NCBI GenBank assembly: GCA_009838975.1 | Contig: VXQO01000156.1 | Coordinates: 1-64,000 of the forward strand | DNA from: Gemmatimonadota bacterium | GTDB lineage: Bacteria > Gemmatimonadota > Gemmatimonadetes > Longimicrobiales > Gaopeijiaceae | Direction: 5' to 3' | DNA: 64,000 nt | Shown: positions 1 through 64,000 of the stretch, piece by piece | How the letters are laid out: the number at the start of each line of letters is the position of its first letter | How positions within the stretch are numbered: the stretch's first letter is position 1 | Translations under genes and position numbers: made by a program | The notes under the pieces: generated by a model | Seen by the model: only the letters and a program-made list of their open reading frames with translations | Told to the model about the DNA's origin: nothing | Databases searched by the model: none

Positions 1-30
1 GGGGGGGTGGGGGTGGTGGGTAGGGGGGCC
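1..30 (+). other. G-rich low-complexity tract
   Basis: The window opens with runs of seven, five, three and six G separated by one to four bases. On the plus strand this could form a G-quadruplex. It could equally be a contig-edge or homopolymer artefact. No gene is visible in positions 1-158. Confidence 0.4.
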
Positions 31-158
31 GCGTAGCCCGGTCAACCGCCCCTCGTGCCAGTGCCGACGACTATGCGGGTCGGCGCGTACAACGCGGCCG
101 GGATTGCAGTGGCCGCCCTCTTCTCTACCTCGATTCTACCACTAGACCGGAGCACCAG

Positions 159-365
159 ATGCGCATGCTGAATCCTCCACACCCCGGTGCATTCGTGAAG
201 ACCGAGGTGATTGAACCTCAGGGTCTGACCATAGCCACCGCCGCGAAGGTGCTCGGCGTCTCCCGGCCCGCACTCTCGACCTTTCTGAATGGCCGGTCGG
301 CGCGGCCGATCAGGGCGTCCGCCTTGACGGGTGCCTCGCCTGCTGTAATACTGAATCGCTGTTAG
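159..365 (+). pseudogene. truncated HigA-type antitoxin
   Basis: The first 47 residues match the start of HigA-family XRE antitoxins: MRM-NPPHPG, then the helix-turn-helix region with GVSRPALSTFLNGR. After NGRS the similarity stops abruptly; about 20 unrelated residues follow before the stop codon, where a normal HigA continues for another 45-50 residues. No HigB toxin is visible upstream in positions 1-158. The fragment is probably the remains of a higBA module cut by a deletion just ahead of the intact VapBC pair. Whether the remaining HTH is still made is unknown. Confidence 0.6.
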
Positions 366-374
366 AGGTAATAC
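345..374 (+). promoter_or_regulatory. direct repeat upstream of vapB, possible operator
   Basis: Two copies of GTAATAC (345-351 and 368-374) lie 23 bp apart, about one and a half to two helical turns apart start to start, immediately before the antitoxin start at 398. Paired short sites like these suit autorepression by a dimeric ribbon-helix-helix antitoxin. A purine-rich ribosome-binding stretch (GGGACAGGGGAG) lies at 382-393. Confidence 0.35.
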
Positions 375-397
375 GGACATCGGGACAGGGGAGTATC

Positions 398-637
398 ATG
401 GTGAGCGTCTCGCTGAGAATGCCGAAGTCTCTTGCCGGGGATGTCGCCGCGGCTGCCCACCGCAAGGGCGTCAGCAAATCGGCGCTCATTCGCGAGGCCA
501 TCGACGCTTTCCTCGACGAGGAAGAGGCCGGACGGCCCAAATCGGCCCTGGACCTCGTGGCCGATCTCGCTGGTTCCTGCGAGGGCCCCGAGGATCTGTC
601 GACAAACAGAAAGCACATGCAAGGCTTTGGTGAGTGA
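398..637 (+). CDS. vapB: ribbon-helix-helix antitoxin of a VapBC module
   Basis: This 79-residue protein starts with VSVSLRMPKSLAGDVAAAA, the beta-strand and first helix of a CopG/MetJ ribbon-helix-helix fold, followed by a second helix with SKSALIREAIDAFL. The acidic C-terminal half would wrap the toxin. Its stop overlaps the GTG start of the PIN toxin by four bases (GTGA, 634-637), the usual translational coupling of toxin-antitoxin pairs. It should neutralise the downstream RNase and autorepress the operon through sites upstream. Confidence 0.85.
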   Translation: MVSVSLRMPKSLAGDVAAAAHRKGVSKSALIREAIDAFLDEEEAGRPKSALDLVADLAGSCEGPEDLSTNRKHMQGFGE

Positions 638-1080
638 CCCGGGAGATCATTCTCGACACGGGCCCGCTGATTGCTCTTCTCAATTCGCGCGATCCTCACC
701 ACGCATGGGCGCGCGAGCAGTGGGCCGCGATTGAGCCCCCGTTGCTTTCCTGCGAGGCGGTGTTGGTCGAGGCGTGTTTTCTCGCGCGGCGTCTCACGCC
801 GGGGGGCCAGAGCAGAGTACTCGACTTCGTCCGGCGCGGGGCCCTCGACCTGTCGTTTTCGCTCTCGGACGAGATTGATGCAGTGGACCGCCTTGTCAGG
901 AAGTATCGCGACATCCCCATGTCGCTCGCGGATGCATGCCTGGTCCGGATGTCCGAGCTGCACCACGCCAGTCCGGTCCTCACCCTGGACCGAGACTTCA
1001 CGATCTATCGCAGGAGCCGGAGGCAGCGGATTCCGCTTCTTTCTCCCGGCGGCGATCCATGTCAGCCGACGCGCGGGTAG
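634..1080 (+). CDS. vapC: PIN-domain ribonuclease toxin (VapC family)
   Basis: This 148-residue PIN-domain protein starts at GTG 634, overlapping the antitoxin stop. Acidic residues expected of the Mg2+ site are visible: ILDTGPLIALL near the N-terminus, the Glu in VLVEACFLA, DACLVRM, and LDRDF near the C-terminus. PIN toxins of this type cleave tRNA or rRNA when the antitoxin is degraded. The length is normal and no active-site acid is missing, so the module looks functional, unlike the HigA fragment next to it. Confidence 0.87.
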   Translation: MTREIILDTGPLIALLNSRDPHHAWAREQWAAIEPPLLSCEAVLVEACFLARRLTPGGQSRVLDFVRRGALDLSFSLSDEIDAVDRLVRKYRDIPMSLADACLVRMSELHHASPVLTLDRDFTIYRRSRRQRIPLLSPGGDPCQPTRG

Positions 1081-1094
1081 ACTGCGATCGCCCC

Positions 1095-2423
1095 CTACCC
1101 CTTCTCCCTCAACTCCAGCGGCGGCCTCCATTCCTCCACGCCCGGCAGACGCCGGCCCCAGGTGTTGCCGTATGGATCTCCCTTCCCCAGCAGGAACCGG
1201 ATCGCAAGCCGGTGGAGCATGTTCACTTTTGGAACGAAGCCGTGAAAGCCGGCCAGCCCGGACAGCGCCCGGTCGCGCAGTTCCCAGTAGCCCAGGTCGC
1301 CTGGCTTGACGCAGACGACGCGCGACTCGTCCATGAACGGAGGAATGGCACCTGCAAGCGGAACGGTGCCGTCGCCGGTGGCGCGCCTCGCCCTCTGGTC
1401 CTCCGAATCCCAGTCGTTTCGGCGCTCGGCCGAGCCAAGCAGGAAGCGAGGCCTTCCCCGCTCGTCGCGCCCGACCCTCAGCGCGACCCGCGTTTCCGCA
1501 TCGACACCCGCAATCACGAGCCAGTCTTCGTCGCGAACAAGGTCCCCACTGGACTCGTCATGGGCTCCTTCACCCGCCGTACCATCGCCGGTCGCCAGCC
1601 TCAACGCCGAGATCCGCTCACGGTGCGCCCTGGCCGTGTCGAGCATGTCCTTGAACAGATCCGCGCCGGCAACGTTCCAGCCACTGACCTGGTGCGTGAT
1701 CGTGCGGATCACGCTGGGCTGCCACGCGTCCGGGTGGAAGATGTCCGACTCCATGCCGTCCTCCACGACGAGCGCGCCGTCGAAGCTCGGCAGCAGGTGG
1801 TAGAGCGCCGGCGTCATCCGTGCCATGCGGCGTTCGCGGGCCCCACCGGAGTTGTCGCCGAGGTCGGCGGTGCCGGTGGCCAGCTTGAGAATCGCCTCGT
1901 GCGACCCCTGAAATGGCGACGCCAGGGTCACGACCTTGTTGACGGAGCCGCCGCCGTGCCGTTCGATGTAGCCCGCGATGATCAGCCCGCCCATCGAATG
2001 GCCGACCAGATTGACCGTCGGGTTGGCCGTGTAGTCCTCGTCGTCCCGGTAGTGCTTCAGCAACAGGGTCCGGTCGATGACCTCCTGGACGAACGCGGCC
2101 AGCCGTTCCTCGATCCGGTCCAGCGGCAACCGCCAGTCATAGCCGAAGGGAAATACCGGCGCGGGCTCATCTTCCTCACCGGCCAGACCGTCGCGCAGCT
2201 CCTCGGTCAGGTCCTCGTAGACAAGCGGGAAGGGACCGCCGGAAGAAACGCGGGCCGGCTCGAGAAGTTCGTAGCGCTGGTCCTCCGGATGCAGGGTGAT
2301 CCGGTCGAAGCGCTTGTTGCGTACCGCAGTCCAGACGGCTTCGGGCGGCAGCTCGTACTCGTCGTGCAGAACGGATGCCGTGATGCCGGGGATGACGATG
2401 GTCGGGGAGGTGGTGATGGGCAT
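1095..2423 (-). CDS. LCAT/PGAP1-like alpha/beta hydrolase
   Basis: This 442-residue alpha/beta hydrolase resembles the lecithin:cholesterol acyltransferase (PF02450) group. IVIPGITAS near the N-terminus forms the oxyanion strand, FPFGYDWRLP is the family's diagnostic block, and the nucleophile elbow is VGHSMGG with Ser143. TLASPFQGSHEA follows, as in triacylglycerol lipases. No signal peptide is visible, so it may act in the cytoplasm. The substrate is probably a lipid ester, but nothing in the sequence fixes it. It faces the VapC gene tail to tail with a 14-bp gap and lies 47 bp downstream of a small membrane protein gene on the same strand. Confidence 0.75.
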   Translation of the reverse strand: MPITTSPTIVIPGITASVLHDEYELPPEAVWTAVRNKRFDRITLHPEDQRYELLEPARVSSGGPFPLVYEDLTEELRDGLAGEEDEPAPVFPFGYDWRLPLDRIEERLAAFVQEVIDRTLLLKHYRDDEDYTANPTVNLVGHSMGGLIIAGYIERHGGGSVNKVVTLASPFQGSHEAILKLATGTADLGDNSGGARERRMARMTPALYHLLPSFDGALVVEDGMESDIFHPDAWQPSVIRTITHQVSGWNVAGADLFKDMLDTARAHRERISALRLATGDGTAGEGAHDESSGDLVRDEDWLVIAGVDAETRVALRVGRDERGRPRFLLGSAERRNDWDSEDQRARRATGDGTVPLAGAIPPFMDESRVVCVKPGDLGYWELRDRALSGLAGFHGFVPKVNMLHRLAIRFLLGKGDPYGNTWGRRLPGVEEWRPPLELREKG

Positions 2424-2470
2424 TGGGGGACTCTTGATGAAGGAGTTGTCAGCGCGGGTGCTCGGTCCGC

Positions 2471-2842
2471 CTACTTCGGCCGGTCGTTGTTACCGCTGTC
2501 GCGGCCCTTGTCCTTCCCCTCCCCGGCCCGGGAGCCGAACCAGAACCCGACGATCGGGCCGATTACGGCGACGATGTACGCGAACACGTCCTCGGCCCGG
2601 TCGAATTGACCCGTAGCAAGGAAGGTGATGATCATGCTCGCCGCGAGGATCGCGAAGGTCCACGCCATGATGTGCGTGATGATCGGCTGAACCATCTCCT
2701 TGCGGAAAACGGTCTCAAACGCATTCGCGTCGCCGCTGGCCGAGCTGCTTTTGACCATTCGCTGGACAAACCATCCCAGCGCGACAACAAGTAACACGAG
2801 GGTGGTCAGAATCGGCCACCATTCGCGGAGCCATTCGTTCAT
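2471..2842 (-). CDS. small membrane protein of unknown function
   Basis: This 123-residue protein has an N-terminal transmembrane helix (about residues 10-28), two further hydrophobic helices (about 58-76 and 85-103) and a charged, lysine- and aspartate-rich tail. I do not recognise a family. It lies 47 bp upstream of the LCAT-like hydrolase on the same strand and may be cotranscribed, possibly anchoring or assisting that enzyme. That link is inference only. Confidence 0.65.
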   Translation of the reverse strand: MNEWLREWWPILTTLVLLVVALGWFVQRMVKSSSASGDANAFETVFRKEMVQPIITHIMAWTFAILAASMIITFLATGQFDRAEDVFAYIVAVIGPIVGFWFGSRAGEGKDKGRDSGNNDRPK

Positions 2843-3003
2843 GGGGTCTCTCCTGCGTATCGCCTGGATGCCACTGTCATTTCAAAGGTACACACTGACG
2901 ACGATCGGGTCGGGCGGCAAGTTGTCGGGGTCCCAACGGCACCATGCCAACTATATTCAAGGCCCCTTCCCCCTCTCAGCCCCTTCCAGATCCGCCAAAC
3001 CCC

Positions 3004-4398
3004 ATGTCCGACACCCGAACGATGCCGTCCGACCAGGACGTCCGCGACATTATCGAGAAGGACAGGAAGCACCTCTGGCACCATCTGTTCCAGCACAGCG
3101 TGTTCGAGACGCAGGATCCGCAGGTCTTTGTGGAAGGAGAGGGCGCTCGCGTTAGGGACATCCACGGGAATTGGTACCTCGACGGCGCGTCGGGCGGCGT
3201 CTGGTGCGTCAACGTCGGTTACGGGCGGGAGAGCATCGCGAAGGCGGTGTACGAGCAGCTCCGACGCCTGCCGTACTATGCGGGCGTTGCCGGCACCGTG
3301 CCGGCGGCCCAATACGCGAGCGCGCTGGCTCAGTGGCTGCCCGAGCTCGACCGCCTCTACTTCGCCAACAGCGGCTCGGAGGCCAACGAGAAGGCGATCA
3401 AGATGGTGCGTCAGATCGCGCACCAGCATGGAACCGGGAAGTACAAGGTCCTCTACCGCGACCGCGACTATCACGGGACTACCATCGGCTGCCTGGCGGC
3501 CAGCGGACAGGAGGAGCGCAAGGATGCGTACGGGCCGTTCCCCGACGGGTTCGCGGCGATTCCCCACGCGATGTGCTATCGCTGCCCGTTCGACAGGACC
3601 TATCCGGACTGCGACGTGGAGTGTGCGCGCGCACTGGAGGACGCCATCGAGGCCGAGGGACCGGACACGGTGGGCGGCGTCATTCTCGAACCGATCACCG
3701 CCGGCGGCGGCATCATCCCACCGGTCGCGGAATACTACGGGATCGTCCGCGACATCTGCGACAGCTACGGTGTCGTTCTGATTATCGACGAAGTCGTCTG
3801 CGGCTTCGGGCGGACCGGGACGATGTTCGGGTATCAGCACTACGACTTCGTACCCGACATTGTCACGATGGCCAAGGGGCTGGCCAGTTCCTACGCGCCG
3901 ATCTCGGCGGTTGCCGTGCGCGGCGATGTCTTCGACGCCTTTCTGCAGGATCCGAGCGACAAATACGGCTACTTCCGCGACATCAGCACCTACGGCGGAT
4001 GCACGGCGGGCTTCGCCGCGGCCCTTGAGAACCTGCGCATCATCGAGGAAGAGAACCTGATCGAGAACAGCCGCGTGATGGGCGAGTACCTGCTGGACAG
4101 TCTGCGCGCGCTGTCCGACCACCGGAACGTCGGCGACGTGCGCGGAAAAGGCCTGTTTGCCGGCGTCGAACTCGTAAAGGACAAGACCTCGAAGACGCCG
4201 GTGAGCGAGGACGTGATGGCTGCGGTCGTGAAGAAGGCCGCCGACGAGGGCGTCCTGGTGGGCAAGACCACGCGGAGCGTCCCGGGCTTGAACAACACGA
4301 TCAACGTGGCCCCGCCGCTGATCGTCACGAAGGCGGACATCGACGAGCTGGTGGACGCGGTGAAGGCCGGCATCGAGCACGGCTGCCGGGGTCTCTGA
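3004..4398 (+). CDS. class III PLP-dependent aminotransferase, taurine/omega-amino acid:pyruvate type
   Basis: This 464-residue fold-type I, class III aminotransferase has the N-terminal block KDRKHLWHHLFQH and GVWCVNVGYG, as in taurine:pyruvate and beta-alanine:pyruvate transaminases. ANSGSEANEKAIK contacts the cofactor phosphate, IIDEVVCGFGRTG carries the Asp that binds the pyridine nitrogen, and TMAKG holds the Schiff-base lysine (Lys291). ATG 3004 was chosen because family members begin near there; ATG 2944 would add 20 proline-rich residues. The symporter gene follows after 16 bp, so amino acid uptake and transamination are probably coupled. The amino donor is not determined by sequence. 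Confidence 0.85.
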   Translation: MSDTRTMPSDQDVRDIIEKDRKHLWHHLFQHSVFETQDPQVFVEGEGARVRDIHGNWYLDGASGGVWCVNVGYGRESIAKAVYEQLRRLPYYAGVAGTVPAAQYASALAQWLPELDRLYFANSGSEANEKAIKMVRQIAHQHGTGKYKVLYRDRDYHGTTIGCLAASGQEERKDAYGPFPDGFAAIPHAMCYRCPFDRTYPDCDVECARALEDAIEAEGPDTVGGVILEPITAGGGIIPPVAEYYGIVRDICDSYGVVLIIDEVVCGFGRTGTMFGYQHYDFVPDIVTMAKGLASSYAPISAVAVRGDVFDAFLQDPSDKYGYFRDISTYGGCTAGFAAALENLRIIEEENLIENSRVMGEYLLDSLRALSDHRNVGDVRGKGLFAGVELVKDKTSKTPVSEDVMAAVVKKAADEGVLVGKTTRSVPGLNNTINVAPPLIVTKADIDELVDAVKAGIEHGCRGL

Positions 4399-4414
4399 GG
4401 ACAGGTCCGCCGGA

Positions 4415-5848
4415 ATGGATTTCGACGAGCGAATCAATCAGCTGATGCAGCCGGTTACGGACGCCGTCGCCGGCTTCATCTTCTTCGCCGTGCCGATTGC
4501 GGGCGCCCAGGTGCCCCTCATCGTGGCGTGGCTGATCGCCGGCGGCGTGTTCTTCACCCTCTACCTGCGCTTCATCAACGTGCGCGGCTTCAAGCACGCG
4601 CTGGACCTGGTCAGGGGCCGCTACACCGATCCTTCCCAGCCGGGCGAGGTCACGCCCTTCCAGGCGCTGGCGACCGCCGTATCGGGCACGGTCGGCATCG
4701 GGAACATCGCGGGCGTGGCGGTGGCGATCTCCCTGGGCGGACCCGGAGCCACGCTCTGGCTGATCATCGCCGGACTGCTCGGTATGAGCACCAAGTTCGC
4801 CGAGTGCACCCTGGCCGTGAAATACCGTCGCACCCACGCGGACGGCTCGGTCAGCGGCGGTCCCATGTACTATCTGCAGCGCGGCCTGGAGCTGCGGAAC
4901 CTGCCCCGGGTCGGCCGCGGACTGGGAATGTTCTACGCCGCCGCCATGGTTTTCGGCTGTCTCGGAATCGGCAACATGTTCCAGTCCAACCAGGCCGCCG
5001 CCATTCTCATCGAGGTGACGGGAGCCGCCGACAGCTTCTTCAGCGACAAGGCGTGGCTGCTGGGAATCTTCATGGCCGTCGCCGTCGCGATGGTCATCGT
5101 CGGCGGCATCAGGAGCATCGCGCGGGTCACCTCCCGGCTGGTGCCCTTCATGGCGGTGCTCTACGTCCTGTCGGCCCTGGCGATCATCGGCATCAACGCC
5201 GAGCGGCTGCCGGCCGCCATCGTCCAGATCTGGCAGGGCGCGTTCTCGCCGGATAGCGTCGGCGGAGGAATGATCGGCGTCATGATCATCGGATTCCGGC
5301 GCGCGGTCTTCTCCAACGAAGCCGGCCTCGGGTCCGCCGCAATCGCCCACTCGGCGGTGCGAACGGACGAACCCTGCACGGAGGGCTTCGTCAGCCTGCT
5401 CGAGCCGTTCATCGACACGGTGGTCATCTGCACCATGACGGCGCTGGTCATCATCACGACGATCTACGATCCCGCGCTCGCCGACACCGGCATCACCGGC
5501 ATCGAAATGACCAAGACGGCGTTTGAGAGCACGTTGTCGTGGTCCCCGGTGCCGCTCTCGGTCGCCGCCGTGATGTTCGCCTTCTCGACCATGATCTCGT
5601 GGAGCTACTACGGCCTTAAAGCCCTCACGTACCTGACCGGCCAGCACCGACCGGTCGAGACCGGGTTCAAGCTCTTCTTCTGCGGCTTCGTGGTGCTGGG
5701 CGCCAGCATCAATCTCGGGGCGCTGATCGATCTCTCCGACGCGATGATCTACGTGGTCGCGATCCCCAATCTCATGGGACTGTACCTGCTCGCACCTGCG
5801 TTGAGGCGCGAGGTGCTCTCGTACCGGGAGCGGCTCGGGCGGTATTGA
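4415..5848 (+). CDS. AGCS-family sodium:alanine/glycine symporter
   Basis: This 477-residue polytopic transporter of the alanine/glycine:cation symporter family has about 10-11 hydrophobic helices. The signature GTVGIGNIAGVAVAI follows the first helices, and GGPGA and FSNEAGLGSAAIAHS are further family blocks. It imports alanine, glycine or related amino acids with Na+. It lies 16 bp behind the aminotransferase and has its own ATG. If the aminotransferase uses pyruvate it yields alanine, so the transporter could supply the donor or exchange the product. Confidence 0.9.
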   Translation: MDFDERINQLMQPVTDAVAGFIFFAVPIAGAQVPLIVAWLIAGGVFFTLYLRFINVRGFKHALDLVRGRYTDPSQPGEVTPFQALATAVSGTVGIGNIAGVAVAISLGGPGATLWLIIAGLLGMSTKFAECTLAVKYRRTHADGSVSGGPMYYLQRGLELRNLPRVGRGLGMFYAAAMVFGCLGIGNMFQSNQAAAILIEVTGAADSFFSDKAWLLGIFMAVAVAMVIVGGIRSIARVTSRLVPFMAVLYVLSALAIIGINAERLPAAIVQIWQGAFSPDSVGGGMIGVMIIGFRRAVFSNEAGLGSAAIAHSAVRTDEPCTEGFVSLLEPFIDTVVICTMTALVIITTIYDPALADTGITGIEMTKTAFESTLSWSPVPLSVAAVMFAFSTMISWSYYGLKALTYLTGQHRPVETGFKLFFCGFVVLGASINLGALIDLSDAMIYVVAIPNLMGLYLLAPALRREVLSYRERLGRY

Positions 5849-5867
5849 CGCCGGTCGCGCACCGAAC

Positions 5868-6920
5868 CTACCGCGTCGTCCCCACCCCCCGATCATTCCG
5901 CGCCAGCACCCGGTCGCCACCCTCGAACACGAACGGCACCGACCGGTTGTCGGGATCCCAGAGGTCGCGGTGCGTCTGCACCTGGAGATGGAGGTGCGCC
6001 ATGGTCGTATTGCCGGAGTTGCCGACCAGGGCCAGCGGATCGCCCTTCCGCACCCGGTCCCCCTCGTTGACCTGGAGCGTCCCGTGCCGCAGATGCGCGA
6101 GGACGACAAAAAGTCCGGTTTCGAGCTCGATGACAACCACGTTCCCGGCCGCGTCCGCGGGATCGGTCACGAAGTTCGCGCCCTCCGCATCCTCCATCCT
6201 GTCCTCTGCGATGACCACGATACCGTCCACGGGCGATACCAGTGGCTGCTCCCAACTGTAGACCGACGCGTTGCCCGTCCCGTCGGTGAAGATCCGGCCG
6301 TCGTCGAGCCGCACGAGGTCGAGGGCGAACCGCTGGTTGTAGGCCGAGAGATGGTGGTTTTGCAGGGGACTGGGTCCGCCTTGCAAGACGAGCCAGTCAC
6401 CCTCGAAGGGCGGAGCGATCTGCACGACATCGGCCGCGCCATCCCGGAAACCCCCGCCCCCAAACGCGCGCCCCAGATCGAACGCCAGGACCAGGGCGCC
6501 CGCCACCATGACGAGGGTGGGCCCGGGGTTGGTCCGGCGCGGGGCGACGAACGAAGCCGCGACCCGCAGCACGGAGATGACGATCACGGCCGCGATCAGA
6601 GGCGTCATCTCGGCCGAGCGCGGGAAGACGGTCACGCACGCGACGCCGGCCATCGCCCAGAAACTCGCGCGCCCGACCGCTTGCAGAAGTTGGGACCGAT
6701 GGTCGCGCCTGCCCGGTTCACGGAGCAGCTCCAGCTGCAGGCGTCGCTTCCACGCCAGCCAGCTGCGACTCGCGATCGCCCAGACTAGGCCGAGCAGCAG
6801 CACGACCGCCAGCGCCTGGTGGCTGTAGAGGCCGACGATACGGAGGGAGAAGAGGGCAGCGAGGGCAAGGAGGGTGAGGAGCGCGGTGATGATTTGGCGG
6901 GTTGGTGTGGCTTGTGTCAT
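5868..6920 (-). CDS. membrane-anchored M23 (LytM-type) peptidase
   Basis: About 350 residues. The N-terminal third carries several hydrophobic helices. The C-terminal 170 residues form a LytM/peptidase M23 domain: a His-Asp pair in HHLSAYNQRFALDLVRLDDG, SPVDGIVV, and the HLHLQV motif that supplies the other zinc ligands. Such enzymes cleave peptidoglycan crosslinks or act as lysostaphin-like regulators. ATG 6920 gives a protein starting just before the first helix; ATG 6953 is an alternative. It converges on the symporter gene and diverges from the split propeller gene. Confidence 0.78.
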   Translation of the reverse strand: MTQATPTRQIITALLTLLALAALFSLRIVGLYSHQALAVVLLLGLVWAIASRSWLAWKRRLQLELLREPGRRDHRSQLLQAVGRASFWAMAGVACVTVFPRSAEMTPLIAAVIVISVLRVAASFVAPRRTNPGPTLVMVAGALVLAFDLGRAFGGGGFRDGAADVVQIAPPFEGDWLVLQGGPSPLQNHHLSAYNQRFALDLVRLDDGRIFTDGTGNASVYSWEQPLVSPVDGIVVIAEDRMEDAEGANFVTDPADAAGNVVVIELETGLFVVLAHLRHGTLQVNEGDRVRKGDPLALVGNSGNTTMAHLHLQVQTHRDLWDPDNRSVPFVFEGGDRVLARNDRGVGTTR

Positions 6921-7229
6921 GGCTTTCGCACCAGCGTCTCCAGGGTATCTCATCACGATTGCACCCCGGAGTTCCGGGTATAGGCGATTTCCATCCCACC
7001 CCTGCCTCCCACAACGCTCGCTCCGGCCACGCCGACGATCACCGTTCGAAGGAACCGTGTCATGAAGGAACTCCTCTTGACGGAAGTGAGGGCGGATTGT
7101 GCCATCGGCGCCCTGCCGCACGAAACATGCCACCTCACTCGCGCGCATATTAGTGGGATACGGACGGGTCTGGCCGCCAGGCACGTCCTCTGGAGAGGGC
7201 ACACCCTGCGCAACCGGGAGACAATCAGC

Positions 7230-7392
7230 ATGAGACTGGCCGCCTACCCGATTATCGCCACACTGCTGGCCACCCCCGCCGTCGCTCAGGACCGGCCGCT
7301 GACCGCGGACGTGACCGAGGTGTACCGCGTGGGCGGCGTGAACTCGGAGGAGTGGGCGTTCTTCGGGCCTGCATTGCAGCCGGGCTTCGATG
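7230..7392 (+). pseudogene. 5' fragment of a beta-propeller gene split by a transposon
   Basis: ATG 7230 follows a GGGAG ribosome-binding site at 7216. The fragment encodes a signal peptide (MRLAAYPIIATLLATPAVAQ) and the first strand of a 6-bladed beta-propeller, TEVYRVGGVNSEEW, ending FDG exactly where the transposon begins. The rest of the gene resumes at 11095. Removing the element plus one copy of the target duplication restores one frame of 435 codons reading FDGAGNLVVLDAF across the join. As it stands, translation runs about 13 residues into the element and stops near 7431. Confidence 0.85.
7385..7392 (+). repeat. left target-site duplication of the transposon
   Basis: CTTCGATG lies directly outside the left inverted repeat and is repeated exactly at 11087-11094 outside the right end. 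An 8-bp duplication is what IS1595-family transposases normally generate. Confidence 0.92.
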
Positions 7393-7405
7393 GGGGACTA
7401 TATAG
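7393..7405 (+). repeat. left terminal inverted repeat
   Basis: GGGGACTATATAG matches the reverse complement of 11074-11086 at all 13 positions. Just inside it, GGTCG-CTAGA-CGACC (7405-7419) can form a short hairpin that the right end lacks. Confidence 0.9.
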
Positions 7406-7429
7406 GTCGCTAGACGACCGTAGGCGATC

Positions 7430-7672
7430 CTAAGGAGTGGGAGGCTTTCGGTCCCGACGCACCTGCCCGTCCTTGCGGTCCGTCGGCCTGGGGGGAGGCT
7501 CCCTGCGGATGGGCCGTAGCAGCGCCTTGGCCAACTCTTCGGGGGTCGCGCCCGCGAACTCGTTCGGCTTCCTGTCCACGGGGTCCACCTCTCTTTCCTC
7601 GTCGTCTTTCCAGTGCTCGCCTGGTCGGGAGCGCGGAGCGTCAGCGCCGCGTCGATCAGTGCGGCTGCCCAT
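7430..7672 (-). CDS. small passenger protein of unknown function
   Basis: Up to 80 residues. It is highly charged, with the recognisable core PNEFAGATPEELAKALLRPI followed by a proline- and arginine-rich tail. ATG 7672 lacks a clear ribosome-binding site; GTG 7588, preceded by GAGGAAAGAGAG, would give a 53-residue protein and is the more convincing start. It sits at the left end of the transposon and reads outward. No function can be assigned. A DNA-binding or transposition-accessory role is conceivable but unsupported. Confidence 0.5.
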   Translation of the reverse strand: MGSRTDRRGADAPRSRPGEHWKDDEEREVDPVDRKPNEFAGATPEELAKALLRPIRREPPPRPTDRKDGQVRRDRKPPTP

Positions 7673-7725
7673 GCTTGGGAATCTATGGCGTGAGTCGTCA
7701 ATCGCAAGGGGGCGAACATCTTAGG

Positions 7726-8514
7726 CTAGAACTTCCCCGACAGGTCGATGTCAGCTTCCGGGCAGACCACTCGGAGCCATTTCTGAACCGGCATGTGACG
7801 GTCGTGGTGCAGTTCTCCTGTCACCTGGCAGCCTCCGAGAACGTCCCAATACATCCGAATACCCGGATAGTCGTGCGTGCCGCTCACGCGGCCGGACGCA
7901 ACCGTGTCCGGCCGGAAGAACCGGCGGTCCACCAAAATGACATGCGTCTCGCCGTCGCTGAACGTACGGTCGAGCGCGACCGGACCCGTGGCGAATGTCC
8001 ACTTGTCGCGGTGGCAGTGGTTGCCGGAATCGTAGTAGCAGCCGCTCAGGTATCCCGCCCCGCTCACTGCGGCGTCGTAGTTGGCGATGTGCTCGATCTC
8101 CCGCTCTGGAATGTACGGGCCGATCGTGAACCAGTCGCCGAAACCGACCTTGGAAGGGCTCCAGAGACAGGACTTGCAGACCCACTCCGAGTCTCCCCAG
8201 CCGTCCACCCGAGGCTGCTCGAAGGCGATGCGGTAGGTGCCGAAAGGCAGCCGGTCCACGACAACCACCGTGTCGGTGACCGGGTACCGAGAGGCGACGA
8301 TGGTGCCGATGGACTGCTCTTCTTGCTCCCTGCTCTGGAGCATGATGAGGGCGCTGTCAAAGTACTGCGCGCGCAAGTCTACGGGCAGCGGAACGACCAA
8401 CTTCACGGTCACCGTGCCGTAAGTCGGCAGGGCTGGCTCGGGCTCATCCGGTGCGACCGGACTGCACGACAGCGCGGCAAGTATACTGAGGACCGGAACG
8501 AATTGCTTCCGCAT
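7726..8514 (-). CDS. passenger lipoprotein of unknown function
   Basis: This 262-residue protein has a short basic N-terminus (MRKQF), a hydrophobic stretch and AALSCSPV, a plausible though imperfect lipobox with Cys17. The mature part begins with an acidic linker, then TYGTVTVKLVVPLP, a strand pattern like a carboxypeptidase-regulatory or Ig-like domain. Six further cysteines (in VCKSC, GCYYD, HCHRD, GGCQV, VVCPE) suggest an extracytoplasmic fold with disulfides. No catalytic motif was recognised. It lies inside the transposon and is transcribed toward its left end. Confidence 0.65.
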   Translation of the reverse strand: MRKQFVPVLSILAALSCSPVAPDEPEPALPTYGTVTVKLVVPLPVDLRAQYFDSALIMLQSREQEEQSIGTIVASRYPVTDTVVVVDRLPFGTYRIAFEQPRVDGWGDSEWVCKSCLWSPSKVGFGDWFTIGPYIPEREIEHIANYDAAVSGAGYLSGCYYDSGNHCHRDKWTFATGPVALDRTFSDGETHVILVDRRFFRPDTVASGRVSGTHDYPGIRMYWDVLGGCQVTGELHHDRHMPVQKWLRVVCPEADIDLSGKF

Positions 8515-8874
8515 GGCCGAGGCTTTCCCCCATGCCCCCGGTCCCGCGCCGACGCTCGCCGAAAGACACGGGGACGTGATTGGCGGTTGCTACGACCTCG
8601 GCAGCGAGAGTCTTTGCCCCCCAGCAAGCCGGGCCGTTGTCACAACCATTCGAGGAAAGAACAGTCCCGCGTATTCGCCTGTGGCCCTAGGCGGGAGCGA
8701 CCCGCCTGAGCGTGCAGAGGCTCTCGTATTCGGCAGGCGACCCGGCCGGATTCGGCCTGGTAGCCTCGAACAGTTGTGACGCCCGAATCGTAACCGGCGA
8801 GTTCGTGAGTCGCAAGAAAAGCAGCCGTTTCTTCCACCCCGGCTGAATTGGGGTTATATTCGGGGCCCGGAACG

Positions 8875-8932
8875 AAAAAAGGGGAGAGCGACCCTCCCAC
8901 CGCCTAGCAAGCTGGCGAGGGTCACTCTCCCC
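8875..8932 (-). terminator. intrinsic terminator inside the transposon
   Basis: Two 16-base arms, 8881-8896 and 8917-8932, pair with a single mismatch. On the minus strand the hairpin is followed directly by six T (A8875-A8880 on the plus strand), the canonical rho-independent layout. No minus-strand coding gene ends here, which suggests that a non-coding transcript is being terminated or that the downstream lipoprotein gene is insulated. Confidence 0.75.
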
Positions 8933-9107
8933 CCGAGGACACGAAAGGAGTGAGCCCCTGCATCCACCGCGCCGGCCCTGGCCGGGCAACGAGGAATGGC
9001 CTCCGATCATCACCCGATGATCCGGCCTCCTTCCGGGGTGTCCGCTTGGAAGCTAACCAGCGGGCGCACCGGGAGCAAACCACTAGCACATCATCCCATC
9101 TAGATGG
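8881..9107 (-). ncRNA. possible structured RNA, or structured leader of the 9126 gene
   Basis: The interval has no convincing gene but holds several stems: CCATCTAGATGG (9096-9107), GATCATC/GATGATC enclosed by GGCC/GGCC (8998-9027), CCGGCC/GGCCGG (8972-8985) and the terminator hairpin above. Read on the minus strand this is a compact RNA of roughly 200 nt ending at an intrinsic terminator. Read on the plus strand it would be a structured 5' leader of the Ntn-hydrolase gene. No promoter was identified for either reading. From 8515 to 8874 I see nothing coding. Confidence 0.3.
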
Positions 9108-9125
9108 AGGGAGGGCAAGCAGCAA

Positions 9126-9839
9126 ATGAGCATGGTAGCAACCGTCAGAACCCCTGCTGGAATAGCTCTTGTCGGCGATACGCTGACGAGCATTACGAGA
9201 ACTCAAGTCAAGCCAGACGGCACTAAGACTGAGCAGATGTATCCGGCATCCCACACGGCCACGAAGGTATTCGAGTTCTTGGAGCGCTTTGGCGTTGGAG
9301 CGACCGGCCAGCCGTTCGTTGACGGGGCTCCCAACGGTGTGCCCCGATCCATTGGGTCACTCATCCGACGCGCCAACAAGTCGCTTGCAGCCATCAAGGG
9401 CAAACCGATCAAGACCTGTGCGAACCGTCTGGCCGAGTTCATACACCAGCATGTAGGCCAGACTTCGGGAATGATCGAGCTGCTCGTATGTGGCTACCAG
9501 AACGACGTTCCTGTCAGTGTCACTGCGCGGATTACCAAAGATGGCGTATCGCTTGAGGAGCCGAATCCTGGATTGGGAATCGCAGTTATCGGGGAAGGGT
9601 TTGTCGGACAAGCGCTGTGGGATTTGGCGACAGCCCGGAAGACCGAGCCAGCAGTCCTCTTCTGTTCTTTGCGCGACGCGATCGACCATGGTACGTTTCT
9701 CGTCGCTGTCACGCGGGACTACCAGCGGTTCTTTCAAGAACCGCAGACGGTAGGAGGCGGGATCGATGTCGCTACCATTACCCGACAGGAGGAATTCACA
9801 TGGGTGAAGCGAAGCAGCCACGTTCAGCCGGAAAAATGA
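9126..9839 (+). CDS. proteasome-fold Ntn hydrolase carried by the transposon
   Basis: This 237-residue protein follows a strong GGAGGGAGGG ribosome-binding site. The N-terminus MSMVATVRTPAGIALVGD aligns without gaps to the start of HslV and proteasome beta subunits: if Met1 is removed, Ser2 falls on the catalytic Thr1, and VR and GD18 fall on HslV VR and GD17. HTATKVFEF supplies a candidate for the Lys33 equivalent (Lys47), followed by GVGATGQP where the family has a glycine-rich loop. It could be a Ser-nucleophile protease or amidase, or a non-catalytic relative. It overlaps a small downstream gene, suggesting a two-gene cargo operon. Confidence 0.65.
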   Translation: MSMVATVRTPAGIALVGDTLTSITRTQVKPDGTKTEQMYPASHTATKVFEFLERFGVGATGQPFVDGAPNGVPRSIGSLIRRANKSLAAIKGKPIKTCANRLAEFIHQHVGQTSGMIELLVCGYQNDVPVSVTARITKDGVSLEEPNPGLGIAVIGEGFVGQALWDLATARKTEPAVLFCSLRDAIDHGTFLVAVTRDYQRFFQEPQTVGGGIDVATITRQEEFTWVKRSSHVQPEK

Positions 9840-9988
9840 AGATCGGCCCCAGTGTCCAGGACTCTCAGTCGATTAGCTTCACTACCAGTGGAGGGCTCAC
9901 GCAAGAACGCGAGTTGCCACCTGAAACACCTTCGCAGCGTTCAGCGAGTTTTACTCCGAAAATGACTGGGATTACCGTCCGCTCCTAG
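9800..9988 (+). CDS. 62-residue partner of the proteasome-like protein
   Basis: ATG 9800 lies 8 bases after an ideal AGGAGG, inside the last 40 bases of the proteasome-like gene, so it is very probably translated. The product is polar, serine- and threonine-rich, with no hydrophobic helix (MGEAKQPRSAGKMKIGPSVQ at the N-terminus). It may be disordered. It could be a substrate, tag or regulator of its neighbour; no known family was recognised. It overlaps the end of the convergent transposase gene by four bases. Confidence 0.6.
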   Translation: MGEAKQPRSAGKMKIGPSVQDSQSISFTTSGGLTQERELPPETPSQRSASFTPKMTGITVRS

Positions 9989-10917
9989 GCCACCAACTCC
10001 CGGTAGGTCAGCCTCCGGCCGACCAGGCCGGCAGCTACCGCGCCCATCCGGTCCAGCGTACCTAGCTCCCGCATGTTCTGACGCCCGCAGAACTCGTCGA
10101 TGTACCGCTGAAGGTGCTTCGGGCTGAGGTAGTGGAAGGTGCCCATATAGGCCCGCTTGAGGATCGACCAGAAGCCCTCGATCCCGTTCGTGTGCACGTC
10201 ACCCCGCACGTACTCGCCCCGGCTGTGGGCGACCGAGGCGTGCGTGTAGCCGGTCATCGTCCTGTAGGCCCATGCGCCGTCGGAGTAGACCGTGGATCCG
10301 GGCTCTGCGGTGGACTCCACGAACTCGCGCAGCACGGGGGCCGGGGGAGTGCCGGTGCCGACTACACGGGCCGAGACGCGCTTCGTGTGCCGGTTCTTCG
10401 CGCCGACGACGGCGGTCTTGCCGACCGGGCCGCGACCCAGCTTGCTCTTGACCCGCTTGTTCCGCTCCTTGCCGCCGAAGTAGGTCTCGTCAACCTCGAC
10501 CGTGCCGCGCATCATCGGCTGGCCCGGCTTCCATGCCTGCCGGAGCCGGTGCAGCATGAACCAGGCCGTGGTCTGCGTGACGCCGATGCGCCCCGCCAGC
10601 CGGGTGCTCGGCACCGACTTGACGCTCGTGGCGAGGATGTAGACCGCGTAGGCCCACTTGCGGAGCGGCACCTTCGAGCGTTCCAGCGCAGTACCCGTGC
10701 GGACGGAGAAGTACTTCCGGCAGTCGGGGCACCAGTAGGGCATCGGCTTCTCGTTCGGCACCACCTTCGTGCGGGTGCCGCCGCAGTGCCCGCAGCACCG
10801 TTCCTTCGGCCATACCTGGCCCTCGAACCATCGGCGGGCTGACTGCTCGTCGGGGAACATCTCGGCCAGGGCCAGTAACGAAACTTCCGTCGCCATCTTT
10901 CCTGCTTCCTGCTTCAA
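9985..10917 (-). CDS. IS1595-family (ISXO2-like) DDE transposase
   Basis: 310 residues. An N-terminal zinc ribbon (Cys41/42, Cys45, Cys63, Cys66) binds DNA, followed by a helix-turn-helix-like region (RLAGRIGVTQTTAWFMLHRL). The catalytic core is an ISXO2 DDE domain: Asp143 in VEVDETYFGGKE, Asp213 in YSDGAWAY and Asn244/Glu247 in HTNGIEGFWSILKR. All the acids are present, so the enzyme is probably active. It reads toward the cargo from the right end. The 168 bases between its start and the right terminus hold an inverted GCGGCAGGTG/CACCTGCCGC pair and presumably its promoter. Confidence 0.93.
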   Translation of the reverse strand: MKQEAGKMATEVSLLALAEMFPDEQSARRWFEGQVWPKERCCGHCGGTRTKVVPNEKPMPYWCPDCRKYFSVRTGTALERSKVPLRKWAYAVYILATSVKSVPSTRLAGRIGVTQTTAWFMLHRLRQAWKPGQPMMRGTVEVDETYFGGKERNKRVKSKLGRGPVGKTAVVGAKNRHTKRVSARVVGTGTPPAPVLREFVESTAEPGSTVYSDGAWAYRTMTGYTHASVAHSRGEYVRGDVHTNGIEGFWSILKRAYMGTFHYLSPKHLQRYIDEFCGRQNMRELGTLDRMGAVAAGLVGRRLTYRELVA

Positions 10918-11073
10918 GGATTCTTCGTTCCAGCTGGTAAGGAACGGCGGAGCGGCAGGTGGCGGGAAAACGACGCCTTCTTACACCGTTTTCTCTAACC
11001 AGGAGGTGTACGCTCCCGCACCTGCCGCCCGCCTTATCCGAATCTATGTAGGCTCAATCAGTTGTCAAGTTAG

Positions 11074-11086
11074 CTATATAGTCCCC
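11074..11086 (+). repeat. right terminal inverted repeat
   Basis: CTATATAGTCCCC is the exact complement of the left end at 7393-7405. Confidence 0.9.
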
Positions 11087-11094
11087 CTTCGATG
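11087..11094 (+). repeat. right target-site duplication
   Basis: This is the second copy of CTTCGATG. It belongs to the interrupted gene, and joining it to the left flank restores the reading frame. Confidence 0.92.
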
Positions 11095-12239
11095 GCGCGG
11101 GCAACCTGGTGGTCCTGGATGCGTTCAACAAGCGGGTCGTCGTGGTCGGACCCGATGGCCGGCTTGTGCGCGTGGTCGGGCGCGAAGGAGAGGGGCCGGG
11201 CGAGTTTCGGCAGGTACAGGCCCTCGCGGTTTGGCGCGACGGCCGCTTTGCGGTGCCCGACACGGAGCATTCCGCGATCCAGGTATTTGCCCCGGACGGC
11301 GAACTCGACCGGTTCATCAGGTGGCCCGGCGAGGCCAGAACTCTGTCCAGTGCCCTCCGTCACAGGGAGATTCGGGCCGATCCGTTGGGCGACCGACTGA
11401 TCGCACAGGGTGTCGAAGGCGTGCTGGTCGAGATGGCCAACTTCATGTATCGGCTCAGGGGCGATCCGGAAGAGGACCCGCGGGGGGTCGATGACCGCGC
11501 GCTCGAGACGCTGGACTTCGCCGGGGACGTGATCGCGGCGCGACCGATCCTTCAGGGATGGAGGGCACCTCGTCCCGAACCCCTGTTGTCCGCCACCCAA
11601 CTGGAGGACTGGCCGAAGGTGGTCGCGTCGCTGCAGGATCGCTACTTCGAGCCTGGGTTCCACTGGGACGTGCTGCCCGACGGCACCATCGCCCACTCCG
11701 ACTCCTCGGCGTACGAAATCAGGCTCGCCCGTCCAGATGGGTCCGTGATCGACGTGCTCAGGCGGCCGCTTTTGCCGGAGGCGGTCTCCGAACGGATGCA
11801 GCGGGCCACGATCGCCTTCCACATCCAACGCCTGGAGGAGCGGTTGGCGAGGGGGCCCTCTTCAGCCGGGGTCTTGCCGCCCCGAGATCCCGAGGAAAGC
11901 CGGCAGAGGATTCGCGATCGCGCGTTCTACCACGAAGTCCCCGTGGTGCACGGGATAGGGGCCACATGGGACGGCGGACTGTGGATCCACCGGCGCGCCG
12001 ATGTTCCGTGGGAGGATGAAGGCCCGATCGACGTCTTCAACGCGGATCGCGAGTACCTGGGGACACTGCCATCCGGCGAACCGGCGATGCCCGTCGCGTT
12101 CGGGCCGGATGGTCTGGTCGTGCACCTGGAGCGCGATGAGCTGGACGTGCCGACGCTGGTGGTGAGTCGCGTGGTGGTCGGAGGCAGGTATCGACCGGGC
12201 AGGGCCTACCGAGACAGCGAAAGCTCGACCAGTTCGTAG
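11095..12239 (+). pseudogene. 3' fragment of the split 6-bladed beta-propeller gene
   Basis: This is the remainder of the propeller that starts at 7230. Repeated blade motifs are visible: GNLVVLDAFNKRVVVVGPDG, then GREGEGPGEF, DGRFAVPDT, WDGGLWIHRR, FGPDGLVVHLERDE. The middle section carries a charged helix-rich insertion (near 11780-11950) that also occurs in the propellers at 17544 and 47972. Without the signal peptide this part cannot be exported even if translated from an internal start such as GTG 11109. Its end overlaps the convergent lipoprotein gene by 34 bp. Confidence 0.85.
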
Positions 12240-13414
12240 ACCACGACGCTCACGACGTCCATTTCGTCCTGCTCCACGCCGAGGACGAGTCCGCCGGCTG
12301 CATCGAGGATGCGGAACCCGGGTGGAGCTTCGACCGTGCCCAGCCATTCGCCGTCAGGTGCGATGACGGCATAGGGCGGCACGTCGTGGCTTTCGCCGCC
12401 CGGCTTGTACGAGGGCAGCCAGATCCTGCCTTCGGCATCGGCGAACGGATTGCTGAAGAGCGGCATCGGGCGGCCGAGGCTGGCCCGGTACACGGACATG
12501 CCAATCCGGGTGACTTCCGCGATGCGGGAGTCGGACAGGTCGGGACTGTGCATGCGAACCGCAGTCCGGTGCTCGGCCTCGATGGGTTCCAGCCACTCCT
12601 CGGTCAGGAGCGTCGCATCGGCCACCCAGCGTACGATCTGCGTAGCGGTGCCGTCGGAAAGACGCCAGGTGATCTCGGGCCTGTCGGACCTGGTAAGAAC
12701 GAGGTGCCCGGTGGCGACCGTGACCTTGCCGACGGCTCCGATCGGGTTACTCTCCAGCCCCGGCGGAACGCGGGGCCAGAAATCGTACGTGGCGACCGTG
12801 TCGAGAATGCCGCTCTCCATGTCGAACCGCGCCGCGTGTCCGCCGAGCCATTCCCCTTCGAATCCCCACTCCCCGCCGACAGTCGCCAGCAGCAGCTCGC
12901 CGGACGGACCGATTCCCTCGACGTCGAGGCGAGTACCGCGCGGCAGCGGCGTGATGTGCGCCACCGAATCGCCAACGAAGAGAGTCGCGCGGGCCAGGCC
13001 GGGGTCCGCCACAAGAAGACTGTCCCGCCCCACCGGGAGTATGGCGCTGACGTAGTTGACTTCGCCCGGTCCCTCTCCTTCCGAGGCGAGGACGCGGTAC
13101 GATGCGCCGTCGGGGTCGAATGCGACCAGTTCGGCGATCCACGGGTCGTAGACGACCGCGCTGCCGTCGGGCATCAGGCGCCCGGCGCTAACCTCCTGGA
13201 AGGCGTAGTCACCCGGGCTGGCGCCGTGGCGGTAGCGGGGCTGGGCGGCGAGGCGGAAGGCCGCGGTGGCGGTCGGCGTGTGGTCGTAGGTGACGATGCG
13301 GATGCCGAGGCTGTCGGCGGTATGGGGTGGGTTGGCGGTGGGGTGCAACGGGTCGCCACCGCAGGCGGTGAGCAGTACCAGGAGCGCGAGGTAGGGGAGG
13401 GGGCGGGCGTGCAT
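12206..13414 (-). CDS. 6-bladed beta-propeller lipoprotein
   Basis: 402 residues from ATG 13414, with lipoprotein signal MHARPLPYLALLVLLTACGG (lipobox LTAC). The mature protein is a beta-propeller of the NHL/6-bladed type, with ASEGEGPGEV, DGSAVVYDPWIAELVAFDPDG and EGRIWLPSY blades. It lacks the helical insertion of its neighbour at 11095. These proteins are surface or periplasmic scaffolds whose ligands are mostly unknown. It is transcribed divergently from the M14 carboxypeptidase, with about 107 bp of shared upstream region. Confidence 0.85.
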   Translation of the reverse strand: MHARPLPYLALLVLLTACGGDPLHPTANPPHTADSLGIRIVTYDHTPTATAAFRLAAQPRYRHGASPGDYAFQEVSAGRLMPDGSAVVYDPWIAELVAFDPDGASYRVLASEGEGPGEVNYVSAILPVGRDSLLVADPGLARATLFVGDSVAHITPLPRGTRLDVEGIGPSGELLLATVGGEWGFEGEWLGGHAARFDMESGILDTVATYDFWPRVPPGLESNPIGAVGKVTVATGHLVLTRSDRPEITWRLSDGTATQIVRWVADATLLTEEWLEPIEAEHRTAVRMHSPDLSDSRIAEVTRIGMSVYRASLGRPMPLFSNPFADAEGRIWLPSYKPGGESHDVPPYAVIAPDGEWLGTVEAPPGFRILDAAGGLVLGVEQDEMDVVSVVVYELVELSLSR

Positions 13415-13521
13415 CGAGTACTGCGGTCTGCCGGGTATCTTCGTTTGCCGTCTAATCCGAGCGTCGGCACATTGCGCCAAGCGGCCTAGAGAGTCAAGCC
13501 CCACACGATCACGGAGAACCC

Positions 13522-15126
13522 ATGGCGCCCTGGAATTCACCATGCCCCCCTCTCGGCCGCTTGTCGGCATGCACCGCGCTCGCGGCCATCCTCACCGCGT
13601 GCGGCGGCCCGGCGCCCCCGGACGCTCCCTTCCTGACCCGCGCGGAACGCACGGACTACCGCGAGACCAGCTCCTACGCCGACGTCGTCGACTTCCTCCA
13701 GCGCGCCGCAGCCGCCTCGCCATCCGTCCACTACACCACCTACGGCTTCACGAACGAGGGCCGCGCGCTCCCGCTGGCCGTCGTGGGCGATGTCGCCGAC
13801 CCGAGCCCCGCAGCCGTAGCCGCTTCCGGCAAGACCGTCGTCTACCTCCAAGGCAACATCCACGCCGGCGAAGTGTGCGGGAAGGAAGCGCTCCAGATGC
13901 TGCTCCGCGATCTCCTGGCCGGCCGCCACGGCGAGTGGCGCGAGTCCATGATCCTGCTGATCGCGCCCATCTACAACGCCGATGGCAACGAGCGCATAAC
14001 CCTCACCAACCGCGGGCGGCAGCATGGTCCGATCGGCGGAATGGGCCAGCGTCCGAACGCCCAGGGCTACGACCTCAACCGCGATCACATGAAGCTCGAC
14101 TCGCCCGAAGCGCGGTCGGTGGCGCGCCTGTTCACCGAGTACAACCCCCATGTAGCAGTTGATTTACATACGACGAACGGGACGCGGCACGCCTATCATC
14201 TCACGTACTCCCCGCCGCTTCACCCAAACACGCCTGCGGGAATCGACGCCTTCCTGAGGCAGGGACTCCTGCCCCGCGTGACCGAGCAGGTCCGGGACAA
14301 GTACGGCTGGCACTACTACTACTACGGCAACGCCTTCGCGCCCGGCGGCGGCGAGCCCGGCTGGTACACCTTCGACCACCGCCCACGCTTCAACAACAAC
14401 TACCTCGGCCTGCGCAACCGGATCGCGATCCTCAGCGAGGCCTACTCCTATGCCACCTTCGAGGAGCGCGTCCTCGCAACCCTGTACTTCGTCGAGGAGA
14501 TCCTGGACCATGTCCACGCGCACGCCGACGAGGTCCGACGAATTGTCGCGGCCGCCGATGCCACCCCCATCGTGGGCGACTCCCTCACGCTGCGCGCCGT
14601 CCCGGAGCGCTCGGCCGAGCCGGTCGACATCCTGATGGGCGCCACCATCGAGGAAACGCACCCCCTGACCGGCCGCCCGCTGCTTCTCCGCGCCGACACC
14701 CAATACGTCGAGACCATGTACGAGTACGGCACGTTCGCGCCGACGCTGCGGGAACGCGTGCCTGAGGCCTACCTGATCCCCGCCGATCTGGCGGACATCC
14801 TGACCCGCCTCGCAGCGCACGGTGTCGCACTCGAGCCCGCGCAGGCGACGCCCATGGACGCAGAGGCGTTCCAGATCGATTCGGTGCAAACAGCCGAGCG
14901 GCCGTTCCAGGGCCGCAACGAGCAAGCCCTGTACGGCCGCTACGAGTCGACCCGTGTCACCCCGGCCCCCGGAGACATGCTGGCACGCGTCGATCAGCCG
15001 CTCGGACGCCTCCTGTTCAGCCTGGTGGAACCGCAATCCGACGACGGCTTCGCCAACTGGGGGTTTCTCGCCGATCGGTTGCAAGCCGGAGTGCCGTATC
15101 CGATTGTGCGGGTACCGGCGGGATAG
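13522..15126 (+). CDS. M14-family zinc carboxypeptidase, lipoprotein
   Basis: 534 residues. The signal peptide ends in LTACGG (Cys27). The M14 zinc site is complete: NIHAGE (His114, Glu117) and DLHTT (His216); NRDHMKLDSPE precedes it, and SEAYSYATFEE gives the catalytic-glutamate region. About 200 C-terminal residues follow as a separate domain. It should trim peptides or cell-wall fragments outside the inner membrane. The divergent propeller lipoprotein may be functionally linked. A short stretch near 14156-14172 has unusually AT-rich codons within otherwise GC-rich coding. Confidence 0.88.
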   Translation: MAPWNSPCPPLGRLSACTALAAILTACGGPAPPDAPFLTRAERTDYRETSSYADVVDFLQRAAAASPSVHYTTYGFTNEGRALPLAVVGDVADPSPAAVAASGKTVVYLQGNIHAGEVCGKEALQMLLRDLLAGRHGEWRESMILLIAPIYNADGNERITLTNRGRQHGPIGGMGQRPNAQGYDLNRDHMKLDSPEARSVARLFTEYNPHVAVDLHTTNGTRHAYHLTYSPPLHPNTPAGIDAFLRQGLLPRVTEQVRDKYGWHYYYYGNAFAPGGGEPGWYTFDHRPRFNNNYLGLRNRIAILSEAYSYATFEERVLATLYFVEEILDHVHAHADEVRRIVAAADATPIVGDSLTLRAVPERSAEPVDILMGATIEETHPLTGRPLLLRADTQYVETMYEYGTFAPTLRERVPEAYLIPADLADILTRLAAHGVALEPAQATPMDAEAFQIDSVQTAERPFQGRNEQALYGRYESTRVTPAPGDMLARVDQPLGRLLFSLVEPQSDDGFANWGFLADRLQAGVPYPIVRVPAG

Positions 15127-15182
15127 CCATCAACGACGACACCCAACGAACTTCCCTGGGATAGACTCCCCGATCCCCGCGA

Positions 15183-15824
15183 TCACGCCGTCGGAGGCGC
15201 TGGAAGCGTTGTTCTGAACAGCTCCTTCTGTGCCCGGTCCCGCTTGGGCACCTCGTGGCACCGCCGACAGCGGGCCTCGTAGGACTCGGCACCCCCCACC
15301 TGGATCGTCGGACCCTCGGCGGGCGCCGGTTCACCGTCGATCAGGCGCTGGTTCCTCGTTGCCGGATCGCCGCACACCACGCAGATCGCGTTCAGCTTGT
15401 CGATCCGCTCGGCGCGCGCCAGCAACAGCCCCATCGGGCCGAAAGGCTCGCCGCGGAAGTCCATGTCGGTGCCGGCCACGATGACCCGCATCCCGGCATC
15501 GGCCAGCGCATCGACCACTTCGCAGATGCCGTCGTCCAGGAACTGGGCCTCGTCGATGGCGACGACCTGCGTCTCGCGGCGGACCTTTTCGGCGACCTGC
15601 ACGGAGCTGGACACGGGCTCGGCGTCGATCTGGCGGCCGTCGTGGGACGAAATGCGGAACTGACCGCCGTACCGGTCGTCGAGGTGGGACTTGAACAGCT
15701 GAACGCGCCGCCCGGCGATGAGCGCGCGCCGTATACGCCGGATCAATTCCTCGGACTTGCCGCTGAACATGACGCCGGAGACGACCTCGACCCACCCGTG
15801 CCTCGCTCCGTGTAGCATGCTCAT
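15183..15824 (-). CDS. tdk: thymidine kinase (type II)
   Basis: 213 residues from ATG 15824. The Walker A loop is SGVMFSGKSEEL (the common form is GPMFSGKT), the catalytic Asp-Glu pair is Asp91-Glu92 in AIDEAQFL, and the structural zinc site is Cys148/Cys151 with Cys186/Cys189. It phosphorylates thymidine for salvage into dTMP. ATG 15818 is an alternative start. It faces the M14 gene tail to tail, and its upstream region holds a local AT-rich patch. Confidence 0.94.
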   Translation of the reverse strand: MSMLHGARHGWVEVVSGVMFSGKSEELIRRIRRALIAGRRVQLFKSHLDDRYGGQFRISSHDGRQIDAEPVSSSVQVAEKVRRETQVVAIDEAQFLDDGICEVVDALADAGMRVIVAGTDMDFRGEPFGPMGLLLARAERIDKLNAICVVCGDPATRNQRLIDGEPAPAEGPTIQVGGAESYEARCRRCHEVPKRDRAQKELFRTTLPAPPTA

Positions 15825-16367
15825 CCGCCCCTGTCGATTGCCGTCACAGGCAGCCTGGCAGCCCATGGACAAAACCCCCGCGGCATTCGAGCGGCGATGC
15901 ATCCGGCCTGGACGCTTCGCCCCACCCTTCGACAACGTAACGATAACATTACATTATGTCATGTTTAGCATACATTTGACGCCTCTAAGGCTGCGCTCTA
16001 CGTTGCTCCTCAGCCCATTAGCGCTGCTATTGGCCCCTCGTCGCGTCTTGCCAGCCCGACAGAGCGGCTGAGGTCCGAATCCCGGCAGGAAGTCACGTAA
16101 AGTCAATCAGGGCTGCACGATCTGCGTTTCCTGCCCCAGTACTGGACCCTGCCGGACCGTGCCGCAACAGCGGAAAATCGGGTTTGAATGGCGGGACTTT
16201 CGCGCCCGCTCTGCCACTCTACTGAAGATCCCAAGGGGCCTACCTTGGCTCATCGCCAATAGCCCTCGTTTCGTCGCCGATACTCCCCTGAATGAACGCC
16301 TCAAGAAGACGGCTGAGCCACCGTTCCTCAGATCCTGAGCAGTTCGCCATTGCCGAGTGCGTAGGTG
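15825..16367 (+). other. 543-bp gap with an AT-rich patch
   Basis: I see no convincing gene here. Positions 15940-15985 are AT-rich (GTAACG, ATAACATTACATTATG) in an otherwise GC-rich region and probably contain the tdk promoter. The rest has only short open frames with no recognisable product. Confidence 0.45.
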
Positions 16368-17036
16368 CTAGCGACTGGTGGTACCAACTTGGGCGAGCAC
16401 AGAAGCCAAGCCGTCTACCCCACTCTCAACGCCCTCTTTCGTCACGAAAGTCGGAGTTCCGCGGATCCCGAGACGGCTGGCAAGTGTGGCGCTTTCGGTC
16501 AGGCGGTCCGATGTTCGCTCGCTCTCCATGCAGGCGATCAAAGCTGGCACATCAGGCGCGCCAACCTCTTGGACGAAGTTCTCCCACGTCCCGTCGTCCA
16601 TCCACTCGTCCGTGCTCATCAACCCATGATGGACTTCTTGGAACACCCCATGCTCTTCAGCACACACGGCGGCACTGGCCGCGTCGCGGGCACGAGGATG
16701 CATCCGATCCAACGGAAGATGCAGGAGCGCGATTGCGAGGCCTCCGTCCACGGCCTGCACCAAGGCTGGTTCGATCGAGCGGCAGAACGGGCACTGGTAA
16801 TCCGTGAACATCGCCACAGTATCCGACGGTGCTGGTTCGTTCGCGATGACCGTCGCCAGCGAAATCAACTCGTCCCACGACGACGCGACGAGCACGCGCT
16901 GTTCGCCCACGGCCCGAAAGTCGGTATACCAACGCCGCAACGGCCCCATCGGGCCGAAGAGCAGTATCAGGATGGTCGCCAGTATCGCAACGTTGACGAC
17001 AGTGTTCAGGCGGCTCGGTGCGGTAGCAGCAGACAC
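16368..17036 (-). CDS. membrane-anchored DsbA-like thioredoxin-fold protein
   Basis: 222 residues. One N-terminal transmembrane helix (about residues 13-33) leads to a periplasmic thioredoxin-fold domain with active site FTDYQCPFCRSIEP (Cys82, Cys85), a helical insert with AAVCAEEHGVF, and the cis-proline loop RGTPTFV. This matches the DsbA/DsbG-like disulfide oxidoreductases. It lies about 96 bp downstream of a small secreted peptide with six cysteines on the same strand. The simplest reading is that it forms or isomerises disulfides in that peptide. Confidence 0.85.
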   Translation of the reverse strand: MSAATAPSRLNTVVNVAILATILILLFGPMGPLRRWYTDFRAVGEQRVLVASSWDELISLATVIANEPAPSDTVAMFTDYQCPFCRSIEPALVQAVDGGLAIALLHLPLDRMHPRARDAASAAVCAEEHGVFQEVHHGLMSTDEWMDDGTWENFVQEVGAPDVPALIACMESERTSDRLTESATLASRLGIRGTPTFVTKEGVESGVDGLASVLAQVGTTSR

Positions 17037-17132
17037 GGTGTGAACCTACCTCGGCATCCGAAGGAAAGGGGGCAGCGCGACAACCATCCCAGTACGGGCT
17101 GCCCCCTCCTGATGGCTACGACGGTGCCGAGG

Positions 17133-17315
17133 TTAGAGCCAACACCACCAGTTGACTTCGCCGTGGCAGAAGAAGACGAGACAGTAGTTTCCCTCCTCGT
17201 CCTCCGCAGTGCACATCCGGCACTCCGGCTTCCCTCTACAGTCCGGCTCTGCCGAGGTCGCCGCGTCAACGGCGCTCGGCTGCTGCATGGTGGCGAGGAC
17301 CAAGATCGCCAACAT
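17133..17315 (-). CDS. small secreted cysteine-rich peptide
   Basis: 60 residues from ATG 17315, which follows GGAGG by eight bases. A hydrophobic start (MLAILVLATM) precedes a 40-residue acidic core with six cysteines at 26, 32, 35, 45, 50 and 58 and an aromatic end (WWCWL). The positively charged N-region of a signal peptide is missing, but it exists one frame away: ATG 17356, behind AGGAGAAGGAA, encodes MRPTKRGILGRLAG and then leaves the frame. A single-base frameshift may therefore split the true start. It lies between a propeller gene and a DsbA-like gene on the same strand, recalling Bacteroidota NVEALA peptides beside propellers. Confidence 0.6.
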   Translation of the reverse strand: MLAILVLATMQQPSAVDAATSAEPDCRGKPECRMCTAEDEEGNYCLVFFCHGEVNWWCWL

Positions 17316-17543
17316 CCCGCCAGCCTCCCGAGGATCCCGCGCTTCGTTGGCCGCATTTCCTTCTCCTGAACTGAGGTGTCCTCAATCCCTTACGGATCAA
17401 GCGCTCTCTCAATATGTGAGATGTGGAGTGCTACCGTCAACCACTGTGCGAGACCCCATCGGCGTGGGAGCGTCCGAGGAGATTGGGGGCGACGCACGTT
17501 TCTTTTCCGAAGCGCACTTCGTCAACGGGCGCCGGGACCCTCT

Positions 17544-18791
17544 CTAGCGCACCTTCTGTGTCAATCGCCTGACGGTGATGACCGGGACTCCGAACTCGTC
17601 CGCTTCGAGGAAGGCAACCAGTCCATCGGGGCCGAACGCGCCCGGCATTTCGATCCGTCCGGCGGGGAACGTGCCGATGTAGTGACCGTCCGGTGTGAGC
17701 ACGTCGATGGCTCCGGGCTCGCTTGATCCCGCCTCCGTGCTGCGCTCGACCCACAGGTTACCCTCCCAAGTGACGCGCAGAGCCGCCACCACCGGCAAAT
17801 CGGGGTAGAATCGCATGTTCTCGACCGCTGCCGTTTGAGCCTCCAGGTAACGGTTGATCATCGTCAAGACCTGCGGGGGTGGATCGCCCTCGATCGCCGT
17901 GGCCTGCCGGATTCTCTCCTCTTCGAGGCGGCGCTCACGCTCTTCTCGCTTCATCCCCTCCGTCACGGCCATCGGTCTAAGGGGCCGCCGAAGGATGCGC
18001 GAGATCGACCCGGACGCATCCGTGAGCTTGATGGCGTATGCCGAGGAATCGGAGAACGCCACTCCGCCCGTCGGCAGCGCATCGAACAAGACCTCCGGTT
18101 CGAACCCCCACTCCTCACCAACCGTGTTCAGGACATCCTCGAAGTCAACGATGGGGGGCGCCTCCGTCGGCGCGCGTGGGTTCCATGCCTCCACCAGCAT
18201 CCGTCCCTGAACCTCCTCCAAAGACATGTCAACGCGACGGATGTACCGACCATCCCGGACCACGACCGCTTGATATCCCGTGCGCTCCCGTCGAAGACCT
18301 CTGCGGGTCACGACTCCGAAGCCGCCGGTCTCACGAACCCTGCGTTCGAACGCCCCACCAGCGGCAAAAACGTGGTATCCCGCAATGTCCGCGACCAAGG
18401 TACTTCCGTCCCTCCACACGACCAGTTCCGTTCCCCTCTGGAATTCGCCGGGTCCCTCGCCGGGACGACCGAAGTTCCGCACATGGCGACCGGAGGCGTC
18501 CACGACGACGACTCGACCAGCGGCCCTCATGTCTGTCCCGTCCAGCAGGTACAACCTCCCGGCAGCGTCGAAGCCGAGGCCCAGGATTGTCGAGAACTGT
18601 TCCCATTCGGCAACCGCATCAGCCGACCCAACGCGATACACCGACTCGAAGTCCGCTGAGAGGGGTAGATCCTCCGCCGTTAGATCGACCACTTCTTGGG
18701 CACCGGTACTGGTGGGTCCCCGGAAGCCGACACAACCTACGGCGATCCACATGCCACTGATGGCCCACACTGGCCGCGCTCTTCGATGCAT
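17544..18791 (-). CDS. 6-bladed beta-propeller lipoprotein with helical insertion
   Basis: 415 residues from ATG 18791, preceded by GGAGGTG. The N-terminus MHRRARPVWAISGMWIAVGC carries a lipobox (AVGC). Blades include YRVGSADAVAEWEQF, DAAGRLYLLDG, GRPGEGPGEF, and FGPDGLVAFLEADEFGVPV at the end. Between blades lies a charged helical segment, KREERERRLEEERIRQA, at the same place as in the propellers at 11095 and 47972. It begins a probable operon with the cysteine-rich peptide (17315) and the DsbA-like protein (17036). Its own role may be binding or displaying that peptide. Confidence 0.85.
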   Translation of the reverse strand: MHRRARPVWAISGMWIAVGCVGFRGPTSTGAQEVVDLTAEDLPLSADFESVYRVGSADAVAEWEQFSTILGLGFDAAGRLYLLDGTDMRAAGRVVVVDASGRHVRNFGRPGEGPGEFQRGTELVVWRDGSTLVADIAGYHVFAAGGAFERRVRETGGFGVVTRRGLRRERTGYQAVVVRDGRYIRRVDMSLEEVQGRMLVEAWNPRAPTEAPPIVDFEDVLNTVGEEWGFEPEVLFDALPTGGVAFSDSSAYAIKLTDASGSISRILRRPLRPMAVTEGMKREERERRLEEERIRQATAIEGDPPPQVLTMINRYLEAQTAAVENMRFYPDLPVVAALRVTWEGNLWVERSTEAGSSEPGAIDVLTPDGHYIGTFPAGRIEMPGAFGPDGLVAFLEADEFGVPVITVRRLTQKVR

Positions 18792-19038
18792 CGCCGTCAC
18801 ACCTCCGGTTGGTTCAGATTCCGTAAAGCCCGAGAATCCACCTACCATCGCAGAGGAAGATGAGAGTACGCAAGCCGCTAACCAACCACGCAACGGGCAT
18901 CCGACAACAGGCTCGGGGAGAATCCCGCATACCGTGCTTCGACCGGCTGGGTCCGCCGTGCATCTTGCGCCGACACCACGTTGGCCCATAGACTGCGGCC
19001 TCTCCGACTCGGACCACCTACCTACCGAGGACGCTGGA

Positions 19039-19326
19039 ATGTCTGCGAACCCAACCCGAAGGAACCGCTCCGTCGTTTTCGCCATCCTACTCATGGTGGG
19101 CCTGACCATCGGCGCACCTGTCGTCGTTACGCAGGAACCGCCGGACGATGGCCCCACCCTCTGCGAGCTTCTCCGAGCGACGCAGCGACAGGCATGTGCT
19201 GACGCGCTGGAGGCGATTGAGGACGCGGAGTCCGAGCAAGAACGTGAACGGGCTCGAAGGCTCGTCAAACTGTGTCTCGACCTGATGGAGGACTACATCG
19301 AGTTGTGTATCCTCGATCCAGATTGA
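19039..19326 (+). CDS. small secreted twin-CX10C helical protein
   Basis: 95 residues from ATG 19039. The basic N-terminus (MSANPTRRNRS) and the hydrophobic segment 12-30 form a signal peptide. The mature part is predicted helical and charged, with cysteines at 42, 53, 79 and 90, that is two CX10C pairs separated by 25 residues. This is the layout of a disulfide-stapled helical hairpin, similar in principle to CHCH proteins. Its stop overlaps the start of the next propeller (TGATG at 19324-19328), so the two are translationally coupled. No known family was recognised. Confidence 0.7.
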   Translation: MSANPTRRNRSVVFAILLMVGLTIGAPVVVTQEPPDDGPTLCELLRATQRQACADALEAIEDAESEQERERARRLVKLCLDLMEDYIELCILDPD

Positions 19327-20420
19327 TGACGCCGCGCGGCTTCCTCGCGTTGGCTTGTTCCACGTTTCTGCTCGCCTCCTGTGGCGGCGACCAAACGGGT
19401 GGTGATCCGGCCGACCTTATGTCGGCCACGTTCAACGGCGGATTCTGGATCGGGGACGAGCCGTCAGAACAGCAGTTCACGGAGATTACTTCAATAGCCT
19501 TCGCCCCCGACGGCAAACTGGTCGTAATGGACCGGGGCGAGGCGACCGTGACGGTGTTCGACCCCGATGGCCGCGAGGTTGCGCGATGGGGTAATCAAGG
19601 CGAGGGTCCTGGGGAGTTCAGTGGCACCCGCGGTAAACTGGCAGTCTCGGCCACTGCGACCGTCGCGGTTGACGACGCTGGAAGCGTGGACCTCTTCACG
19701 GTCGGCGGAACTCTGATCGATTCCCACCCGCTCGGAGCACTATCGGTATTCGACCTCGGCTTCGATGGCGATGGCAACGTGTTGGCAAGGACACAGTCGC
19801 ACGAGGCACTCGTTGTCAACACGGGGGAGCAAATCTTGCGGCTCACGGACCAACTAGTGGTTTGGTCGTCCGAGCCGTCATCGGCGGACCGGCTCCAGTG
19901 GTTTCGCCCGCACTTAGAGTTCGCGAGCTTACCGGACGGGCGAATCGCTGTCGGGATGAGTGATCAATACGACCTCGTCGTGCTGGATGCTTCCACAGGC
20001 CGAGAATTGGACCACATTTCACGGGACATTCCGCTGAGGGGTCCCTCCGATGAATTCGCAGATCGCTTCCTCGGCGACATGCCCGAACTGCGTGGGCGGG
20101 TGACCCTTGCGGAGACTTTTCCGGTAATCAGCGGGGTGTTCACCGGGCCACCCGGTCGAGCCGTGTGGATCCGGCGGGGCATGGGTGTCGGCGATTCGCT
20201 AGCGCCGCCTGCCGATGACATGGACGAGTGGACGTTCGTGCTCTACGACTTGTTCTCAGGCGACGCATACGAGTATCTGGGCACAGTGCAGATTCCACCG
20301 GGCTTGGAACTCATGGCTGGGGATGCGACACGAGTGGCTGGTGTACACACCGGTGCGATGGGAGAGCACTCCGTCCGCGTGATGCGTGTCAACTTTTCGG
20401 ATCCTTTGGACGTAGGTTGA
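19326..20420 (+). CDS. 6-bladed beta-propeller lipoprotein coupled to the twin-CX10C protein
   Basis: 364 residues. The start ATG 19326 shares one base with the stop of the preceding gene. Its lipoprotein signal ends LLASCGGD. Blades include SIAFAPDGKLVVMDRGEATVTVFDPDG, GNQGEGPGEF and DLVVLDASTGRELDHIS. It lacks the helical insertion of the 17544 propeller. The pairing of a small cysteine-containing exported protein with a propeller mirrors the divergent cluster on the other strand, so the two loci are probably related. Confidence 0.85.
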   Translation: MTPRGFLALACSTFLLASCGGDQTGGDPADLMSATFNGGFWIGDEPSEQQFTEITSIAFAPDGKLVVMDRGEATVTVFDPDGREVARWGNQGEGPGEFSGTRGKLAVSATATVAVDDAGSVDLFTVGGTLIDSHPLGALSVFDLGFDGDGNVLARTQSHEALVVNTGEQILRLTDQLVVWSSEPSSADRLQWFRPHLEFASLPDGRIAVGMSDQYDLVVLDASTGRELDHISRDIPLRGPSDEFADRFLGDMPELRGRVTLAETFPVISGVFTGPPGRAVWIRRGMGVGDSLAPPADDMDEWTFVLYDLFSGDAYEYLGTVQIPPGLELMAGDATRVAGVHTGAMGEHSVRVMRVNFSDPLDVG

Positions 20421-21406
20421 AACGGAGTCGCTCGGCTTTGGGAAAAAGCAATCGGCGCCCACGAAGGGATTGCGCCGCCGCGCCGAAGCTCCTTCGGGTA
20501 AGCCCCGCGAACTGCCAATCCGCAGCCCCGAACGGAAACAAGCCAGCTTACTCCGTGTGGCCACACTCCGTGCGTCCCCTGCCGGAGGCTGGCGGGGGGC
20601 TGCGCCCCCTCTGACCCTGCGTTTCCGGCCCGCCACGGGAGCGGCGGGCGGCGGAGGTGCTCCAACCCCCCGAACCCCGTCGCGGGGGCCACGGCCGAGC
20701 GTAGCCCCGTCGTGGCCGACGACTCGGCCGACCTGATCCTCGACGGACGGTCGGCCGGGAACTTGGCCGTGACCGGCGCGGGCTTGAGGATCCGCCCGTG
20801 GGTCGTTCCTTCGCCCAATGGGTGCAGCGATCCAAGTCATGCACCCAAATCCCTGTCGAGCCCGGGGACACCGGTCTCACGGCCATTCTGGGCGTTTTGG
20901 GGGCGGTTTGGCGGAATCCAAGACCGTGGGATCGACTGTAACGCACGGACTCGACCCCCGGAAGGGTAGGAGTACCCCCGGCTTCGAGCTTCCGACCGAG
21001 GAACTCGACATCCTCGCGGCGGATGATCGGGCTGCGAAGCCGGGTCGAGGCGCGCTCGCGACGGCGGACGGCTGGCGATGGCCGCATGGCCCGCGTGCGC
21101 CATCAGGTGACCCGGCTCCGGCGCTCCGTGCCCATGGACATGGCGCGCGACGGTCGTATCGGGGGTTCGGGGGCGTCCCCCGACCAGAGTTTTTGTGAAA
21201 CAAAATAACATCTGGCTCCTCCACGAACCGGAGAAACCAGCGCCGCCGTGGCGGCTGCCCCGCAAGGCTGATCCCGCGCACTCTCCCGAAGGCCGTTTCA
21301 TCGACCGAGCCAAGATGGCCTGACGGAAGACTAGCGGAAAACCCCAGCCCACGCGATACTTCGTTCGCGCAGATCGTGCAGTCCATCTATCGAGAGGAAT
21401 CGAACG
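20421..21406 (+). other. 986-bp non-coding region before the recombinase
   Basis: I found no credible gene; the open frames are arginine- and proline-rich shadows. The stretch contains GC hairpins (GGGGGC-TGC-GCCCCC near 20595-20609; GGCCACG/CGTGGCC near 20688-20719) and ends in a GAGAGGAAT ribosome-binding site for the recombinase. Its position directly upstream of an integrase gene makes it a candidate attachment or regulatory region of a mobile element. Confidence 0.4.
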
Positions 21407-22567
21407 ATGGCACGCACGAAACGAAGTCGGCGCTCGTACGGCGCCGGCGAATGGGGCCGGAACCGGGTCAGGATCTTCCCGGACCCGAAGACCGGCAACT
21501 TCCAGATTGAGTGGCGCGAGAACGGACGCAGGCGGAGCCGGTCGCTCGGGCACCGCGACTGGCGGCGCGCGAAGCGGCAGGCGGACGAATTCGCCGCCGG
21601 GTTCGCCGGACCGGAGATCGGAGGCGGCGCGGAAACCAAGCCCGAGCCGCTCACGCTGGAAAGGCTCTTTGACATCTACGGTCAGGAGGTGACGCCCGCC
21701 AAGGGCGCTCACACGCGGCAGCACGACCGAACGTCGATGCGGATGTTCCTCGACCTCTTCGGACGGAACCGCGACCCGGCGACCCTGTCTCAGAGGGACT
21801 GGGACCGGTTCATCCGGGAGCGCCGCGCGGGCAGGATCGGACCGAGCGGCAAGCCCGTGGCGGACCGGACGGTCGAATACGACCTGAAGTTTCTGATCGC
21901 CGTCCTGAACTGGGCGGCGAAGTCCCGCGACGAGCGGGGCCGGTTGCTGCTCGACCGGAACCCGCTCAGAGGCTTCAGGACGCCGAGGGAGAAGAACCCG
22001 AACCGGGTGGTGCTCGAAGAGGAGGAGTACCGGGCGCTTATGAAGGTGTCGCGCCGGGTGGACTGGCGGTTCCGCGTGGCGCTCGTGCTCGCGCACGAAA
22101 CCGGCCACCGCATCGGTGCCATTCGGCAGCTTCGGTGGCGCGACATCGACTTCGAGGGCGGAACCATCGTCTGGCGCGCCGAGCACGACAAGACCGGCTA
22201 CGAGCACGTCACGCCCGTCACGGACGAGGCCTTGGATGCCTTGAAGGAGGCGCGGAGTTGGAATCCCACCGCCGGGGATGCCCCGGTCATGCCCGCGCCC
22301 CGGAATCCGTCGGCCTGCATGGGAGCCGCGTTGGCGCAGGGGTGGTGGGACAGGGCCGAGAGGCTCGCGGGACTGGAGCCGAAGCCCGGCAGGGGCTGGC
22401 ACTCGCTGCGGCGCAAGTTCGCCTCCGACCTGATGGACCAGCCGTTGAAGGTGCTCTGCCAGCTCGGCGGCTGGAAGACGGCCAAGACGGTGCTTCGGTG
22501 CTATCAGAGAGCCGACGAGGGACAGCTTCGGAAGGCTCTGGAAGACCGCCGCCGGGCTCGCGGCTGA
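21407..22567 (+). CDS. tyrosine site-specific recombinase (phage integrase family)
   Basis: 386 residues. An N-terminal Arm-type DNA-binding segment (IFPDPKTGNFQIEWRENGRR) and a SAM-like core-binding domain precede the catalytic domain. Active-site residues are Arg235 (HETGHRIGAIRQLRW), Lys262, His332-Arg335 (WHSLRRKF), Trp356 in GGWKT and the nucleophile Tyr366 (VLRCYQR). Everything needed for activity is present. No partner excisionase, phage gene or second attachment site is obvious within the window, so it may be a remnant or a solitary element such as an integrative island boundary. Confidence 0.9.
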   Translation: MARTKRSRRSYGAGEWGRNRVRIFPDPKTGNFQIEWRENGRRRSRSLGHRDWRRAKRQADEFAAGFAGPEIGGGAETKPEPLTLERLFDIYGQEVTPAKGAHTRQHDRTSMRMFLDLFGRNRDPATLSQRDWDRFIRERRAGRIGPSGKPVADRTVEYDLKFLIAVLNWAAKSRDERGRLLLDRNPLRGFRTPREKNPNRVVLEEEEYRALMKVSRRVDWRFRVALVLAHETGHRIGAIRQLRWRDIDFEGGTIVWRAEHDKTGYEHVTPVTDEALDALKEARSWNPTAGDAPVMPAPRNPSACMGAALAQGWWDRAERLAGLEPKPGRGWHSLRRKFASDLMDQPLKVLCQLGGWKTAKTVLRCYQRADEGQLRKALEDRRRARG

Positions 22568-22713
22568 AATCGAGACCAGCGGGAATCAATCAGCGGGAAA
22601 TCGGGCTGTCGAACATGCAACCACATTCACCGCAACAAGATGCGAAACTTCAACCACATGTCAGCCCGGCGCCTCGCCACTCTCGGTGCTCACGCGGGTT
22701 TGTCCACGGACTG

Positions 22714-23301
22714 CTAACGGGGCGCCAGGCTGAACGGCTCGCGCGCGAACACCCGGCGCACCATCGGCTCGAAGAACTCGAGCGGCAGCGAATCGTAGTC
22801 GGGATCGAAAGAGCACTGGTCCCAGCGGTGACAGAAGTCCACGGCGTCCTGGTACCAGGGGTGGTCGCGGTACTTGTCGCGCGCGTGGCGGTCGCGGTCC
22901 AGGTGGTGGGCGTAGTAGTAGTACTGGAAAAGGCCGTGGTGCAACACGATCCAGTACGTTCGCTCGGTCACGTAGGGGCGAAGGATCAGTGCGGACAGCG
23001 CGCCGTGGCTGTGCGGCGCCATCAGGTCGTCGATGTCGTGCAGGAGCGCCGCGACCACGAGCTCTTCTTCCGCACCGTCGCGATACGCCCGGGTCGCGGT
23101 CTGAACGGAATGCTCGAGCCGGTCGACCTTGTACCCGCCGACCGAACCGGTCAGCTCCCGCAGGTGCGCCAGCACACGGTCGGCGGTGCCGGCGGCGAAC
23201 TCGTCCTCGAGGCGATCCAGCAGCTGGTAGTCCTCTCTTGTCCCGTCCGCCATGGCAGTGAAGCTGACTGTAGGAGCGTTCGGCGTTTCCATACCCTGCA
23301 T
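22714..23301 (-). CDS. HD-domain oxygenase-like protein (PhnZ/TmpB type)
   Basis: 195 residues. Metal-ligand candidates are in order: His64 (RLEHSVQTA), His88-Asp89 (ALLHDID), His97/His99 (APHSHG), His121/122 (VLHHG) and Asp161 (RWDQC). This spacing matches the mixed-valence di-iron HD oxygenases PhnZ and TmpB, which cleave the C-P bond of hydroxylated aminoethylphosphonates. A divergent 2-oxoglutarate oxygenase gene lies 123 bp away, as expected for the partner hydroxylase. ATG 23292 and ATG 23253 are alternative starts. A related HD phosphohydrolase is the main alternative. Confidence 0.7.
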   Translation of the reverse strand: MQGMETPNAPTVSFTAMADGTREDYQLLDRLEDEFAAGTADRVLAHLRELTGSVGGYKVDRLEHSVQTATRAYRDGAEEELVVAALLHDIDDLMAPHSHGALSALILRPYVTERTYWIVLHHGLFQYYYYAHHLDRDRHARDKYRDHPWYQDAVDFCHRWDQCSFDPDYDSLPLEFFEPMVRRVFAREPFSLAPR

Positions 23302-23424
23302 CCTCGTTTCTCCGGCGATGATGGCTGCTTGTCACGCACCGTGCGGAGAAGCCGCGAGACTTGTCAAGGGCGACTCCAGCCGCCCATGGTGCATCCTGGT
23401 CACATCGGACTGGGGGTATCGCCC

Positions 23425-24567
23425 ATGCATCGCTCGATCAGCAGCCTCACCAGAAACGCCGACGCCCTCGCCGCGATCTGGAGCGGCGGAGAACGCACCG
23501 ATCTTCCCTACCTCTGGCTGCGCGACAACTGTGGGTGCGGCGAGTGCCGCGTCGTGCAGACCACCGAGAAGCGGTTCCATATCTACCGCGTACCCCCGGA
23601 CCTGAAACCCAGGGAAGTAAGCGTCGAACACGCCGGATCCAAGGACGAGGCGCTGTCGATCGCGTGGCCTGACGGACACCGCACGCGCTATCGATCGAGC
23701 GAAATCCACGGCCTCCTGAGCCTGTCGCATTTCGACCTGCGCTATTGGGACGGGCGATTCCGGCCACGGCGGTTCGACTACCGGCGGTTCCTGGCGAGCG
23801 ACCGTGCCGCGGCGGAGCTGATCGAGGAGTTTCTGCGGACAGGGGTCTGCATTCTGGTCGACGCCCCCACCGAGCCCGATTCGTCGGAGCAGCTCACGAC
23901 CCGCCTGGGGCCGATCCGCGAGGTGCTGTTCGAGCGCATCCACAACGTCAAGGTCGACCCGAAGGGGTACAACATCGCACACACGGATCTGGCGGTCGCG
24001 CCGCACAACGACTTTACCAGCTACACCTGGCTCCCGAACGTGCAGGCCCTGCACATGCTGGTGAACGAGTGCGAAGGCGGCGAATCCGTCGTGGTCGACG
24101 GGTTCGGCCTGCTCGAAGGCCTGCGCAGCGAGCACCCCAACAAGTTCGACGTGCTGTGCGCGGTGCCGGTGCCGTTCCGCATCTTCAGCGACGAATACGA
24201 GTGCTACGCCGTCAACCCCATGGTGGAACTGGACCGCGACGACAACGTCAGGCTGTTGCGCTTCAACACCGCCCAGATGCAGGCCGTTCCCCTGTCCGAG
24301 CCCCGGCTGGCCGAGTTCTACGCCGCCTACCACGAGCTGTCCAGGCGCGTCAATTCCTCCGACGCCCAGGTCACCTTCAGGCTGGAGGGCGGGCAGATCC
24401 TGCTGTGCGCCGGGCACCGGGTGCTGCACGGCCGCAAGGCGCTGCGCTCAACCGGCAGGCGACACCTGCAGGACGCCTACTTCGAGCACGACAACGTGCG
24501 CAACCACCCGAGGCTGCTGCGCCGGACAGGTCGGATCCGAGGTCGTCAGAACCCCAGCAAGCCGTAG
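23425..24567 (+). CDS. TauD/GBBH-family 2-oxoglutarate oxygenase (TmpA-like)
   Basis: 380 residues. The N-terminal domain carries the zinc ligands of gamma-butyrobetaine hydroxylase (Cys36, Cys38, Cys41 in LRDNCGCGEC). The catalytic jelly roll has the iron triad His194-X-Asp196 (PHNDF) and His335 with the 2-oxoglutarate arginine Arg337 (RVLHGRKAL). This architecture is shared by carnitine-biosynthesis GBBH and by TmpA, which hydroxylates 2-(trimethylamino)ethylphosphonate. The divergent HD-domain neighbour favours the phosphonate reading. The open frame extends upstream, but ATG 23425 is the first start consistent with the family. Confidence 0.82.
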   Translation: MHRSISSLTRNADALAAIWSGGERTDLPYLWLRDNCGCGECRVVQTTEKRFHIYRVPPDLKPREVSVEHAGSKDEALSIAWPDGHRTRYRSSEIHGLLSLSHFDLRYWDGRFRPRRFDYRRFLASDRAAAELIEEFLRTGVCILVDAPTEPDSSEQLTTRLGPIREVLFERIHNVKVDPKGYNIAHTDLAVAPHNDFTSYTWLPNVQALHMLVNECEGGESVVVDGFGLLEGLRSEHPNKFDVLCAVPVPFRIFSDEYECYAVNPMVELDRDDNVRLLRFNTAQMQAVPLSEPRLAEFYAAYHELSRRVNSSDAQVTFRLEGGQILLCAGHRVLHGRKALRSTGRRHLQDAYFEHDNVRNHPRLLRRTGRIRGRQNPSKP

Positions 24568-25265
24568 TTCCCGTCCAGGATCAACCGCACCGACACGTAT
24601 AGTCCGAACGCCGGTACGAGCACCCAAGCCGCGTTCAAGGCAAAGACATACGTGTAGAGCTCGCGCCTGGTGACGTGTCGCTGCCGCTGCGCCACGAAGA
24701 AACTCACCCAGTAGAGCGACGACACGTAGACCCACTGCCAGAACAGCATGGCGCCGATCGTGCCGGCAACGACGGCCGGCAGGAAACCGAGGGTGTACGT
24801 CGAGTACAGGATCAGGGTGGGCAGCGGTGTGACAAAACCGTTGCCGATATCGGCCGTGAACCCGAAGGTGTCGCGATCCGAGTACGACGAGTCGATCATC
24901 GAATACGTGGCCCACACGTCCGCCCACACCGTCGGGGACAATGCCTTTCTCAGCGGCACTTTGGCCGAAAGGAACTCGAGCGCAGGCGTCCGGCCGGTTT
25001 CCTTGTGCCGTTTTCGCCAATACCCGAAGCGAGCCTCGACGTAGTCGCGGCGGAAAAACAGACACGCTTCCCAATAGCAGATCAGCAGATTGGTCGAGAA
25101 GAACAGGCTGAACAGACAGTGGACGGCGTTGAAGTCGCCGTGCAGTTGGTAGCGGCCGCCGATACCGAGCAGCGACAGGAGTGCGATGATCAGTGCCGCC
25201 AACAACGCGGCCGGAATGCCGCGACCGCCTTTGCGCGCGTTTCGTTCAGTCGCCTCGATAGCCAC
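24546..25265 (-). CDS. integral membrane protein of unknown function
   Basis: 239 residues from GTG 25265 (VAIEATERNARKGG); an ATG at 25349 would overlap the divergent Hsp70 gene and is unlikely. About five hydrophobic helices are visible, beginning at residues 17-33, with an amphipathic loop (RFGYWRKRHKETGRTP) between the second and third. The arrangement loosely recalls EXPERA-type proteins, but no signature was certain. It converges on the GBBH-like gene with a 22-bp overlap. No function is assigned. Confidence 0.65.
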   Translation of the reverse strand: MAIEATERNARKGGRGIPAALLAALIIALLSLLGIGGRYQLHGDFNAVHCLFSLFFSTNLLICYWEACLFFRRDYVEARFGYWRKRHKETGRTPALEFLSAKVPLRKALSPTVWADVWATYSMIDSSYSDRDTFGFTADIGNGFVTPLPTLILYSTYTLGFLPAVVAGTIGAMLFWQWVYVSSLYWVSFFVAQRQRHVTRRELYTYVFALNAAWVLVPAFGLYVSVRLILDGNYGLLGF

Positions 25266-25342
25266 GTCCCAAACTCGGCAAAGCCCGCCGCAGTTGGAAC
25301 CCCACCTTCCCCCCGGCTTTGGCCCCGCACTAGATTCGCCCC

Positions 25343-26935
25343 ATGCCAACCCACTGGGCCATCGACCTCGGCACCTCGAACACGACCATCTGCGAAGACC
25401 GGTCCGGCCGGCCGCACATCGTGAATCTGCCCGACGTCGCCAAGACCGAGCCCGTGACGCAGACCCCGGTCATGCCTTCGTGCGTGAGCGTCATGGACCG
25501 GGAGGGCGAAGACGTCCTGATCGGGCAGCAGGCCGTGACCTACAACTGGGACGGGCGCGCCACCGGATTTGCGCGCGGTTTCAAGCGCTACCTGGGCATG
25601 GAGAGCGGCCGGGCAATGGCGCGCGTCGACGGCCGGACCTTCACCGCCCAGGACGTCGCGTCGTTCTTCCTTCGCGAGACCATCCGCACGCTCGAGGCGC
25701 GATTCGGCGAGGATGTCGCCGACATCACCATCGCGACGCCGAGCGGCTTCTACGAGACCTACAGGGCCGAGTTGCAGGCGATCATCCGGAGCGTGAAGCG
25801 CCGCGCATGGTGGGAGCGCATCTGGGCCCGCCTGCGGGGAAAGCCGGCCGGAATCGCCTTCCGGACACTCGACGAACCCGTCGCGGCCGCGCTCGGATAC
25901 GGCGTGGATGTCGGTCGCCCGACCACCCTGGTCGCCTTCGACTTCGGCGGCGGATCCATGGAAGCCGCCGTCGTAAGGACCCACGGCACGCGGACGGTCG
26001 AGACCGGTCGGGCCGAGGTGCTGGCGAAGCAGGCCGTCGAGCTCGGCGGCGACGACATCGACCGCTGGATTCTGGACCGTTTCGTCCCGAAGGCGCTGCA
26101 CGACTGGCCCGAATGGGAGATCGCGCTCAGATGGGAGGCCGAGCGTGTGAAGCTGCTCGCGAGTGCGGGAAGCGAGAGCGACTTCACCTTCCGCAACGAG
26201 TCTTTCGGAAGGCTGGACTATGAGGTCCTGCGCGACATTCTCGCCGAGAACGGCCTGTACGCGCAGATGCGCGACCTCCTGCTCGCGCTGCTCGCCGAGC
26301 TGCGGAGCCGGCACGGCGTGCCGCCCGAGGGCATCGAAGACGTCATCCTCGAGGGCGGGTCCACCCTCCTGCCCGAAGTGCGCAACGTGGTGGGCGACAT
26401 CCTCGGCCGGGACAAGGTGCGGGAGTGGCTCCCCTTCGAGGCCGTGGCGCGCGGTGCCTGCATCTTTGCCGGGGGCGCGCATGTGGAGGACTTCATCTAC
26501 CACGACTACGCCCTTCGCCTCCTGCCCGACGACGGCGGAGAGGCCGAATACGAGCTGCTCATCCCCGGCGGAACGAGCTTCCCGACCGTCGACAACTTCG
26601 TGACCCGCTACTACGCGCCGGGTTTCGACGGCCAGCAGCACATCAATCTCTTCATCTGCGAGGTCGGCCGCGTGGCGGGGCGTCACGTCGAGTGGAGCGA
26701 GCGCCCCAACGGTTCCCGCTACTTCGTCCCCCGAACCGCGGGCGAGCGTGCATTCTGCCTGTGCCTCAACGAGGCGGACCCCGCTCTGCCGCTCAATCCG
26801 GCCGGCAAGGGCGCGTCACCCCGGCTGCGGGTCACGTACTCGGTTGACGAGAATCGCTGGTTGTGCGTAACAGTGCACGACCTGCATAGAAAAACCGACC
26901 TCAAGGTCAAACACCCGGTGGTGCGACTCAGGTGA
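25343..26935 (+). CDS. Hsp70-family protein, diverged
   Basis: 530 residues. Actin-like ATPase motifs are present: phosphate 1 loop WAIDLGTSNTTIC, phosphate 2 loop VAFDFGGGSMEAAVV and adenosine motif EGGSTLLPEV. The region between contains an unusual basic tryptophan-rich insert (KRRAWWERIWARLRGK, residues about 152-167). The C-terminal substrate-binding part is shorter than in DnaK. It ends in a GTGA overlap with a HEAT-repeat protein gene. No DnaJ or GrpE gene is nearby, so this is a specialised Hsp70, possibly using the HEAT protein as a client or co-factor. Confidence 0.85.
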   Translation: MPTHWAIDLGTSNTTICEDRSGRPHIVNLPDVAKTEPVTQTPVMPSCVSVMDREGEDVLIGQQAVTYNWDGRATGFARGFKRYLGMESGRAMARVDGRTFTAQDVASFFLRETIRTLEARFGEDVADITIATPSGFYETYRAELQAIIRSVKRRAWWERIWARLRGKPAGIAFRTLDEPVAAALGYGVDVGRPTTLVAFDFGGGSMEAAVVRTHGTRTVETGRAEVLAKQAVELGGDDIDRWILDRFVPKALHDWPEWEIALRWEAERVKLLASAGSESDFTFRNESFGRLDYEVLRDILAENGLYAQMRDLLLALLAELRSRHGVPPEGIEDVILEGGSTLLPEVRNVVGDILGRDKVREWLPFEAVARGACIFAGGAHVEDFIYHDYALRLLPDDGGEAEYELLIPGGTSFPTVDNFVTRYYAPGFDGQQHINLFICEVGRVAGRHVEWSERPNGSRYFVPRTAGERAFCLCLNEADPALPLNPAGKGASPRLRVTYSVDENRWLCVTVHDLHRKTDLKVKHPVVRLR

Positions 26936-28245
26936 GCTTCCTCAAAGCCCTCTTCGGACCAAGCCAGAAGGAGATCTGGCGGCAGCTGTCCACGGAGGTG
27001 CGCGGCAAGTTCCACGAGGGAGGCCTGCTCAGCGGATCCGCCGTCCAGGCGCGCACCCGCGACTGGATCATCACGCTGGACACCTACACCACGGGTGACG
27101 GCAAGACGAACCAGACGTTCACGAGGCTCCGTGCCCCCTATTTCAACCCGGAGGGATTCCGTTTCCAGATCTACCGGGCGAGCGTCTTCAGCGGGTTGGG
27201 CAAGTCGCTCGGCATGCAGGACATCGAGGTCGGCCATCCTCGCTTCGATGATGCCTTCGTAATCAAGAGCAATTCGTCCAGGCGCGTGAGGCGGCTCTTC
27301 GACAACGAGAAGATCCGCCGTCTGATCGATGCACAGCCCAGGATCCACCTCTCGGTGAAGGCGCGCGAGGGGTGGCTGAGCAAGTTCCCGGACGGGGTGG
27401 ACGAGCTCCACTTCCAGGCGGCCGGGACGATCAAGGATCTCGCCCGACTCCGGACCCTCTTCGACCTGTTCGCGGAAGTCCTGCACCAGGTTTGTCACGA
27501 AGGCAGGGCGTACGAAGACGATGTCGACATCCACATCCGGCGCCTCAGCGCGCCCGGGGGCCGGATCGAGGACAAGCACATCCTCTGGGAAAGCTATGGG
27601 AACAGGCGCGACGCGGCCGCATCACTCGGGCGGCTGGGCGACGCCGCGGCCGTCCCCGCCCTCGCGTCCGTTCTCTGGGACAAGGACGGGGTGCTCAGGG
27701 CTCGGGCGATCGAATCACTCGCCGAGATCGGGCACGCCAGCGGGATTCGGCACCTCGTCCGATTGCTCGGCGACAGCCGGGACGCGGATGGTCAGCCCGT
27801 TCGTGTACTCGCCACCCGCGCCCTGCGCAGCTTGGGCGAAGGCGATCTGGTCGACAGCGTGCTCACGGCGCTCGACGGCGAAGTGGAACGCCTCAAGGCC
27901 TACCGTGGCGCATACAGGAGCGAAATCGGCGTGGCCCTCTGCTACGCACTCGAAGGGCCTCACGGCTCGCAGGCGGCAAACGCGCTCGCCGAGATCAACG
28001 CCGTGGAAACGCTGCCCCGACTCCGCAAGGCGCAGAGCATGGCCTTCGCAAGGAGCGCCACGCGAGAGGCAATCGCAGCGGCGATCAAGAGACTCGAGGC
28101 ACGGGCTTCGCTCCCACGCGCCGCGGCGGCGGCCGATGTCACAGCCGACACGCTGCCCCGAGCCGCACGCGAACCGGGCCTCGATACCGCGACGCTGCCG
28201 CGCGGGTCTCGAGGACACCCCGATCGAGGACGCTCAGCACCATGA
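26932..28245 (+). CDS. HEAT-repeat protein paired with Hsp70
   Basis: 437 residues from GTG 26932, overlapping the Hsp70 stop. The first 220 residues form a domain I cannot name (begins SFLKALFGPSQKEIWRQLS; contains RDWIITLDTY and KEGW-like segments), similar in character to DUF3137-type proteins. Residues about 225-400 are HEAT/PBS-lyase repeats (AAASLGRLGDAAAVPALASV, RARAIESLAEIGHASG). The low-complexity tail repeats the motif DTLPRAAREPG/DTATLPRGSRG. Coupled translation with Hsp70 implies a joint role. The stop overlaps the start of a short antitoxin-like gene. Confidence 0.8.
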   Translation: MSFLKALFGPSQKEIWRQLSTEVRGKFHEGGLLSGSAVQARTRDWIITLDTYTTGDGKTNQTFTRLRAPYFNPEGFRFQIYRASVFSGLGKSLGMQDIEVGHPRFDDAFVIKSNSSRRVRRLFDNEKIRRLIDAQPRIHLSVKAREGWLSKFPDGVDELHFQAAGTIKDLARLRTLFDLFAEVLHQVCHEGRAYEDDVDIHIRRLSAPGGRIEDKHILWESYGNRRDAAASLGRLGDAAAVPALASVLWDKDGVLRARAIESLAEIGHASGIRHLVRLLGDSRDADGQPVRVLATRALRSLGEGDLVDSVLTALDGEVERLKAYRGAYRSEIGVALCYALEGPHGSQAANALAEINAVETLPRLRKAQSMAFARSATREAIAAAIKRLEARASLPRAAAAADVTADTLPRAAREPGLDTATLPRGSRGHPDRGRSAP

Positions 28246-28439
28246 TTCGCGAAACCACATACACTGGAGCGCGGAAGAACCTCGCCGCGCTCATGGACCA
28301 GATGGAGACCGACCATCTCCTGCGTTCACCGAAGAACGCCGAACGGCTGCAGGAGGCCATTGCCCGTGCTGACGCCGGTGAAGGCGAGTCGATGACAATC
28401 GCACAGTTGCGAGCGCAATTCGGGCTGTCCGGCGAGTAA
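28242..28439 (+). pseudogene. internally deleted Phd/YefM-type antitoxin
   Basis: 65 residues. MIRETTYTGARKNLAALMD is the classic start of YefM antitoxins, and DHLLRSPKNAERLQEAIARA is the classic toxin-binding end. The roughly 35 residues normally between them, including the beta-hairpin that completes the DNA-binding fold, are absent, and the two parts are joined in frame. It overlaps the HEAT gene stop (ATGA) and no YoeB toxin follows. It could be a decayed gene or a minimal antitoxin that still caps a toxin encoded elsewhere. Confidence 0.65.
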
Positions 28440-28467
28440 TCTGATCCGGCGCGCCCCCCCAAGACCC

Positions 28468-29826
28468 CTACCCGTCCAGCGCGATCAGATACTTGCGCCT
28501 CGGGTCGTTCGGCCCCGTGCCCACTTCGCGCACCAGCCCCCGCTCGACCAGCCTGGCCAGTCTCGTCCGAGTGGAGCGGGTCGAGAGGCCGATCGCCTCG
28601 GCGATCTCGCGGGTGCCTCGCCCCTCGCCGGCACTCAGAAGATCCAGGATCGTCCGGTCCTTGGGGTCGATGGTCGGTGAACGCAGCGAGCCGGTGCGCA
28701 GGGTCACCCGCAGGCGGAAGCCGACTTCCTCCCAGACCGGTGGGGCCAGGCCGTTGTCGTGACAGGCCGAGATCATCCTCTGGGCACCGCTGCCCCATTG
28801 CTCGACCAGACCCAGCTCCTGGAAGACCCTGCCGACGACCCGATTCCGAACCTTGGACACCCCGAGCGGCAGGTCCTCCAGCGTGAGGCCGAACGGCAGG
28901 AGGCCCGGGTTCTCGACCTCCAGCCGGTCATCGAAGATGGAGACCCGGATCGGCGCGCCCCTCTGCGAGTAGTCCGCGTGGACCACCGCGTTGACGATCG
29001 CCTCGCGCACCGCTTCGGGAGGGAGGCTCCAGCGGTCCCGGCGCCGGACCCGCCCGATGACGGCACCGCGCGTCGAGTGCTTCTCGACGAACGCCACGGC
29101 CGCCTCGATGGCGGCGATCGGATGCATGTCCAGCCGCGCGTGGTCGAGGATGGCCGCCTTGTCCCTTCCGGCGAACCGGCCGGCCTGAATCCACGCGTCG
29201 GGGAAGTGCTCGAGACGATCGCGGCCGAACAGGAGCATGCCCCCAACCGTGGGCACGAGCCGACCCTGGTGCCGGGTCAACAGCCGCAGCGTCTCGAGGT
29301 TCCGGCGCGTCAGCCTGCGCACCGGCGCGAAGGACTCGGAAGCCGCTCGGAAGTCCACCGCTTCCGAGTTCAGTGCCGGCATGGGCCACTCGTCGAAGGT
29401 CTCTCCGATGGCGAACCGCTGCATCTCGGCAATGAGCTGCGCATCCGCTTGCCGGTTGCTGGAGCCGACGCGGACGTAGGTTCCGCTCCTGAGCCCGGAT
29501 CTCCTGACGAAGTGGGGCCGCGAAGCGCTCGGATAGACCCGTACGGCCAGCAACTGCCTGTCCCGGAAGCTGATGACTTCGATGTCCGGGAGGAGCCTTG
29601 GCTGAATCGAGTCGGTGATCAGGTTCGCGGTGCGCTCCTCCAGGTCCAGGGCGTTGGTCACGCCGCGTACGTCCCTGGTCCGATCGGACACGCCGATGAC
29701 AACGGTGCCGCCCGCCGTGTTCGCGAAGGCGGCCACGGTGCGCACAAACCCCTGCGTCGACGACAGGTCCCGCTTGAACTCCAGCGTCTTGCCCTCGGGT
29801 CTGCGGAGTATGTCCGTGAGGTCCAT
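28468..29826 (-). CDS. AlbA_2/Schlafen-domain putative transcriptional regulator
   Basis: 452 residues from ATG 29826. The N-terminal AlbA_2 (Schlafen-like) domain contains EFKRDLS and AAFANTAGGTVVIGV; a central GHKL-type ATPase-like domain follows (REAIVNAVVHADYSQRG, IFDDRLEVENPG), and the C-terminus is a winged helix (GTREIAEAIGLSTRSTRTRL). These proteins are often called RecG-like or ATP-dependent DNA helicase-like, but there is no helicase motor here. They occur beside defence and stress genes. It is transcribed toward the shortened antitoxin gene. Confidence 0.8.
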   Translation of the reverse strand: MDLTDILRRPEGKTLEFKRDLSSTQGFVRTVAAFANTAGGTVVIGVSDRTRDVRGVTNALDLEERTANLITDSIQPRLLPDIEVISFRDRQLLAVRVYPSASRPHFVRRSGLRSGTYVRVGSSNRQADAQLIAEMQRFAIGETFDEWPMPALNSEAVDFRAASESFAPVRRLTRRNLETLRLLTRHQGRLVPTVGGMLLFGRDRLEHFPDAWIQAGRFAGRDKAAILDHARLDMHPIAAIEAAVAFVEKHSTRGAVIGRVRRRDRWSLPPEAVREAIVNAVVHADYSQRGAPIRVSIFDDRLEVENPGLLPFGLTLEDLPLGVSKVRNRVVGRVFQELGLVEQWGSGAQRMISACHDNGLAPPVWEEVGFRLRVTLRTGSLRSPTIDPKDRTILDLLSAGEGRGTREIAEAIGLSTRSTRTRLARLVERGLVREVGTGPNDPRRKYLIALDG

Positions 29827-29992
29827 GATCCCCTCTTCACAGGTCGTTGTCGGTTGCCGAATACTCGGCAATATACTCTGAAGCCCATTGCCCGGTAGAG
29901 CTTCCGGGTGGAAAGTGTCAGCATGGAATCAGAGGTCGATCAGCCGGGTGGGTCGATTCACCGGCAGAAGGGGAACAAAGGGAGTTCGTGCC

Positions 29993-30976
29993 ATGAACAA
30001 CACCGCAATCGAGAAGCGCACCTTCACGCAGGCCAGCCGGTCGACGGCTCGCCTGAAGCAGCGGACACGCTGGGCCGCCGCGGCCGCAATCGCCGCCCTC
30101 ATCTCCTCCTCACTCAGCCCCGGCACCGAGGTGCTGGCTCAGGAGACGCCCGCCCCGGGACAGCAGGTCGCCCTCGTCACCGGCGCAACTTCCGGGCTGG
30201 GCCGCGAACTCGCGATTCGGCTGGGCGCGCGGGGTGACCACGTGATCGTGCACGGGCGGAACGTCGAGCGCGGTGCTGAAGTGGTGGACGCCATCAACGC
30301 AGCGGGACCCGGGAGCGCGCGTTTCTACCGTGCCGATTTCGCGTCGCTGGCCCAGGTGCGCGAGTTTGCCGAGACGCTGCTGGCGGACTACGAGCGGCTG
30401 GACATCCTCATCAACAACGCGGGGTTCGGTTCGGCGCCCGACGAGCGGTGGGTCACCGAGGACGGGCACGAATACCGCTTCCAGGTGAACTACCTGTCGA
30501 CATTTCTGCTCACGCACATGCTGATGCCGCGGGTGCTGGCGAGTGTGCCGGCGCGGATCGTGAACGTGTCGTCGGGGGCGCAGACGCCGATCGACTTCGA
30601 CGACGTGATGATCGAGAACAACTTCAGCGGGCGGCGGGCGTACGCGCAGAGCAAGCTGGCGCAGATCATGTTCACGCACGACCTGGCGGAGCAGCTGGAG
30701 GGGACCGGCGTCGTGGTCGGTTCGCTGCATCCGGCGACCTTCATGCCGACCGAGATGGTGCGGCGGGCGGGTGCGGCGCCGCGTTCCACGATCGCCGAGG
30801 GTGCCGACGCGACGATGCAGGTGGTCGACTCCGACGACTTCGAGAGCGGGCAGTACTTCAGCGGGCTCACACCGCGCCGCGCCAACGATCAGGCCTACGA
30901 TCCCGATGCGCGGGCCCGGCTGAGAGAGCTGAGCGAGGAGCTGACGGGGATCCGTTTCGAGGGGCAGAGGAGATGA
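29993..30976 (+). CDS. short-chain dehydrogenase with an N-terminal export signal
   Basis: 327 residues. The Rossmann motif TGATSGLG, the structural NNAG and the catalytic YAQSK are all present, so it should be an active NAD(P)-dependent oxidoreductase. Unusually, the first about 50 residues form a basic segment and a hydrophobic stretch (WAAAAAIAALISSSLSPG) ending in VLAQE, which looks like a signal peptide or anchor. The gene overlaps the next one by ATGA, coupling it to a secreted creatininase-like protein. Substrate unknown. Confidence 0.82.
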   Translation: MNNTAIEKRTFTQASRSTARLKQRTRWAAAAAIAALISSSLSPGTEVLAQETPAPGQQVALVTGATSGLGRELAIRLGARGDHVIVHGRNVERGAEVVDAINAAGPGSARFYRADFASLAQVREFAETLLADYERLDILINNAGFGSAPDERWVTEDGHEYRFQVNYLSTFLLTHMLMPRVLASVPARIVNVSSGAQTPIDFDDVMIENNFSGRRAYAQSKLAQIMFTHDLAEQLEGTGVVVGSLHPATFMPTEMVRRAGAAPRSTIAEGADATMQVVDSDDFESGQYFSGLTPRRANDQAYDPDARARLRELSEELTGIRFEGQRR

Positions 30977-31878
30977 AGGGGATGAGAGCGACCAACCGGT
31001 TGCTGGGAGCGCTCGCGCTGACGGCTTGCGTGGTCTTCCCGGCACAAGGACAGGACCGCCGCAATCTCACGGCCGAGCAGCGTGCCGAATTGCAGGCGCG
31101 CCAGGCGGCGATGAGGACCGCGCCCCGGCCCATCGAGGGCATCAATTCGATCTGGATCGACGAGTTGACCTGGATGGAGGTGCGGGACGAGATCGCCGCG
31201 GGCAGGACGACCGCGATCATCGCGACCGGCGGGGTCGAGCAGAACGGCCCGTACATGGCGGGCGGCAAGCACAACTACGTGCTCGAGGCGATGTGCGACG
31301 CAATCGCGCGCGAGCTGGGCAACACGCTGTGCGCGCCGGTCATGAAGTACGTGCCTGAGGGGGATCCCGAGAGCATCCGCTACCCCGGGACGCTGAGCGT
31401 TCGCCAGGAGACCTTCCGCATGATGCTGGAGGACGTGGCCAACAGCCTGAAGAGCCAGGGGTTCACCGACGTCGTCTTCATCGGCGACAGCGGGGGCAAC
31501 CAGAACGGGATGTCGGACACCGCGGACAGGCTCAACGAGCACTGGGGTGGTGAGGCGCGGGCCCACTATATCGAGGAGTACTACCGCGAGGACATCTGGA
31601 GCTGCGAGTTCCTCAAGGAAGAGCTGGGGATCTTCCAGCAGCCCGACATCTGTACCGCGACGCGGGACATCTACCACGACGACGTGCACTATTCATCGAT
31701 CGTCGCGACGGTCGATCCGGAGCACATCCGCGCGCGGCAGCGGATCCAGGCGGGGCTTTACTCGATCAACGAGGTGGAGCTGGGGCCCGTGGAGCGGACG
31801 CTGGAAATCGGCCGGGCGCTGATCGAGTACCGCACGGAGATCACGGTGCGCGCGATACGCGAGAGCATGGCGCGATAG
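30973..31878 (+). CDS. secreted creatininase-like protein with altered metal site
   Basis: 301 residues with a signal peptide ending FPAQGQD. It follows the creatininase/MftE fold (TGGVEQNGPY, GTLSVRQETF, IGDSGGNQNG). In canonical members the metal ligands lie in E-x-H-G-P-H-L-P-L-x-T-D and NGHGGN. Here the block reads Glu89-Gln-Asn91 with His100 in place of the Asp, and the second histidine becomes Ser173. The glutamate is kept. The same substitutions occur in both domains of the protein at 32317-34113. It may bind a different metal or a different substrate, or be a binding protein. Confidence 0.75.
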   Translation: MKGMRATNRLLGALALTACVVFPAQGQDRRNLTAEQRAELQARQAAMRTAPRPIEGINSIWIDELTWMEVRDEIAAGRTTAIIATGGVEQNGPYMAGGKHNYVLEAMCDAIARELGNTLCAPVMKYVPEGDPESIRYPGTLSVRQETFRMMLEDVANSLKSQGFTDVVFIGDSGGNQNGMSDTADRLNEHWGGEARAHYIEEYYREDIWSCEFLKEELGIFQQPDICTATRDIYHDDVHYSSIVATVDPEHIRARQRIQAGLYSINEVELGPVERTLEIGRALIEYRTEITVRAIRESMAR

Positions 31879-31884
31879 GGGCGG

Positions 31885-31911
31885 GCGGATCCGGTCGGGG
31901 GCCGGGTCCGC
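31885..31911. terminator. GC-rich hairpin between convergent genes
   Basis: GCGGATCCGG (31885-31894) and CCGGGTCCGC (31902-31911) pair with one mismatch around a 7-base loop, between the creatininase-like gene and the convergent GYD gene. There is no T-run on either side, so this could be a bidirectional attenuating stem rather than a classical intrinsic terminator. Confidence 0.35.
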
Positions 31912-31946
31912 ACTGCCCGTGCGCTGCCCGCGCAAGCCGCCGCGCG

Positions 31947-32267
31947 TCAGGCGCCCGGCAAGCGGTACGAGACGGACTTCGCGACCGCTTCGTCGATGTT
32001 CTCCGCGGTCAGAAGAACGGTCACCTGTACCGTGAGCGCGCCTGCGGCGGCAATGTTGAGCGAGAGCGCGGTTGCGGCGGCTTCCTCCGGAAGGTCGGCG
32101 ATCAGGAAGAGGTCGCAATCGCCGAAGGCGTAGTAGAAGCCTTCAAGGGTGCCGCCCACGCTCTCGACGGTGCTGCGCAGGGCGGCCTCGCGCCCGGTGC
32201 CTCCCTCGGCGAGCAGCCCCTTCAGGCCCGACTGCGTGTAGCTGGTGCGGAACATGTACTTGGCCAT
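31947..32267 (-). CDS. GYD-domain protein
   Basis: This 106-residue protein matches the GYD family (PF08734): MAKYMFRTSYTQSGLKGLL at the start, then GGTLEGFYYAFGDCDLFLIADLP, a ferredoxin-like alpha/beta sandwich. Members are small, probably oligomeric cytoplasmic proteins of unknown biochemical role. It lies between two creatininase-like genes. The AT-rich stretch just upstream (32268-32316) probably holds its promoter. Confidence 0.82.
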   Translation of the reverse strand: MAKYMFRTSYTQSGLKGLLAEGGTGREAALRSTVESVGGTLEGFYYAFGDCDLFLIADLPEEAAATALSLNIAAAGALTVQVTVLLTAENIDEAVAKSVSYRLPGA

Positions 32268-32316
32268 GCGTTCTCCTTGTAAACACTACTTTACATTGTG
32301 TCGTGTCCAGTTGTCA

Positions 32317-34113
32317 CTAGGGATTCGCGATCCTCTGCTCGATCAGGCGCGCGGTACGCTCGGCACGGGCGTCTGAAATCTTCCGCCCGAGTTCCAGCGA
32401 CCTGCCGAGATCGGCGATGGAAAACCCGTCGATGACCGCCTGGCCGGCCTTCACGCGCGCCGCCCAGCGCACCGAGGCGGGATCGTCGAGCATCATGTTG
32501 AGCGTAATGGTCGGGTTGTCGTGGAGTCCGTCGCTGGTCATGTCGTCGGTAACGACGCCGAGGTCGCGCAACACGTTCGGGCTGCCCGGGGGGGCGCGGT
32601 AGTACTCCGGGATGAAGTGGACGACGGCCTCGCCATCCCAGGCCTCGGTCAGAGCGGTGGCCACGTTGTCCATGCCGCGCTGGTTCCCGCCGCTGTCGCC
32701 GATCAGCACGATGTTCTCGAAGCCGTGCATCTTGAGGCTGTGCGCGACGTCGGTGAGCACCGCCTCGAAGGTCTCCTGCCGCAGGCTGATTGTGCCCGGG
32801 CTGGTCATGTGGCCGCTGGGCGGGTCGATGTTGCCCTCGGGCACGGTCTCGATCACGGGGGCGCAGAGCGCGTTCCCGAGCATCTTCGCGATCGCGGGGC
32901 AATTGGCGCGGAGCACGTTGTTGTGCTTGCCCGTAACCAGCCAGGGTCCGTTGGGCTCGACGCCGCCGGTGGAGATGATGGCCGTGGTCTTGCCCGCCGC
33001 GAGCGCGTCGCGCACGTCCATCCAGGTCATCTCCTCGATCCAGACGGTGTTGACCTCCGGCAGCGGGTTCGGTGTGTCGACGCAGTTGTAGATGTTGGCG
33101 CTGCACTGGCCGCCTCCCATCGAGCGCGGATCGGGCGGTGGGCGCTGGCCGCCGCCCGGACGTCCCGCCTGCCCCCCGGCCGCGCGCCGCATGGCCGCGA
33201 ACTGCGCCGACCGGTCGGGAGCGGGCAGGGTCCCCCGGTTGGCGATGGCCTCGCGGATCGCGTCGGCGGTGTGCTCGGCGCGGAACGCCACGATCTCGCG
33301 GGCCCGCTCGAGCGACTCGACCCGGTCATCGATCGAGACGCCGTTGATCGTCGCCTTGCCCGCTGCGACGCGCTCGTCGTAGCGCACCGAGAACGGGTCG
33401 TCGTACAACATGTTGAGGGTGATGATCGGGTCGTCGTGCATGCCCTCGTTTTCGCCGACCTCCAGCCCGCGGAAGGCCATGTAGCGGGTCACCGAGTTGT
33501 AGTCGTAGTACTCCTGCACGTGCGCCACGACGGCCGCGCCCGCGAACTGCTCGTTGAGCCGCTCGGCCACTGCGCGCTGGCCGCCCTGGTTCCCGCCGCT
33601 GTCGCCGATGAAGATGATGTTGCGGAACCCGTGCATCTTGAGGCTGTGCGCGACATCGGTCAGCAGGGCCTCGAAGGTCTCCTGTTGCAGGCTGAGGGTT
33701 CCGGGGCTGGTCATGTGGCCGCTGGGCGGGTCGATGTTACCTTCGGGCACCAGCTTGATGATCGGGGCGCACAGCGCGTCGCCCAGCTCGCGCGCGATGG
33801 CGTCGCAGTTGGCGCGCAGCACGAAGTTGTGTTTGCCCGTCGCGAGCCAAGGGCCGTTGGGCTCGACGCCGCCGGTGGGGATGATGGCCGTGGTCTTGCC
33901 GTCGGCCAGCGCGTCGCGAACATCCATCCACGTCATATCCTCGATCCAGACCGTGTTCGGCGCAGGGAGCGGGTTCGGCGTGTCGCGGCAGTTGTAGACG
34001 TTGGCCGCACAGTTTCCGCCGCCCATGCTGTTCGGATCGCGCTCCGGGCGCTGCTGGGCCGTGACTCCGGTCGCGGTGACGAGCAGGGCGCCGGTGAACA
34101 GGATGGTTCGCAT
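32317..34113 (-). CDS. tandem-domain creatininase-like secreted protein
   Basis: 598 residues from ATG 34113, with signal peptide MRTILFTGALLVTATGVTAQ. Two creatininase-like domains are joined head to tail. Each starts SMGGG-C-AN-YNC-DTPNPLP, continues NTVWIE-MTWMDVRDALA, GGVEPNGPW, GHMTSPGT and IGDSGGNQ, and ends in a helical tail. Canonical ligands are replaced by Asn, His and Ser in both, as in the single-domain relative at 30973. The linker is glycine- and proline-rich (AAGGQAGRPGGGQRPPPDPR). The duplication is recent enough for long nucleotide matches. Confidence 0.78.
   Translation of the reverse strand: MRTILFTGALLVTATGVTAQQRPERDPNSMGGGNCAANVYNCRDTPNPLPAPNTVWIEDMTWMDVRDALADGKTTAIIPTGGVEPNGPWLATGKHNFVLRANCDAIARELGDALCAPIIKLVPEGNIDPPSGHMTSPGTLSLQQETFEALLTDVAHSLKMHGFRNIIFIGDSGGNQGGQRAVAERLNEQFAGAAVVAHVQEYYDYNSVTRYMAFRGLEVGENEGMHDDPIITLNMLYDDPFSVRYDERVAAGKATINGVSIDDRVESLERAREIVAFRAEHTADAIREAIANRGTLPAPDRSAQFAAMRRAAGGQAGRPGGGQRPPPDPRSMGGGQCSANIYNCVDTPNPLPEVNTVWIEEMTWMDVRDALAAGKTTAIISTGGVEPNGPWLVTGKHNNVLRANCPAIAKMLGNALCAPVIETVPEGNIDPPSGHMTSPGTISLRQETFEAVLTDVAHSLKMHGFENIVLIGDSGGNQRGMDNVATALTEAWDGEAVVHFIPEYYRAPPGSPNVLRDLGVVTDDMTSDGLHDNPTITLNMMLDDPASVRWAARVKAGQAVIDGFSIADLGRSLELGRKISDARAERTARLIEQRIANP
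32330..34030 (-). repeat. intragenic tandem duplication, 906-bp period
   Basis: Equivalent sites in the two halves lie 906 bp (302 codons) apart. CTGGTCATGTGGCCGCTGGG occurs at 32801 and 33707, and the CCCAT of the domain-start motif at about 33116 and 34022. The boundaries given are approximate. Confidence 0.8.
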
Positions 34114-34215
34114 GGTTATTCCTCCGGGGTATTCGATGGGTGGGAGATGAACGCATCGTACGTCATTGGCGGGGCGCTCGCCAGCGCACAAGCGGGGTGG
34201 CTCACCTGCCGGCGT

Positions 34216-35412
34216 TCAGCCCCGGTGAATCTCTTCCGCGGCTCTCAGCCCCGACTCGATGGCGCCGTTGATCCATCCCCGGGCTGCGGAAATGTGCTCG
34301 CCCGCGAAGTGGACGGGCCCCTCGGGTCGGGCGAGCTCGCTGGCCAGTTGGCTGTCCTGGGTGGGCGTGGGGTCCGCCCATGCGGCCCGGCTCCAGGGGT
34401 CCCGCTGCCAGGAGTGTGACACGCCGGACATGGCGTGGGCGGAGGCGCCCGGCAGGAAGCTCTCCCAATGGGCGAGGACGCGGGCGAGGCGGGCTTCTTG
34501 GTCGAGCGCGTCGAGTCGGTCCGCGCGATCGCCGCGCACGTACGTGAGCAGGATGCCTTCGGGGCCGGATGCGTCCCACGTCGGGTGCCAGAGTTCTTCG
34601 GGCCAATCGCTGGTGCCCCATCCGTTCAGCCCTTCGGCCTCCCAGAACCTCGCCCGAAACCGGACGAAAACGCGCGTGGCGCTCTGGTAGCCGAAGCCTC
34701 CGTTCATCGCCTCGGCCTTGGCAGCGGAAAGGGCGGGCGAGAAACGTATGCCGGAGAGAAGCGGCACAGGCACGGTAACAAGCACCCTGTCCGACTCGTA
34801 GCTTTGGCCGTTGCCGGTGGTGACGCGAACCGTGCTTCCGGCCACGATTTCGGTCACCGGCGATGACGAGACCACCCGGTTTCCCAGTTCTGCGGCGAAC
34901 GCGGCTGGCAAGCGGTCGCTACCGCCCAGGATCTTCACGAAGTCCGGCCATTCCGAGAGGAAGGAGCTCGGGGGAACGGTGGAGCGCGCTCCGTCCTGGA
35001 ACCGGAGGAAGAGACCGTCTTCCGGGTAGAAGCGGTCCGTCTCCAATCTGAAGTGGCGCGCGTACCCCAGGGTGAGGTCGTGCTCCGGGGGTATCCGCGC
35101 GGCGCCTGCCTCGGCGGAGTGCCCGGCGGCAAACGGGGAGCGCAGGGTGAGAACGCGCCCTCCCACGCGCTCGCGGGCTTCGAGCACGGTCACCTCGTGG
35201 CCTGCCCGGGAGAGTTCGTAGGCCGCGGCCAGGCCGGAGATGCCGGCGCCGACCACGACAATGCGCAGAGTTCTGCCGGTTGGGGTCAGCGCTCCGGGGG
35301 AGTCTTCCGGTTCGAGGGGACTTGAGCACGCGATCAGGCCCAGTCCCGCCAGGCCGCCGAAGCGACGAACGAATTCGCGTCGGCCTACCGATTCGACCGC
35401 ACAGCCGCGCAC
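34216..35412 (-). CDS. flavin monoamine oxidase, Tat-exported lipoprotein
   Basis: 398 residues from GTG 35412. The N-terminus has a twin-arginine-like signal (GRREFVRRFGGLAGLGLIAC) ending in a lipobox cysteine. The FAD-binding dinucleotide fold is clear: RIVVVGAGISGLAAAYELSR, LEARERVGGRV, and near the end HFAGEHISAARGWINGAIESG. Such enzymes oxidise amines or amino acids to imines with O2. Export through Tat fits a folded flavoprotein. The natural amine is unknown. It lies 17 bp downstream of the 35430 gene on the same strand, so the two are probably cotranscribed. Confidence 0.87.
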   Translation of the reverse strand: MRGCAVESVGRREFVRRFGGLAGLGLIACSSPLEPEDSPGALTPTGRTLRIVVVGAGISGLAAAYELSRAGHEVTVLEARERVGGRVLTLRSPFAAGHSAEAGAARIPPEHDLTLGYARHFRLETDRFYPEDGLFLRFQDGARSTVPPSSFLSEWPDFVKILGGSDRLPAAFAAELGNRVVSSSPVTEIVAGSTVRVTTGNGQSYESDRVLVTVPVPLLSGIRFSPALSAAKAEAMNGGFGYQSATRVFVRFRARFWEAEGLNGWGTSDWPEELWHPTWDASGPEGILLTYVRGDRADRLDALDQEARLARVLAHWESFLPGASAHAMSGVSHSWQRDPWSRAAWADPTPTQDSQLASELARPEGPVHFAGEHISAARGWINGAIESGLRAAEEIHRG

Positions 35413-35429
35413 GGCCGGCAGCTCACACG

Positions 35430-36308
35430 CTATCTGCCGAATGCGTACGAAAAGTTGACGATCGGCAAACAGCAGCCACCATCTCCGTCGGCCCAGGCAC
35501 CGAAGACTGCGACCTCGGTGGAAAAGCGGTCGCCCATGATCCGGACTCCTCCAGACAGGACGTAACCCACTCGGTCGGGAAGGACATAGTTCTCCGAGAT
35601 GAGCTTGATGCGGCGACTGACGCGGGTCTCGCCCCCCAGCATGAAAGCCGGCTCGTTGACAAGCTCGTCTCCCGAGTAGAAGTAGCCCAGTCCCGCGGAC
35701 AGAGCCCTGTCCGTGTTACCGAAAGTGCCCACCCCGTATGCCACTCCGACCATCTCGTCGTCGAAGAGGAAGACGAGCGTTCCGACTGACGCCTGTGCCG
35801 TTGGCGTGCGAACCACCTGCACCTTTGGAGCAAGGTAGAACGGCTCGAACTCCCCGAAGAGAACGGGTGCCCCGCCGGCCAGCGTGACACGGTCCGTGAC
35901 ACCGACCGCAGCGAACGGCAGGACGACCACGTAGGTGCCGATGTACGATTCACCCTGGGCAAGTGAGCGTCCGGTAGCGGTGAAGAACAGCCGGGTTCCG
36001 CCGGGATCCTCACTCCAGAACTCTCCGCCCTGGACGCGCCCACGGGCCGGAGCGATCTCCCGGAGCTGGGATCGGTCGACCTCGAGCCGCACGCCGCTCA
36101 CGGTCACGAGGACCACCTGCTCCTCATCCAGTTCCGCGATGCTCGCAAAGAGCACGGATCCGTCGCCGAGCTGAATCTCGTAGACGGTTTCGCCCGGATC
36201 GGGGATGTCCACCGCAGCCTGGGCGCGGATCGCATCCGGCAGGAGCGGCGAAGCGACCAGGACCGGAGCGATGAAGACCAGGGCTCGCAAGGAATTGATG
36301 GAAGGCAT
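35430..36308 (-). CDS. exported beta-rich protein, possible outer-membrane protein
   Basis: 292 residues from ATG 36308, preceded by GGAGG at nine bases; ATG 36329 is less favoured. The signal peptide ends IRAQA. Residues about 40-70 resemble a short SH3-like strand set (YEIQLGDGSVLFASIAELDEEQVVLVTVSG). The rest is glycine-rich alternating beta strands ending in FSYAFGR, with a C-terminal aromatic residue (Phe) near the end as in beta-barrels. No family was recognised. It lies directly upstream of the amine oxidase gene. Confidence 0.65.
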   Translation of the reverse strand: MPSINSLRALVFIAPVLVASPLLPDAIRAQAAVDIPDPGETVYEIQLGDGSVLFASIAELDEEQVVLVTVSGVRLEVDRSQLREIAPARGRVQGGEFWSEDPGGTRLFFTATGRSLAQGESYIGTYVVVLPFAAVGVTDRVTLAGGAPVLFGEFEPFYLAPKVQVVRTPTAQASVGTLVFLFDDEMVGVAYGVGTFGNTDRALSAGLGYFYSGDELVNEPAFMLGGETRVSRRIKLISENYVLPDRVGYVLSGGVRIMGDRFSTEVAVFGAWADGDGGCCLPIVNFSYAFGR

Positions 36309-36467
36309 CGGGAGAAACCTCCGTGTCATGATTTGGTTTCAAGGCTATTCACGGAAGAACCAGCGGTCCCAGCCACCGGATCCACAGGAAACCACCCGCA
36401 ACCATGCCGAGCAGCGTCGGCACGAGGACCTCCCAACCTACGCTCTCGGGGGAAGGCGGTCACTACG

Positions 36468-37652
36468 CTACTGCGAGGTCCCAATCCCGCCGGCCGCAAC
36501 ACGGGATTCGAGCAGGGGCAGGTCGTAGGCCCTGAATTGCGGCAGGTCCGTCTCGTCGGGCATGGCCCCGATCAATCGGCTGCCCCGCACGGCGTATAGC
36601 ATGAACCCCGCAGGAAGGTCCACCGACGCCACATGTGTGCCGTCGCTGGCAAATGCCGCCCATTCGACGTTTGTGCGATCAGGCTTGCGTATTCCCAGCC
36701 ACACGCGCTTGCTGTCGTCCACGACCATGCCGAGGAGGGGCGGCCACCTGTACGGCGCGCCCTCGCGCAGCATGCCGGCAAACTTTCGCGAATACGCGTC
36801 CGCCGTCGACTTCAATTCGGCTCTGGTAACGTCAATCGGCAATGTCTCGTGCGAAAACAAGCGTCCGACCGCTCCGTCAACGTCGATCGACATAGCCTCC
36901 AGAGCGAGCGAATTGGCGTACACGACGGTTGAGTTGTCGAGAACCCGCACGAACGACCTGCCGCCGAAGGGATGCCGGGCGACATTCACGGCGCTCCCTT
37001 TCGTGTCTTGTATTCGCTCGACCAGAACGTCACCTGACGCGAACGAGAACAGCGAGTCGATCCTGCTGTGATCCTCTCCACGAAGGTGTAGCAGGATATC
37101 GACCCGCACCTGCCCGGCGTCTGATCCGGAAGCCATGAAGGGAGGAAAGTACCAGGAGAGGTATCCTGGGGACCCGGGGAACCTCCACACACGGCCGTGG
37201 CGTATCTCCCCCCGAAGATCCTGGACGTAGGCGGGCTTGTCGCTCCCGGACGCGAATATGGACACGCGGTCGAGGGACCCATCGAAAGCGAAGAGGCTGT
37301 CTCCCGGCAGTATCTGGATGGCCGAAACACTCGTGAATTCGCCGGGACCCTCCCCTTCGCGTCCCACTGTGCGGTTGTAGCTCAGGTCCGGGTTGAGCAC
37401 GATGACGCCCTTGGTCTGCAGGTCGTCGATGTAGACGTAGCCTCTGGAGTCGATGGCCGCATCGTCTATGTAGGAAAGCGGAGCGTCTGCGCCGGATGTG
37501 GCGCCGAGGACTGCCTCCAGCAGGGGACCCTGCGCCCAGGGCCTGCGATCGGATTCGGACTCCGCGGACTCGTTGACCGGACGATCACCGGAACATCCGA
37601 TGGTCAGCGCGAGGATTGGCGAAACGAGTGGAACCAGACGGGACGGGAGCAT
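36468..37652 (-). CDS. 6-bladed beta-propeller lipoprotein
   Basis: 394 residues. The signal peptide MLPSRLVPLVSPILALTIGC has a lipobox (TIGC). Blades: DAAIDSRGYVYIDDLQTKGVIVLNPD, GREGEGPGEF, GDSLFAFDGSLDRVSIF, DDSKRVWLGIRKPD. It lacks the long helical insertion. Positions 36330-36467 downstream hold no convincing gene. Confidence 0.84.
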   Translation of the reverse strand: MLPSRLVPLVSPILALTIGCSGDRPVNESAESESDRRPWAQGPLLEAVLGATSGADAPLSYIDDAAIDSRGYVYIDDLQTKGVIVLNPDLSYNRTVGREGEGPGEFTSVSAIQILPGDSLFAFDGSLDRVSIFASGSDKPAYVQDLRGEIRHGRVWRFPGSPGYLSWYFPPFMASGSDAGQVRVDILLHLRGEDHSRIDSLFSFASGDVLVERIQDTKGSAVNVARHPFGGRSFVRVLDNSTVVYANSLALEAMSIDVDGAVGRLFSHETLPIDVTRAELKSTADAYSRKFAGMLREGAPYRWPPLLGMVVDDSKRVWLGIRKPDRTNVEWAAFASDGTHVASVDLPAGFMLYAVRGSRLIGAMPDETDLPQFRAYDLPLLESRVAAGGIGTSQ

Positions 37653-37752
37653 CGATCCATCTCCTCACAGCACAAGAACGTTGTTTCGCACTACGGGTTG
37701 TATCCTGGCGGCGGTTTCCGGCCGTGCCCTGGGAGAGCTACGCGGTCCGAAG

Positions 37753-39180
37753 CTACCCGTGCAACGCTTCGATCCGCCCGACCATCTCGCTGGATTCCCG
37801 CGGACCGAAGAGCCCGCCCAGGATCATGGCTGCGGCGCTGGCCGCGAGCGCGACGACTACCGGCGCCAGGCCGATGTCGACAATGCCCAGCTGCACCACC
37901 ATGTAGACGGCCGCGCCCGACACGACCGCGCCCACCCCACCCACCAGGTTGGCCCGCTTCCACCAGAGCCCGGCCACGGTGGGCACGAACAGGCTGGAGC
38001 TGAGCACGCCGACCCCGGCCGTGTAGAACTGGGTGATCAGTTCCGGTGGTGAGAACGCCCACAGGAGTGCCGCGGTCCCGATCACCCAGGTCGTGACGAT
38101 GCGCACGAGGCCGAGGGTGCGTTCGCTGGCGCGGCCGCCCCCCACACCGCCCAGGATGTCGTGTGCGATCGCCGAGCTGCAGGCGAGAAGAAGCGCGTCC
38201 GTGGTGGACATGACGGCGGCAAGCACGGCGGCGACCGCGATGCCGCGGATCAGCGGTGGGAACTGCGTTTCCATCACGCGCAGGAAGAGCTCGTCCGCGT
38301 CAAGAAGGCCCGGAAAATCCATCCGGCCGACCGGCACGACCACGAGCACCGCGGCGAGGATCATCACGCTGTACATGAGCATCGACAGGTTCAGCGACAT
38401 GCGCGCGCTGTCGGCGTCGCGCGCGGTGAAGACCCGCATGACGATGTGGGGGATCACGGGGATGGCCGTGGCCCAGATCACGAAGTAGCCGAGGTAGCTG
38501 GACACGGGCCGATGTGCGACCTGCCCCAGTTCGGGCGCCACGGCCGTAGCCTGGCTCATGATCTCGAAGGGCGATCCCACCCGCCACACAAGCACGGCGG
38601 CCGTGCCCACCACGACCAGCACCATGAGGAAGCCCTGGATCACGTCGGTCCAGGTGATCGCGACCATGCCCCCGAACGAGACGTAGACGACGAACACGAC
38701 CGTGGCGATCGCCAGCGCCGTGTTGTACGGGATTCCGAGCAGCGCCTCGGCGGCGATGCCGGCCGCCTTGAGCTGCGCCACGATGTAGATGGTGAAGGCG
38801 ATGACGATGAGGATCGGGACCAGGTAGCGGACCAGCGCGTGCGGATACCGGAAGCTCAGGAAGTCGGTGATCGTGAACTTGCCGAAGTTGCGGAGCGGCC
38901 TGGCGACGAGGATGGACGCGAGAGAAAAGCCGACCACCGACCCGCCGAAGAGCGCCAGGGTCGCCGGGATGCCCTGCGCGTACGCCAGGCCCATGACCCC
39001 GATGATCGACCCGCCGCTCGCCAGGGCCGCCATGATCGCCATCGAGTTGACGACCGTGCCGATGCGCCTGCCCGCGACCCAGTACTCGCTGCGCGAGGTC
39101 AGGACCTTCTTCGACGCCCAGATCCCGATCCCGATGCAGGCGGCCAGGTAGACGCCGACGAGGATGCGCTCGAGGAGCAT
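37753..39180 (-). CDS. sodium:solute symporter (SSS family)
   Basis: 475 residues, about 13 transmembrane helices. MAALASGGSIIGVMGLAYAQG and FVVYVSFGGMVAITWTDVIQG match the SSS signatures that form the sodium and substrate sites, and MSTTDALLLACSSAIAHD marks the TM8-equivalent sodium site. The substrate is not predictable; relatives carry proline, pantothenate or organic acids. ATG 39180 overlaps by one base the stop of a 68-residue membrane protein, indicating coupled translation. Confidence 0.88.
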   Translation of the reverse strand: MLLERILVGVYLAACIGIGIWASKKVLTSRSEYWVAGRRIGTVVNSMAIMAALASGGSIIGVMGLAYAQGIPATLALFGGSVVGFSLASILVARPLRNFGKFTITDFLSFRYPHALVRYLVPILIVIAFTIYIVAQLKAAGIAAEALLGIPYNTALAIATVVFVVYVSFGGMVAITWTDVIQGFLMVLVVVGTAAVLVWRVGSPFEIMSQATAVAPELGQVAHRPVSSYLGYFVIWATAIPVIPHIVMRVFTARDADSARMSLNLSMLMYSVMILAAVLVVVPVGRMDFPGLLDADELFLRVMETQFPPLIRGIAVAAVLAAVMSTTDALLLACSSAIAHDILGGVGGGRASERTLGLVRIVTTWVIGTAALLWAFSPPELITQFYTAGVGVLSSSLFVPTVAGLWWKRANLVGGVGAVVSGAAVYMVVQLGIVDIGLAPVVVALAASAAAMILGGLFGPRESSEMVGRIEALHG

Positions 39181-39386
39181 CAGCGCGAGTCGCCCCGGCG
39201 CCGGAGAAAGGCCACGAGCGTGACCGTGGGCGAAATCAGCATCAGGGCCGCGATCAGCCAGCCGAACACGGCCATCCCTCCGATCTCGAGGTCGCGCCAC
39301 GCCGGGATGAACGCGAACGCGGCGCATGCGATGAGGAAGACGAGCGTTGCGCCTTCACGCCGTGCCATCGGGAAGAAGGATTTCAT
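39180..39386 (-). CDS. small membrane partner of the SSS symporter
   Basis: 68 residues with two hydrophobic helices (about 12-28 and 35-57) and an arginine-rich C-terminus (AFLRRRGDSR). Its TGA shares a base with the symporter ATG. Small two-helix proteins of the DUF997/DUF3311 sort precede many SSS transporters and are thought to be accessory subunits. A second example, with one helix, precedes the other SSS gene in this window. ATG 39368 is an alternative start. Confidence 0.72.
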   Translation of the reverse strand: MKSFFPMARREGATLVFLIACAAFAFIPAWRDLEIGGMAVFGWLIAALMLISPTVTLVAFLRRRGDSR

Positions 39387-39554
39387 GGAGTGGCAACGTC
39401 GGGCGATGCGGGCGGACGGCGCAACCGGTGGCGGGGTCGCTGCACGGTGGTCCCAGGGAACCAAATGCAAACCGTATTTGCCATTTGGGTTGACTGAATG
39501 CGATATACACTGACACCTGCCCACTAACCCACGACACATCAAGGACCGCGACCC

Positions 39555-40157
39555 ATGCGCCCCAACATTGCCCCGCGCCCATCCTCCCGACCCTCTGCCC
39601 GCACCGCAGCCGGCGCCCTGGCGTTCCTTGCGGCCGCGGTCGCCGCGATGCCGCCATCGCCCTCCTCCGCCCAACAAAACGCCGCCCCGCCCGCCAACCC
39701 CGCAGATGTCGAGTCCATCGACGCCATCATCACCGCCCTCTACGACGTGATTTCGGGCGACGCGGGCGTGGCGCGCGACTGGGACCGCTTCCTGTCGCTG
39801 TTCGCGCCCGCCGGGACGCTGAGCCCGGTCGGCCGGCCCCCGGGCGAGTCGACGTACCAACGCAGGGTGATCACGCCCGACGAGTATGCGGAGGGGGTCG
39901 GTGAGTCGCTCGAGGCCAACGGCTTCCATGAGGTCGAGATCCATCGGGTGACCGAGGAGTACGGCCAGATTGCGCATGCGTTCAGCACCTACGAGTCGCG
40001 GAGGCTGGCGAGCGATCCGGAGCCGTTCGCGCGTGGGATCAACTCGATCCAGCTGATGAACGACGGTGCGCGCTGGTGGGTCGTGTCGATCTTCTGGCTC
40101 GGCGAGGGGCCGGCGCATCCGATTCCGGCGAAGTACCTGCCGGGGGGTGGGGGTTGA
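39555..40157 (+). CDS. secreted SnoaL/NTF2-like protein
   Basis: 200 residues. The signal peptide with an alanine-rich core ends SSAQQNAAPP. The mature part has the look of a SnoaL-type cone fold: an N-terminal helix (SIDAIITALYDVISG), DWDRFLSLFAPAGTL, then strands EVEIHRVTEEYGQIAHAFSTYES and WWVVSIFW. Such domains bind small hydrophobic ligands or act as isomerases. No catalytic residue is obvious. Confidence 0.7.
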   Translation: MRPNIAPRPSSRPSARTAAGALAFLAAAVAAMPPSPSSAQQNAAPPANPADVESIDAIITALYDVISGDAGVARDWDRFLSLFAPAGTLSPVGRPPGESTYQRRVITPDEYAEGVGESLEANGFHEVEIHRVTEEYGQIAHAFSTYESRRLASDPEPFARGINSIQLMNDGARWWVVSIFWLGEGPAHPIPAKYLPGGGG

Positions 40158-40185
40158 CCGGAGTGGTCTGAAGGCCATCATCCTC

Positions 40186-40232
40186 TTGTGTATTACGAAC
40201 GTAGTGCACTATACTGCATTCCCGAGAGGAGG
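40186..40232 (+). promoter_or_regulatory. promoter, operator and ribosome-binding site of vapBC
   Basis: A -35-like TTGTGT (40186-40191) and a -10 TATACT (40210-40215) are 18 bp apart. The perfect palindrome TAGTGCACTA (40202-40211) overlaps the -10 box, a natural place for the antitoxin to repress. GAGAGGAGG (40224-40232) precedes the ATG at 40238. Confidence 0.55.
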
Positions 40233-40237
40233 ATGGT

Positions 40238-40501
40238 ATGAGCACGCGAACGGTAAGAATGGACGACGCCTCCGAGGCTACGCTGGCCGACCTGCAGCGG
40301 CGCACGGGACTGTCGATTTCGGAGGTGATGAGGCGGGGTCTGCGCGCCTATGAGCGGGAGCTGGATTCGGACATCACGAGGCGTCCCTACGAGGTGTACC
40401 AGAGCCTTGGGCTGCCCGGCGAAGGAGGCTACGCGCTCGCGCCTGCGGCGAAGGCCAAGGAGGCGGTGGCCGAGATCATCCGAAAGAAACACGGACGATG
40501 A
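40238..40501 (+). CDS. vapB: ribbon-helix-helix antitoxin of the second VapBC module
   Basis: 87 residues: STRTVRMDDASEATLADLQ (strand and first helix) and LSISEVMRRGLRAYEREL (second helix) form a ribbon-helix-helix DNA-binding fold, followed by a toxin-binding tail. The stop overlaps the toxin start (ATGA, 40498-40501). The module is not closely similar in sequence to the one at 398-1080. Confidence 0.85.
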   Translation: MSTRTVRMDDASEATLADLQRRTGLSISEVMRRGLRAYERELDSDITRRPYEVYQSLGLPGEGGYALAPAAKAKEAVAEIIRKKHGR

Positions 40502-41001
40502 TTCTGGTCGATACGGGGCCGCTCGTGGGTCTGTTCGATGCACACGACCAGCACCACGAGCGCTGTCGGCGCGTCCTTGAGACATTCGACGAGAAGCTGA
40601 TCACCACGGTTCCGGTACTGACCGAGGCACTGCACCTGCTGCGCCCCGGGAGCCCGGGTCCACCCCGACTGATGGGCTACATCCGGCAGGGTGGGCTGAC
40701 AGTAGTCCCGTTGGACGCTGGGCTGCTGCGCCGCTGCTTCGAACTCATGCTTCAGTACGCGGACACTCCCATGGACTTAGCGGACGCATCGATCGTCTGC
40801 GCCGCAGAACATACAAGAACCGAGAAGGTCTTTACGACTGACCGGAATGACTTCGCCACGTACCGGATTCGGCGCGGCTACCACCTGGTGCCCTTCAAGA
40901 TCGTCGGCGATCCGTCGGGCCCGCAGTTGGTGAGGGAAGGGACAGAGGAGACGGATCTGGTGGGCGCCGCCGCGCCGCTCTCCGAGGAGCCTGCCGGCTA
41001 G
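40498..41001 (+). CDS. vapC: PIN-domain ribonuclease toxin (VapC family)
   Basis: 167 residues. PIN acids are in place: MILVDTGPLVGLF (Asp5), the Glu in TEALHLL, DLADASIV and TTDRNDFATY. The C-terminus carries an extra roughly 35-residue polar tail beyond the usual PIN end. It should be a Mg2+-dependent RNase held inactive by the overlapping antitoxin. It ends eight bases before the convergent permease gene. Confidence 0.87.
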   Translation: MILVDTGPLVGLFDAHDQHHERCRRVLETFDEKLITTVPVLTEALHLLRPGSPGPPRLMGYIRQGGLTVVPLDAGLLRRCFELMLQYADTPMDLADASIVCAAEHTRTEKVFTTDRNDFATYRIRRGYHLVPFKIVGDPSGPQLVREGTEETDLVGAAAPLSEEPAG

Positions 41002-41008
41002 CGCTCGA

Positions 41009-42787
41009 CTAGCTGGGCCAGAACAACGGAATGAAGAGCGTGGCCGTGATCAGGAGGATCAGGTTGAGCAGGCCGCCCACCTTGACGAAGTCCATGAACC
41101 GGTACCCGCCGGGCCCGTAGATCATGACGTTGGTCTGATAGCCGAAGGGCGTGACGAAGGAGGCCGACGCCCCGAACATGACGGCGATGAGCAGCGCGTA
41201 CGGGTTCACGCCGCCCTGCGTTGCCGCGATGATCGCGACCGGCGTAAGCATCACGGCCGTCGCGGCGTTGGACACCACGGCGGTCATCACGGCGGTCAAC
41301 AGGTAGAAGGCCGCGATCAGCCCGATCTCTCCCAGCGGGGACGAGATGGTCACCACCCATCCCGCGAGCAACTCCGCCGCCCCTGTGGTCTCGAGCGCCA
41401 GGCCGAGCGGAATGAGGCCCGCGAGCACGAAGATGACCAGCCATTCCACCTCGCCGTAGATCTCCTCGATGTGCACGCAGCGCGTGAACACCATCAGGAC
41501 CATGCCGGTGAGCGCGGCCGTCATGATGTCGAGGACACCGAAGCTCGCGCTTAGCACGACCCCGGCCATGATCGCCGCGGCGACGCCGGCCCGCGGCCTG
41601 TTCCCCGCATCCGCCTTCACTTCCGCCAGTGGGACGAACCCGGGATCGTCGGCGAGACGCTGGAGCGCGGTCGTCGTTCCGCGTACGAGGAGCAGGTCGC
41701 CGACACGGAACGATATCTCCGCGAGCCTTTCCTGGACCGTGACACCGTGTTGCTGTATGGCGATCACCGCCGCATCGAAGTGTTGGGCGAAGTTCAGATC
41801 GCGTAGGGTCCGGCCTACGAGACTCGAGCCGGGTGCCACGAGAACCTCGACCAGCCGCCCGCGCCCGCCCGCCCGGTCAAGTTCATGCTCCTTCCGTTCC
41901 CTCGGGGTCTCCAGTTGCTGCCGGCGCGCGAGCTCGAGGAGGTGCTCGGCGGGCCCCTGCACGTACAGGATGTCGCCCGGCCGTATGTGGCGGTCTCCGT
42001 GCGGCGCGGTGATCTCCTGGTCGCCCCGTTCGATGTCCAGCACCGTCACGCCATAGCGTTCACCCCACCTCAACTGAGCCAGTGAGCGGCCGTTAGCGGG
42101 CGAATCCTCCGGGACGTGCAGTTCCGTGACGAAGCGGCGGACGTCGTATTTGGCGGACAGGTCAGGGGGCTGGAAGCGCCGCGGCATCAGCACGCGGCCG
42201 GCGGTGAAGAGAAAAAGCAGACCCACGGCGAGACTGATCAGCCCCAGCGGTGTGATCGAGAACATGCCGAGGGCGTCGTACCCGCGCCTCATCGCCTCGC
42301 CGTGCACGACCAGGTTGGTGGTGGTGCCCATCAGGGTGACCGTCCCCCCGAGAATCGAGACGAAGGAGAGCGGCATGAGGTACCTCGAGGCCGGCTCCTC
42401 GGCCTGATCGGCGAGCGCGAGGAACACGGGCATGAAAACCAGCACGACCGCGGTGGTCATCAGAAAGGGGGAGAGAAACGCACAGATGAGGCAGAGCGCG
42501 AACATCCGCGAGTACTTGCCGCCGAGGGGTGCGGTGCGCGCCCAGGCTCCGATGGCGGACACGAGGCCGGTCTTGCGGAGCCCCAGGCCAAGCACGAGCA
42601 TCGAGCCGACGGTCACGGTGGCGCGGCTGGACAGACCCGATACGGCCTCGGCCGGCGTGAGGATGCCGCTCAGGAGGAGCACGACCGGAACCGCCAGGGC
42701 GACCTGGTCCACCCGGATCCGGTCGAGGGCGAACAGGACGAGCGCTGCCAGCGTCACGCCGAGCACGAGTGCGATATCGAACGTCAT
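41009..42787 (-). CDS. SLC13/DASS-type permease with two RCK_C (TrkA-C) domains
   Basis: 592 residues. Helices in two repeats flank a soluble middle (about residues 205-390) containing two TrkA-C domains, each with the PGD pattern (IRPGDILYVQGP; FRVGDLLLVRGT). NAATAVMLTPVAIIA and GASASFVTPFGYQTNVMIYGPG are the hairpin motifs of sodium-coupled dicarboxylate or sulfate carriers of the CitMHS/SLC13 group. The RCK_C domains suggest ligand gating. Probable substrates are sulfate or C4-dicarboxylates. Confidence 0.88.
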   Translation of the reverse strand: MTFDIALVLGVTLAALVLFALDRIRVDQVALAVPVVLLLSGILTPAEAVSGLSSRATVTVGSMLVLGLGLRKTGLVSAIGAWARTAPLGGKYSRMFALCLICAFLSPFLMTTAVVLVFMPVFLALADQAEEPASRYLMPLSFVSILGGTVTLMGTTTNLVVHGEAMRRGYDALGMFSITPLGLISLAVGLLFLFTAGRVLMPRRFQPPDLSAKYDVRRFVTELHVPEDSPANGRSLAQLRWGERYGVTVLDIERGDQEITAPHGDRHIRPGDILYVQGPAEHLLELARRQQLETPRERKEHELDRAGGRGRLVEVLVAPGSSLVGRTLRDLNFAQHFDAAVIAIQQHGVTVQERLAEISFRVGDLLLVRGTTTALQRLADDPGFVPLAEVKADAGNRPRAGVAAAIMAGVVLSASFGVLDIMTAALTGMVLMVFTRCVHIEEIYGEVEWLVIFVLAGLIPLGLALETTGAAELLAGWVVTISSPLGEIGLIAAFYLLTAVMTAVVSNAATAVMLTPVAIIAATQGGVNPYALLIAVMFGASASFVTPFGYQTNVMIYGPGGYRFMDFVKVGGLLNLILLITATLFIPLFWPS

Positions 42788-42840
42788 GGAGTGTGAAAGA
42801 TAGTGGCTTCCGACACGGTCGCCTGACTGGTTCTGATTGA

Positions 42841-43089
42841 CCGGAGCGCGCCGGGAAGCGGAAGGCGACGGCGGCGCTCGCGGCGATGGGGCTGACGGCC
42901 TCGGAGGCCGTGCGGCTGTTCTTCCACCGAATGGCGGTCGATCAGGCTTTCCCCCTCGAACTCAAGGTGCCGAACGCCCGGACCCGACGGGCGATGGCCG
43001 AGTCGGAAGAGATGATGAGACGGGGGACGGCGCGATTCGCCAGCGCTGACGAGGTGTTTGCGGAGCTTGAAGAAGCCCGCGGCCAGTAA
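42841..43089 (+). pseudogene. RelB/DinJ-family antitoxin with a broken 5' end
   Basis: From ATG 42886 the 67 residues MGLTASEAVRLFFHRMA, then FPLELKVPNARTRRAM and ARFASADEVFAELEEA are typical RelB/DinJ. Intact members carry about 15-20 residues before MGLT that complete the ribbon-helix-helix. Upstream in frame lies PERAGKRKATAALAA, which fits that segment, but a TGA at 42838-42840 blocks it. Either the gene now starts late without its DNA-binding strand, or it is dead. The toxin behind it is clearly broken. Confidence 0.65.
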
Positions 43090-43111
43090 GCGGACGCGCC
43101 CGCCACGGCGC

Positions 43112-43204
43112 GTGGACTTCACCCGGGGCTGCGATGATTCGCCGAAGCCGAGCGGCTCCATCAACTTCGTCCGCGCTGGCACCCACGCGGAGTTGTTCGA
43201 ATGA
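43112..43204 (+). pseudogene. remnant of a RelE/YafQ-type toxin
   Basis: The open stretch VDFTRGCDDSPKPS followed by SINFVRAGTHAELFE joins what looks like the first dozen residues of a RelE-family toxin to its canonical last 15 residues (FVRAGTHAELF). Some 60 residues of the RNase core are missing. It directly follows the RelB-like antitoxin, so this is a relBE module inactivated by an internal deletion in the toxin. Confidence 0.6.
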
Positions 43205-43240
43205 CCTCCGCCAAGGGAATCCCGTCCGTTTGATCCCCCC

Positions 43241-43271
43241 TTGACCCTGACGTAACGTCAGGGTTTACCAT
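43241..43271 (+). promoter_or_regulatory. MerR-type operator and promoter
   Basis: TTGACC (43241-43246) and TACCAT (43266-43271) are 19 bp apart, the long spacing typical of MerR-controlled promoters. CCCTGACG-TAA-CGTCAGGG (43245-43263), a perfect inverted repeat with a 3-base centre, fills the spacer. Transcription would begin near 43278, so the regulator mRNA may be leaderless from ATG 43279. Autoregulation is likely. Confidence 0.6.
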
Positions 43272-44058
43272 GTCAGCCATGGAAGCTCAGCAACTCCACA
43301 CGGTTGGCGAGGTCGCCGTGCTGGCCCGCGTCACGGTGCGCACCCTGCACCACTACGACCGGATCGGCCTGCTCGTCCCCTCGGGGCGGTCGGAGAACGG
43401 CTACCGGCTCTACGCCTACGGCGATCTCGAGCGGCTGCGCCAGATCCGGCTGCTGCGCGAACTGCGGTTCAGCCTCGATGCGATCGCGCAGATGCTCGAT
43501 GCCCCGGCGTACGACCGTCGGAGCGCGCTCGAGGCGCAGCGGGAGTTGCTGAGGGAGCGGCAGGAGAGGACAGACAGTATCATTCGCGGGGTCGACCGGG
43601 CCCTGCGGGCGATGGAAGAGGAGACTGAAATGGACAGGACCGAGATGTTCGAGGGGCTGGAGGAGTTCGATCACGCGCAGTACCAGGACGAGGCCGAACG
43701 CCGCTGGGGCCACAGCGACGAATACAAGGAGTCGATGCGCCGCACGCGCCGGTACGGCAAGAGCGACTGGGCGCGGATCAAGGCGGAGGGCGAGACGGTA
43801 GTGGCGCGGCTGGCCGAGCTGATGGCCGAGGGCGCGCAGGCCGCCGGACGCGCCGCCATGGACCTGGCCGAGGAGCACCGCTGCCACATCGACCGCTGGT
43901 TCTACCCGTGCAGCCACGGCATGCACAGGAGCCTCGCCGAGATGTACACGGCCGATCCGCGCTTCGAGGAGTACTTCGAGAAGCGCGCCAGGGGGCTGGC
44001 CGTTTTTGTTCAGGACGCGATCCGGGCAAACGCGGCGCGCTGGAGGAATCGCTCGTGA
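43270..44058 (+). CDS. MerR-family regulator with TipAS-like effector domain
   Basis: 262 residues from ATG 43270, though ATG 43279 (MEAQQLHTVGEVAVL) fits the promoter spacing better. A MerR winged helix (TVRTLHHYDRIGLLVPSGRS, YRLYAYGDLERLRQI) and a dimerisation coiled coil are followed by an antibiotic-binding TipAS domain (YQDEAERRWGHSDEYKESMRR, HCHIDRWFYPCSHGMH). TipA-type proteins sense thiopeptides or other drugs and activate their own promoter. Targets may include the following genes. The stop overlaps a GTG start of a tiny membrane protein. Confidence 0.87.
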   Translation: MSAMEAQQLHTVGEVAVLARVTVRTLHHYDRIGLLVPSGRSENGYRLYAYGDLERLRQIRLLRELRFSLDAIAQMLDAPAYDRRSALEAQRELLRERQERTDSIIRGVDRALRAMEEETEMDRTEMFEGLEEFDHAQYQDEAERRWGHSDEYKESMRRTRRYGKSDWARIKAEGETVVARLAELMAEGAQAAGRAAMDLAEEHRCHIDRWFYPCSHGMHRSLAEMYTADPRFEEYFEKRARGLAVFVQDAIRANAARWRNRS

Positions 44059-44174
44059 CCACTGACGGCCGGGGCACCCGCACCCGCTTCCGCACGACGC
44101 TGGTGCGGGTGCTCCTGGTCCAGGTCGTGACGCTGGCCATCCTGTGGCTCCTGCAGGCCACCTACCATTCCTGA
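44055..44174 (+). CDS. 39-residue single-helix membrane protein ahead of an SSS symporter
   Basis: GTG 44055 overlaps the regulator stop (GTGA). The product is a basic N-terminus (TRTRFRTTLVRV) followed by one transmembrane helix (LLVQVVTLAILWLLQATYH). The symporter ATG is 12 bases downstream. It is probably a small accessory subunit, parallel to the two-helix protein before the other SSS gene. Too small for confident family assignment. Confidence 0.6.
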   Translation: MTTDGRGTRTRFRTTLVRVLLVQVVTLAILWLLQATYHS

Positions 44175-44186
44175 TTCCAGGCCCGC

Positions 44187-45953
44187 ATGCACCCCATCAA
44201 CTGGCTGATCGTCGGCGTCTACGTCGCATACGTCCTCGTCGACGGCATCCGCCGCGCGCGCGGCACCAACGAAATCGAAGGCTACTTCCTGGCGAGCCGC
44301 ACGCTGCCGTGGTGGGCCGTCGGCCTCTCGGTGATGGCGACGCAACTCTCCGCCGTCACCATGATCGGCACCACCGGCCAGGGCGCCACCGACGGACTCC
44401 GCTTCGTGCAGTTCTACTTCGGACTGCCGCTCGCGATGGTCATCCTCGGCGTCACCCTCGTGCCATTCCTGCGGGGCGCCGGAGTTTACACCGCCTACGA
44501 GTACCTGGAGCGCCGCTTCGGCCCCGAAACGCGCACCCTCACCGCGCTCCTTTTCCTGCTCTCGCGCGGGATGTCGTGCGGCGTCATCATCGCCGCCCCC
44601 GCGGTGGTCTTCTCTGCGATCTTCGGCTGGCCGCTCATCTGGTGCGTCGCACTGATCGGCATCCCGACGGTCGCCTACACCATGCTCGGCGGCATCCAGG
44701 CGGTCACCTGGGCCGACGTGAAACAGATGATCCTGATCGTCTTCGCGCTGCTGGCCGTCGTGGTCGTCCTGATCGTCCAGATGCCGATCTCACCGGGCGA
44801 GGCGCTGCACATCGCCGGCGCGACGGGCCGCCTCAAGGTCTTCGACTTCTCCTTCAACATCAACGAGACGTACACGTTCTGGTCGGGCCTGATCGGCGGC
44901 ACCTTCCTCATGCTCTCCTACTTCGGCACCGACCAGAGCCAGGTGCAGCGCTACTTGGCCGCGAAGTCGGTCGACGCCGCGCGCACGTCGCTCCTGATGA
45001 GCGCCTACTGGAAGATTCCGCTCCAGGCGCTCGTGCTCCTCGTCGGCGTGATGGTCTTCGTCTACTACCAGTTCCAGCCCGCCCCGCTGCTGTACAACCC
45101 GGCCCACGAGGCCGCGGTGGTCGATGCCCGGGGCGCCGAGTACCAGGCTCTCCAGGATCGCTACGGAGAGGCGTTTGAGTTGAGGGAGGGCGCCGCTCGC
45201 CGCGCGGCCGGCCTGGCCACACCCGAGGCGGCCGCGGGGGTCCCGCCAGGAGCGGCGGCAGCGCCGCAAGCGGCGCCGACGCCGGTGCCGGCCACCGCCC
45301 AGGACGCGGCCCGCCAGGCGGCCATGAACGAATTCCTCTCGCGCGAAGCCGCCGTCCAGGAGATCCGCGCCGAAGCGCTTGCCATGGCGGAGGACGTCAC
45401 CGGCGAACCCTCCCGCGACGTCAACTACGTCATCCCCCGCTTCGTCCTCGGTGAGCTGCCGGTCGGCCTCGCGGGCCTGTTCATCGCGGCCATCATCGCC
45501 GCGGCCATGTCCAGCATCTCGTCCGAGCTGAACTCGCTGTCGACCACCAGCATCATCGACTTCTACCGGCGCTGGTTCCGCCCCGAGGCCAGCGACGCCC
45601 ACTACCTGACGGTATCCAAGGTCGCGACCGCGTTCTGGGGCGTGTTCGCGTGCTTCGTGGCGATCTACGCGGTCAGCCTGGGCTCGCTCATCGAGGTGGT
45701 AAACCGGTTCGGCTCGTTCTTCTACGGCTCCATCCTGGGTGTCTTCCTGCTGGCCATGGTGCCGCGCGCACGCGGCCTCGGCGCATTCGCCGGGCTGATC
45801 GCGGGGATGGCGGCGGTCGCGGCGGTGACCTTCGGCGCACCGTCCGTGTCGTTCCTGTGGCACAACGTGATCGGCGCGCTGACGGTACTGGCGGTGGGAG
45901 TGGTGTTGATGAGGCGGGCCGCGACTCCCTCCGGCCCAGGGCCCGCACGATGA
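44187..45953 (+). CDS. sodium:solute symporter (SSS family) with an Ala/Pro-rich loop
   Basis: 588 residues, about 14 helices. Family blocks: WAVGLSVMATQLSAVTMIGT, YTMLGGIQAVTWADVKQ, LSYFGTDQSQVQRYL, AIIAAAMSSISSELNSLSTT. Between two helices (about residues 320-410) is a large soluble insertion with an alanine/proline-rich stretch (GVPPGAAAAPQAAPTPVPAT) and a helical part; most relatives have a shorter loop. Similar transporters carry sialic acid, sugars or amino acids. It ends in an ATGA overlap with a methyltransferase gene. Confidence 0.88.
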   Translation: MHPINWLIVGVYVAYVLVDGIRRARGTNEIEGYFLASRTLPWWAVGLSVMATQLSAVTMIGTTGQGATDGLRFVQFYFGLPLAMVILGVTLVPFLRGAGVYTAYEYLERRFGPETRTLTALLFLLSRGMSCGVIIAAPAVVFSAIFGWPLIWCVALIGIPTVAYTMLGGIQAVTWADVKQMILIVFALLAVVVVLIVQMPISPGEALHIAGATGRLKVFDFSFNINETYTFWSGLIGGTFLMLSYFGTDQSQVQRYLAAKSVDAARTSLLMSAYWKIPLQALVLLVGVMVFVYYQFQPAPLLYNPAHEAAVVDARGAEYQALQDRYGEAFELREGAARRAAGLATPEAAAGVPPGAAAAPQAAPTPVPATAQDAARQAAMNEFLSREAAVQEIRAEALAMAEDVTGEPSRDVNYVIPRFVLGELPVGLAGLFIAAIIAAAMSSISSELNSLSTTSIIDFYRRWFRPEASDAHYLTVSKVATAFWGVFACFVAIYAVSLGSLIEVVNRFGSFFYGSILGVFLLAMVPRARGLGAFAGLIAGMAAVAAVTFGAPSVSFLWHNVIGALTVLAVGVVLMRRAATPSGPGPAR

Positions 45954-46600
45954 GCTGTTGCGCACAGTGCCGCGGCATCGAGGACATGTTCGGCCACAGG
46001 ATGGCCCAGCGGCAGCTTCGCCAGTACCGGCGCAAGGGGCCCGGGAGGGTCACCCGGCAGCTTATCGACGCGGTGGCGGCGGGCGGGGCCGAGGGCCGCA
46101 CCTTTCTGGACGTCGGCGGCGGCGTCGGTGCCATCCAGCACGAGCTCATGGAGCGCGGCGCGGGTGGCGGCACGAGCGCCGACGCATCGCCCGCCTACCT
46201 TGCGGCGGCGCGCACCGAGGCCGAGGCGCGCGGCTACGCGGAGCACGTGCGGTACCTCGACGGTGACTTCGTGGACCGGGCCGCCGAGATCGAGCCTGCC
46301 GACATGGTCACCCTGGACCGTGTCGTCTGCTGCTACCCCGACATGCCCGCGTTGCTGGGGGCGGCCGCTCCGCTCGCCCGCAGAGCGCTGGGTCTCGTCT
46401 TCCCCCGCGGAACCCGGTTCATTCGGTCCGGCGTCGCGCTGGTGAACCTGTTGCAGCGGCTGCGAAGGCACCCATTCCGCGTCTTCGTCCACGACCCGGC
46501 CGAGATCGAGGCGGTGCTGAAGCGGCACGGCCTGTCGCGTCGATACCTGCGCGACGGGTTCCTGTGGAGGGTAGTGGTGTTTGGACGGGATGGGCCGTAA
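45950..46600 (+). CDS. class I SAM-dependent methyltransferase
   Basis: 216 residues. The SAM-binding motif FLDVGGGVGAIQHEL is followed by an acidic loop (TSADASPAYLAAA), DGDFVD and LDRVVCCYPD, the usual order of Rossmann methyltransferases of the Methyltransf_25/BchM-like group. The unusual N-terminus MSCCAQCRGIEDMFG carries a cysteine cluster that could bind a metal. The substrate is unknown. It is coupled to the SSS symporter gene, possibly modifying the imported compound. Confidence 0.8.
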   Translation: MSCCAQCRGIEDMFGHRMAQRQLRQYRRKGPGRVTRQLIDAVAAGGAEGRTFLDVGGGVGAIQHELMERGAGGGTSADASPAYLAAARTEAEARGYAEHVRYLDGDFVDRAAEIEPADMVTLDRVVCCYPDMPALLGAAAPLARRALGLVFPRGTRFIRSGVALVNLLQRLRRHPFRVFVHDPAEIEAVLKRHGLSRRYLRDGFLWRVVVFGRDGP

Positions 46601-46626
46601 GGACATGTAATCCAGGCATGTCATTG

Positions 46627-46644
46627 TGTAATGTCGACATTACA
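46627..46644. promoter_or_regulatory. 18-bp perfect palindrome, probable operator
   Basis: TGTAATGTCGACATTACA reads identically on both strands. It lies in an AT-rich gap 103 bp before the DUF4143 ATPase start; ATGTAAT (46604-46610) is a nearby half-site. The size and symmetry fit a dimeric repressor site. Confidence 0.5.
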
Positions 46645-46670
46645 TATCCAAGTGTACATTCCCTCAGTTT

Positions 46671-46700
46671 GAGCCCCCGCCGGATTTGAACTGATGGCCA
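46671..46700 (-). other. degenerate tRNA 3'-end-like sequence
   Basis: On the minus strand the segment contains GTTCAAATCC followed by GGCGGGGGCTC, the sequence of a T-loop and 3' acceptor strand. The T-stem does not pair properly and no complete cloverleaf is present. It may be the remains of an attachment-site copy left by an integrated element. Confidence 0.25.
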
Positions 46701-46746
46701 AGCCTTAGTACATTATGGCATTGTCACTGCCACTTTTCGACGCAAA

Positions 46747-47904
46747 ATGGAATTTGTAAGGCGATTTTTCACGATTCCGGAGCAGAGCTTCTTCCTGTTC
46801 GGCCCCCGCGGCACTGGCAAATCCACATGGCTCCAGGCTCAATTGCCCGACTCGCTTTACCTCGACCTCCTGGAACCACGGCTTCACAGAAGCCTGGTGG
46901 CACGGCCAGAGCGGCTCCGCGAAGTCCTGGCGGGCTCCCCGCGCGCACCTACCGTGGTGATAGACGAGATACAGCGGGCTCCGGAGTTGCTTTCGGTCGT
47001 CCATGCGGTTCTTGAGGGCCCGTCGCCGCCGCGCTTTGTACTAACGGGATCGAGTGCGCGGAAACTCCGCCGAGCGGAGGTCAACCTTCTGGGCGGGCGG
47101 GCCCTGCACCTCACTCTGCATCCGTTCATGGCGGCTGAACTGCCCGAATTCAACCTCCAACGAGCGCTGCGGATCGGGCTCGTTCCTCTGGTGGTTGACT
47201 CTGCCGACCCCCAGGGCACCCTGGATGCATACGCCAGCCTCTACATCGACCAGGAGGTACGCGCGGAAGGCCTCACTCGTGATGTCGGCGCCTTCGCCCG
47301 ATTCCTTGAAGCGATCAGCTTCTCCCACGGGGGACAGCTGAATGTCGCTGCGATTGCCCGGGAGTGCGAAGTGCGGCGCAAGACCGTCGGGGCCTACGTG
47401 GATATCCTGGAAGACCTGTTGATGGCGTTCCGACTGCCGGTGTTTCGCAAGCGGGCAAAGAGAGCAACCGTCGCACGCGACAGACTCTACCTGTTCGATG
47501 CGGGCGTCTTTCGTTCGCTGCGGCCAACGGGCCCCCTGGATCGACCCGGCGAAATCGAGGGGCAAGCTCTGGAAGGTCTGGTGGCACAACACCTGCGGGC
47601 CTGGACGGCCTACGCCGGCGATCACTCGTCGGTGTACTTCTGGCGCACCAGGGCCGGCACCGAAGTGGACTTTGTCGTGTACGGACAGACCGGCTTCCAT
47701 GCGTTCGAGATCAAGAGCGCACGCCATGTCCACGCTTCCGACCTACGGGGGTTGCGGGCCTTTCGGGCGGACTACCCGGAGGCGGATGGCGTCCTCCTGT
47801 ACCGCGGCACGGAACGACTGAAGATCGACGGCATCTGGTGCCTGCCGGTTGAAGACTTCCTTCAGAGAATGGTCCCTACTCGGGGCTTGCTGGATCTACT
47901 CTGA
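46747..47904 (+). CDS. AAA ATPase with DUF4143 (ATP-binding protein)
   Basis: 385 residues. Walker A (FLFGPRGTGKSTWL), Walker B (TVVIDEIQRAPELL) and sensor (FVLTGSSARKLRR) precede a helical DUF4143 region (RECEVRRKTVGAYVDILEDL) and a C-terminal nuclease-like module (RAGTEVDFVVYGQTGFHAFEIKSA) whose Asp and Glu-X-Lys resemble a restriction-enzyme fold. The molecular role of this family is unsettled; members often sit in mobile or defence contexts. It has its own AT-rich upstream region with a large palindrome. Confidence 0.87.
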   Translation: MEFVRRFFTIPEQSFFLFGPRGTGKSTWLQAQLPDSLYLDLLEPRLHRSLVARPERLREVLAGSPRAPTVVIDEIQRAPELLSVVHAVLEGPSPPRFVLTGSSARKLRRAEVNLLGGRALHLTLHPFMAAELPEFNLQRALRIGLVPLVVDSADPQGTLDAYASLYIDQEVRAEGLTRDVGAFARFLEAISFSHGGQLNVAAIARECEVRRKTVGAYVDILEDLLMAFRLPVFRKRAKRATVARDRLYLFDAGVFRSLRPTGPLDRPGEIEGQALEGLVAQHLRAWTAYAGDHSSVYFWRTRAGTEVDFVVYGQTGFHAFEIKSARHVHASDLRGLRAFRADYPEADGVLLYRGTERLKIDGIWCLPVEDFLQRMVPTRGLLDLL

Positions 47905-47971
47905 CGACCCGCTGGCAACAGCCAGGCGGGGCAGGACCGTCTCCCTGTTTTTTGACAGGCTCGACTGCCAC

Positions 47972-49273
47972 TTAGCTCGAACCCAGCGCTGCCAGCCGGA
48001 TCACGCGGACGCTGGGCACGTCCATCTCGTCGGTCTCGATATACGCCATGAGTCCGTCGGGACCGAAGGCGTCGGGGATCCGAGGCGCTTCCGGAGGCAG
48101 TGTGCCGATGTAGTCACCTTGCGCGCTCATGATGTCTATCGGGCCGTCGCCGTCGCCGCCCGGCGCAGTTCGAGCGATCCAGAGCCTGCCCTCGCCGTCC
48201 ACGGCCATTCCGGCCACGACCGGGATCTCGTCGGGAAAGAGCATGTTCTCGATCATGGGCAACATCTGCTCCCGCAACTGTTCGGCGGCCTCGCCGGATA
48301 GCTCCTCCAGGCCACCCATGAGCGAAATCCTGGAGCTTGCGGATTCGGCGGTCAGGCCTTCGATCCGCCGGGCCCGCTCGCCCTCCTGAATCGCCTCGGT
48401 CACCGGTTCGGGCGCGATGTCCCGCTGGATCACGCCGGTCACGCTGCCGTCCGCGCCGATCAGCTTGACACGGTATCCCACCGAATCCGCGACCGCGACC
48501 CGCCCATCCGGCAGGACTCCGATGTGCAGCCAGGGGCGAAATGCGCGCTGTCTCTGCAACCCCATGGTGAACACGTTCTGTCCCTGCGCGTTGGTCGCCG
48601 TGAAGTCCTCCACCACCTCGTCGGGTGGCAGGTTCCAGGCCCGGTACAGCACCTCCTTGCCCGTTCCGCCCAGCGAGAAGATGTCGATGTCGCGAAGGTG
48701 CGCGTCTTCGGGGGGCTCGTCCGGTTCGTCCTGCCCCGCCATCCTGATCGTCATTCCACCGGTGGTCACCATCCGATCACCGCCAAGGGGCAGCAACAAC
48801 TGTCCCGGCATTCCGCTGAGCGGATCCACCGGCGTGCTGCTGACGAAAGTCCCCTGCTGATCGAACACCTCGAGCGCGCCCGGGAATCCCATGTCGTACA
48901 CGACGAGTCGGCCGTCGTCGAGAATCGCGGCGCTCGTCGGCCCCGACAGTTCGCCCGGACCCTCTCCCTGCGACCCGAGCGTCCGCACCAGGGCGCCATC
49001 GCGGTTAACCACGACAACCCGGTAGTTGCCCTCGTCCAGGATGTACAGGTTGCCCGATGCGTCGAAGTCGACATCGGCGATTCGGCCGAAGGTCTCCCAG
49101 TCTTCCCCCGAGAAGGCCCCGACGGTGTACATGGCTTCGGTCACGGCGGCCAACGGGAGGTCGCTCCCGTCGGTAACAGCGTCCCGTCGTTGACTCTCGC
49201 ACGCGACGACGAAGCACAAGCAAACCGCGCAAGACAGCAGCAGCGCACGGCGAGGTGGAACGGTCGATCTCAT
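47972..49273 (-). CDS. 6-bladed beta-propeller lipoprotein with helical insertion
   Basis: 433 residues. The signal peptide MRSTVPPRRALLLSCAVCLC continues to FVVACES (lipobox VVAC). Blades: FDASGNLYILDEGNYRVVVV, GSQGEGPGEL, DGRVAVADSVGYRVKLIGAD. A charged helix region (QEGERARRIEG and SGEAAEQLREQMLPMIENM) corresponds to the insertion in the 17544 and 11095 propellers. It is transcribed divergently from the S9 peptidase gene, with about 180 bp between the starts. Confidence 0.85.
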   Translation of the reverse strand: MRSTVPPRRALLLSCAVCLCFVVACESQRRDAVTDGSDLPLAAVTEAMYTVGAFSGEDWETFGRIADVDFDASGNLYILDEGNYRVVVVNRDGALVRTLGSQGEGPGELSGPTSAAILDDGRLVVYDMGFPGALEVFDQQGTFVSSTPVDPLSGMPGQLLLPLGGDRMVTTGGMTIRMAGQDEPDEPPEDAHLRDIDIFSLGGTGKEVLYRAWNLPPDEVVEDFTATNAQGQNVFTMGLQRQRAFRPWLHIGVLPDGRVAVADSVGYRVKLIGADGSVTGVIQRDIAPEPVTEAIQEGERARRIEGLTAESASSRISLMGGLEELSGEAAEQLREQMLPMIENMLFPDEIPVVAGMAVDGEGRLWIARTAPGGDGDGPIDIMSAQGDYIGTLPPEAPRIPDAFGPDGLMAYIETDEMDVPSVRVIRLAALGSS

Positions 49274-49453
49274 GGTGGATTCTCCAGTCTGGCCGCCGGA
49301 TATTTCGACTCCTGATCGTTGGACACGTCCAGGGGCGCCGATGGTTTACCGACGAGCCCGGACCGCGCCGTGTTTCCCTGTACGCACCAGCACCGTACCT
49401 TACCCGCGATTCGCCCATCAAGGCCCGGCGCAGACCCACACCTGGAGATACCC

Positions 49454-51484
49454 ATGGTCAGACCCCGCGCAATCCTGTCCCTGTTTGTTCCCCTCCTCCT
49501 CCTGCCCGCCGCGCTCGCAGCCCAGAACGAGCCCGACGGTACACTCAAGCTCGTCACCTACCTCGACTGGGAAACGGTTTCCAACCCGCAGATCTCTCCC
49601 GACGGCAGCCAGATCATCTTCACCCGCGGATGGATCGACCCGCAGAACGACCGCCGCGCCTCGTCCATCTACATCATGGATGTCGACGGCAGCCGCCCGC
49701 GCGTACTGGTCGAGGACGGCTCCTCGCCGAAGTGGTCGCCGAGCGGTGACCGCATCCTCTACACCGCCCCCGGCGAACCCGACGGCAGCCAGATCTTCGT
49801 CCGCTGGATGGACGACGAGGGACAGGCGACCCAGATCTCACGCCTCGAGAACGGTCCCGGCAACGTGGAGTGGTCTCCCGACGGCACGCAGATTGCGTTC
49901 ACGATGTCGGTCGATTCGGACCATCCCTGGCCGATCAGTGTGCCGGGGCGTCCGGACGGCGCCGAGTGGACCGAGGGGCCGAAAGTCGTCGACCGGCTCG
50001 TGTATCGTCGCGACCGCCGCGGATACATCGACGAGGGCTTCTCGCACCTCTTCGTCATTCCCGCCGACGGCGGCACCGAGCGCCAGCTCACGGACGGTGA
50101 CTGGAACCACAACGGGGTGGCCTGGACGCCGGACGGGGCCGAGATCCTGTTCACGTCGCTGCGCGTGGAGGACGCCGATCACCAATGGCGCCAGTCGGAC
50201 ATCTACTCGGTTTCGGTCGCCAGCGGGACCATCACCCGCCTGACGGATCGGTCCGGTCCCGACGGCTCGCCGGTGCCGTCGCCGGACGGCAGGTTCGTCG
50301 CTTTTTCAGGCAACGACCTGACAACCGACACCTACATCACGCGCAAGCTGTACGTGATGAACCGCGACGGTTCGAACGTCCGCATGATCAGCGACGGCTT
50401 CGACCGCCAGGGCTCGAACTTCGTCTGGGCCGAGGACGGAAGCGGCTTCTACATGAACGTGTCCAGCGAAGGCACCCGCAACCTCCACTTCGCGTCGGTG
50501 GACGGGGGCGTCACCCCGGTTACGAGCGGGAACCACATGCTGAGCGTGTCGTCAATCGGATCCGGCCTCGCGGTCGGCACGCTGACCGACTATCAGAGCC
50601 CCGGCGACGTAGTCTCGTTCCGGCTGAGCAGCCCCGACCGGATCAACCAGCTGACCGAGGTAAATGCCGATGTGCTGGAGGGCGTCGCTCTCGGCGACGT
50701 CGAGGAGGTCTGGTACAAGTCGGTGGAGGACTATGACATCCAGGGATGGATCATCAAGCCCCCGGACTTCGACCCGTCCCGCAAGTATCCCCTGATCCTC
50801 GCGATCCACGGGGGTCCGCATGGCATGTACAACGTCGGGTTCAACTTCGGATGGCAGAATCACGCGGCCAACGGCTACGTGGTGCTGTACACGAATCCGC
50901 GGGGCTCGTCCGGCTACGGCAGCGCCTTCGGGAATTCGATCAAGAACGCGTATCCGGGCAAGGACTTCGACGACCTCATGGCCGGCGTCGACCTCGTGAT
51001 CGAGCAGGGCTACATCGACGATCAGAACATGTTCGTCTACGGATGCTCGGGCGGCGGCGTCCTGACGTCGTGGGTGGTCGGCCACACCGACCGCTTCGCC
51101 GCGGCCTCAGCGAACTGCCCGGTCACCAACTGGTTCTCGTTCGTGGGCACGACCGACGGCGCCAGCTGGTACCGCAACTTCGAGCACTTCCCATGGGACG
51201 ACCCCTCCGAGCACCTGCGGCGGTCACCCCTGATGTACGTGGACAACGTCGTCACCCCCACCATGCTGATGACCGGCGAAGGCGACCTGCGCACCCCGAT
51301 GCCGCAGACCGAGGAGTACTACCAGGCGTTGCGGGTGCTGAACAAGGCCCCGACCGCGATGGTGCGCTTCAAGAACGAGTGGCACGGCACCAGCTCGACG
51401 CCGTCGAACTTCCTGCGCACGCAGATCTACCTGCGCGAGTGGTTCGAGAAGCACCGGCGGGGCGGTCCGGTGACGGAGGACTAG
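49454..51484 (+). CDS. secreted S9-family prolyl oligopeptidase-type peptidase
   Basis: 676 residues from ATG 49454. The signal peptide ends ALAAQNEPD. A TolB-like beta-propeller (SPDGSQIIFTRG, WSPDGTQIAFTM, WTPDGAEILFTSL) covers the first 400 residues. The C-terminal alpha/beta hydrolase has the nucleophile in YGCSGGGVLTSW, the Asp in GEGDLRTPM and the His in EWHGTS. It should cleave short peptides or dipeptides in the periplasm, feeding amino acid and peptide uptake. The open frame runs upstream to 49319, but only the 49454 start yields a signal peptide. Confidence 0.9.
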   Translation: MVRPRAILSLFVPLLLLPAALAAQNEPDGTLKLVTYLDWETVSNPQISPDGSQIIFTRGWIDPQNDRRASSIYIMDVDGSRPRVLVEDGSSPKWSPSGDRILYTAPGEPDGSQIFVRWMDDEGQATQISRLENGPGNVEWSPDGTQIAFTMSVDSDHPWPISVPGRPDGAEWTEGPKVVDRLVYRRDRRGYIDEGFSHLFVIPADGGTERQLTDGDWNHNGVAWTPDGAEILFTSLRVEDADHQWRQSDIYSVSVASGTITRLTDRSGPDGSPVPSPDGRFVAFSGNDLTTDTYITRKLYVMNRDGSNVRMISDGFDRQGSNFVWAEDGSGFYMNVSSEGTRNLHFASVDGGVTPVTSGNHMLSVSSIGSGLAVGTLTDYQSPGDVVSFRLSSPDRINQLTEVNADVLEGVALGDVEEVWYKSVEDYDIQGWIIKPPDFDPSRKYPLILAIHGGPHGMYNVGFNFGWQNHAANGYVVLYTNPRGSSGYGSAFGNSIKNAYPGKDFDDLMAGVDLVIEQGYIDDQNMFVYGCSGGGVLTSWVVGHTDRFAAASANCPVTNWFSFVGTTDGASWYRNFEHFPWDDPSEHLRRSPLMYVDNVVTPTMLMTGEGDLRTPMPQTEEYYQALRVLNKAPTAMVRFKNEWHGTSSTPSNFLRTQIYLREWFEKHRRGGPVTED

Positions 51485-51521
51485 CGGGCGCGCTTTCCGC
51501 GCTCCGAATCGCGACCCCCGC

Positions 51522-51926
51522 TCAGGGTGCGCTGTAGACGGCCACCCTGAGCGGGGGGTCGACCCACCAGTGGAAGTGGAAGCGGTTCTCGCCCTCGACG
51601 ATGACCGCTTCCCGCCGCTCGCGCGTCTTGGGCCAGTCCTCGCGCTCGTTCAGCACGACCAGCACCTGTCCCGGCGCCAGCTGCGCGACCCGTTCCTGCA
51701 CGACTTCTTCAAGGTTTGCCAGGAGCGCCTTCTCGGCGTGCCGCTGCACGGCGGCGTTCGCTTCGGCGACCAGTTCGTGCGTCTCCAACAGCGTGTGGCC
51801 GGAATCGAAATCGGCGGTGCGGATCGAAAGGACGCGGTCGCGCATGAAGCCGATTTCGGTGATCGCCGTCGGGTTGAAGTTCGGCGTGACGCTGTGGTAG
51901 AAGGAGCCGTATCGCCTGAGTATCAT
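51522..51926 (-). CDS. hypothetical protein coupled to the DEAD-box helicase
   Basis: 134 residues from ATG 51926, overlapping the helicase stop (ATGA). It begins MILRRYGSFYHSVTPNFNPT; the middle is a long charged helix (AVQRHAEKALLANLEEVVQERV), and the end has strands with RFHFHWWVDPPLRVAVYSAP. No family was recognised. Coupled translation implies a product used together with the helicase. Confidence 0.65.
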   Translation of the reverse strand: MILRRYGSFYHSVTPNFNPTAITEIGFMRDRVLSIRTADFDSGHTLLETHELVAEANAAVQRHAEKALLANLEEVVQERVAQLAPGQVLVVLNEREDWPKTRERREAVIVEGENRFHFHWWVDPPLRVAVYSAP

Positions 51927-53209
51927 CGCTTGCGTTCCGGTGTGTCGTGGCTGAGCAACGCGGCCAGTTCGTCCGCGTCGAGTTGCGTTCCCGCCTTGCT
52001 GCCCATGCCCCGTCCCGAGCGGGAAGAACGGCTGCGCGCGGACTTCCTCTCGCTCACGACGCCCCCCGCGAAGTCGAAGTCGGGGTGGTGGACCTTCTCG
52101 AGCTTGCGTTCCAGCTGGTGCTCGAGCGTGCGGAAGGCCCCGAGGTCCGCCGCGGTGACGAAGGTGACCGCCTCTCCGGTCGCTCCCGCTCTGGCCGTGC
52201 GGCCGATCCGGTGCACGTAGTCGCCCGGGTCGAGGGGAACGTCGTAGTTGACTACATGCGAGATGCCCTCGATGTCGAGGCCGCGCTGCGCAATGTCGGT
52301 CGCGACCAGCACCCGTACCTTGCCCTCCGTGAAGCGGTCCATGGCGCGGGTACGGTGCCGCATGTGGCGGTCGGAGTGGATGACGTCGCACTCGATCGCG
52401 GCCTTGTCCAGGCGCGACCGGAGGGTGTCCGCCCCGATCTTCGTGCGCGTGAAGACGAGGACCTGGTCCCATCCGGGCTGGGCGAGGAGGTGGACGAGGA
52501 GGTCCGGCTTCAACTCGGGGCGTACCGAGTACGCGACTTCGGAGATGCCCTGTGCCTTGGTGCCCGACGGGCTGACCTCGACCCAGACGGGATCGCGCGT
52601 CATGCGTAGCGCAAGGGCGTGCACGGCGTTCGGCATCGTCGCTGAAAAGAGGAGCGTCTGCGGCCGCTTGCCGAGACCCTTGACCACCTCTTCGATCTGG
52701 GGCCGGAAACCCATGTCGAGCATCCGGTCCGCCTCGTCGAGGATCAGCAGCCGAATGCCCTTCAGCTTCGCCCTGCCCCGGTTCTGCAGATCGATCAGGC
52801 GCCCGGGAGTGGCCACGACGATCTCGTCGCCGCGGGCCAGCGCGTCGAGTTGCGGGCCGTAGGACACGCCCCCGTAGATCGCTGCCGAGCGGAAGGCCGA
52901 CCCGTTGCTCAACGCGTCGGTGTCGTCGCGCACCTGCTGCGCCAGTTCCCTGGTCGGGCAAAGCACGAGGACCTGGAGTCCGGCGCCTTCGCGGATCGAT
53001 TCCAGCGCCGGAAGCATGAACGCTCCGGTCTTGCCGGTGCCGGTACGGGCGATCCCGACCACATCCCTCCCGGCCATGATCCTGGGAATCGCCTGCTGTT
53101 GAATCGGGGTCGGCGTCGACCAGTCGAGCGCCTCTACCGCGGCCAATCGGAGGTCGGAAAGTCCGAATGCCGCAAAGTCGGTTGGTTCAGTCAAATGAAG
53201 TCGGGCCAT
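51923..53209 (-). CDS. DEAD-box RNA helicase
   Basis: 428 residues from ATG 53209. All core motifs are intact: Q motif (TPTPIQQQAIP), I (ARTGTGKT), Ia (PTRELAQQ), II (DEAD in LILDEADRMLDMGF), III (SAT), IV-VI (LVFTRTKIGAD, ATDIAQRGLDIEG, HRIGRTARAG). The tail is basic and serine-rich (RKSARSRSSRSGRGMGSKAG). It belongs to the RhlE/CsdA group involved in ribosome assembly or RNA decay. It contrasts with the inactive relative at 57566. Confidence 0.92.
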   Translation of the reverse strand: MARLHLTEPTDFAAFGLSDLRLAAVEALDWSTPTPIQQQAIPRIMAGRDVVGIARTGTGKTGAFMLPALESIREGAGLQVLVLCPTRELAQQVRDDTDALSNGSAFRSAAIYGGVSYGPQLDALARGDEIVVATPGRLIDLQNRGRAKLKGIRLLILDEADRMLDMGFRPQIEEVVKGLGKRPQTLLFSATMPNAVHALALRMTRDPVWVEVSPSGTKAQGISEVAYSVRPELKPDLLVHLLAQPGWDQVLVFTRTKIGADTLRSRLDKAAIECDVIHSDRHMRHRTRAMDRFTEGKVRVLVATDIAQRGLDIEGISHVVNYDVPLDPGDYVHRIGRTARAGATGEAVTFVTAADLGAFRTLEHQLERKLEKVHHPDFDFAGGVVSERKSARSRSSRSGRGMGSKAGTQLDADELAALLSHDTPERKR

Positions 53210-53274
53210 CCATTTCTTTCGGGATGGGGCCACGGTGGCCCCGCACGAATGTAATGAAGTCGCCATCTTTAGGG

Positions 53275-53784
53275 ATGGCCGCCGACACCGTATCCGTCCT
53301 CTTCGTCTGCCTGGGCAACATCTGCCGGTCTCCCCTCGCGGAAGGGATCTTCCTCAGCCTCGCGGAATCCCGGGGCCTGGGGGATCGCTTCCACGTCGAC
53401 TCCGCGGGCACCGGTTCCTGGCACACAGGCGAGCCTCCGGACACCAGGTCCATCTCGGTGGCGGCCGCCCACGGAGTCCGGCTCGTGGGTTTCGCCCGCC
53501 AGGTCACGCGCCGGGACTTCGACGACTTCGACGTCATCGTTGCGATGGACCGCAGCAACCGGCGGTCGCTGGAGCGGCTGCGCGGTTACGGTGCCCGGGC
53601 GGGGAAGGCCGATGTGGTGATGATGCGAGCCTACGACTCTCAGGACGGCGATCCCGACGTTCCAGACCCCTACTATGGCGGCTCGCAGGGCTTCGAACGG
53701 GTCTTCCGGATCCTCGAGCGTTCCTGCGAGGGGCTGCTGGACGACCTTTCCGCGGGACTGCGCCGGGATCGTCCGCGACCTTGA
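53275..53784 (+). CDS. low-molecular-weight protein tyrosine phosphatase
   Basis: 169 residues from ATG 53275 (ATG 53254 possible). The P-loop VLFVCLGNICRSPLAEG has the CX5R signature, and VPDPYYGG supplies the general-acid Asp. It dephosphorylates phosphotyrosine or, in some relatives, arginine phosphate. The TTG start of the following kinase-like gene overlaps its stop codon (TTGA, 53781-53784), a pairing also seen in other genomes where phosphatase and fructosamine-kinase genes sit together. Confidence 0.9.
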   Translation: MAADTVSVLFVCLGNICRSPLAEGIFLSLAESRGLGDRFHVDSAGTGSWHTGEPPDTRSISVAAAHGVRLVGFARQVTRRDFDDFDVIVAMDRSNRRSLERLRGYGARAGKADVVMMRAYDSQDGDPDVPDPYYGGSQGFERVFRILERSCEGLLDDLSAGLRRDRPRP

Positions 53785-54749
53785 TTCCGGCCTCCGTCCT
53801 GGCCGACGTCGGTCGCGCGGCGGGGTTGGGTCAATCGGATCTGCTCGGCACCCGCGGGGTAGGCGGTGGGTGCATCAACTCGGCCGCTGCGCTGCGGACC
53901 ACGGTCGGCACCTTCTTTCTGAAGTGGAATGCGAGCGCGGGAGAGGGCTTCTTTCGCGCTGAGGCTGAAGGGTTGTCGGCCCTGGCGGCGGCAGGCGGGG
54001 TGAGGACGCCCGGGGTTGTGGCGTGCTGCGACGACCAGGCAGAAGTGCCCTGGCTCCTGCTGGAATGGATCGAGGAGGACGGCGCCGCGACGACCTCCTG
54101 GCAGGACCTGGGACGGCGCCTAGCATCGCTGCATCGCATCCGGAGCGACGAGAGCGGCTTCGGGTGGGAGCGCGACAACGTGATCGGCTCGTTGCCCCAG
54201 CCGAACGGGTGGAGGACGAACTGGGGTCGGTTCTGGGCCGAAAACCGGATCCGGCCCCTCGCGCGGGAACTCCAGGGCGCCGGGGCTGTCACATCGCACC
54301 AGGCGAGCATGCTGGAACGGGCCGCCGACCGCGCGGGCGACCTTCTCGATGCGGCCGCGTCCGCGGACGGCGCGTCACTCCTGCACGGCGACCTCTGGTC
54401 CGGCAACGTCCTCTTCGCGGCGGGAGGCGAACCGGTACTGATCGACCCGGCCGTCTATGTGGGGCACCGCGAGGTGGACCTCGCCATGTCCCGCCTCTTC
54501 GGCGGCTTCCCCCGCGCCTTCTACCGTGCCTACGAGGAAGCCTGGCCGCTCCAGCCGGGGTACGAACGCCGCCTGCCCGCCTATCAACTCTACCCGCTCC
54601 TGGTGCACGCGCGGCTGTTCGGTGGGGGATACGTCGCCGCGGCGGTCAGGGCGGCCACCCGGATCAGCGCCGCACCGCCACCATCAGCCCGTCCCCCACC
54701 GGCAGGATCGTCGCGTCGAAACGCGGATCCGAGGACACCACCTCGTTGA
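53781..54749 (+). CDS. fructosamine-3-kinase-like protein
   Basis: 322 residues from TTG 53781. GGCINSAAALRTTVGTFFLKWN is the N-lobe with the ATP-binding lysine; LLHGDLWSGNVLF is the catalytic loop and VLIDPAVYVGHREVDLAMSRLFGGF the metal-binding segment. These kinases phosphorylate ketosamines on glycated proteins for repair. The C-terminus runs past the usual family end in a proline-rich tail and overlaps the convergent O-methyltransferase gene by 86 bp, so the last 20-30 residues may be recent read-through. Confidence 0.83.
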   Translation: MIPASVLADVGRAAGLGQSDLLGTRGVGGGCINSAAALRTTVGTFFLKWNASAGEGFFRAEAEGLSALAAAGGVRTPGVVACCDDQAEVPWLLLEWIEEDGAATTSWQDLGRRLASLHRIRSDESGFGWERDNVIGSLPQPNGWRTNWGRFWAENRIRPLARELQGAGAVTSHQASMLERAADRAGDLLDAAASADGASLLHGDLWSGNVLFAAGGEPVLIDPAVYVGHREVDLAMSRLFGGFPRAFYRAYEEAWPLQPGYERRLPAYQLYPLLVHARLFGGGYVAAAVRAATRISAAPPPSARPPPAGSSRRNADPRTPPR

Positions 54750-55359
54750 AGTGGTTGAGCCTGGCGGCGATCTCGTTGGAGTCGGGATCCAGTACGCGCC
54801 CCGACCAGAAGGCGTTGTCGGCCAGCAGCAGCCCGCCCCGCCGCAACAGCCGCGCCGCCTCCTCCAGGTAGACGGTGTAGCGTTCCTTGTCGGCGTCGAG
54901 AAAGACCGCGTCGAACGAGCCGTCGGGACCCAGGGCGCCGAGGATCTCGACCGCATCGCCGAGGCGAACATCCACACGGTCACACACCCCTGCGTCCTCG
55001 AGCGACCGCTGCGCCACCGCGGCGTGGTCGGGATCGATCTCGATCGTGACGAGTTCGCCGTCCACGGGCAGCGCGCGGGCAATCCAGATCGCGGAATAGC
55101 CGGCCAGCGTGCCGACCTCGACCACGCGTCGCGCGCCGCCCGCCCGCACCAGCAGCTGAAGCGCCCTGGCGGTGGCGGGCGGCAGCTGGATCCTGGGCAT
55201 TCCGGCCTCGTCGGCGCGGACCCGAACGCGCCGCAGGTGGTCGTCCTCGCGGGCAAAGAGCCGCTGGACATAGCCGTCCAGGGCGTCGTGGTCGAGTTCG
55301 GAGGGAGCGGGTGCCCCGGACGGGATCGGCCCGTGGTCGCTGTCAGCGCGGTCAGCCAC
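54664..55359 (-). CDS. O-methyltransferase, CCoAOMT-like
   Basis: 231 residues from GTG 55359. RRVVEVGTLAGYSAIWIARALP binds SAM, VTIEIDPDHAAVAQR carries the ribose-binding acid and DAVFLDADKERY the metal ligand; LLADNAFWSGRV follows, as in the cation-dependent catechol-type O-methyltransferases. The substrate may be a catechol or similar phenol. The start overlaps the aminotransferase stop by eight bases, so the two are translated together. Confidence 0.9.
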   Translation of the reverse strand: MADRADSDHGPIPSGAPAPSELDHDALDGYVQRLFAREDDHLRRVRVRADEAGMPRIQLPPATARALQLLVRAGGARRVVEVGTLAGYSAIWIARALPVDGELVTIEIDPDHAAVAQRSLEDAGVCDRVDVRLGDAVEILGALGPDGSFDAVFLDADKERYTVYLEEAARLLRRGGLLLADNAFWSGRVLDPDSNEIAARLNHFNEVVSSDPRFDATILPVGDGLMVAVRR

Positions 55360-56542
55360 CCAGCACCGCCGCCATGCGCCTCACGCCCGCCTCGATCTCT
55401 TCGTCCGACGAAGCGGTGCTCATGCGCGCGAACCGTGCGTCGCCGAACGCTTCGCCCGGCACGATGGCCACCCCGGCTTGCTCCAGCACGCGCGCGCACA
55501 CGTCGTTCGCGCAGGTGAGTTCGTCGTCGAACGCCGCGTCCACCCGGAAGTACAGGTAGAACGCGCCTCCCGGCATGATGTAGGGACATCCCGGCAGCAG
55601 TTCGTCGAAGAGGCGCGCGACCAGCTCCCGCCGCCGCCGAAAGGCCTCGAGCATCCGGGCCTTGTCGCGCGCGGCATCGTCGCTCCGGGTCAGCGCTTCC
55701 AACGCGGCCACCTGCGACGGCGTCGCGGCGTTCAGCGAGACATGGCTCTGGAAGGCCGACATTTTGGAGGCCAGCTCTGCCGTCGTATATGAAAAGCCGA
55801 CCCGCCATCCGGTCATGGCGTACGCCTTCGACATCCCGTTGGTCACCACGAGGTCGCCCACGGAATCCGGATCGAGGTCGAGCGCGCCCGGGGCCTTTCC
55901 GCCTTCGTCGCCGAAGTGGATCTCCTGGTAGATCTCATCCGAAATCAGCGTTACGCCGTGCTCTCTCGCCCACCCGGCGATCGCACCGAGCTGGTCCTTC
56001 GAATAGACCGCACCGGTGGGATTGGAGGGGGTCGAGAGGATGAGCCCCCTGGTCCGGGGCGTAACCACGCCGTCCAGGTCCTCGGGAGTAAGGAGAAAGT
56101 CGAGGCTCTCGCTCCCGGCCACGGGAACCGGTTCAGCCCTCGCCAGCGTGACCATCTCGGGATACGACGTCCAGTACGGCGACCCGATCAGCACTTCGTC
56201 TCCGGGTCCGAAGAGGCAGAAGCACGCGTTGAAGAGCGACTGCTTCGCCCCGGCCGACACCACGACCCGTGTGCCGTCCGCCGGATAGGCCGTACCCGCC
56301 GTCATGTATCTGGCCGCGGCCGTCCGCAACTCGGGAAGCCCCGCGGACGGAGTGTACCTGGTGCGTCCGGCCCGGATGCCGTCGATCGCCGCCCCGGAGA
56401 CCCACTCCGGGGTGTCGAAATCCGGCTCGCCCGCGCCGAGGTTGATGATGTCGCGCCCTTCGGCGGCCAGCTTCTTCGCCAACGTACTCACCGCCACGGT
56501 GGCAGAGGGCCGCAGTCTTGCAATGTTCTCCGAAAAGGTCAT
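55352..56542 (-). CDS. class I aspartate/aromatic aminotransferase
   Basis: 396 residues of fold type I, class I/II. NLGAGEPDFDTP is the substrate-binding start, STPSNPTGAVY contacts the cofactor, ISDEIYQ holds the Asp for the pyridine nitrogen, and NGMSKAYAMTGWR carries the Schiff-base Lys239. Closest in pattern to bacterial Ib aspartate aminotransferases, which also accept prephenate or aromatic acids. It overlaps the O-methyltransferase gene. Confidence 0.92.
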   Translation of the reverse strand: MTFSENIARLRPSATVAVSTLAKKLAAEGRDIINLGAGEPDFDTPEWVSGAAIDGIRAGRTRYTPSAGLPELRTAAARYMTAGTAYPADGTRVVVSAGAKQSLFNACFCLFGPGDEVLIGSPYWTSYPEMVTLARAEPVPVAGSESLDFLLTPEDLDGVVTPRTRGLILSTPSNPTGAVYSKDQLGAIAGWAREHGVTLISDEIYQEIHFGDEGGKAPGALDLDPDSVGDLVVTNGMSKAYAMTGWRVGFSYTTAELASKMSAFQSHVSLNAATPSQVAALEALTRSDDAARDKARMLEAFRRRRELVARLFDELLPGCPYIMPGGAFYLYFRVDAAFDDELTCANDVCARVLEQAGVAIVPGEAFGDARFARMSTASSDEEIEAGVRRMAAVLGG

Positions 56543-56631
56543 CGATTAGCCTTGGGTGTTACCGCTACGCGAGAGAAACGGCAGGGGGTGGATCCATTGG
56601 CACCGAGCGGACAATAGGACCGCAAGGGGAA

Positions 56632-57228
56632 ATGCGCGCAACCCCGGACGCCCGGCCGGGCGAGTTCTACTACGACTTCATCGATCCCAGGTCCTACGTC
56701 GTCAGCAACATGATCGACCGGGCCGGTGCCGAAGAGTCGTTCAGCTGGTTCGGGCTGGAGCTTTGTCCTCCCCCGGCACCGATGATCGACCCGCGCGATT
56801 CCTCCTGGCGCTCGCGCCGCTCGAAGGCACTGCGGTTTGCCCGGCCCCTGGACCTGCCCATGTGCGAGCCGGAGTTCCTGCCGTGGACGCGCAAGGCCCA
56901 CGAACTGTGCGAGTTTGCGCGCGAACGGGATCGCTTTCATGCCGTACGCCGCGCGCTCTTCCGCGCGCACTTCATCGACGGGGTCGACATCGGCCGCATA
57001 GATTTGCTGACCGAACTCGCGCACGAAGCCGGGCTGGATCGGACCGAGACCAGGGCAGTGCTCGACGTGGATCGCTACGAAGAAGCGATTCTGCGGACCC
57101 GCGAAGCGGCGGTCGATCGCGGGATCAGGACAGTGCCCGCCGTGATCACCGCAAGCGGGCGTCTGGATGACACGGGCTCTCTGCGCGAGATTCAGCAGTT
57201 GCTGACTGGCGGGATGGAGAACGAATAG
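56632..57228 (+). CDS. DsbA/FrnE-like thioredoxin-fold protein without CXXC
   Basis: 198 residues from ATG 56632, preceded by AGGGGA. It begins EFYYDFIDPRSYVVSN, the first strand and helix of the DsbA/HCCA-isomerase fold, and ends with GIRTVPAVITASG, the cis-proline loop. The CXXC position is occupied by Asp-Pro-Arg-Ser. This is the pattern of 2-hydroxychromene-2-carboxylate isomerases and related glutathione-using enzymes rather than of disulfide oxidases. It starts an apparent three-gene operon with 57243 and 57566. Confidence 0.77.
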   Translation: MRATPDARPGEFYYDFIDPRSYVVSNMIDRAGAEESFSWFGLELCPPPAPMIDPRDSSWRSRRSKALRFARPLDLPMCEPEFLPWTRKAHELCEFARERDRFHAVRRALFRAHFIDGVDIGRIDLLTELAHEAGLDRTETRAVLDVDRYEEAILRTREAAVDRGIRTVPAVITASGRLDDTGSLREIQQLLTGGMENE

Positions 57229-57242
57229 GAGCGAACGGAAGA

Positions 57243-57548
57243 ATGGCGGGATACCAGCGAAAGACAGCCCTGGGACCGGGCGACGTTCTGGCGCACGCGG
57301 AAAAGCACCTGCCGAAGTACATCGGACTGATGCGTTCCAAGCGTTCGTCGCACGGGGCCACGTACATCGGCAAGGAGGGCACGGTCGTCCTGCGGGCTCA
57401 CCGCCACGGCCCCTTTACCGACGTGACCGCCCAGACCGACCAGCTCAGAACATCACGGATGGACTACGAGATCCAGCGCTTCCTCATGACGCTGCCCTAC
57501 GAGTACGGCGACCCCGTAGGGGCTCGGCCCGGCGACTTCGGCCAGTAG
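57243..57548 (+). CDS. conserved-looking hypothetical protein
   Basis: 101 residues, basic, with no signal or membrane segment (MAGYQRKTALGPGDVLAHAE at the start; HRHGPFTDVTAQTDQLRTS in the middle). It lies 14 bases after the DsbA-like gene and 17 bases before the helicase-derived gene, so it is probably an operon member. The alternating strand-helix character suggests a small alpha/beta domain. No function assigned. Confidence 0.65.
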   Translation: MAGYQRKTALGPGDVLAHAEKHLPKYIGLMRSKRSSHGATYIGKEGTVVLRAHRHGPFTDVTAQTDQLRTSRMDYEIQRFLMTLPYEYGDPVGARPGDFGQ

Positions 57549-57565
57549 TCACGGAACCACCTCCA

Positions 57566-59233
57566 ATGTCGACATTCGAGGATCTGCCGCTCGGCCCGGA
57601 GACCGTCGCGGCGCTGGCGGCCGAGGGGATGGAAGTACCCACCCCCTTCCAGGCGGCCGCGATCCCCGTGATCTCGCGCGGCAAGGACCTGATGGGCCGC
57701 GCCGGGCCCGGGAGCGGTACGCTCGTCGCGTACGGCGCGCCGTTGATCGACCGGCTCGAAGGCGGCGCCGGCGCTCCCGCATGCCTCGTGCTCTGCTCGG
57801 GCGCTCGACAGGCCACCGAACTGGCCCGATCCTTCGCGCTCCTGTGTGACGGGTCCGGGCTGCGTGCGGCGGCCCTGGCCCCGCACTGGAACCTCCCCGA
57901 GCGCGCGGACTTCCTCTTCGTCCCCGCCGACCGTCTCAGCGCGCTCTACGACGGGACCGTCCCGATGGACCGGGTCCGCACCGTGGTCGTCCACGACGGC
58001 GACGGTGTGGTGAAGAGCGTGCCGCGGGACCATCTCGAAGCATTCCTCACCGGGCTGCCGAGCGACTGTCAGCGCGTCTTCTGCGGCCTCCCGTTCGGCC
58101 CCGAACTCCTCTCCATCGCCCGGCGATTCACCTCCCACGCAGTGACCGTACCGCCCGGACACACCGGTTCCCGGGGCCGGTCCGGAAAGGCCGCGCCCAA
58201 ACGCGATCTCCACTTCACCGTCGTCGAGGGCGACCGTTCGGAATCGGTCCTGGCCCTGACCGCCGAACTCCTGGGCGACACGGTGCGCCACGTGCTGCTC
58301 TACGCGACCACGGCCGACCAGGCGGCGGACCTGGGCGACTACCTGGCGGTGCACGGGTACCACGCGGGTCCTCCCGGCGACGAAACCGTACCCGTGTGGC
58401 TGTGCCCGGCCGAGGAGGAGGCCGAAGCGCGAGCCGCCATCGATGCGCTGGCGGACCCCGATCAGGTGGCTACGGTATCCTGCACGGTACCCGCGGGCGC
58501 CCAGGCTGCGACCGCGCGTCACGGCGGCAGTGGGGGCCCGGCCTGGGCGTTGCCGGCGGTGCGCGAACTCGGCCACCTCAGGCAGACGGCGGCCGAGGCC
58601 GGGCTGAAGCTCAAGCGTGTCCGGCCCGAGCGGCCAACGCGGGTCTCAGGCGCGCTCGACCAGTTGGCCGACAGGCTGCACGAGGCGGCCCGCGCCCCCG
58701 AAGCCACCCCATACTATCTCTTGGTGGAGTCGCTGCTCGATCGATTCACCGCGGCCGAGGTTGCGGCTGCGGCGCTCCTGTTGCTGGACCGCGGGAGCGC
58801 CAAATCGGCGGTGGCCCGAACCGCCGGCAAATTGCCAGAGATCCCGGAGAGCTGGGTGCGCCTGTTCGTTTCGGCGGGGAAGCGCGACGAGATCGGGCCG
58901 CGTGAACTGCTGGGTGCATTGACGAGCGAGTCGGGAGTCGCGGGCAAGAGAGTGGGGCGGATCGATGTGCGCGAGAGTCATTCCCTGATCGAAGTCTACG
59001 AGAGCGATGCGGGGAAGGTCATCAAGGCCCTCAACGGTACCACGCTCGGGGGACGGAGCCTCCGCGTGGATTACGACCGTGCGAAAGACCGCCGGCCCAA
59101 GGACCGGCGGTCTCCGGGAAAACCGGGTGGTGGCCCCCCGAGGGGCCGCCCCTCTAGGCCGCCATTTCGTCGCGGCGCCTCCGGAACATCCGGTAGAGGA
59201 AAACCCCCACCGCGACGAACAGGCCGATCTTGA
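57566..59233 (+). CDS. inactivated DEAD-box protein with DbpA RNA-binding domain
   Basis: 555 residues. The start copies a DEAD-box Q motif (FEDLPLG, TPFQAAAIPVISRGKDLMG). Where motif I should read A-x-T-G-x-G-K-T the sequence is AGPGSGTL (46-53), motif II is HDGD (143-146), and motifs III and VI are absent. The C-terminal region (about 430-505; RLFVSAGKRDEIGPRELLGA, VEVYE-like strand) is a DbpA RNA-binding domain and looks intact, followed by an RGG/proline-rich tail. It cannot hydrolyse ATP in the usual way and probably acts as an RNA chaperone or scaffold. Its last 80 bases overlap a convergent gene. Confidence 0.8.
   Translation: MSTFEDLPLGPETVAALAAEGMEVPTPFQAAAIPVISRGKDLMGRAGPGSGTLVAYGAPLIDRLEGGAGAPACLVLCSGARQATELARSFALLCDGSGLRAAALAPHWNLPERADFLFVPADRLSALYDGTVPMDRVRTVVVHDGDGVVKSVPRDHLEAFLTGLPSDCQRVFCGLPFGPELLSIARRFTSHAVTVPPGHTGSRGRSGKAAPKRDLHFTVVEGDRSESVLALTAELLGDTVRHVLLYATTADQAADLGDYLAVHGYHAGPPGDETVPVWLCPAEEEAEARAAIDALADPDQVATVSCTVPAGAQAATARHGGSGGPAWALPAVRELGHLRQTAAEAGLKLKRVRPERPTRVSGALDQLADRLHEAARAPEATPYYLLVESLLDRFTAAEVAAAALLLLDRGSAKSAVARTAGKLPEIPESWVRLFVSAGKRDEIGPRELLGALTSESGVAGKRVGRIDVRESHSLIEVYESDAGKVIKALNGTTLGGRSLRVDYDRAKDRRPKDRRSPGKPGGGPPRGRPSRPPFRRGASGTSGRGKPPPRRTGRS
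59087..59112 (-). terminator. hairpin serving the convergent small gene
   Basis: GACCGCCGG (59087-59095) and CCGGCGGTC (59104-59112) pair perfectly. On the minus strand the stem is followed by TTTC, so it could terminate transcription of the 59154-59360 gene from inside the coding end of its convergent neighbour. The T-run is short. Confidence 0.4.
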
Positions 59234-59360
59234 GGGCGGTCAGCAGGAAGCCGAACAACATTCCGAGGATCGGGCTCGCCGCCGCAACCAGCAGCTTGAG
59301 CAAGAGAACGCTGATGGCGCCCGTCGCCGCCACCGCGCCGAAAGTCTTCACGTAGCTCAT
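59154..59360 (-). CDS. small membrane protein of unknown function
   Basis: 68 residues with two hydrophobic helices (about 8-28 and 33-54) and a basic C-terminus (YRMFRRRRDEMAA). It overlaps the end of the convergent helicase-derived gene by 80 bp. It has no recognised family. Confidence 0.65.
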   Translation of the reverse strand: MSYVKTFGAVAATGAISVLLLKLLVAAASPILGMLFGFLLTALKIGLFVAVGVFLYRMFRRRRDEMAA

Positions 59361-59397
59361 TCAATCTCCTCCAGCGATCAGGATACCTTGGGCCACC

Positions 59398-61818
59398 CTA
59401 CCCGCGGAAACGGTAGGAAAGTTTCATGAACACCCCTTCGGCCTCCGGGCGGATGTCGCGGAACCGGAAGGCCTGCATGTCTTCCATGCGCCGCGAATAG
59501 CCCACGAAGAACACGGTGCCCGGCGTCGGTTCGTAGCTGAGCAGCGTCTCGATCGAGAAGTCGTTCGACTCGGATCCCTGGAGCGCAGTGCACGACGTGC
59601 TCGAACAGTAGGAAACCGCACGGCCGTCCGTCGGGGTCATGAGCACGCCTCGCTCCTGGCTGCCGTACTCGACGATCGCCCTGAAGAAGAGTGCCCGGCT
59701 GAACTGGTACTGGCCCCGCACCCTCGGAATCGTGGCGCTCGAATAGAGCGACCCGTCGCGCTGCCGGAACAGGCTGGTGTGAGTGACCCCCAACTCGGAG
59801 CTGAAGTTGGTGGTCAGGAACAGGTTGAGGCTCGCGTTGCCCGACCAGGAATCGGCGATGTCGACCGGAGTGTCCGTGATGAAGTCAAAGAGCGGTGTCT
59901 CCGACCGCGTCACCCGTACGTTGCTTCGTACCTTGTCGAAGGGACTCACCCAGATGAACAGGGTGCCCGAGTTCAGCCCCTGGAAGAGGGACTGATCGGG
60001 GACGAAGGGCACCGAGCCGCCGTCCGGCGCACCCGCGAAAAGGCCCTCGTAGTCCTGTGGATTGAACTGGAAGTAGGAGCGGGAGTAGTTCCCCCAGATC
60101 GTGATGTTGTTGCGGAACGAGAGGCTCCCGCCAAGCCGCACTCGGCGTTCCTCGGCCCAGTTTCGCTGCCAGAACGCGTCGTGATCCCAGAATCCCTCCA
60201 TTTCGAGGCTGGGGCCCCAGCGCTCGAGGAGGTCACCGGGGTTGCCGCGGAAGTTGTAGCTGATCGACGACCGGAGATTCGTTGTCCCGGTGCGGCGTAT
60301 GAAGCCGCTTTGGGCCAGGAAGTCGTCCGTCACGTCCAGCATGCTGGCGTCGAACTGCAGGTTGCGTCCCGAGCGGGCGAACTGGGCAGAGACCAGGGAG
60401 CCGGTGGTCCTGTCGGAGGCGCCCTCGGCGGTGCGGCTGCCGGCCGCGAGAAGGGTCATCGTGTAGCGCTGCTGGAACTGGAACCGTCCGTCGATCCCGG
60501 CCACGCGGTTGAACCGGTCCACGTTGTAGGTGCGGTCGGTGTAGACCATGCCGACGTTGGAAGTGGTGCCGAGATCGCGCCGCAGCCGGAAGATGTTGAC
60601 GACGGGATGGGCAGATTCCGACAGCCCGTCCGGGCTGGAGACATCGTCCACGGCGCTCAGGAATCCGGCGTTGAAGCTGCCGATCTTCCCCTGGATCTTG
60701 GCGCCGCCGACCGGGTTGATGATGGACCGCGTATAGACGAGCTGCTGCGGCAGCCGGAAGATCTCGGTCCCTTCCAGGAAGAAGGGACGCTTCTCGCGCA
60801 GAAAGAGGGCAAAACGCTCGTTGACCCGGATCTGGCCCGCATCGGCTTCGACCTGCGAGAAGTCCGGGTTGTATGTGCCGTCGAGGGTCAGATTCGAGGT
60901 AATCCCATAGGTCAGGTTCAACCCGAAGTCGCCGTCGATACCCCCGCGCTGCATCGCTCCGGCTTCCGCGTCGTAGACCCCCTGCTGCGAGAAGGTCTGC
61001 ACGGGGTTGATTTCCAGAAAGAGACCGGCATCCAGACCCGCGAGTCCGGTCAGCCGCCCGAACTGCTCCATCCGGTTGGCCACGTTCGCGGTGACCGGCG
61101 CCCACGACTCCGAATAGCCGTTGCGCGCGATCCGCCGCTCGACCTGCAGCCCCCAGTCCTGGACATCGGCCTCCTTGAACTTGATGCTCTTCAAGGGGAG
61201 CTTGACCTCGACCGAATAGCCCCAGTCGTGCACCTGGCCCTGGGAGTCCCACACGAAGTCGGGATTCCAGTCGATCGGCGGACCCATTCGACGCTCCCGC
61301 CGCCCACCGCCGCCCACGACCCACAAACCGTCCTGCTGAACGCCCAGCGGGTTGACCATGATCACATAGCCGCGGCGGCGATCATTGAAGGTATCGAGGA
61401 TGAACCGGACGTAGTCGTCGGAGAACCCGTACGAATCGCGGTCGCCCAGCGTGGCCCGGACCCCGCCCTCGACGTCGTCGTAAGCCTTGACGCTGAAATA
61501 GATAGCGTCGTCGGTGAGGAGAACCCTCGCCTCGGTGCGCTGGGTGGCGGGCACGCCCTCGACGGGGTCGAACTGGGTGAATCCGGTCAGCACCGGCGCA
61601 TTCGCCCAGGCCTCCTCGTCCACAACGCCGTCGATGCTGATTTCGGCACCGGCCAACCTGGGGCTGGGAACATCGAGTTGCCCCTCGGTGCCGTGGTACT
61701 CGACATCCACGGGGACCGTCTCTCCGTCGGCCGTGGACGCACCGCGATTCGCGTTCAGTTGCGCGTCCTGACCCGTTGCCCCAAGTGTGACGGTCATCGC
61801 CGCCAGGAGTGATACCAT
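59398..61818 (-). CDS. DUF5916 outer-membrane beta-barrel with CBM9-like domain
   Basis: 806 residues. After a short signal (MVSLLAAMTVTLGATGQ) comes a carbohydrate-binding-module-9-like domain (ISIDGVVDEEAWANAPVLTGFTQ, ARVLLTDDAIYFSVKAYDD), followed by a DUF5916 region with NPDFSQVEADAGQIRVNERF and FFLEGTEIFRLPQQLVYTRSI, characteristic of the family, and a beta-barrel ending KLSYRFRG with a near-terminal Phe. The family is abundant in Bacteroidota and Gemmatimonadota and is thought to act at the outer membrane; no substrate is established. Confidence 0.9.
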   Translation of the reverse strand: MVSLLAAMTVTLGATGQDAQLNANRGASTADGETVPVDVEYHGTEGQLDVPSPRLAGAEISIDGVVDEEAWANAPVLTGFTQFDPVEGVPATQRTEARVLLTDDAIYFSVKAYDDVEGGVRATLGDRDSYGFSDDYVRFILDTFNDRRRGYVIMVNPLGVQQDGLWVVGGGGRRERRMGPPIDWNPDFVWDSQGQVHDWGYSVEVKLPLKSIKFKEADVQDWGLQVERRIARNGYSESWAPVTANVANRMEQFGRLTGLAGLDAGLFLEINPVQTFSQQGVYDAEAGAMQRGGIDGDFGLNLTYGITSNLTLDGTYNPDFSQVEADAGQIRVNERFALFLREKRPFFLEGTEIFRLPQQLVYTRSIINPVGGAKIQGKIGSFNAGFLSAVDDVSSPDGLSESAHPVVNIFRLRRDLGTTSNVGMVYTDRTYNVDRFNRVAGIDGRFQFQQRYTMTLLAAGSRTAEGASDRTTGSLVSAQFARSGRNLQFDASMLDVTDDFLAQSGFIRRTGTTNLRSSISYNFRGNPGDLLERWGPSLEMEGFWDHDAFWQRNWAEERRVRLGGSLSFRNNITIWGNYSRSYFQFNPQDYEGLFAGAPDGGSVPFVPDQSLFQGLNSGTLFIWVSPFDKVRSNVRVTRSETPLFDFITDTPVDIADSWSGNASLNLFLTTNFSSELGVTHTSLFRQRDGSLYSSATIPRVRGQYQFSRALFFRAIVEYGSQERGVLMTPTDGRAVSYCSSTSCTALQGSESNDFSIETLLSYEPTPGTVFFVGYSRRMEDMQAFRFRDIRPEAEGVFMKLSYRFRG

Positions 61819-61959
61819 TGAATCTATGTCTTTCGGTTTCGGTTTTATCTGAATTCAGGCTCCAGGGCATCGCCCCGGGACGTTCGCGTAGCCCCCGGGT
61901 CCGATCTGGGCCGAAATGAAGCCAGCCTTAATAGACACTTCGACCACGCGATTCGTTGA

Positions 61960-62178
61960 GTGACCATGGACGCCTTTACCGCCCGGCAGAAGCGGCACCT
62001 CCTGGATCAGGTTGCCGACGGCATCGCCTCTCCCCGCTGCCCCCGCTGTCGGGGACCCTGCGCCGTGATCCACACCGGACCGAGGGGCGATGTGGCCTAC
62101 GTGCGTGACAGGGTACTGGTGCGCTGCTCACGGTGTCTGCGCAGCTGCGCGATCGAGGCCCGGGAGCTGGGCGGGTAG
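61960..62178 (+). CDS. small zinc-ribbon protein
   Basis: 72 residues from GTG 61960 (ATG 61966 possible). An N-terminal helix (FTARQKRHLLDQVADG) is followed by a zinc ribbon CPRCRGPC with CSRCLRSC. It resembles small RNA- or protein-binding zinc ribbons. It is divergent from the DUF5916 gene. Confidence 0.7.
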   Translation: MTMDAFTARQKRHLLDQVADGIASPRCPRCRGPCAVIHTGPRGDVAYVRDRVLVRCSRCLRSCAIEARELGG

Positions 62179-62282
62179 CGTGGGTCGAACCGGCACCCGG
62201 CAAATCCTGTTGGCCGGGTTCGCCGCCGCGGGCTATCGTTGACACCCGTACGCTTCGACCTCCGCCAAGAGGAAACCCGATC

Positions 62283-63260
62283 CTGGACCACCGATCCCGT
62301 CATGCAGCCGAAGCCCCGTGGCGGTCGCCGGTTGCGACGTTGCTCGGAACCGTGGCCGCGGTCTGCGTGTTCACCGCACCCGTCGCAGCACAGGAAGGAA
62401 GCCGGGCGGGCCCCCTGGTGCTCGAGTTCCCGTCCAGCACGCGCGGCATGGCCCTCGGCGGCGCGTTCCCGGTCGGCAGCGACGGGAACCTCGCAATCTT
62501 CCACCATCCCGCGCTGATTGCGGGCGAGGGGTTTGGCGGCGCCCGGCAACGGCTGGGGGGCAGCACGCATCTTGCCTTGAGCGGCAGCGGCAGCTGGATG
62601 GGTGGCACGCTCGCGGCGGGATTGTCGTTGTTGGAATACGGGACATCGGCCGACTCGCCGCTGGAGCTACCCCGCGAGGCGGCGGAACTGATCGCCGGGG
62701 GCAAGCGGTCGGCCTCCGAATACACGGCGGCAGTGGGATTCGCCAACGAGCTTTTCGGGATGGACGCAGGAGTCTCGGTCAAGGTCGTCGGCCAGCGGCT
62801 GGGTGGGCGGCACGGCAGCACGGTGGCGGTGGACATCGGGGTGGCGAGGGGCCTCGGGCCGATCACCGGCGCCGTGACTGTGCAGAATCTCGGCCGCGCG
62901 TTGAAGCTGGGGCGCTACGAAACGCCGCTGGCGCGACGCGTGGTCGTGGGCGCCGGAACCGGCGGTCGAAGACCGGTCGGGCCGTTCGACATCGGCGCGG
63001 CTGTCCAGGTGGCCCGTGACGGCCGCGGCGAAATCGTCCCGGGCGGCGGATTCGAGATCGCGTGGTGGCCGATCCAGCGCCGCATCTTCATAGCGCGGAT
63101 CGGCGCGGTGCGGCGGATGGGGGAGGACGGCGGCTCGCCGCTCACCTTCGGCGCGGGCTTCGAAGGCGATCGGATCCGGATCGACTACGCCTATGGCGGC
63201 GACTACACGCACCATGATCTCGGGGCGGATCGGCACAGCGTGGGGATCGCGATACGGTAG
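62283..63260 (+). CDS. PorV/PorQ-like exported beta-barrel protein
   Basis: About 325 residues. The signal region is VATLLGTVAAVCVFTAPVAA followed by QEGS. The mature start FPSSTRGMALGGAFPVGSDGNLAIFHHPALIAG is the hallmark of PorV/PorQ and UPF0164 outer-membrane proteins; glycine-rich strands follow to FRIDYAY-like and HSVGIAIR. No ATG exists in frame. CTG 62283, behind AAGAGGAAA, or TTG 62340 would give a signal peptide, whereas GTG 62133 adds unrelated residues and overlaps the previous gene. Start uncertain. Confidence 0.7.
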   Translation: MDHRSRHAAEAPWRSPVATLLGTVAAVCVFTAPVAAQEGSRAGPLVLEFPSSTRGMALGGAFPVGSDGNLAIFHHPALIAGEGFGGARQRLGGSTHLALSGSGSWMGGTLAAGLSLLEYGTSADSPLELPREAAELIAGGKRSASEYTAAVGFANELFGMDAGVSVKVVGQRLGGRHGSTVAVDIGVARGLGPITGAVTVQNLGRALKLGRYETPLARRVVVGAGTGGRRPVGPFDIGAAVQVARDGRGEIVPGGGFEIAWWPIQRRIFIARIGAVRRMGEDGGSPLTFGAGFEGDRIRIDYAYGGDYTHHDLGADRHSVGIAIR

Positions 63261-63291
63261 ACAGCGATCCCGGGACGCGCCGGCGGCTAGC

Positions 63292-63999
63292 TCACCGCGG
63301 GTGCCACGCCCCCGTGTCGGGCAGTCCGCGGCTGAAATGGGCCTCAAGGCGGGGTTGTTCACTCGACCCGCTTGCCATGTCCGGGTCGGCGAATCCGGCC
63401 GATTCGCCGCGCAGGATTCCGCGAATCCGGCCGGTTGTGGCGTCACGCAGGATGGTCACCGGCCGATCGGTATCGCGAGTCAACAGTGCGGTCCCACCGG
63501 GTCCCGACAGCGATATGCCGGCAATCGAGCCGTCCCACTCCTCTTCCACCGGGAGCGTGAAGGCGAAGCTGCCGCTCCCGTCACCGTCGGCTTCCTCCAA
63601 CATGTCGAAGCGGAGGGAAAACACCTCTTCGCCGCTCGCGCGGTGTCCCGCGATCGCATACGCTCCGCCCCGTCCCGGCAGCGCCGCAGGGGCGTGGACC
63701 AGGAAGGCAGGTTCCAGGTAGACGGTTCCCCGGCTGGATACACTGCCCCACAGCAGGAGTGATTTGACGGGAGCGGAAACCGTTGCGGCCAGGTCAGTCT
63801 TCTCGTCTGCAAGCCGATGGCGTAGCGCGTTGGTGAAGTGGTAGTCGCTGATCCAGTCGTATTGGCAATAGGACATCAGATCGCCGGCGTCCGGCGCAAC
63901 GAGTCGGCCCCCGTAGCGGAAATCGTAGCCCCATGCGCCGATCGTGCCGCCGGAGTGCGGAAACGATGCGTCGACAAACCCCGCTCCGCATCCCGACGG
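63292..63999 (-). CDS. C-terminal part of a secreted zinc metalloprotease
   Basis: The frame is open from the window edge to a stop at 63292 (236 codons seen). GGTIGAWGYDFRYGGRLVAP and DLMSYCQYDWISDYHFTNAL are the Met-turn region and following strand of a metzincin-like protease group; the HEXXH zinc helix would lie just outside the window. The remaining about 190 residues form a beta-rich C-terminal domain. The start is not in the window. Confidence 0.65.
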   Translation of the reverse strand, partial: PSGCGAGFVDASFPHSGGTIGAWGYDFRYGGRLVAPDAGDLMSYCQYDWISDYHFTNALRHRLADEKTDLAATVSAPVKSLLLWGSVSSRGTVYLEPAFLVHAPAALPGRGGAYAIAGHRASGEEVFSLRFDMLEEADGDGSGSFAFTLPVEEEWDGSIAGISLSGPGGTALLTRDTDRPVTILRDATTGRIRGILRGESAGFADPDMASGSSEQPRLEAHFSRGLPDTGAWHPR

Positions 64000-64000
64000 A

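Follow-up and report, generated by a model that had tools for sequence, protein, structure and literature searches.

Introduction

Why should a short transposon carry a gene for a proteasome-like protein, and with it a second gene for a product of only 62 residues? The question is raised by a locus in the 64,000-nucleotide stretch of Gemmatimonadota DNA analysed here (contig VXQO01000156.1 of assembly GCA_009838975.1, positions 1 to 64,000), hereafter the window. The proteasome-like family itself is already known, and a survey of its homologs found no genomic context suggestive of function (PMC8665760). Our preferred answer, to which we assign a probability of roughly 55%, is that the two genes form a conflict module, in which a Ser-type proteasome-like enzyme and a dedicated short ligand travel on a 3.7-kb IS1595-type transposon. 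The proposal builds on how the genes are laid out, the ends of the transposon and its clean insertion, a predicted fold, the conservation of four residues and of the small protein, and the recurrence of the small gene, all of which are shown below; the activity of the enzyme, the role of the ligand and the defence function are inferred.

The gene pair

The features of the pair are as follows.

9126..9839, + strand: proteasome-like Ntn protein, 237 aa, with Ser2, Asp18, Lys47 and Gly61
9787..9792, + strand: AGGAGG, the small gene's ribosome-binding site, located within the large gene
9800..9988, + strand: small polar partner protein, 62 aa, with a 40-nt overlap with the large gene

The two-gene arrangement with a proteasome-like product is confirmed. 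The large product has MSMVATVRTPAGIALVGD as its N-terminus, and the orthologs, which begin MSLV and MSLA, support the start codon at 9126. An overlapping, co-directional layout in which one gene is small is a feature of toxin-antitoxin or addiction modules, and it is present here.

The transposon carrying the pair

The sequence-only reading had the pair moving as cargo of an IS1595-type element, and this was substantiated: the ends are inverted repeats, 8 bp of target are duplicated, and two relatives have the site uninterrupted.

7385..7392, no strand: left copy of the 8-bp target duplication CTTCGATG, flanking the element
7393..7418, + strand: left terminal inverted repeat of the IS1595-type element, 21/26 matches to the right end
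7430..7672, - strand: polar ORF within the element, 80 aa, with 43 bp conserved in other genomes of the genus
7726..8514, - strand: lipoprotein-like ORF, 262 aa, further cargo, no match in Pfam or PHROG
9985..10917, - strand: IS1595-family transposase, 310 aa (NF033547, PF12762)
11061..11086, - strand: right terminal inverted repeat, pairing with the left end
11087..11094, no strand: right copy of the target duplication CTTCGATG, flanking the element
11095..12239, + strand: 3' remainder of the propeller-like gene that the insertion interrupts; the gene is intact in G059 and G247

The element spans 3,694 bp (7393-11086), and its transposase matched NF033547 (E 8.5e-56) and PF12762 (E 2.5e-36). 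The right end, GGGGACTATATAGCTAACTTGAC on the minus strand, stops at 11086; elsewhere in the window it is best matched at 7392/7393 (21/26, next best 16), which is the sole match on the left. A left end just upstream of the large gene had been considered and was discarded, the left end having been located at 7393. The 5' part of the interrupted gene, whose product we take to be propeller-like, stops at the left duplication, and deletion of 7393-11086 together with one copy of the 8-mer leaves a 491-codon open frame through this gene. In two genomes of the same genus (G059 and G247) the uninterrupted target site aligned over 248/248 bases without gaps at 94% identity. The ends, the duplication, which has the 8-bp size typical of the IS1595 family, and the intact site in relatives together establish the insertion as a discrete 3,694-bp unit. 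Both genes of the pair lie within it, along with the 80-aa ORF and the 262-aa ORF, the latter presumably a lipoprotein gene from its signal-like N-terminus. No recognised defence gene was found in the window's own element.

Several further observations were made on the element and its site. A stretch of 40-43 bp in the 80-aa ORF (7507-7549) is found again, 85-88% identical, in three further genomes of the genus, one of the three recurrences sitting inside another IS1595-type element. The noncoding-looking segment at 8624-8746, between the lipoprotein-like and proteasome-like genes, has 71-88% matches in several genomes of the genus. The gene interrupted by the transposon (11109-12239) belongs to a large family, with 71 matches in its own genome.

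A second IS1595-type transposon, flanked by TCTGCAGC, was seen in a genus-mate (L130, G305:C28:10500-18500, approximately 1763-6176). Its transposase is of the same family, and its centre holds a DNA methylase gene (PF01555, E 1.3e-38) with a coupled 204-aa ORF for which no Pfam match was found. The middle of these elements looks like an interchangeable slot, filled in this second case by a restriction-modification-like pair.

Orthologs and wider relatives

Full-length relatives of the 237-aa protein were found in only 4 of 395 genomes of the phylum (its own genome, G305, G045 and G224). Those of G045 and G224 are identical, leaving three distinct Ser-type proteins, the other two being 42% and 35% identical to the window protein. 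Matches to the C-terminus only were found in 11 further genomes of the 395. The relatives examined from this second set are mostly of about 310-440 aa, start with MTIAI... or MTAEV... and have the same catalytic pattern with Thr; one of them (L007) has a broken N-terminal half. When a profile was made of the Ser branch, it aligned across 217 columns with the shorter Thr proteins (E 6e-15, a single comparison) and across the C-terminal 63 columns with the longer ones (E 4e-8). The possibility that the resemblance is confined to the start of the protein was discarded, being contradicted by the full-length profile match and by the structural model described below.

The C-terminus of the large protein matches phrog_5990, a family of unknown function (E 6e-5), and the longer Thr-type relatives match the same family along their length. 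By their length, insertions and occurrence in phages, we infer that these longer relatives are the PMI-4 proteins of Fuchs et al. 2021. Membership of the PMI group was defined by CLANS clustering with PMI sequences at P 1e-10 and by multiple insertions (PMC8665760). In our 15-row alignment the large protein lacks the long stretches of the PMI-4-like rows and so fails the insertion criterion; it is therefore placed closest to PMI but outside the group proper. Within the proteasome-like superfamily it forms a new branch, compact and of Ser type, with the PMI group as its nearest neighbour.

Other searches returned little. Pfam, NCBIfam and PADLOC named neither protein, giving only weak, sub-threshold Pfam rows, and no meaningful match was found among PDB sequences with single-protein phmmer or the three-ortholog profile. 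No relative was found in viral contigs with the single protein, the ortholog alignment or the shorter PMI-like set as query, nor by tblastn in plasmid and phage records. Within the databases searched, the Ser-type branch is thus limited to four genomes and three distinct proteins.

Predicted fold and active-site residues

The alignment given to AlphaFold2 consisted of 15 rows, i.e. the three distinct orthologs and 12 PMI-4-like proteins. The resulting model (pLDDT 86.4, pTM 0.83) has a predicted proteasome-beta fold. Foldseek matched it to 79 PDB chains at E values up to 0.001, and the 50 matches listed were all proteasome subunits. The best VIA-align was with yeast beta5 (Z 19.9, rmsd 2.7-3.7 A, 185-190 residues), and a Rhodococcus proteasome subunit gave Z 19.1 and rmsd 2.4 A over 182 residues. 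The model matches solved proteasome subunits along its whole length, and its residue 2 pairs with proteasome residue 1 (Thr1) in most VIA-align rows. A control model built from the three orthologs alone was poor (pLDDT 46.6), although its 50 best rows were still all proteasome chains, with Z up to 8.4; the confident predicted fold needs the PMI-4 rows in its alignment. The proteasome-type Ntn fold first proposed from the letters alone has a strong structural match.

The residues agree with the predicted fold. Ser2, Asp18, Lys47 and Gly61 are invariant in the three distinct orthologs, and the last three are also invariant in all 15 alignment rows. Residue 2 is Thr in each of the 12 PMI-4-like rows, as well as in the further PMI-like proteins aligned, and so remains within the Ser, Thr or Cys expected of a nucleophile in the sequence-only reading. 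Neither result named in that reading as refuting it, lack of an Ntn-fold match or a residue 2 not kept as Ser, Thr or Cys, was observed. The 15-row profile also found archaeal proteasome beta subunits by sequence alone (Sulfolobus acidocaldarius, E 5.2e-5; Thermoplasma acidophilum, about 6e-4); in the alignment with the latter, position 2 of the query falls on chain residue 1, Asp18 on residue 17 and the Lys on Lys33. Ser2 had initially been placed at Thr1, and Asp18 at Asp17, by comparison with HslV, and both placements were borne out here against proteasome beta subunits, HslV not being part of the comparison.

In the proteasome-like family, the mature residue 1 is Thr or Ser, equivalents of Asp17, Lys33 and Gly47 are present, and a beta-sandwich core carries flanking helices; enzymatic activity is not required by the authors of this definition (PMC8665760). 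The first criterion is satisfied by Ser2, on the presumption that the initial Met is removed, the second by Asp18, Lys47 and Gly61, and the sandwich with flanking helices is present in the model.

These data bear on whether the protein is an enzyme at all. It might be a catalytically dead proteasome relative that serves as a binding or scaffold protein, as the change from Thr to Ser could suggest, together with the alteration of the segment around Asp166/Ser169. We consider this the least probable of the alternatives, since Ser2, Asp18, Lys47 and Gly61 are among the positions that stay invariant at 35-42% identity and would be expected to be lost in a dead protein.

A further alternative is a general self-compartmentalising protease, forming HslV- or BPH-like rings and captured by the transposon by chance, with the small gene encoding an assembly or adaptor factor. 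The beta-subunit-like fold with helices flanking the sandwich would suit such a protein, and some PMI relatives lie among ordinary genes. The distribution, however, is patchy (4/395 genomes), the host already has an HslV-type (PF00227) gene at C120, and no ATPase gene was seen in the element's ORF list, the element alone having been inspected for a partner such as HslU would be for HslV. We therefore regard chance capture as unlikely, if the strongest of the competing accounts.

Conservation and recurrence of the small gene

The 62-residue gene had been described as well initiated. The AGGAGG motif lies 7 nt before its ATG, and at all three ortholog loci the start of the small gene precedes the large gene's stop codon by 34-37 nt. 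The small proteins of the window and the nearest ortholog locus (L032) gave an alignment score of 59, against 24 +/- 4.8 for shuffles, none of which reached 59 in 3000. When 18 frame pairs were compared between these two loci, the annotated frame alone was conserved (59, next best 37); the gene is accordingly taken as real, and a chance ORF was discarded as an explanation. The small proteins of L032 and the third locus, L033, are related at z 10.4, and the direct comparison of window and L033 was not significant (z 1.5).

The window small protein ends TGITVRS. Pup is a small protein ending GGE or GGQ, and membership of a pupylation system was discarded on this ground. The C-terminus is also central to another reading, in which a connectase-like ligase or amidase would form an acyl intermediate with the small protein and join it to a target, the small protein being a tag. 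Connectase is itself a proteasome-like ligase (PMC8665760), and a stretch ending TGI(T/S)(V/L)R is conserved in two of the three orthologs. Yet L033 lacks this motif or has it displaced, no common C-terminus is shared by small proteins of other branches, and no ligase-type target is known. Tagging of this kind appears improbable to us, more so than chance capture of a protease.

The pairing extends beyond the Ser branch. Among Gemmatimonadota PMI-type loci, a short downstream ORF was present in 11 of 11 (3 Ser-type, 8 Thr-type) compared with 9 of 79 control genes. The ORFs found were of 55-96 aa, had a ribosome-binding motif and lay no more than 60 nt from the stop codon; the rules allowed ATG or GTG starts and 30-100 aa, with controls of at least 250 aa and a third-position GC filter, and differed slightly from those used for viral contigs. 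In the latter, 17 of 21 loci had such an ORF compared with 7 of 62 controls; the 21 were taken from 36 loci, 15 being excluded by eye as near-copies or truncated, and a tally under laxer rules had been looked at before this one. Fisher values were 6.6e-9 for the viral contigs and 4.0e-9 for the Gemmatimonadota loci, and these overstate independence because the loci are related to each other.

On plasmids, an Enterococcus faecium record has an overlapping 56-aa gene as a PGAP-annotated CDS. Of six plasmid loci analysed by script, five (L108, L109, L110, L112 and L114) have an ORF of 35-67 aa close by, and no small ORF was found close by in L111. The two-gene pair is kept in the orthologs, and an equivalent recurs among PMI-type loci more widely. 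Since the small proteins vary from branch to branch, a shared origin is not demonstrated for them.

Genomic neighbourhoods

Neighbouring genes were scanned with PADLOC for chosen genes only and without a control set. The ortholog at L021 lies in a defence island, with GmrSD-type restriction, McrC, an HmaA-scoring helicase (in two ORFs), an OLD/HEC-04-like ATPase, an HmaB-like methylase and an integrase as neighbours. At L023 (G053:C31:22000-34000, 660-10761), a PMI-4-like gene with its own small gene lies inside an Hma (DUF499, BREX-related) run, the same-strand order being HmaC, a 160-aa product, PMI, the small protein, PDC-M19A, PDC-M19B and HmaB. A type IIG restriction enzyme is encoded one gene away from the PMI-type gene at L029, and an LmuA/DUF4297-like gene lies about 3 kb away at L022. 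By eye, the neighbours at L025-L028 are ordinary chromosomal genes. The defence or stability role that had been thought possible thus gained circumstantial support from L021, L023, L029 and L022, and no proof.

At an ortholog locus in G045 (L019, 6060-7373), a 5'-truncated IS1595 transposase, a retropepsin-like aspartyl protease and a DUF5678-like gene were observed 0.8-2 kb upstream, the protease and the DUF5678-like gene with Pfam matches that fall short of the curated cut-offs.

Plasmid neighbourhoods were examined for 8 of 10 matches, one record being without annotation. Multiubiquitin and ThiF genes occur within a few kb of the PMI-4-like gene in three Rhizobium records and one Mesorhizobium record (L109, L111, L112 and L113). 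A ClpP-like gene is also nearby in the three Rhizobium records, which may represent one inherited arrangement. No multiubiquitin or ThiF gene was found near the PMI-4-like gene in the Ruegeria, Pantoea and E. faecium plasmid records.

Proposed role of the pair

In the conflict module that we favour, the two genes, carried by the 3.7-kb IS1595-type transposon, would be translationally coupled. Removal of Met would expose Ser2 as the nucleophile, in the way of Thr1 in proteasomes, and the large protein would be a peptidase or a peptide-transferring enzyme. Its small and probably unstructured partner, made from the same message, may be a dedicated ligand acting as inhibitor, pseudo-substrate or substrate. 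The pair would then serve genetic conflict, as an anti-phage defence or a stability (addiction) module, and this, we propose, explains its carriage by mobile DNA and its presence in defence islands.

In favour of the conflict module are the fold and residues, the mobility, the coupled small gene, the wider pairing, the neighbours at L021, L023 and L029 and the methylase-bearing element of L130. Against it stand the absence of activity data, the altered Asp166/Ser169 region, the ordinary neighbours at L025-L028 and the weak model from orthologs alone, and likewise the lack of a defence gene in its own element, the z of 1.5 between the window and L033 small proteins and the uncontrolled neighbour scans.

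A broader reading can be offered only tentatively, and we would sooner bet against it than for it. The PMI-type homologs, including the Ser branch, may, rather than being orphan proteases, be fixed two-gene modules of an enzyme and a short, mostly disordered ligand, moving among transposons, prophages and plasmids as interchangeable anti-phage effector or control units. It is suggested because one PMI gene lies inside the Hma/DUF499 run and others adjoin bacterial multiubiquitin genes. If true, it would mean that prokaryotes employ the proteasome fold in immunity, paired with its own small regulator.

As far as the literature was searched, three points are new: a compact Ser-type branch on an IS1595 transposon, the association of PMI-type genes with a coupled small gene, and the location of one PMI gene within a run of Hma (DUF499, BREX-related) genes. 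Nothing beyond the 2021 survey was found on proteasome-like proteins in phage defence, and no report of their pairing with a small gene was found, as judged from literature listings. The portion of a 2026 BREX/DUF499 paper available to us (PMC12839542, main text) contains no proteasom-, Ntn, HslV or Anbu, and in the part seen of a 2026 proteasome review (PMC13022661) the survey is cited in the reference list only. The pair gives a first clue to the role of orphan proteasome relatives, and with a recurring coupled small gene and defence neighbours their function becomes a testable two-gene question. It would, further, be a case of the proteasome fold put to new use on a simple transposon, with Ser as the nucleophile.

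Comparison with known systems

The 20S proteasome beta subunit shares with the window protein the predicted fold over the whole chain and the placement of residue 2 on Thr1; identity, however, is 11-18% in most VIA-align rows (21% in one), there is no propeptide, and ring assembly is not established. HslV has a two-layer Ntn fold with an N-terminal nucleophile, a likeness at the level of the family; the window protein gave no match to PF00227, the HslV criterion, in a Pfam search, and the host's separate gene at C120 is of that type.

Connectase is likewise proteasome-like in fold, and the window protein has a possible small protein partner, but Connectase is archaeal and has a helical insertion (PMC8665760), and ligase activity of the window protein is not established. 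The PMI group (Fuchs, Alva and Lupas 2021, PMC8665760) shares the Thr/Ser-Asp-Lys-Gly pattern, the C-terminal VGGxIDVA...F.W segment and the downstream small gene, while the window protein differs in having Ser and not Thr, in its 237 aa without long insertions and in its location on an IS1595-type transposon.

The Pup-proteasome operon also encodes a short polar protein beside a proteasome-type gene; in the window the small gene is downstream, and its product does not end in the GGE or GGQ of Pup. Finally, IS1595-family transposons with passenger genes have the same family of DDE transposase, inverted ends and 8-bp duplication, and the element of the window is unlike them in that its passenger is a proteasome-like pair.

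What the first reader, a model, noticed from the sequence alone, without database searches (positions are those of the whole stretch)
16368..18791. Propeller, six-cysteine secreted peptide and DsbA-like protein in one operon
Seen: three minus-strand genes in order encode a lipoprotein beta-propeller, a 60-residue exported peptide with six cysteines and a WWCWL end, and a membrane-anchored DsbA-like protein with CPFC. Known: in Bacteroidota, NVEALA-type cysteine-rich peptides sit beside 6-bladed propellers, with no settled function. Inference: the DsbA-like protein folds the peptide and the propeller binds, exports or displays it, giving a Gemmatimonadota counterpart of a peptide/propeller system. 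I do not recognise this triad from the literature.
Basis: partly seen in the sequence, partly recalled or inferred. Interest (0 to 1): 0.76.

Follow-up and report, generated by a model that had tools for sequence, protein, structure and literature searches.

The report
Propeller and DsbA with cysteine-rich peptide
Many Gemmatimonadota bacteria carry a small gene set that pairs a fast-changing, cysteine-rich exported mini-protein with a thiol oxidoreductase and a six-bladed propeller protein, apparently a dedicated workshop for folding secreted disulfide-rich peptides that I did not find described before.

Summary
The three genes are real, and the triad recurs across Gemmatimonadota. I examined 58 loci of this DsbA-like subfamily, 54 of them chosen by DsbA similarity alone. 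In 53 a six-bladed propeller is adjacent, and in 16 of those it is fused into one protein. In 44 a small same-strand exported cysteine-rich frame lies beside it (opposite strand: 2). Among 72 DsbA loci of other phyla there are no propellers and only background small frames (6 same, 6 opposite).

The window peptide is under purifying selection (dN/dS about 0.13) but has lost one base near its start, so the "60-residue" frame is a truncated reading of a 74-aa gene. Six cysteines are fixed; WWCWL is not. The peptides match no Pfam (including NVEALA), NCBIfam or PDB family. In relatives the mature part usually varies more than the signal peptide. The window propeller and all 11 fused propellers checked contain no cysteine, so the peptide is the evident substrate of the DsbA-like protein, whose nearest solved folds include ScsC-type disulfide isomerases.

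Best reading: a dedicated oxidative-folding unit; the propeller docks the peptide and the DsbA-like domain makes or shuffles its disulfides. The peptide's function is unknown. A second peptide-propeller pair (four cysteines, no DsbA) lies head-to-head in the window.

The parts
17544..18791 (-). Secreted six-bladed (NHL/DUF5128-like) beta-propeller protein; mature part has no cysteine
17133..17315 (-). Cysteine-rich exported peptide as now readable (60 aa, C-x5-C-x2-C-x9-C-x4-C-x7-C); purifying selection against G022
17316..17356 (-). Out-of-frame 5' part of the peptide gene: ATG at 17356 and signal-peptide n-region; one C missing between 17319 and 17320 relative to the intact relative G022
17359..17367 (-). 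AGGAGAAGG, likely ribosome-binding site of the full-length peptide gene
   Evidence: sequence; inference
16368..17036 (-). Membrane-anchored DsbA-like protein (TM residues 13-31, helical linker, CPFC, GT-cisPro)
16782..16793 (-). Codons of the CPFC active site (residues 82-85)
19039..19326 (+). Second, four-cysteine exported peptide (C-x10-C...C-x10-C), first gene of a divergent peptide-propeller pair without DsbA
19323..20420 (+). Second six-bladed propeller (lipoprotein-type N-terminus), start overlapping the stop of the four-cysteine peptide

Best explanation
The locus is a dedicated oxidative-folding module for an exported disulfide-rich mini-protein. Shown: a small protein with a Sec-type signal and six fixed cysteines, a membrane-anchored DsbA-like oxidoreductase and a six-bladed propeller form a recurring gene set in Gemmatimonadota; the two larger parts are often one polypeptide; the window propeller and the fused ones lack cysteine. 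Inferred: the peptide is exported to the periplasm and cut after its signal; the propeller docks it next to the DsbA-like domain, which makes and/or shuffles its three disulfides (the GT-cisPro motif and nearest structures point to ScsC/alpha-DsbA2-type isomerase chemistry); a VKOR homolog present in the genome could recycle the enzyme. The peptide-propeller pair is probably the core, because a second peptide family pairs with propellers without DsbA. The matured peptide most likely acts outside the cytoplasm as a secreted effector or signal whose surface diversifies; that last step is the least certain.
For: Recurrence: 53 of 58 DsbA loci have a propeller adjacent or fused and 44 have a same-strand Cys-rich exported frame (2 opposite), against 0, 6 and 6 in 72 DsbA loci of other phyla. 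Sixteen DsbA-propeller fusions; in the DsbA tree the fused label needs at least four changes, so fusion or fission happened more than once; one fusion carries both Pfam domains, and an AlphaFold model shows TM helix, DsbA and propeller, with PDB matches to ScsC, alpha-DsbA2 and NHL domains. Window propeller, G022 propeller and all 11 fused propellers checked have zero cysteines. CxxC and T-cisPro in 58/58 members, GT-cisPro in 34/58; GTcP was common to the five disulfide isomerases compared in PMC6450060. Selection on the window peptide: dN 0.058, dS 0.444. Cysteines kept while loops vary; signal peptide more conserved than mature part in 25 of 28 relative pairs. Tandem peptide paralogs in some loci. 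Own-genome VKOR and DsbD/CcdA homologs. Four-Cys peptide family with stop overlapping the propeller start in the own genome and five further loci.
Against: No direct evidence of binding, disulfides, expression or secretion. Only about 6 of 72 propellers in this genome have such a peptide, so most propellers do other things. A few DsbA loci lack a detectable peptide or propeller (e.g. L101, L297). In the window, G022 and G003 the peptide gene lies between propeller and DsbA, unlike the peptide-first layouts elsewhere. The window copy is frameshifted, so it may be inactive there. Some loci have peptide-propeller pairs without this DsbA, so it is not always needed.
Confidence: 0.58

Rival explanations
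1. The peptide is a secreted antagonistic (bacteriocin-like) effector and the propeller is its immunity or holding protein, with the DsbA-like protein as folding helper.
For: Variable mature region with fixed cysteines and a conserved signal peptide, tandem paralogs, several cysteine frameworks; patchy distribution and mobile-DNA neighbours in some loci, a relaxase beside the G022 module and an integrase about 3 kb from the window module.
Against: Immunity proteins are rarely fused to the maturation enzyme, yet the propeller is fused to DsbA in 16 loci. Only a few pairs show mature dN at or above dS, and the window pair is under purifying selection. No activity data; no PADLOC match.
Confidence: 0.17
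2. Peptide and propeller are two subunits or a ligand-receptor pair of a stable periplasmic complex (structural, signalling or enzymatic), and DsbA merely matures the small subunit.
For: Four-Cys peptides pair with propellers by overlapping genes and without DsbA. Precedent recalled, not tested: methylamine dehydrogenase has a propeller subunit, a Cys-rich small subunit and the thioredoxin-like MauD.
Against: Outside the cysteines no residue is well conserved across the peptides, and Trp is not conserved, so no cofactor site as in MauA. DsbA-propeller fusions tie the propeller to the enzyme rather than to the peptide.
Confidence: 0.15
3. Neighbourhood coincidence: the DsbA-like protein serves general periplasmic oxidation, propellers are simply abundant in this phylum, and the small frames are chance ORFs.
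For: The genome holds about 72 propeller-like ORFs, and a six-Cys exported-looking frame arises about 0.5 times per shuffled 64 kb.
Against: Same-strand bias 44 to 2, propeller linkage 53/58 against 0/72 in other phyla, repeated fusions, dN/dS 0.13, homologous peptides across families of the class.
Confidence: 0.04
4. The cysteines bind a metal (zinc-ribbon-like or copper-handling peptide) and the DsbA-like protein keeps them reduced, as a periplasmic metal-handling set.
For: The window-type framework contains C-x2-C and C-x4-C pairs; ScsC, a near fold match, is linked to copper.
Against: Other frameworks in equivalent loci lack CxxC (L104, L292 types); no conserved His/Asp/Glu ligand; the genome holds a VKOR homolog, suggesting an oxidising periplasm.
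Confidence: 0.06

Closest known systems
NVEALA peptides (Pfam PF14055) beside 6-bladed propellers in Bacteroidota
   Different: No match of 26 peptides to PF14055; no NVEALA motif; Sec-type signal; dedicated DsbA-like partner and DsbA-propeller fusions
ScsC / alpha-DsbA2 type disulfide isomerases
   Same: DsbA fold with CxxC, GT-cisPro and an N-terminal helical extension; nearest solved folds
   Different: Membrane-anchored, often fused to or encoded beside a propeller and a peptide; oligomeric state unknown
Sublancin-type operons with dedicated thiol oxidoreductases (BdbA/BdbB), from memory
   Same: Exported disulfide peptide with its own oxidoreductase gene
   Different: Sec-type signal rather than a double-glycine leader with ABC exporter; three disulfides possible; propeller partner; hypervariable family. 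Not tested by sequence
Methylamine dehydrogenase operon (mauB/mauA/mauD), from memory
   Same: Propeller subunit, Cys-rich small exported subunit, thioredoxin-like maturation protein
   Different: No conserved Trp pair for a TTQ cofactor, six not twelve cysteines, six-bladed NHL-type propeller
Cu/Zn-SOD fused to a propeller in Deinococcus radiodurans (PMC12362111)
   Same: Natural fusion of a bacterial redox domain with a beta-propeller
   Different: Different redox fold; no Cys-rich peptide gene known

Membership tests
NVEALA (PF14055) | Match to the Pfam profile | tested here: not met
   26 peptides scanned, no match at E<=1
NVEALA (PF14055) | Gene next to a six-bladed propeller | tested here: met
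NVEALA (PF14055) | Bacteroidota loci carry a thiol oxidoreductase too | tested here: inconclusive
   0 of 200 genomes of the phylum of G415 hold PF14055; phylum identity of G415 uncertain
DsbA-like thioredoxin (PF01323) | Profile over cut-off, CxxC and cis-proline | tested here: met
   50.7 vs 25.6 bits; CPFC; TP invariant in 58/58
ScsC/alpha-DsbA2-type isomerase | GT-cisPro motif | tested here: met
   RGTPTF in window protein; 34/58 members GTP; criterion from PMC6450060
ScsC/alpha-DsbA2-type isomerase | Oligomerisation through N-terminal extension and isomerase activity | not testable with these tools
   Model of the L211 fusion shows helices 7-33 and 38-64 before the catalytic domain; oligomer not predicted
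6-bladed beta-propeller DUF5128 (PF17170) | Profile over curated cut-off | tested here: not met
   Window protein 14.6 vs 22.9 bits; 9 of 11 aligned relatives match at E<=0.1, best 1.9e-11
NHL-type six-bladed propeller fold | Family profile or model matches solved NHL propellers | tested here: met
   PDB profile hits to E=3e-39; Foldseek match of the fusion model to Brat/TRIM2/TRIM3 NHL domains
Methylamine dehydrogenase small subunit (MauA) | Conserved Trp pair for TTQ and twelve cysteines | tested here: not met
   Trp not conserved, six cysteines
   AVGC in window, no Cys in the G022 ortholog
Known antiphage defence proteins | PADLOC profile match | tested here: not met

The most novel reading that the evidence does not exclude
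A phylum-level system of diversifying, disulfide-rich secreted mini-proteins in Gemmatimonadota, each made by a cognate propeller-plus-DsbA folding machine, in which the cysteine-free propeller is a specific peptide-binding receptor that positions the chain for disulfide formation: a bacterial counterpart of venom- or defensin-style peptide diversification with built-in foldases.
Probability: 0.33. Interest if true: 0.86.

Novelty: new variant of a known kind. Interest (0 to 1): 0.74.

Why it matters
Secreted disulfide-rich peptides with hypervariable loops are a hallmark of animal venoms and plant/animal defensins; a bacterial phylum making its own, with a dedicated foldase fused to a propeller, would be a new source of folded mini-proteins. 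It also gives a testable role to part of the very large propeller repertoire in Gemmatimonadota (about 72 in this genome) and a genetic handle (cysteine-free propeller, natural fusions) for what some of these propellers bind. Annotation pipelines can easily overlook the peptides because they are short and match no family.

Tried and rejected
NVEALA membership: rejected, no profile match. Cofactor-enzyme (MADH) reading: rejected, Trp not conserved. WWCWL as a functional end: rejected, not conserved beyond G022. DsbA acting on the propeller: disfavoured, because the window and fused propellers have no cysteine. Propeller as lipoprotein: not supported. Peptide fold: model of low overall confidence (pLDDT 65; mature part about 80, three strands), no significant PDB match. 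Plasmid carriage: no fusion in PLSDB. Defence system: no PADLOC match. Bacteroidota comparison for NVEALA: inconclusive. Literature: nothing for NVEALA or for six-bladed propellers with Gemmatimonadota, and no description of the triad found among held papers. A direct peptide-propeller complex prediction was not possible with the tools.

Full report
Observation. The DsbA-like protein passes the Pfam DSBA cut-off (50.7 vs 25.6 bits) and has one transmembrane helix, CPFC and a GT-cisPro motif. The propeller is weak against DUF5128 alone (E=0.019), but its family profile finds NHL six-bladed propellers in the PDB and nine of eleven relatives match DUF5128. The small frame is not significant on its own (0.5 comparable frames per shuffled 64 kb).

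The peptide is a gene. A same-genus genome (G022) has an intact 74-aa homolog at the same place, and G005 and G003 have more distant ones; six cysteines are invariant with spacing C-x5-C-x2-C-x9/10-C-x4-C-x6-11-C. Against G022 the in-frame part has dN 0.058 and dS 0.444. DNA alignment shows one C missing from the window copy between 17319 and 17320, which puts the ribosome-site-preceded ATG at 17356 out of frame. The 60-aa frame is thus a truncated reading; whether the frameshift is biological or an assembly error cannot be told here.

The module recurs. Searching with the DsbA-like protein alone and reading the neighbourhoods gave 58 Gemmatimonadota loci, including near-copies; four of them had first been found through the peptide. 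Propeller fused in 16, fused or adjacent on the same strand in 53; same-strand Cys-rich exported frame in 44, opposite strand in 2. The window itself (frameshifted) and four loci with overlapping frames (L103, L105, L298, L299) are not counted in the 44 although peptides are visible there. In 72 DsbA loci from other phyla, propellers 0, small frames 6 same and 6 opposite strand. The hits span several families of the class. Named records include a Longimicrobiales bacterium and Gemmatimonadetes MAGs, one of them SB0662_bin_23. In the own genome all three strong DsbA members sit in such loci, while most of the roughly 72 propellers have no such peptide.

Gene order varies: peptide then propeller then DsbA; peptide then DsbA then propeller; peptide then a DsbA-propeller fusion; and, in the window's own clade (window, G022, G003), propeller-peptide-DsbA. 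G005, in that same clade, has the fused form. On a maximum-likelihood DsbA tree the fused state needs at least four changes on well-supported branches, so fusion or fission happened repeatedly.

Peptide diversity. At least five cysteine frameworks occur, with tandem paralogs in some loci. In 25 of 28 relative pairs the signal peptide is more conserved than the mature part; in a few pairs mature dN equals or exceeds dS, e.g. L092/L097 0.39 vs 0.27 and L195/L196 0.36 vs 0.36. The window/G022 pair is instead strongly conserved, so diversification is not uniform. No peptide matches Pfam, NCBIfam or PDB sequence profiles convincingly.

Mechanism. The window and G022 propellers and all 11 fused propellers checked contain no cysteine, and the other unfused ones 0 to 2, so within these operons the peptide is the evident thiol substrate. 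An AlphaFold model of the L211 fusion (mean pLDDT 74.6, parts of the propeller low) has a TM helix, a helical linker, a well-predicted DsbA domain and a propeller. Foldseek places the DsbA part next to ScsC and alpha-DsbA2, and the propeller next to NHL domains. These two DsbA-like enzymes are disulfide isomerases, and GTcP is the cis-proline motif shared by the five isomerases compared in PMC6450060; T-cisPro is invariant in our 58 members and GTcP occurs in 34, including the window. The genome has VKOR and DsbD/CcdA homologs that could oxidise or reduce such an enzyme. I therefore infer a dedicated folding unit with the propeller as docking partner. Docking, disulfide pattern, final location and activity are not shown.

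A second pair in the window. Divergent from the first module, a 95-aa exported peptide with four cysteines (19039-19326, +) overlaps the start of another propeller (19323-20420, +). Homologs in four other genomes of the genus have the same arrangement, without DsbA. This suggests that peptide-propeller pairing is the more general theme and DsbA an addition for the six-cysteine type.

Comparison and novelty. NVEALA kinship was tested and not met; a MADH-like reading was not met; sublancin-type dedicated oxidoreductases are the closest in working principle (from memory). I found no description of the triad in the papers held. The parts are known folds and the principle of a dedicated oxidoreductase for an exported peptide is known; the combination and the peptide families appear new.

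Noticed in passing
window 19039-20420 (+): Second peptide-propeller pair: four-Cys helical-looking exported peptide whose stop overlaps the start of a lipoprotein-type propeller; homologs in G011 (x2), G022, G020, G019 (L310-L314) each precede a propeller.
   Followed up: yes
window 21407-22567 (+): Tyrosine recombinase (phage integrase, PF00589 E=2.6e-18) about 3 kb from the module; GC is 61-63% at 16-20 kb against about 66-67% around it.
   Followed up: partly
L022:15393-16727 (-): Relaxase (PF03432) directly beside the G022 copy of the module, suggesting carriage on a mobilisable element.
   Followed up: no
L024:8676-8915 (-): Remnant of a second DsbA-like gene between propeller and peptide in G003, hinting that the propeller-peptide-DsbA order arose from two adjacent modules.
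   Followed up: no
L104:5312-5917 and L106:3934-4605: Uncharacterised protein of 201-223 aa after the DsbA-like gene in two loci, with an N-terminal hydrophobic stretch (L104), no Pfam match.
   Followed up: no
L030:6182-6714 (-): Two tandem Cys-rich exported peptides upstream of a propeller in genome G031, without the DsbA-like gene in the fetched stretch.
   Followed up: partly
G000 genome: About 72 six-bladed propeller ORFs in a 4.5-Mb genome; role of most unknown.
   Followed up: partly
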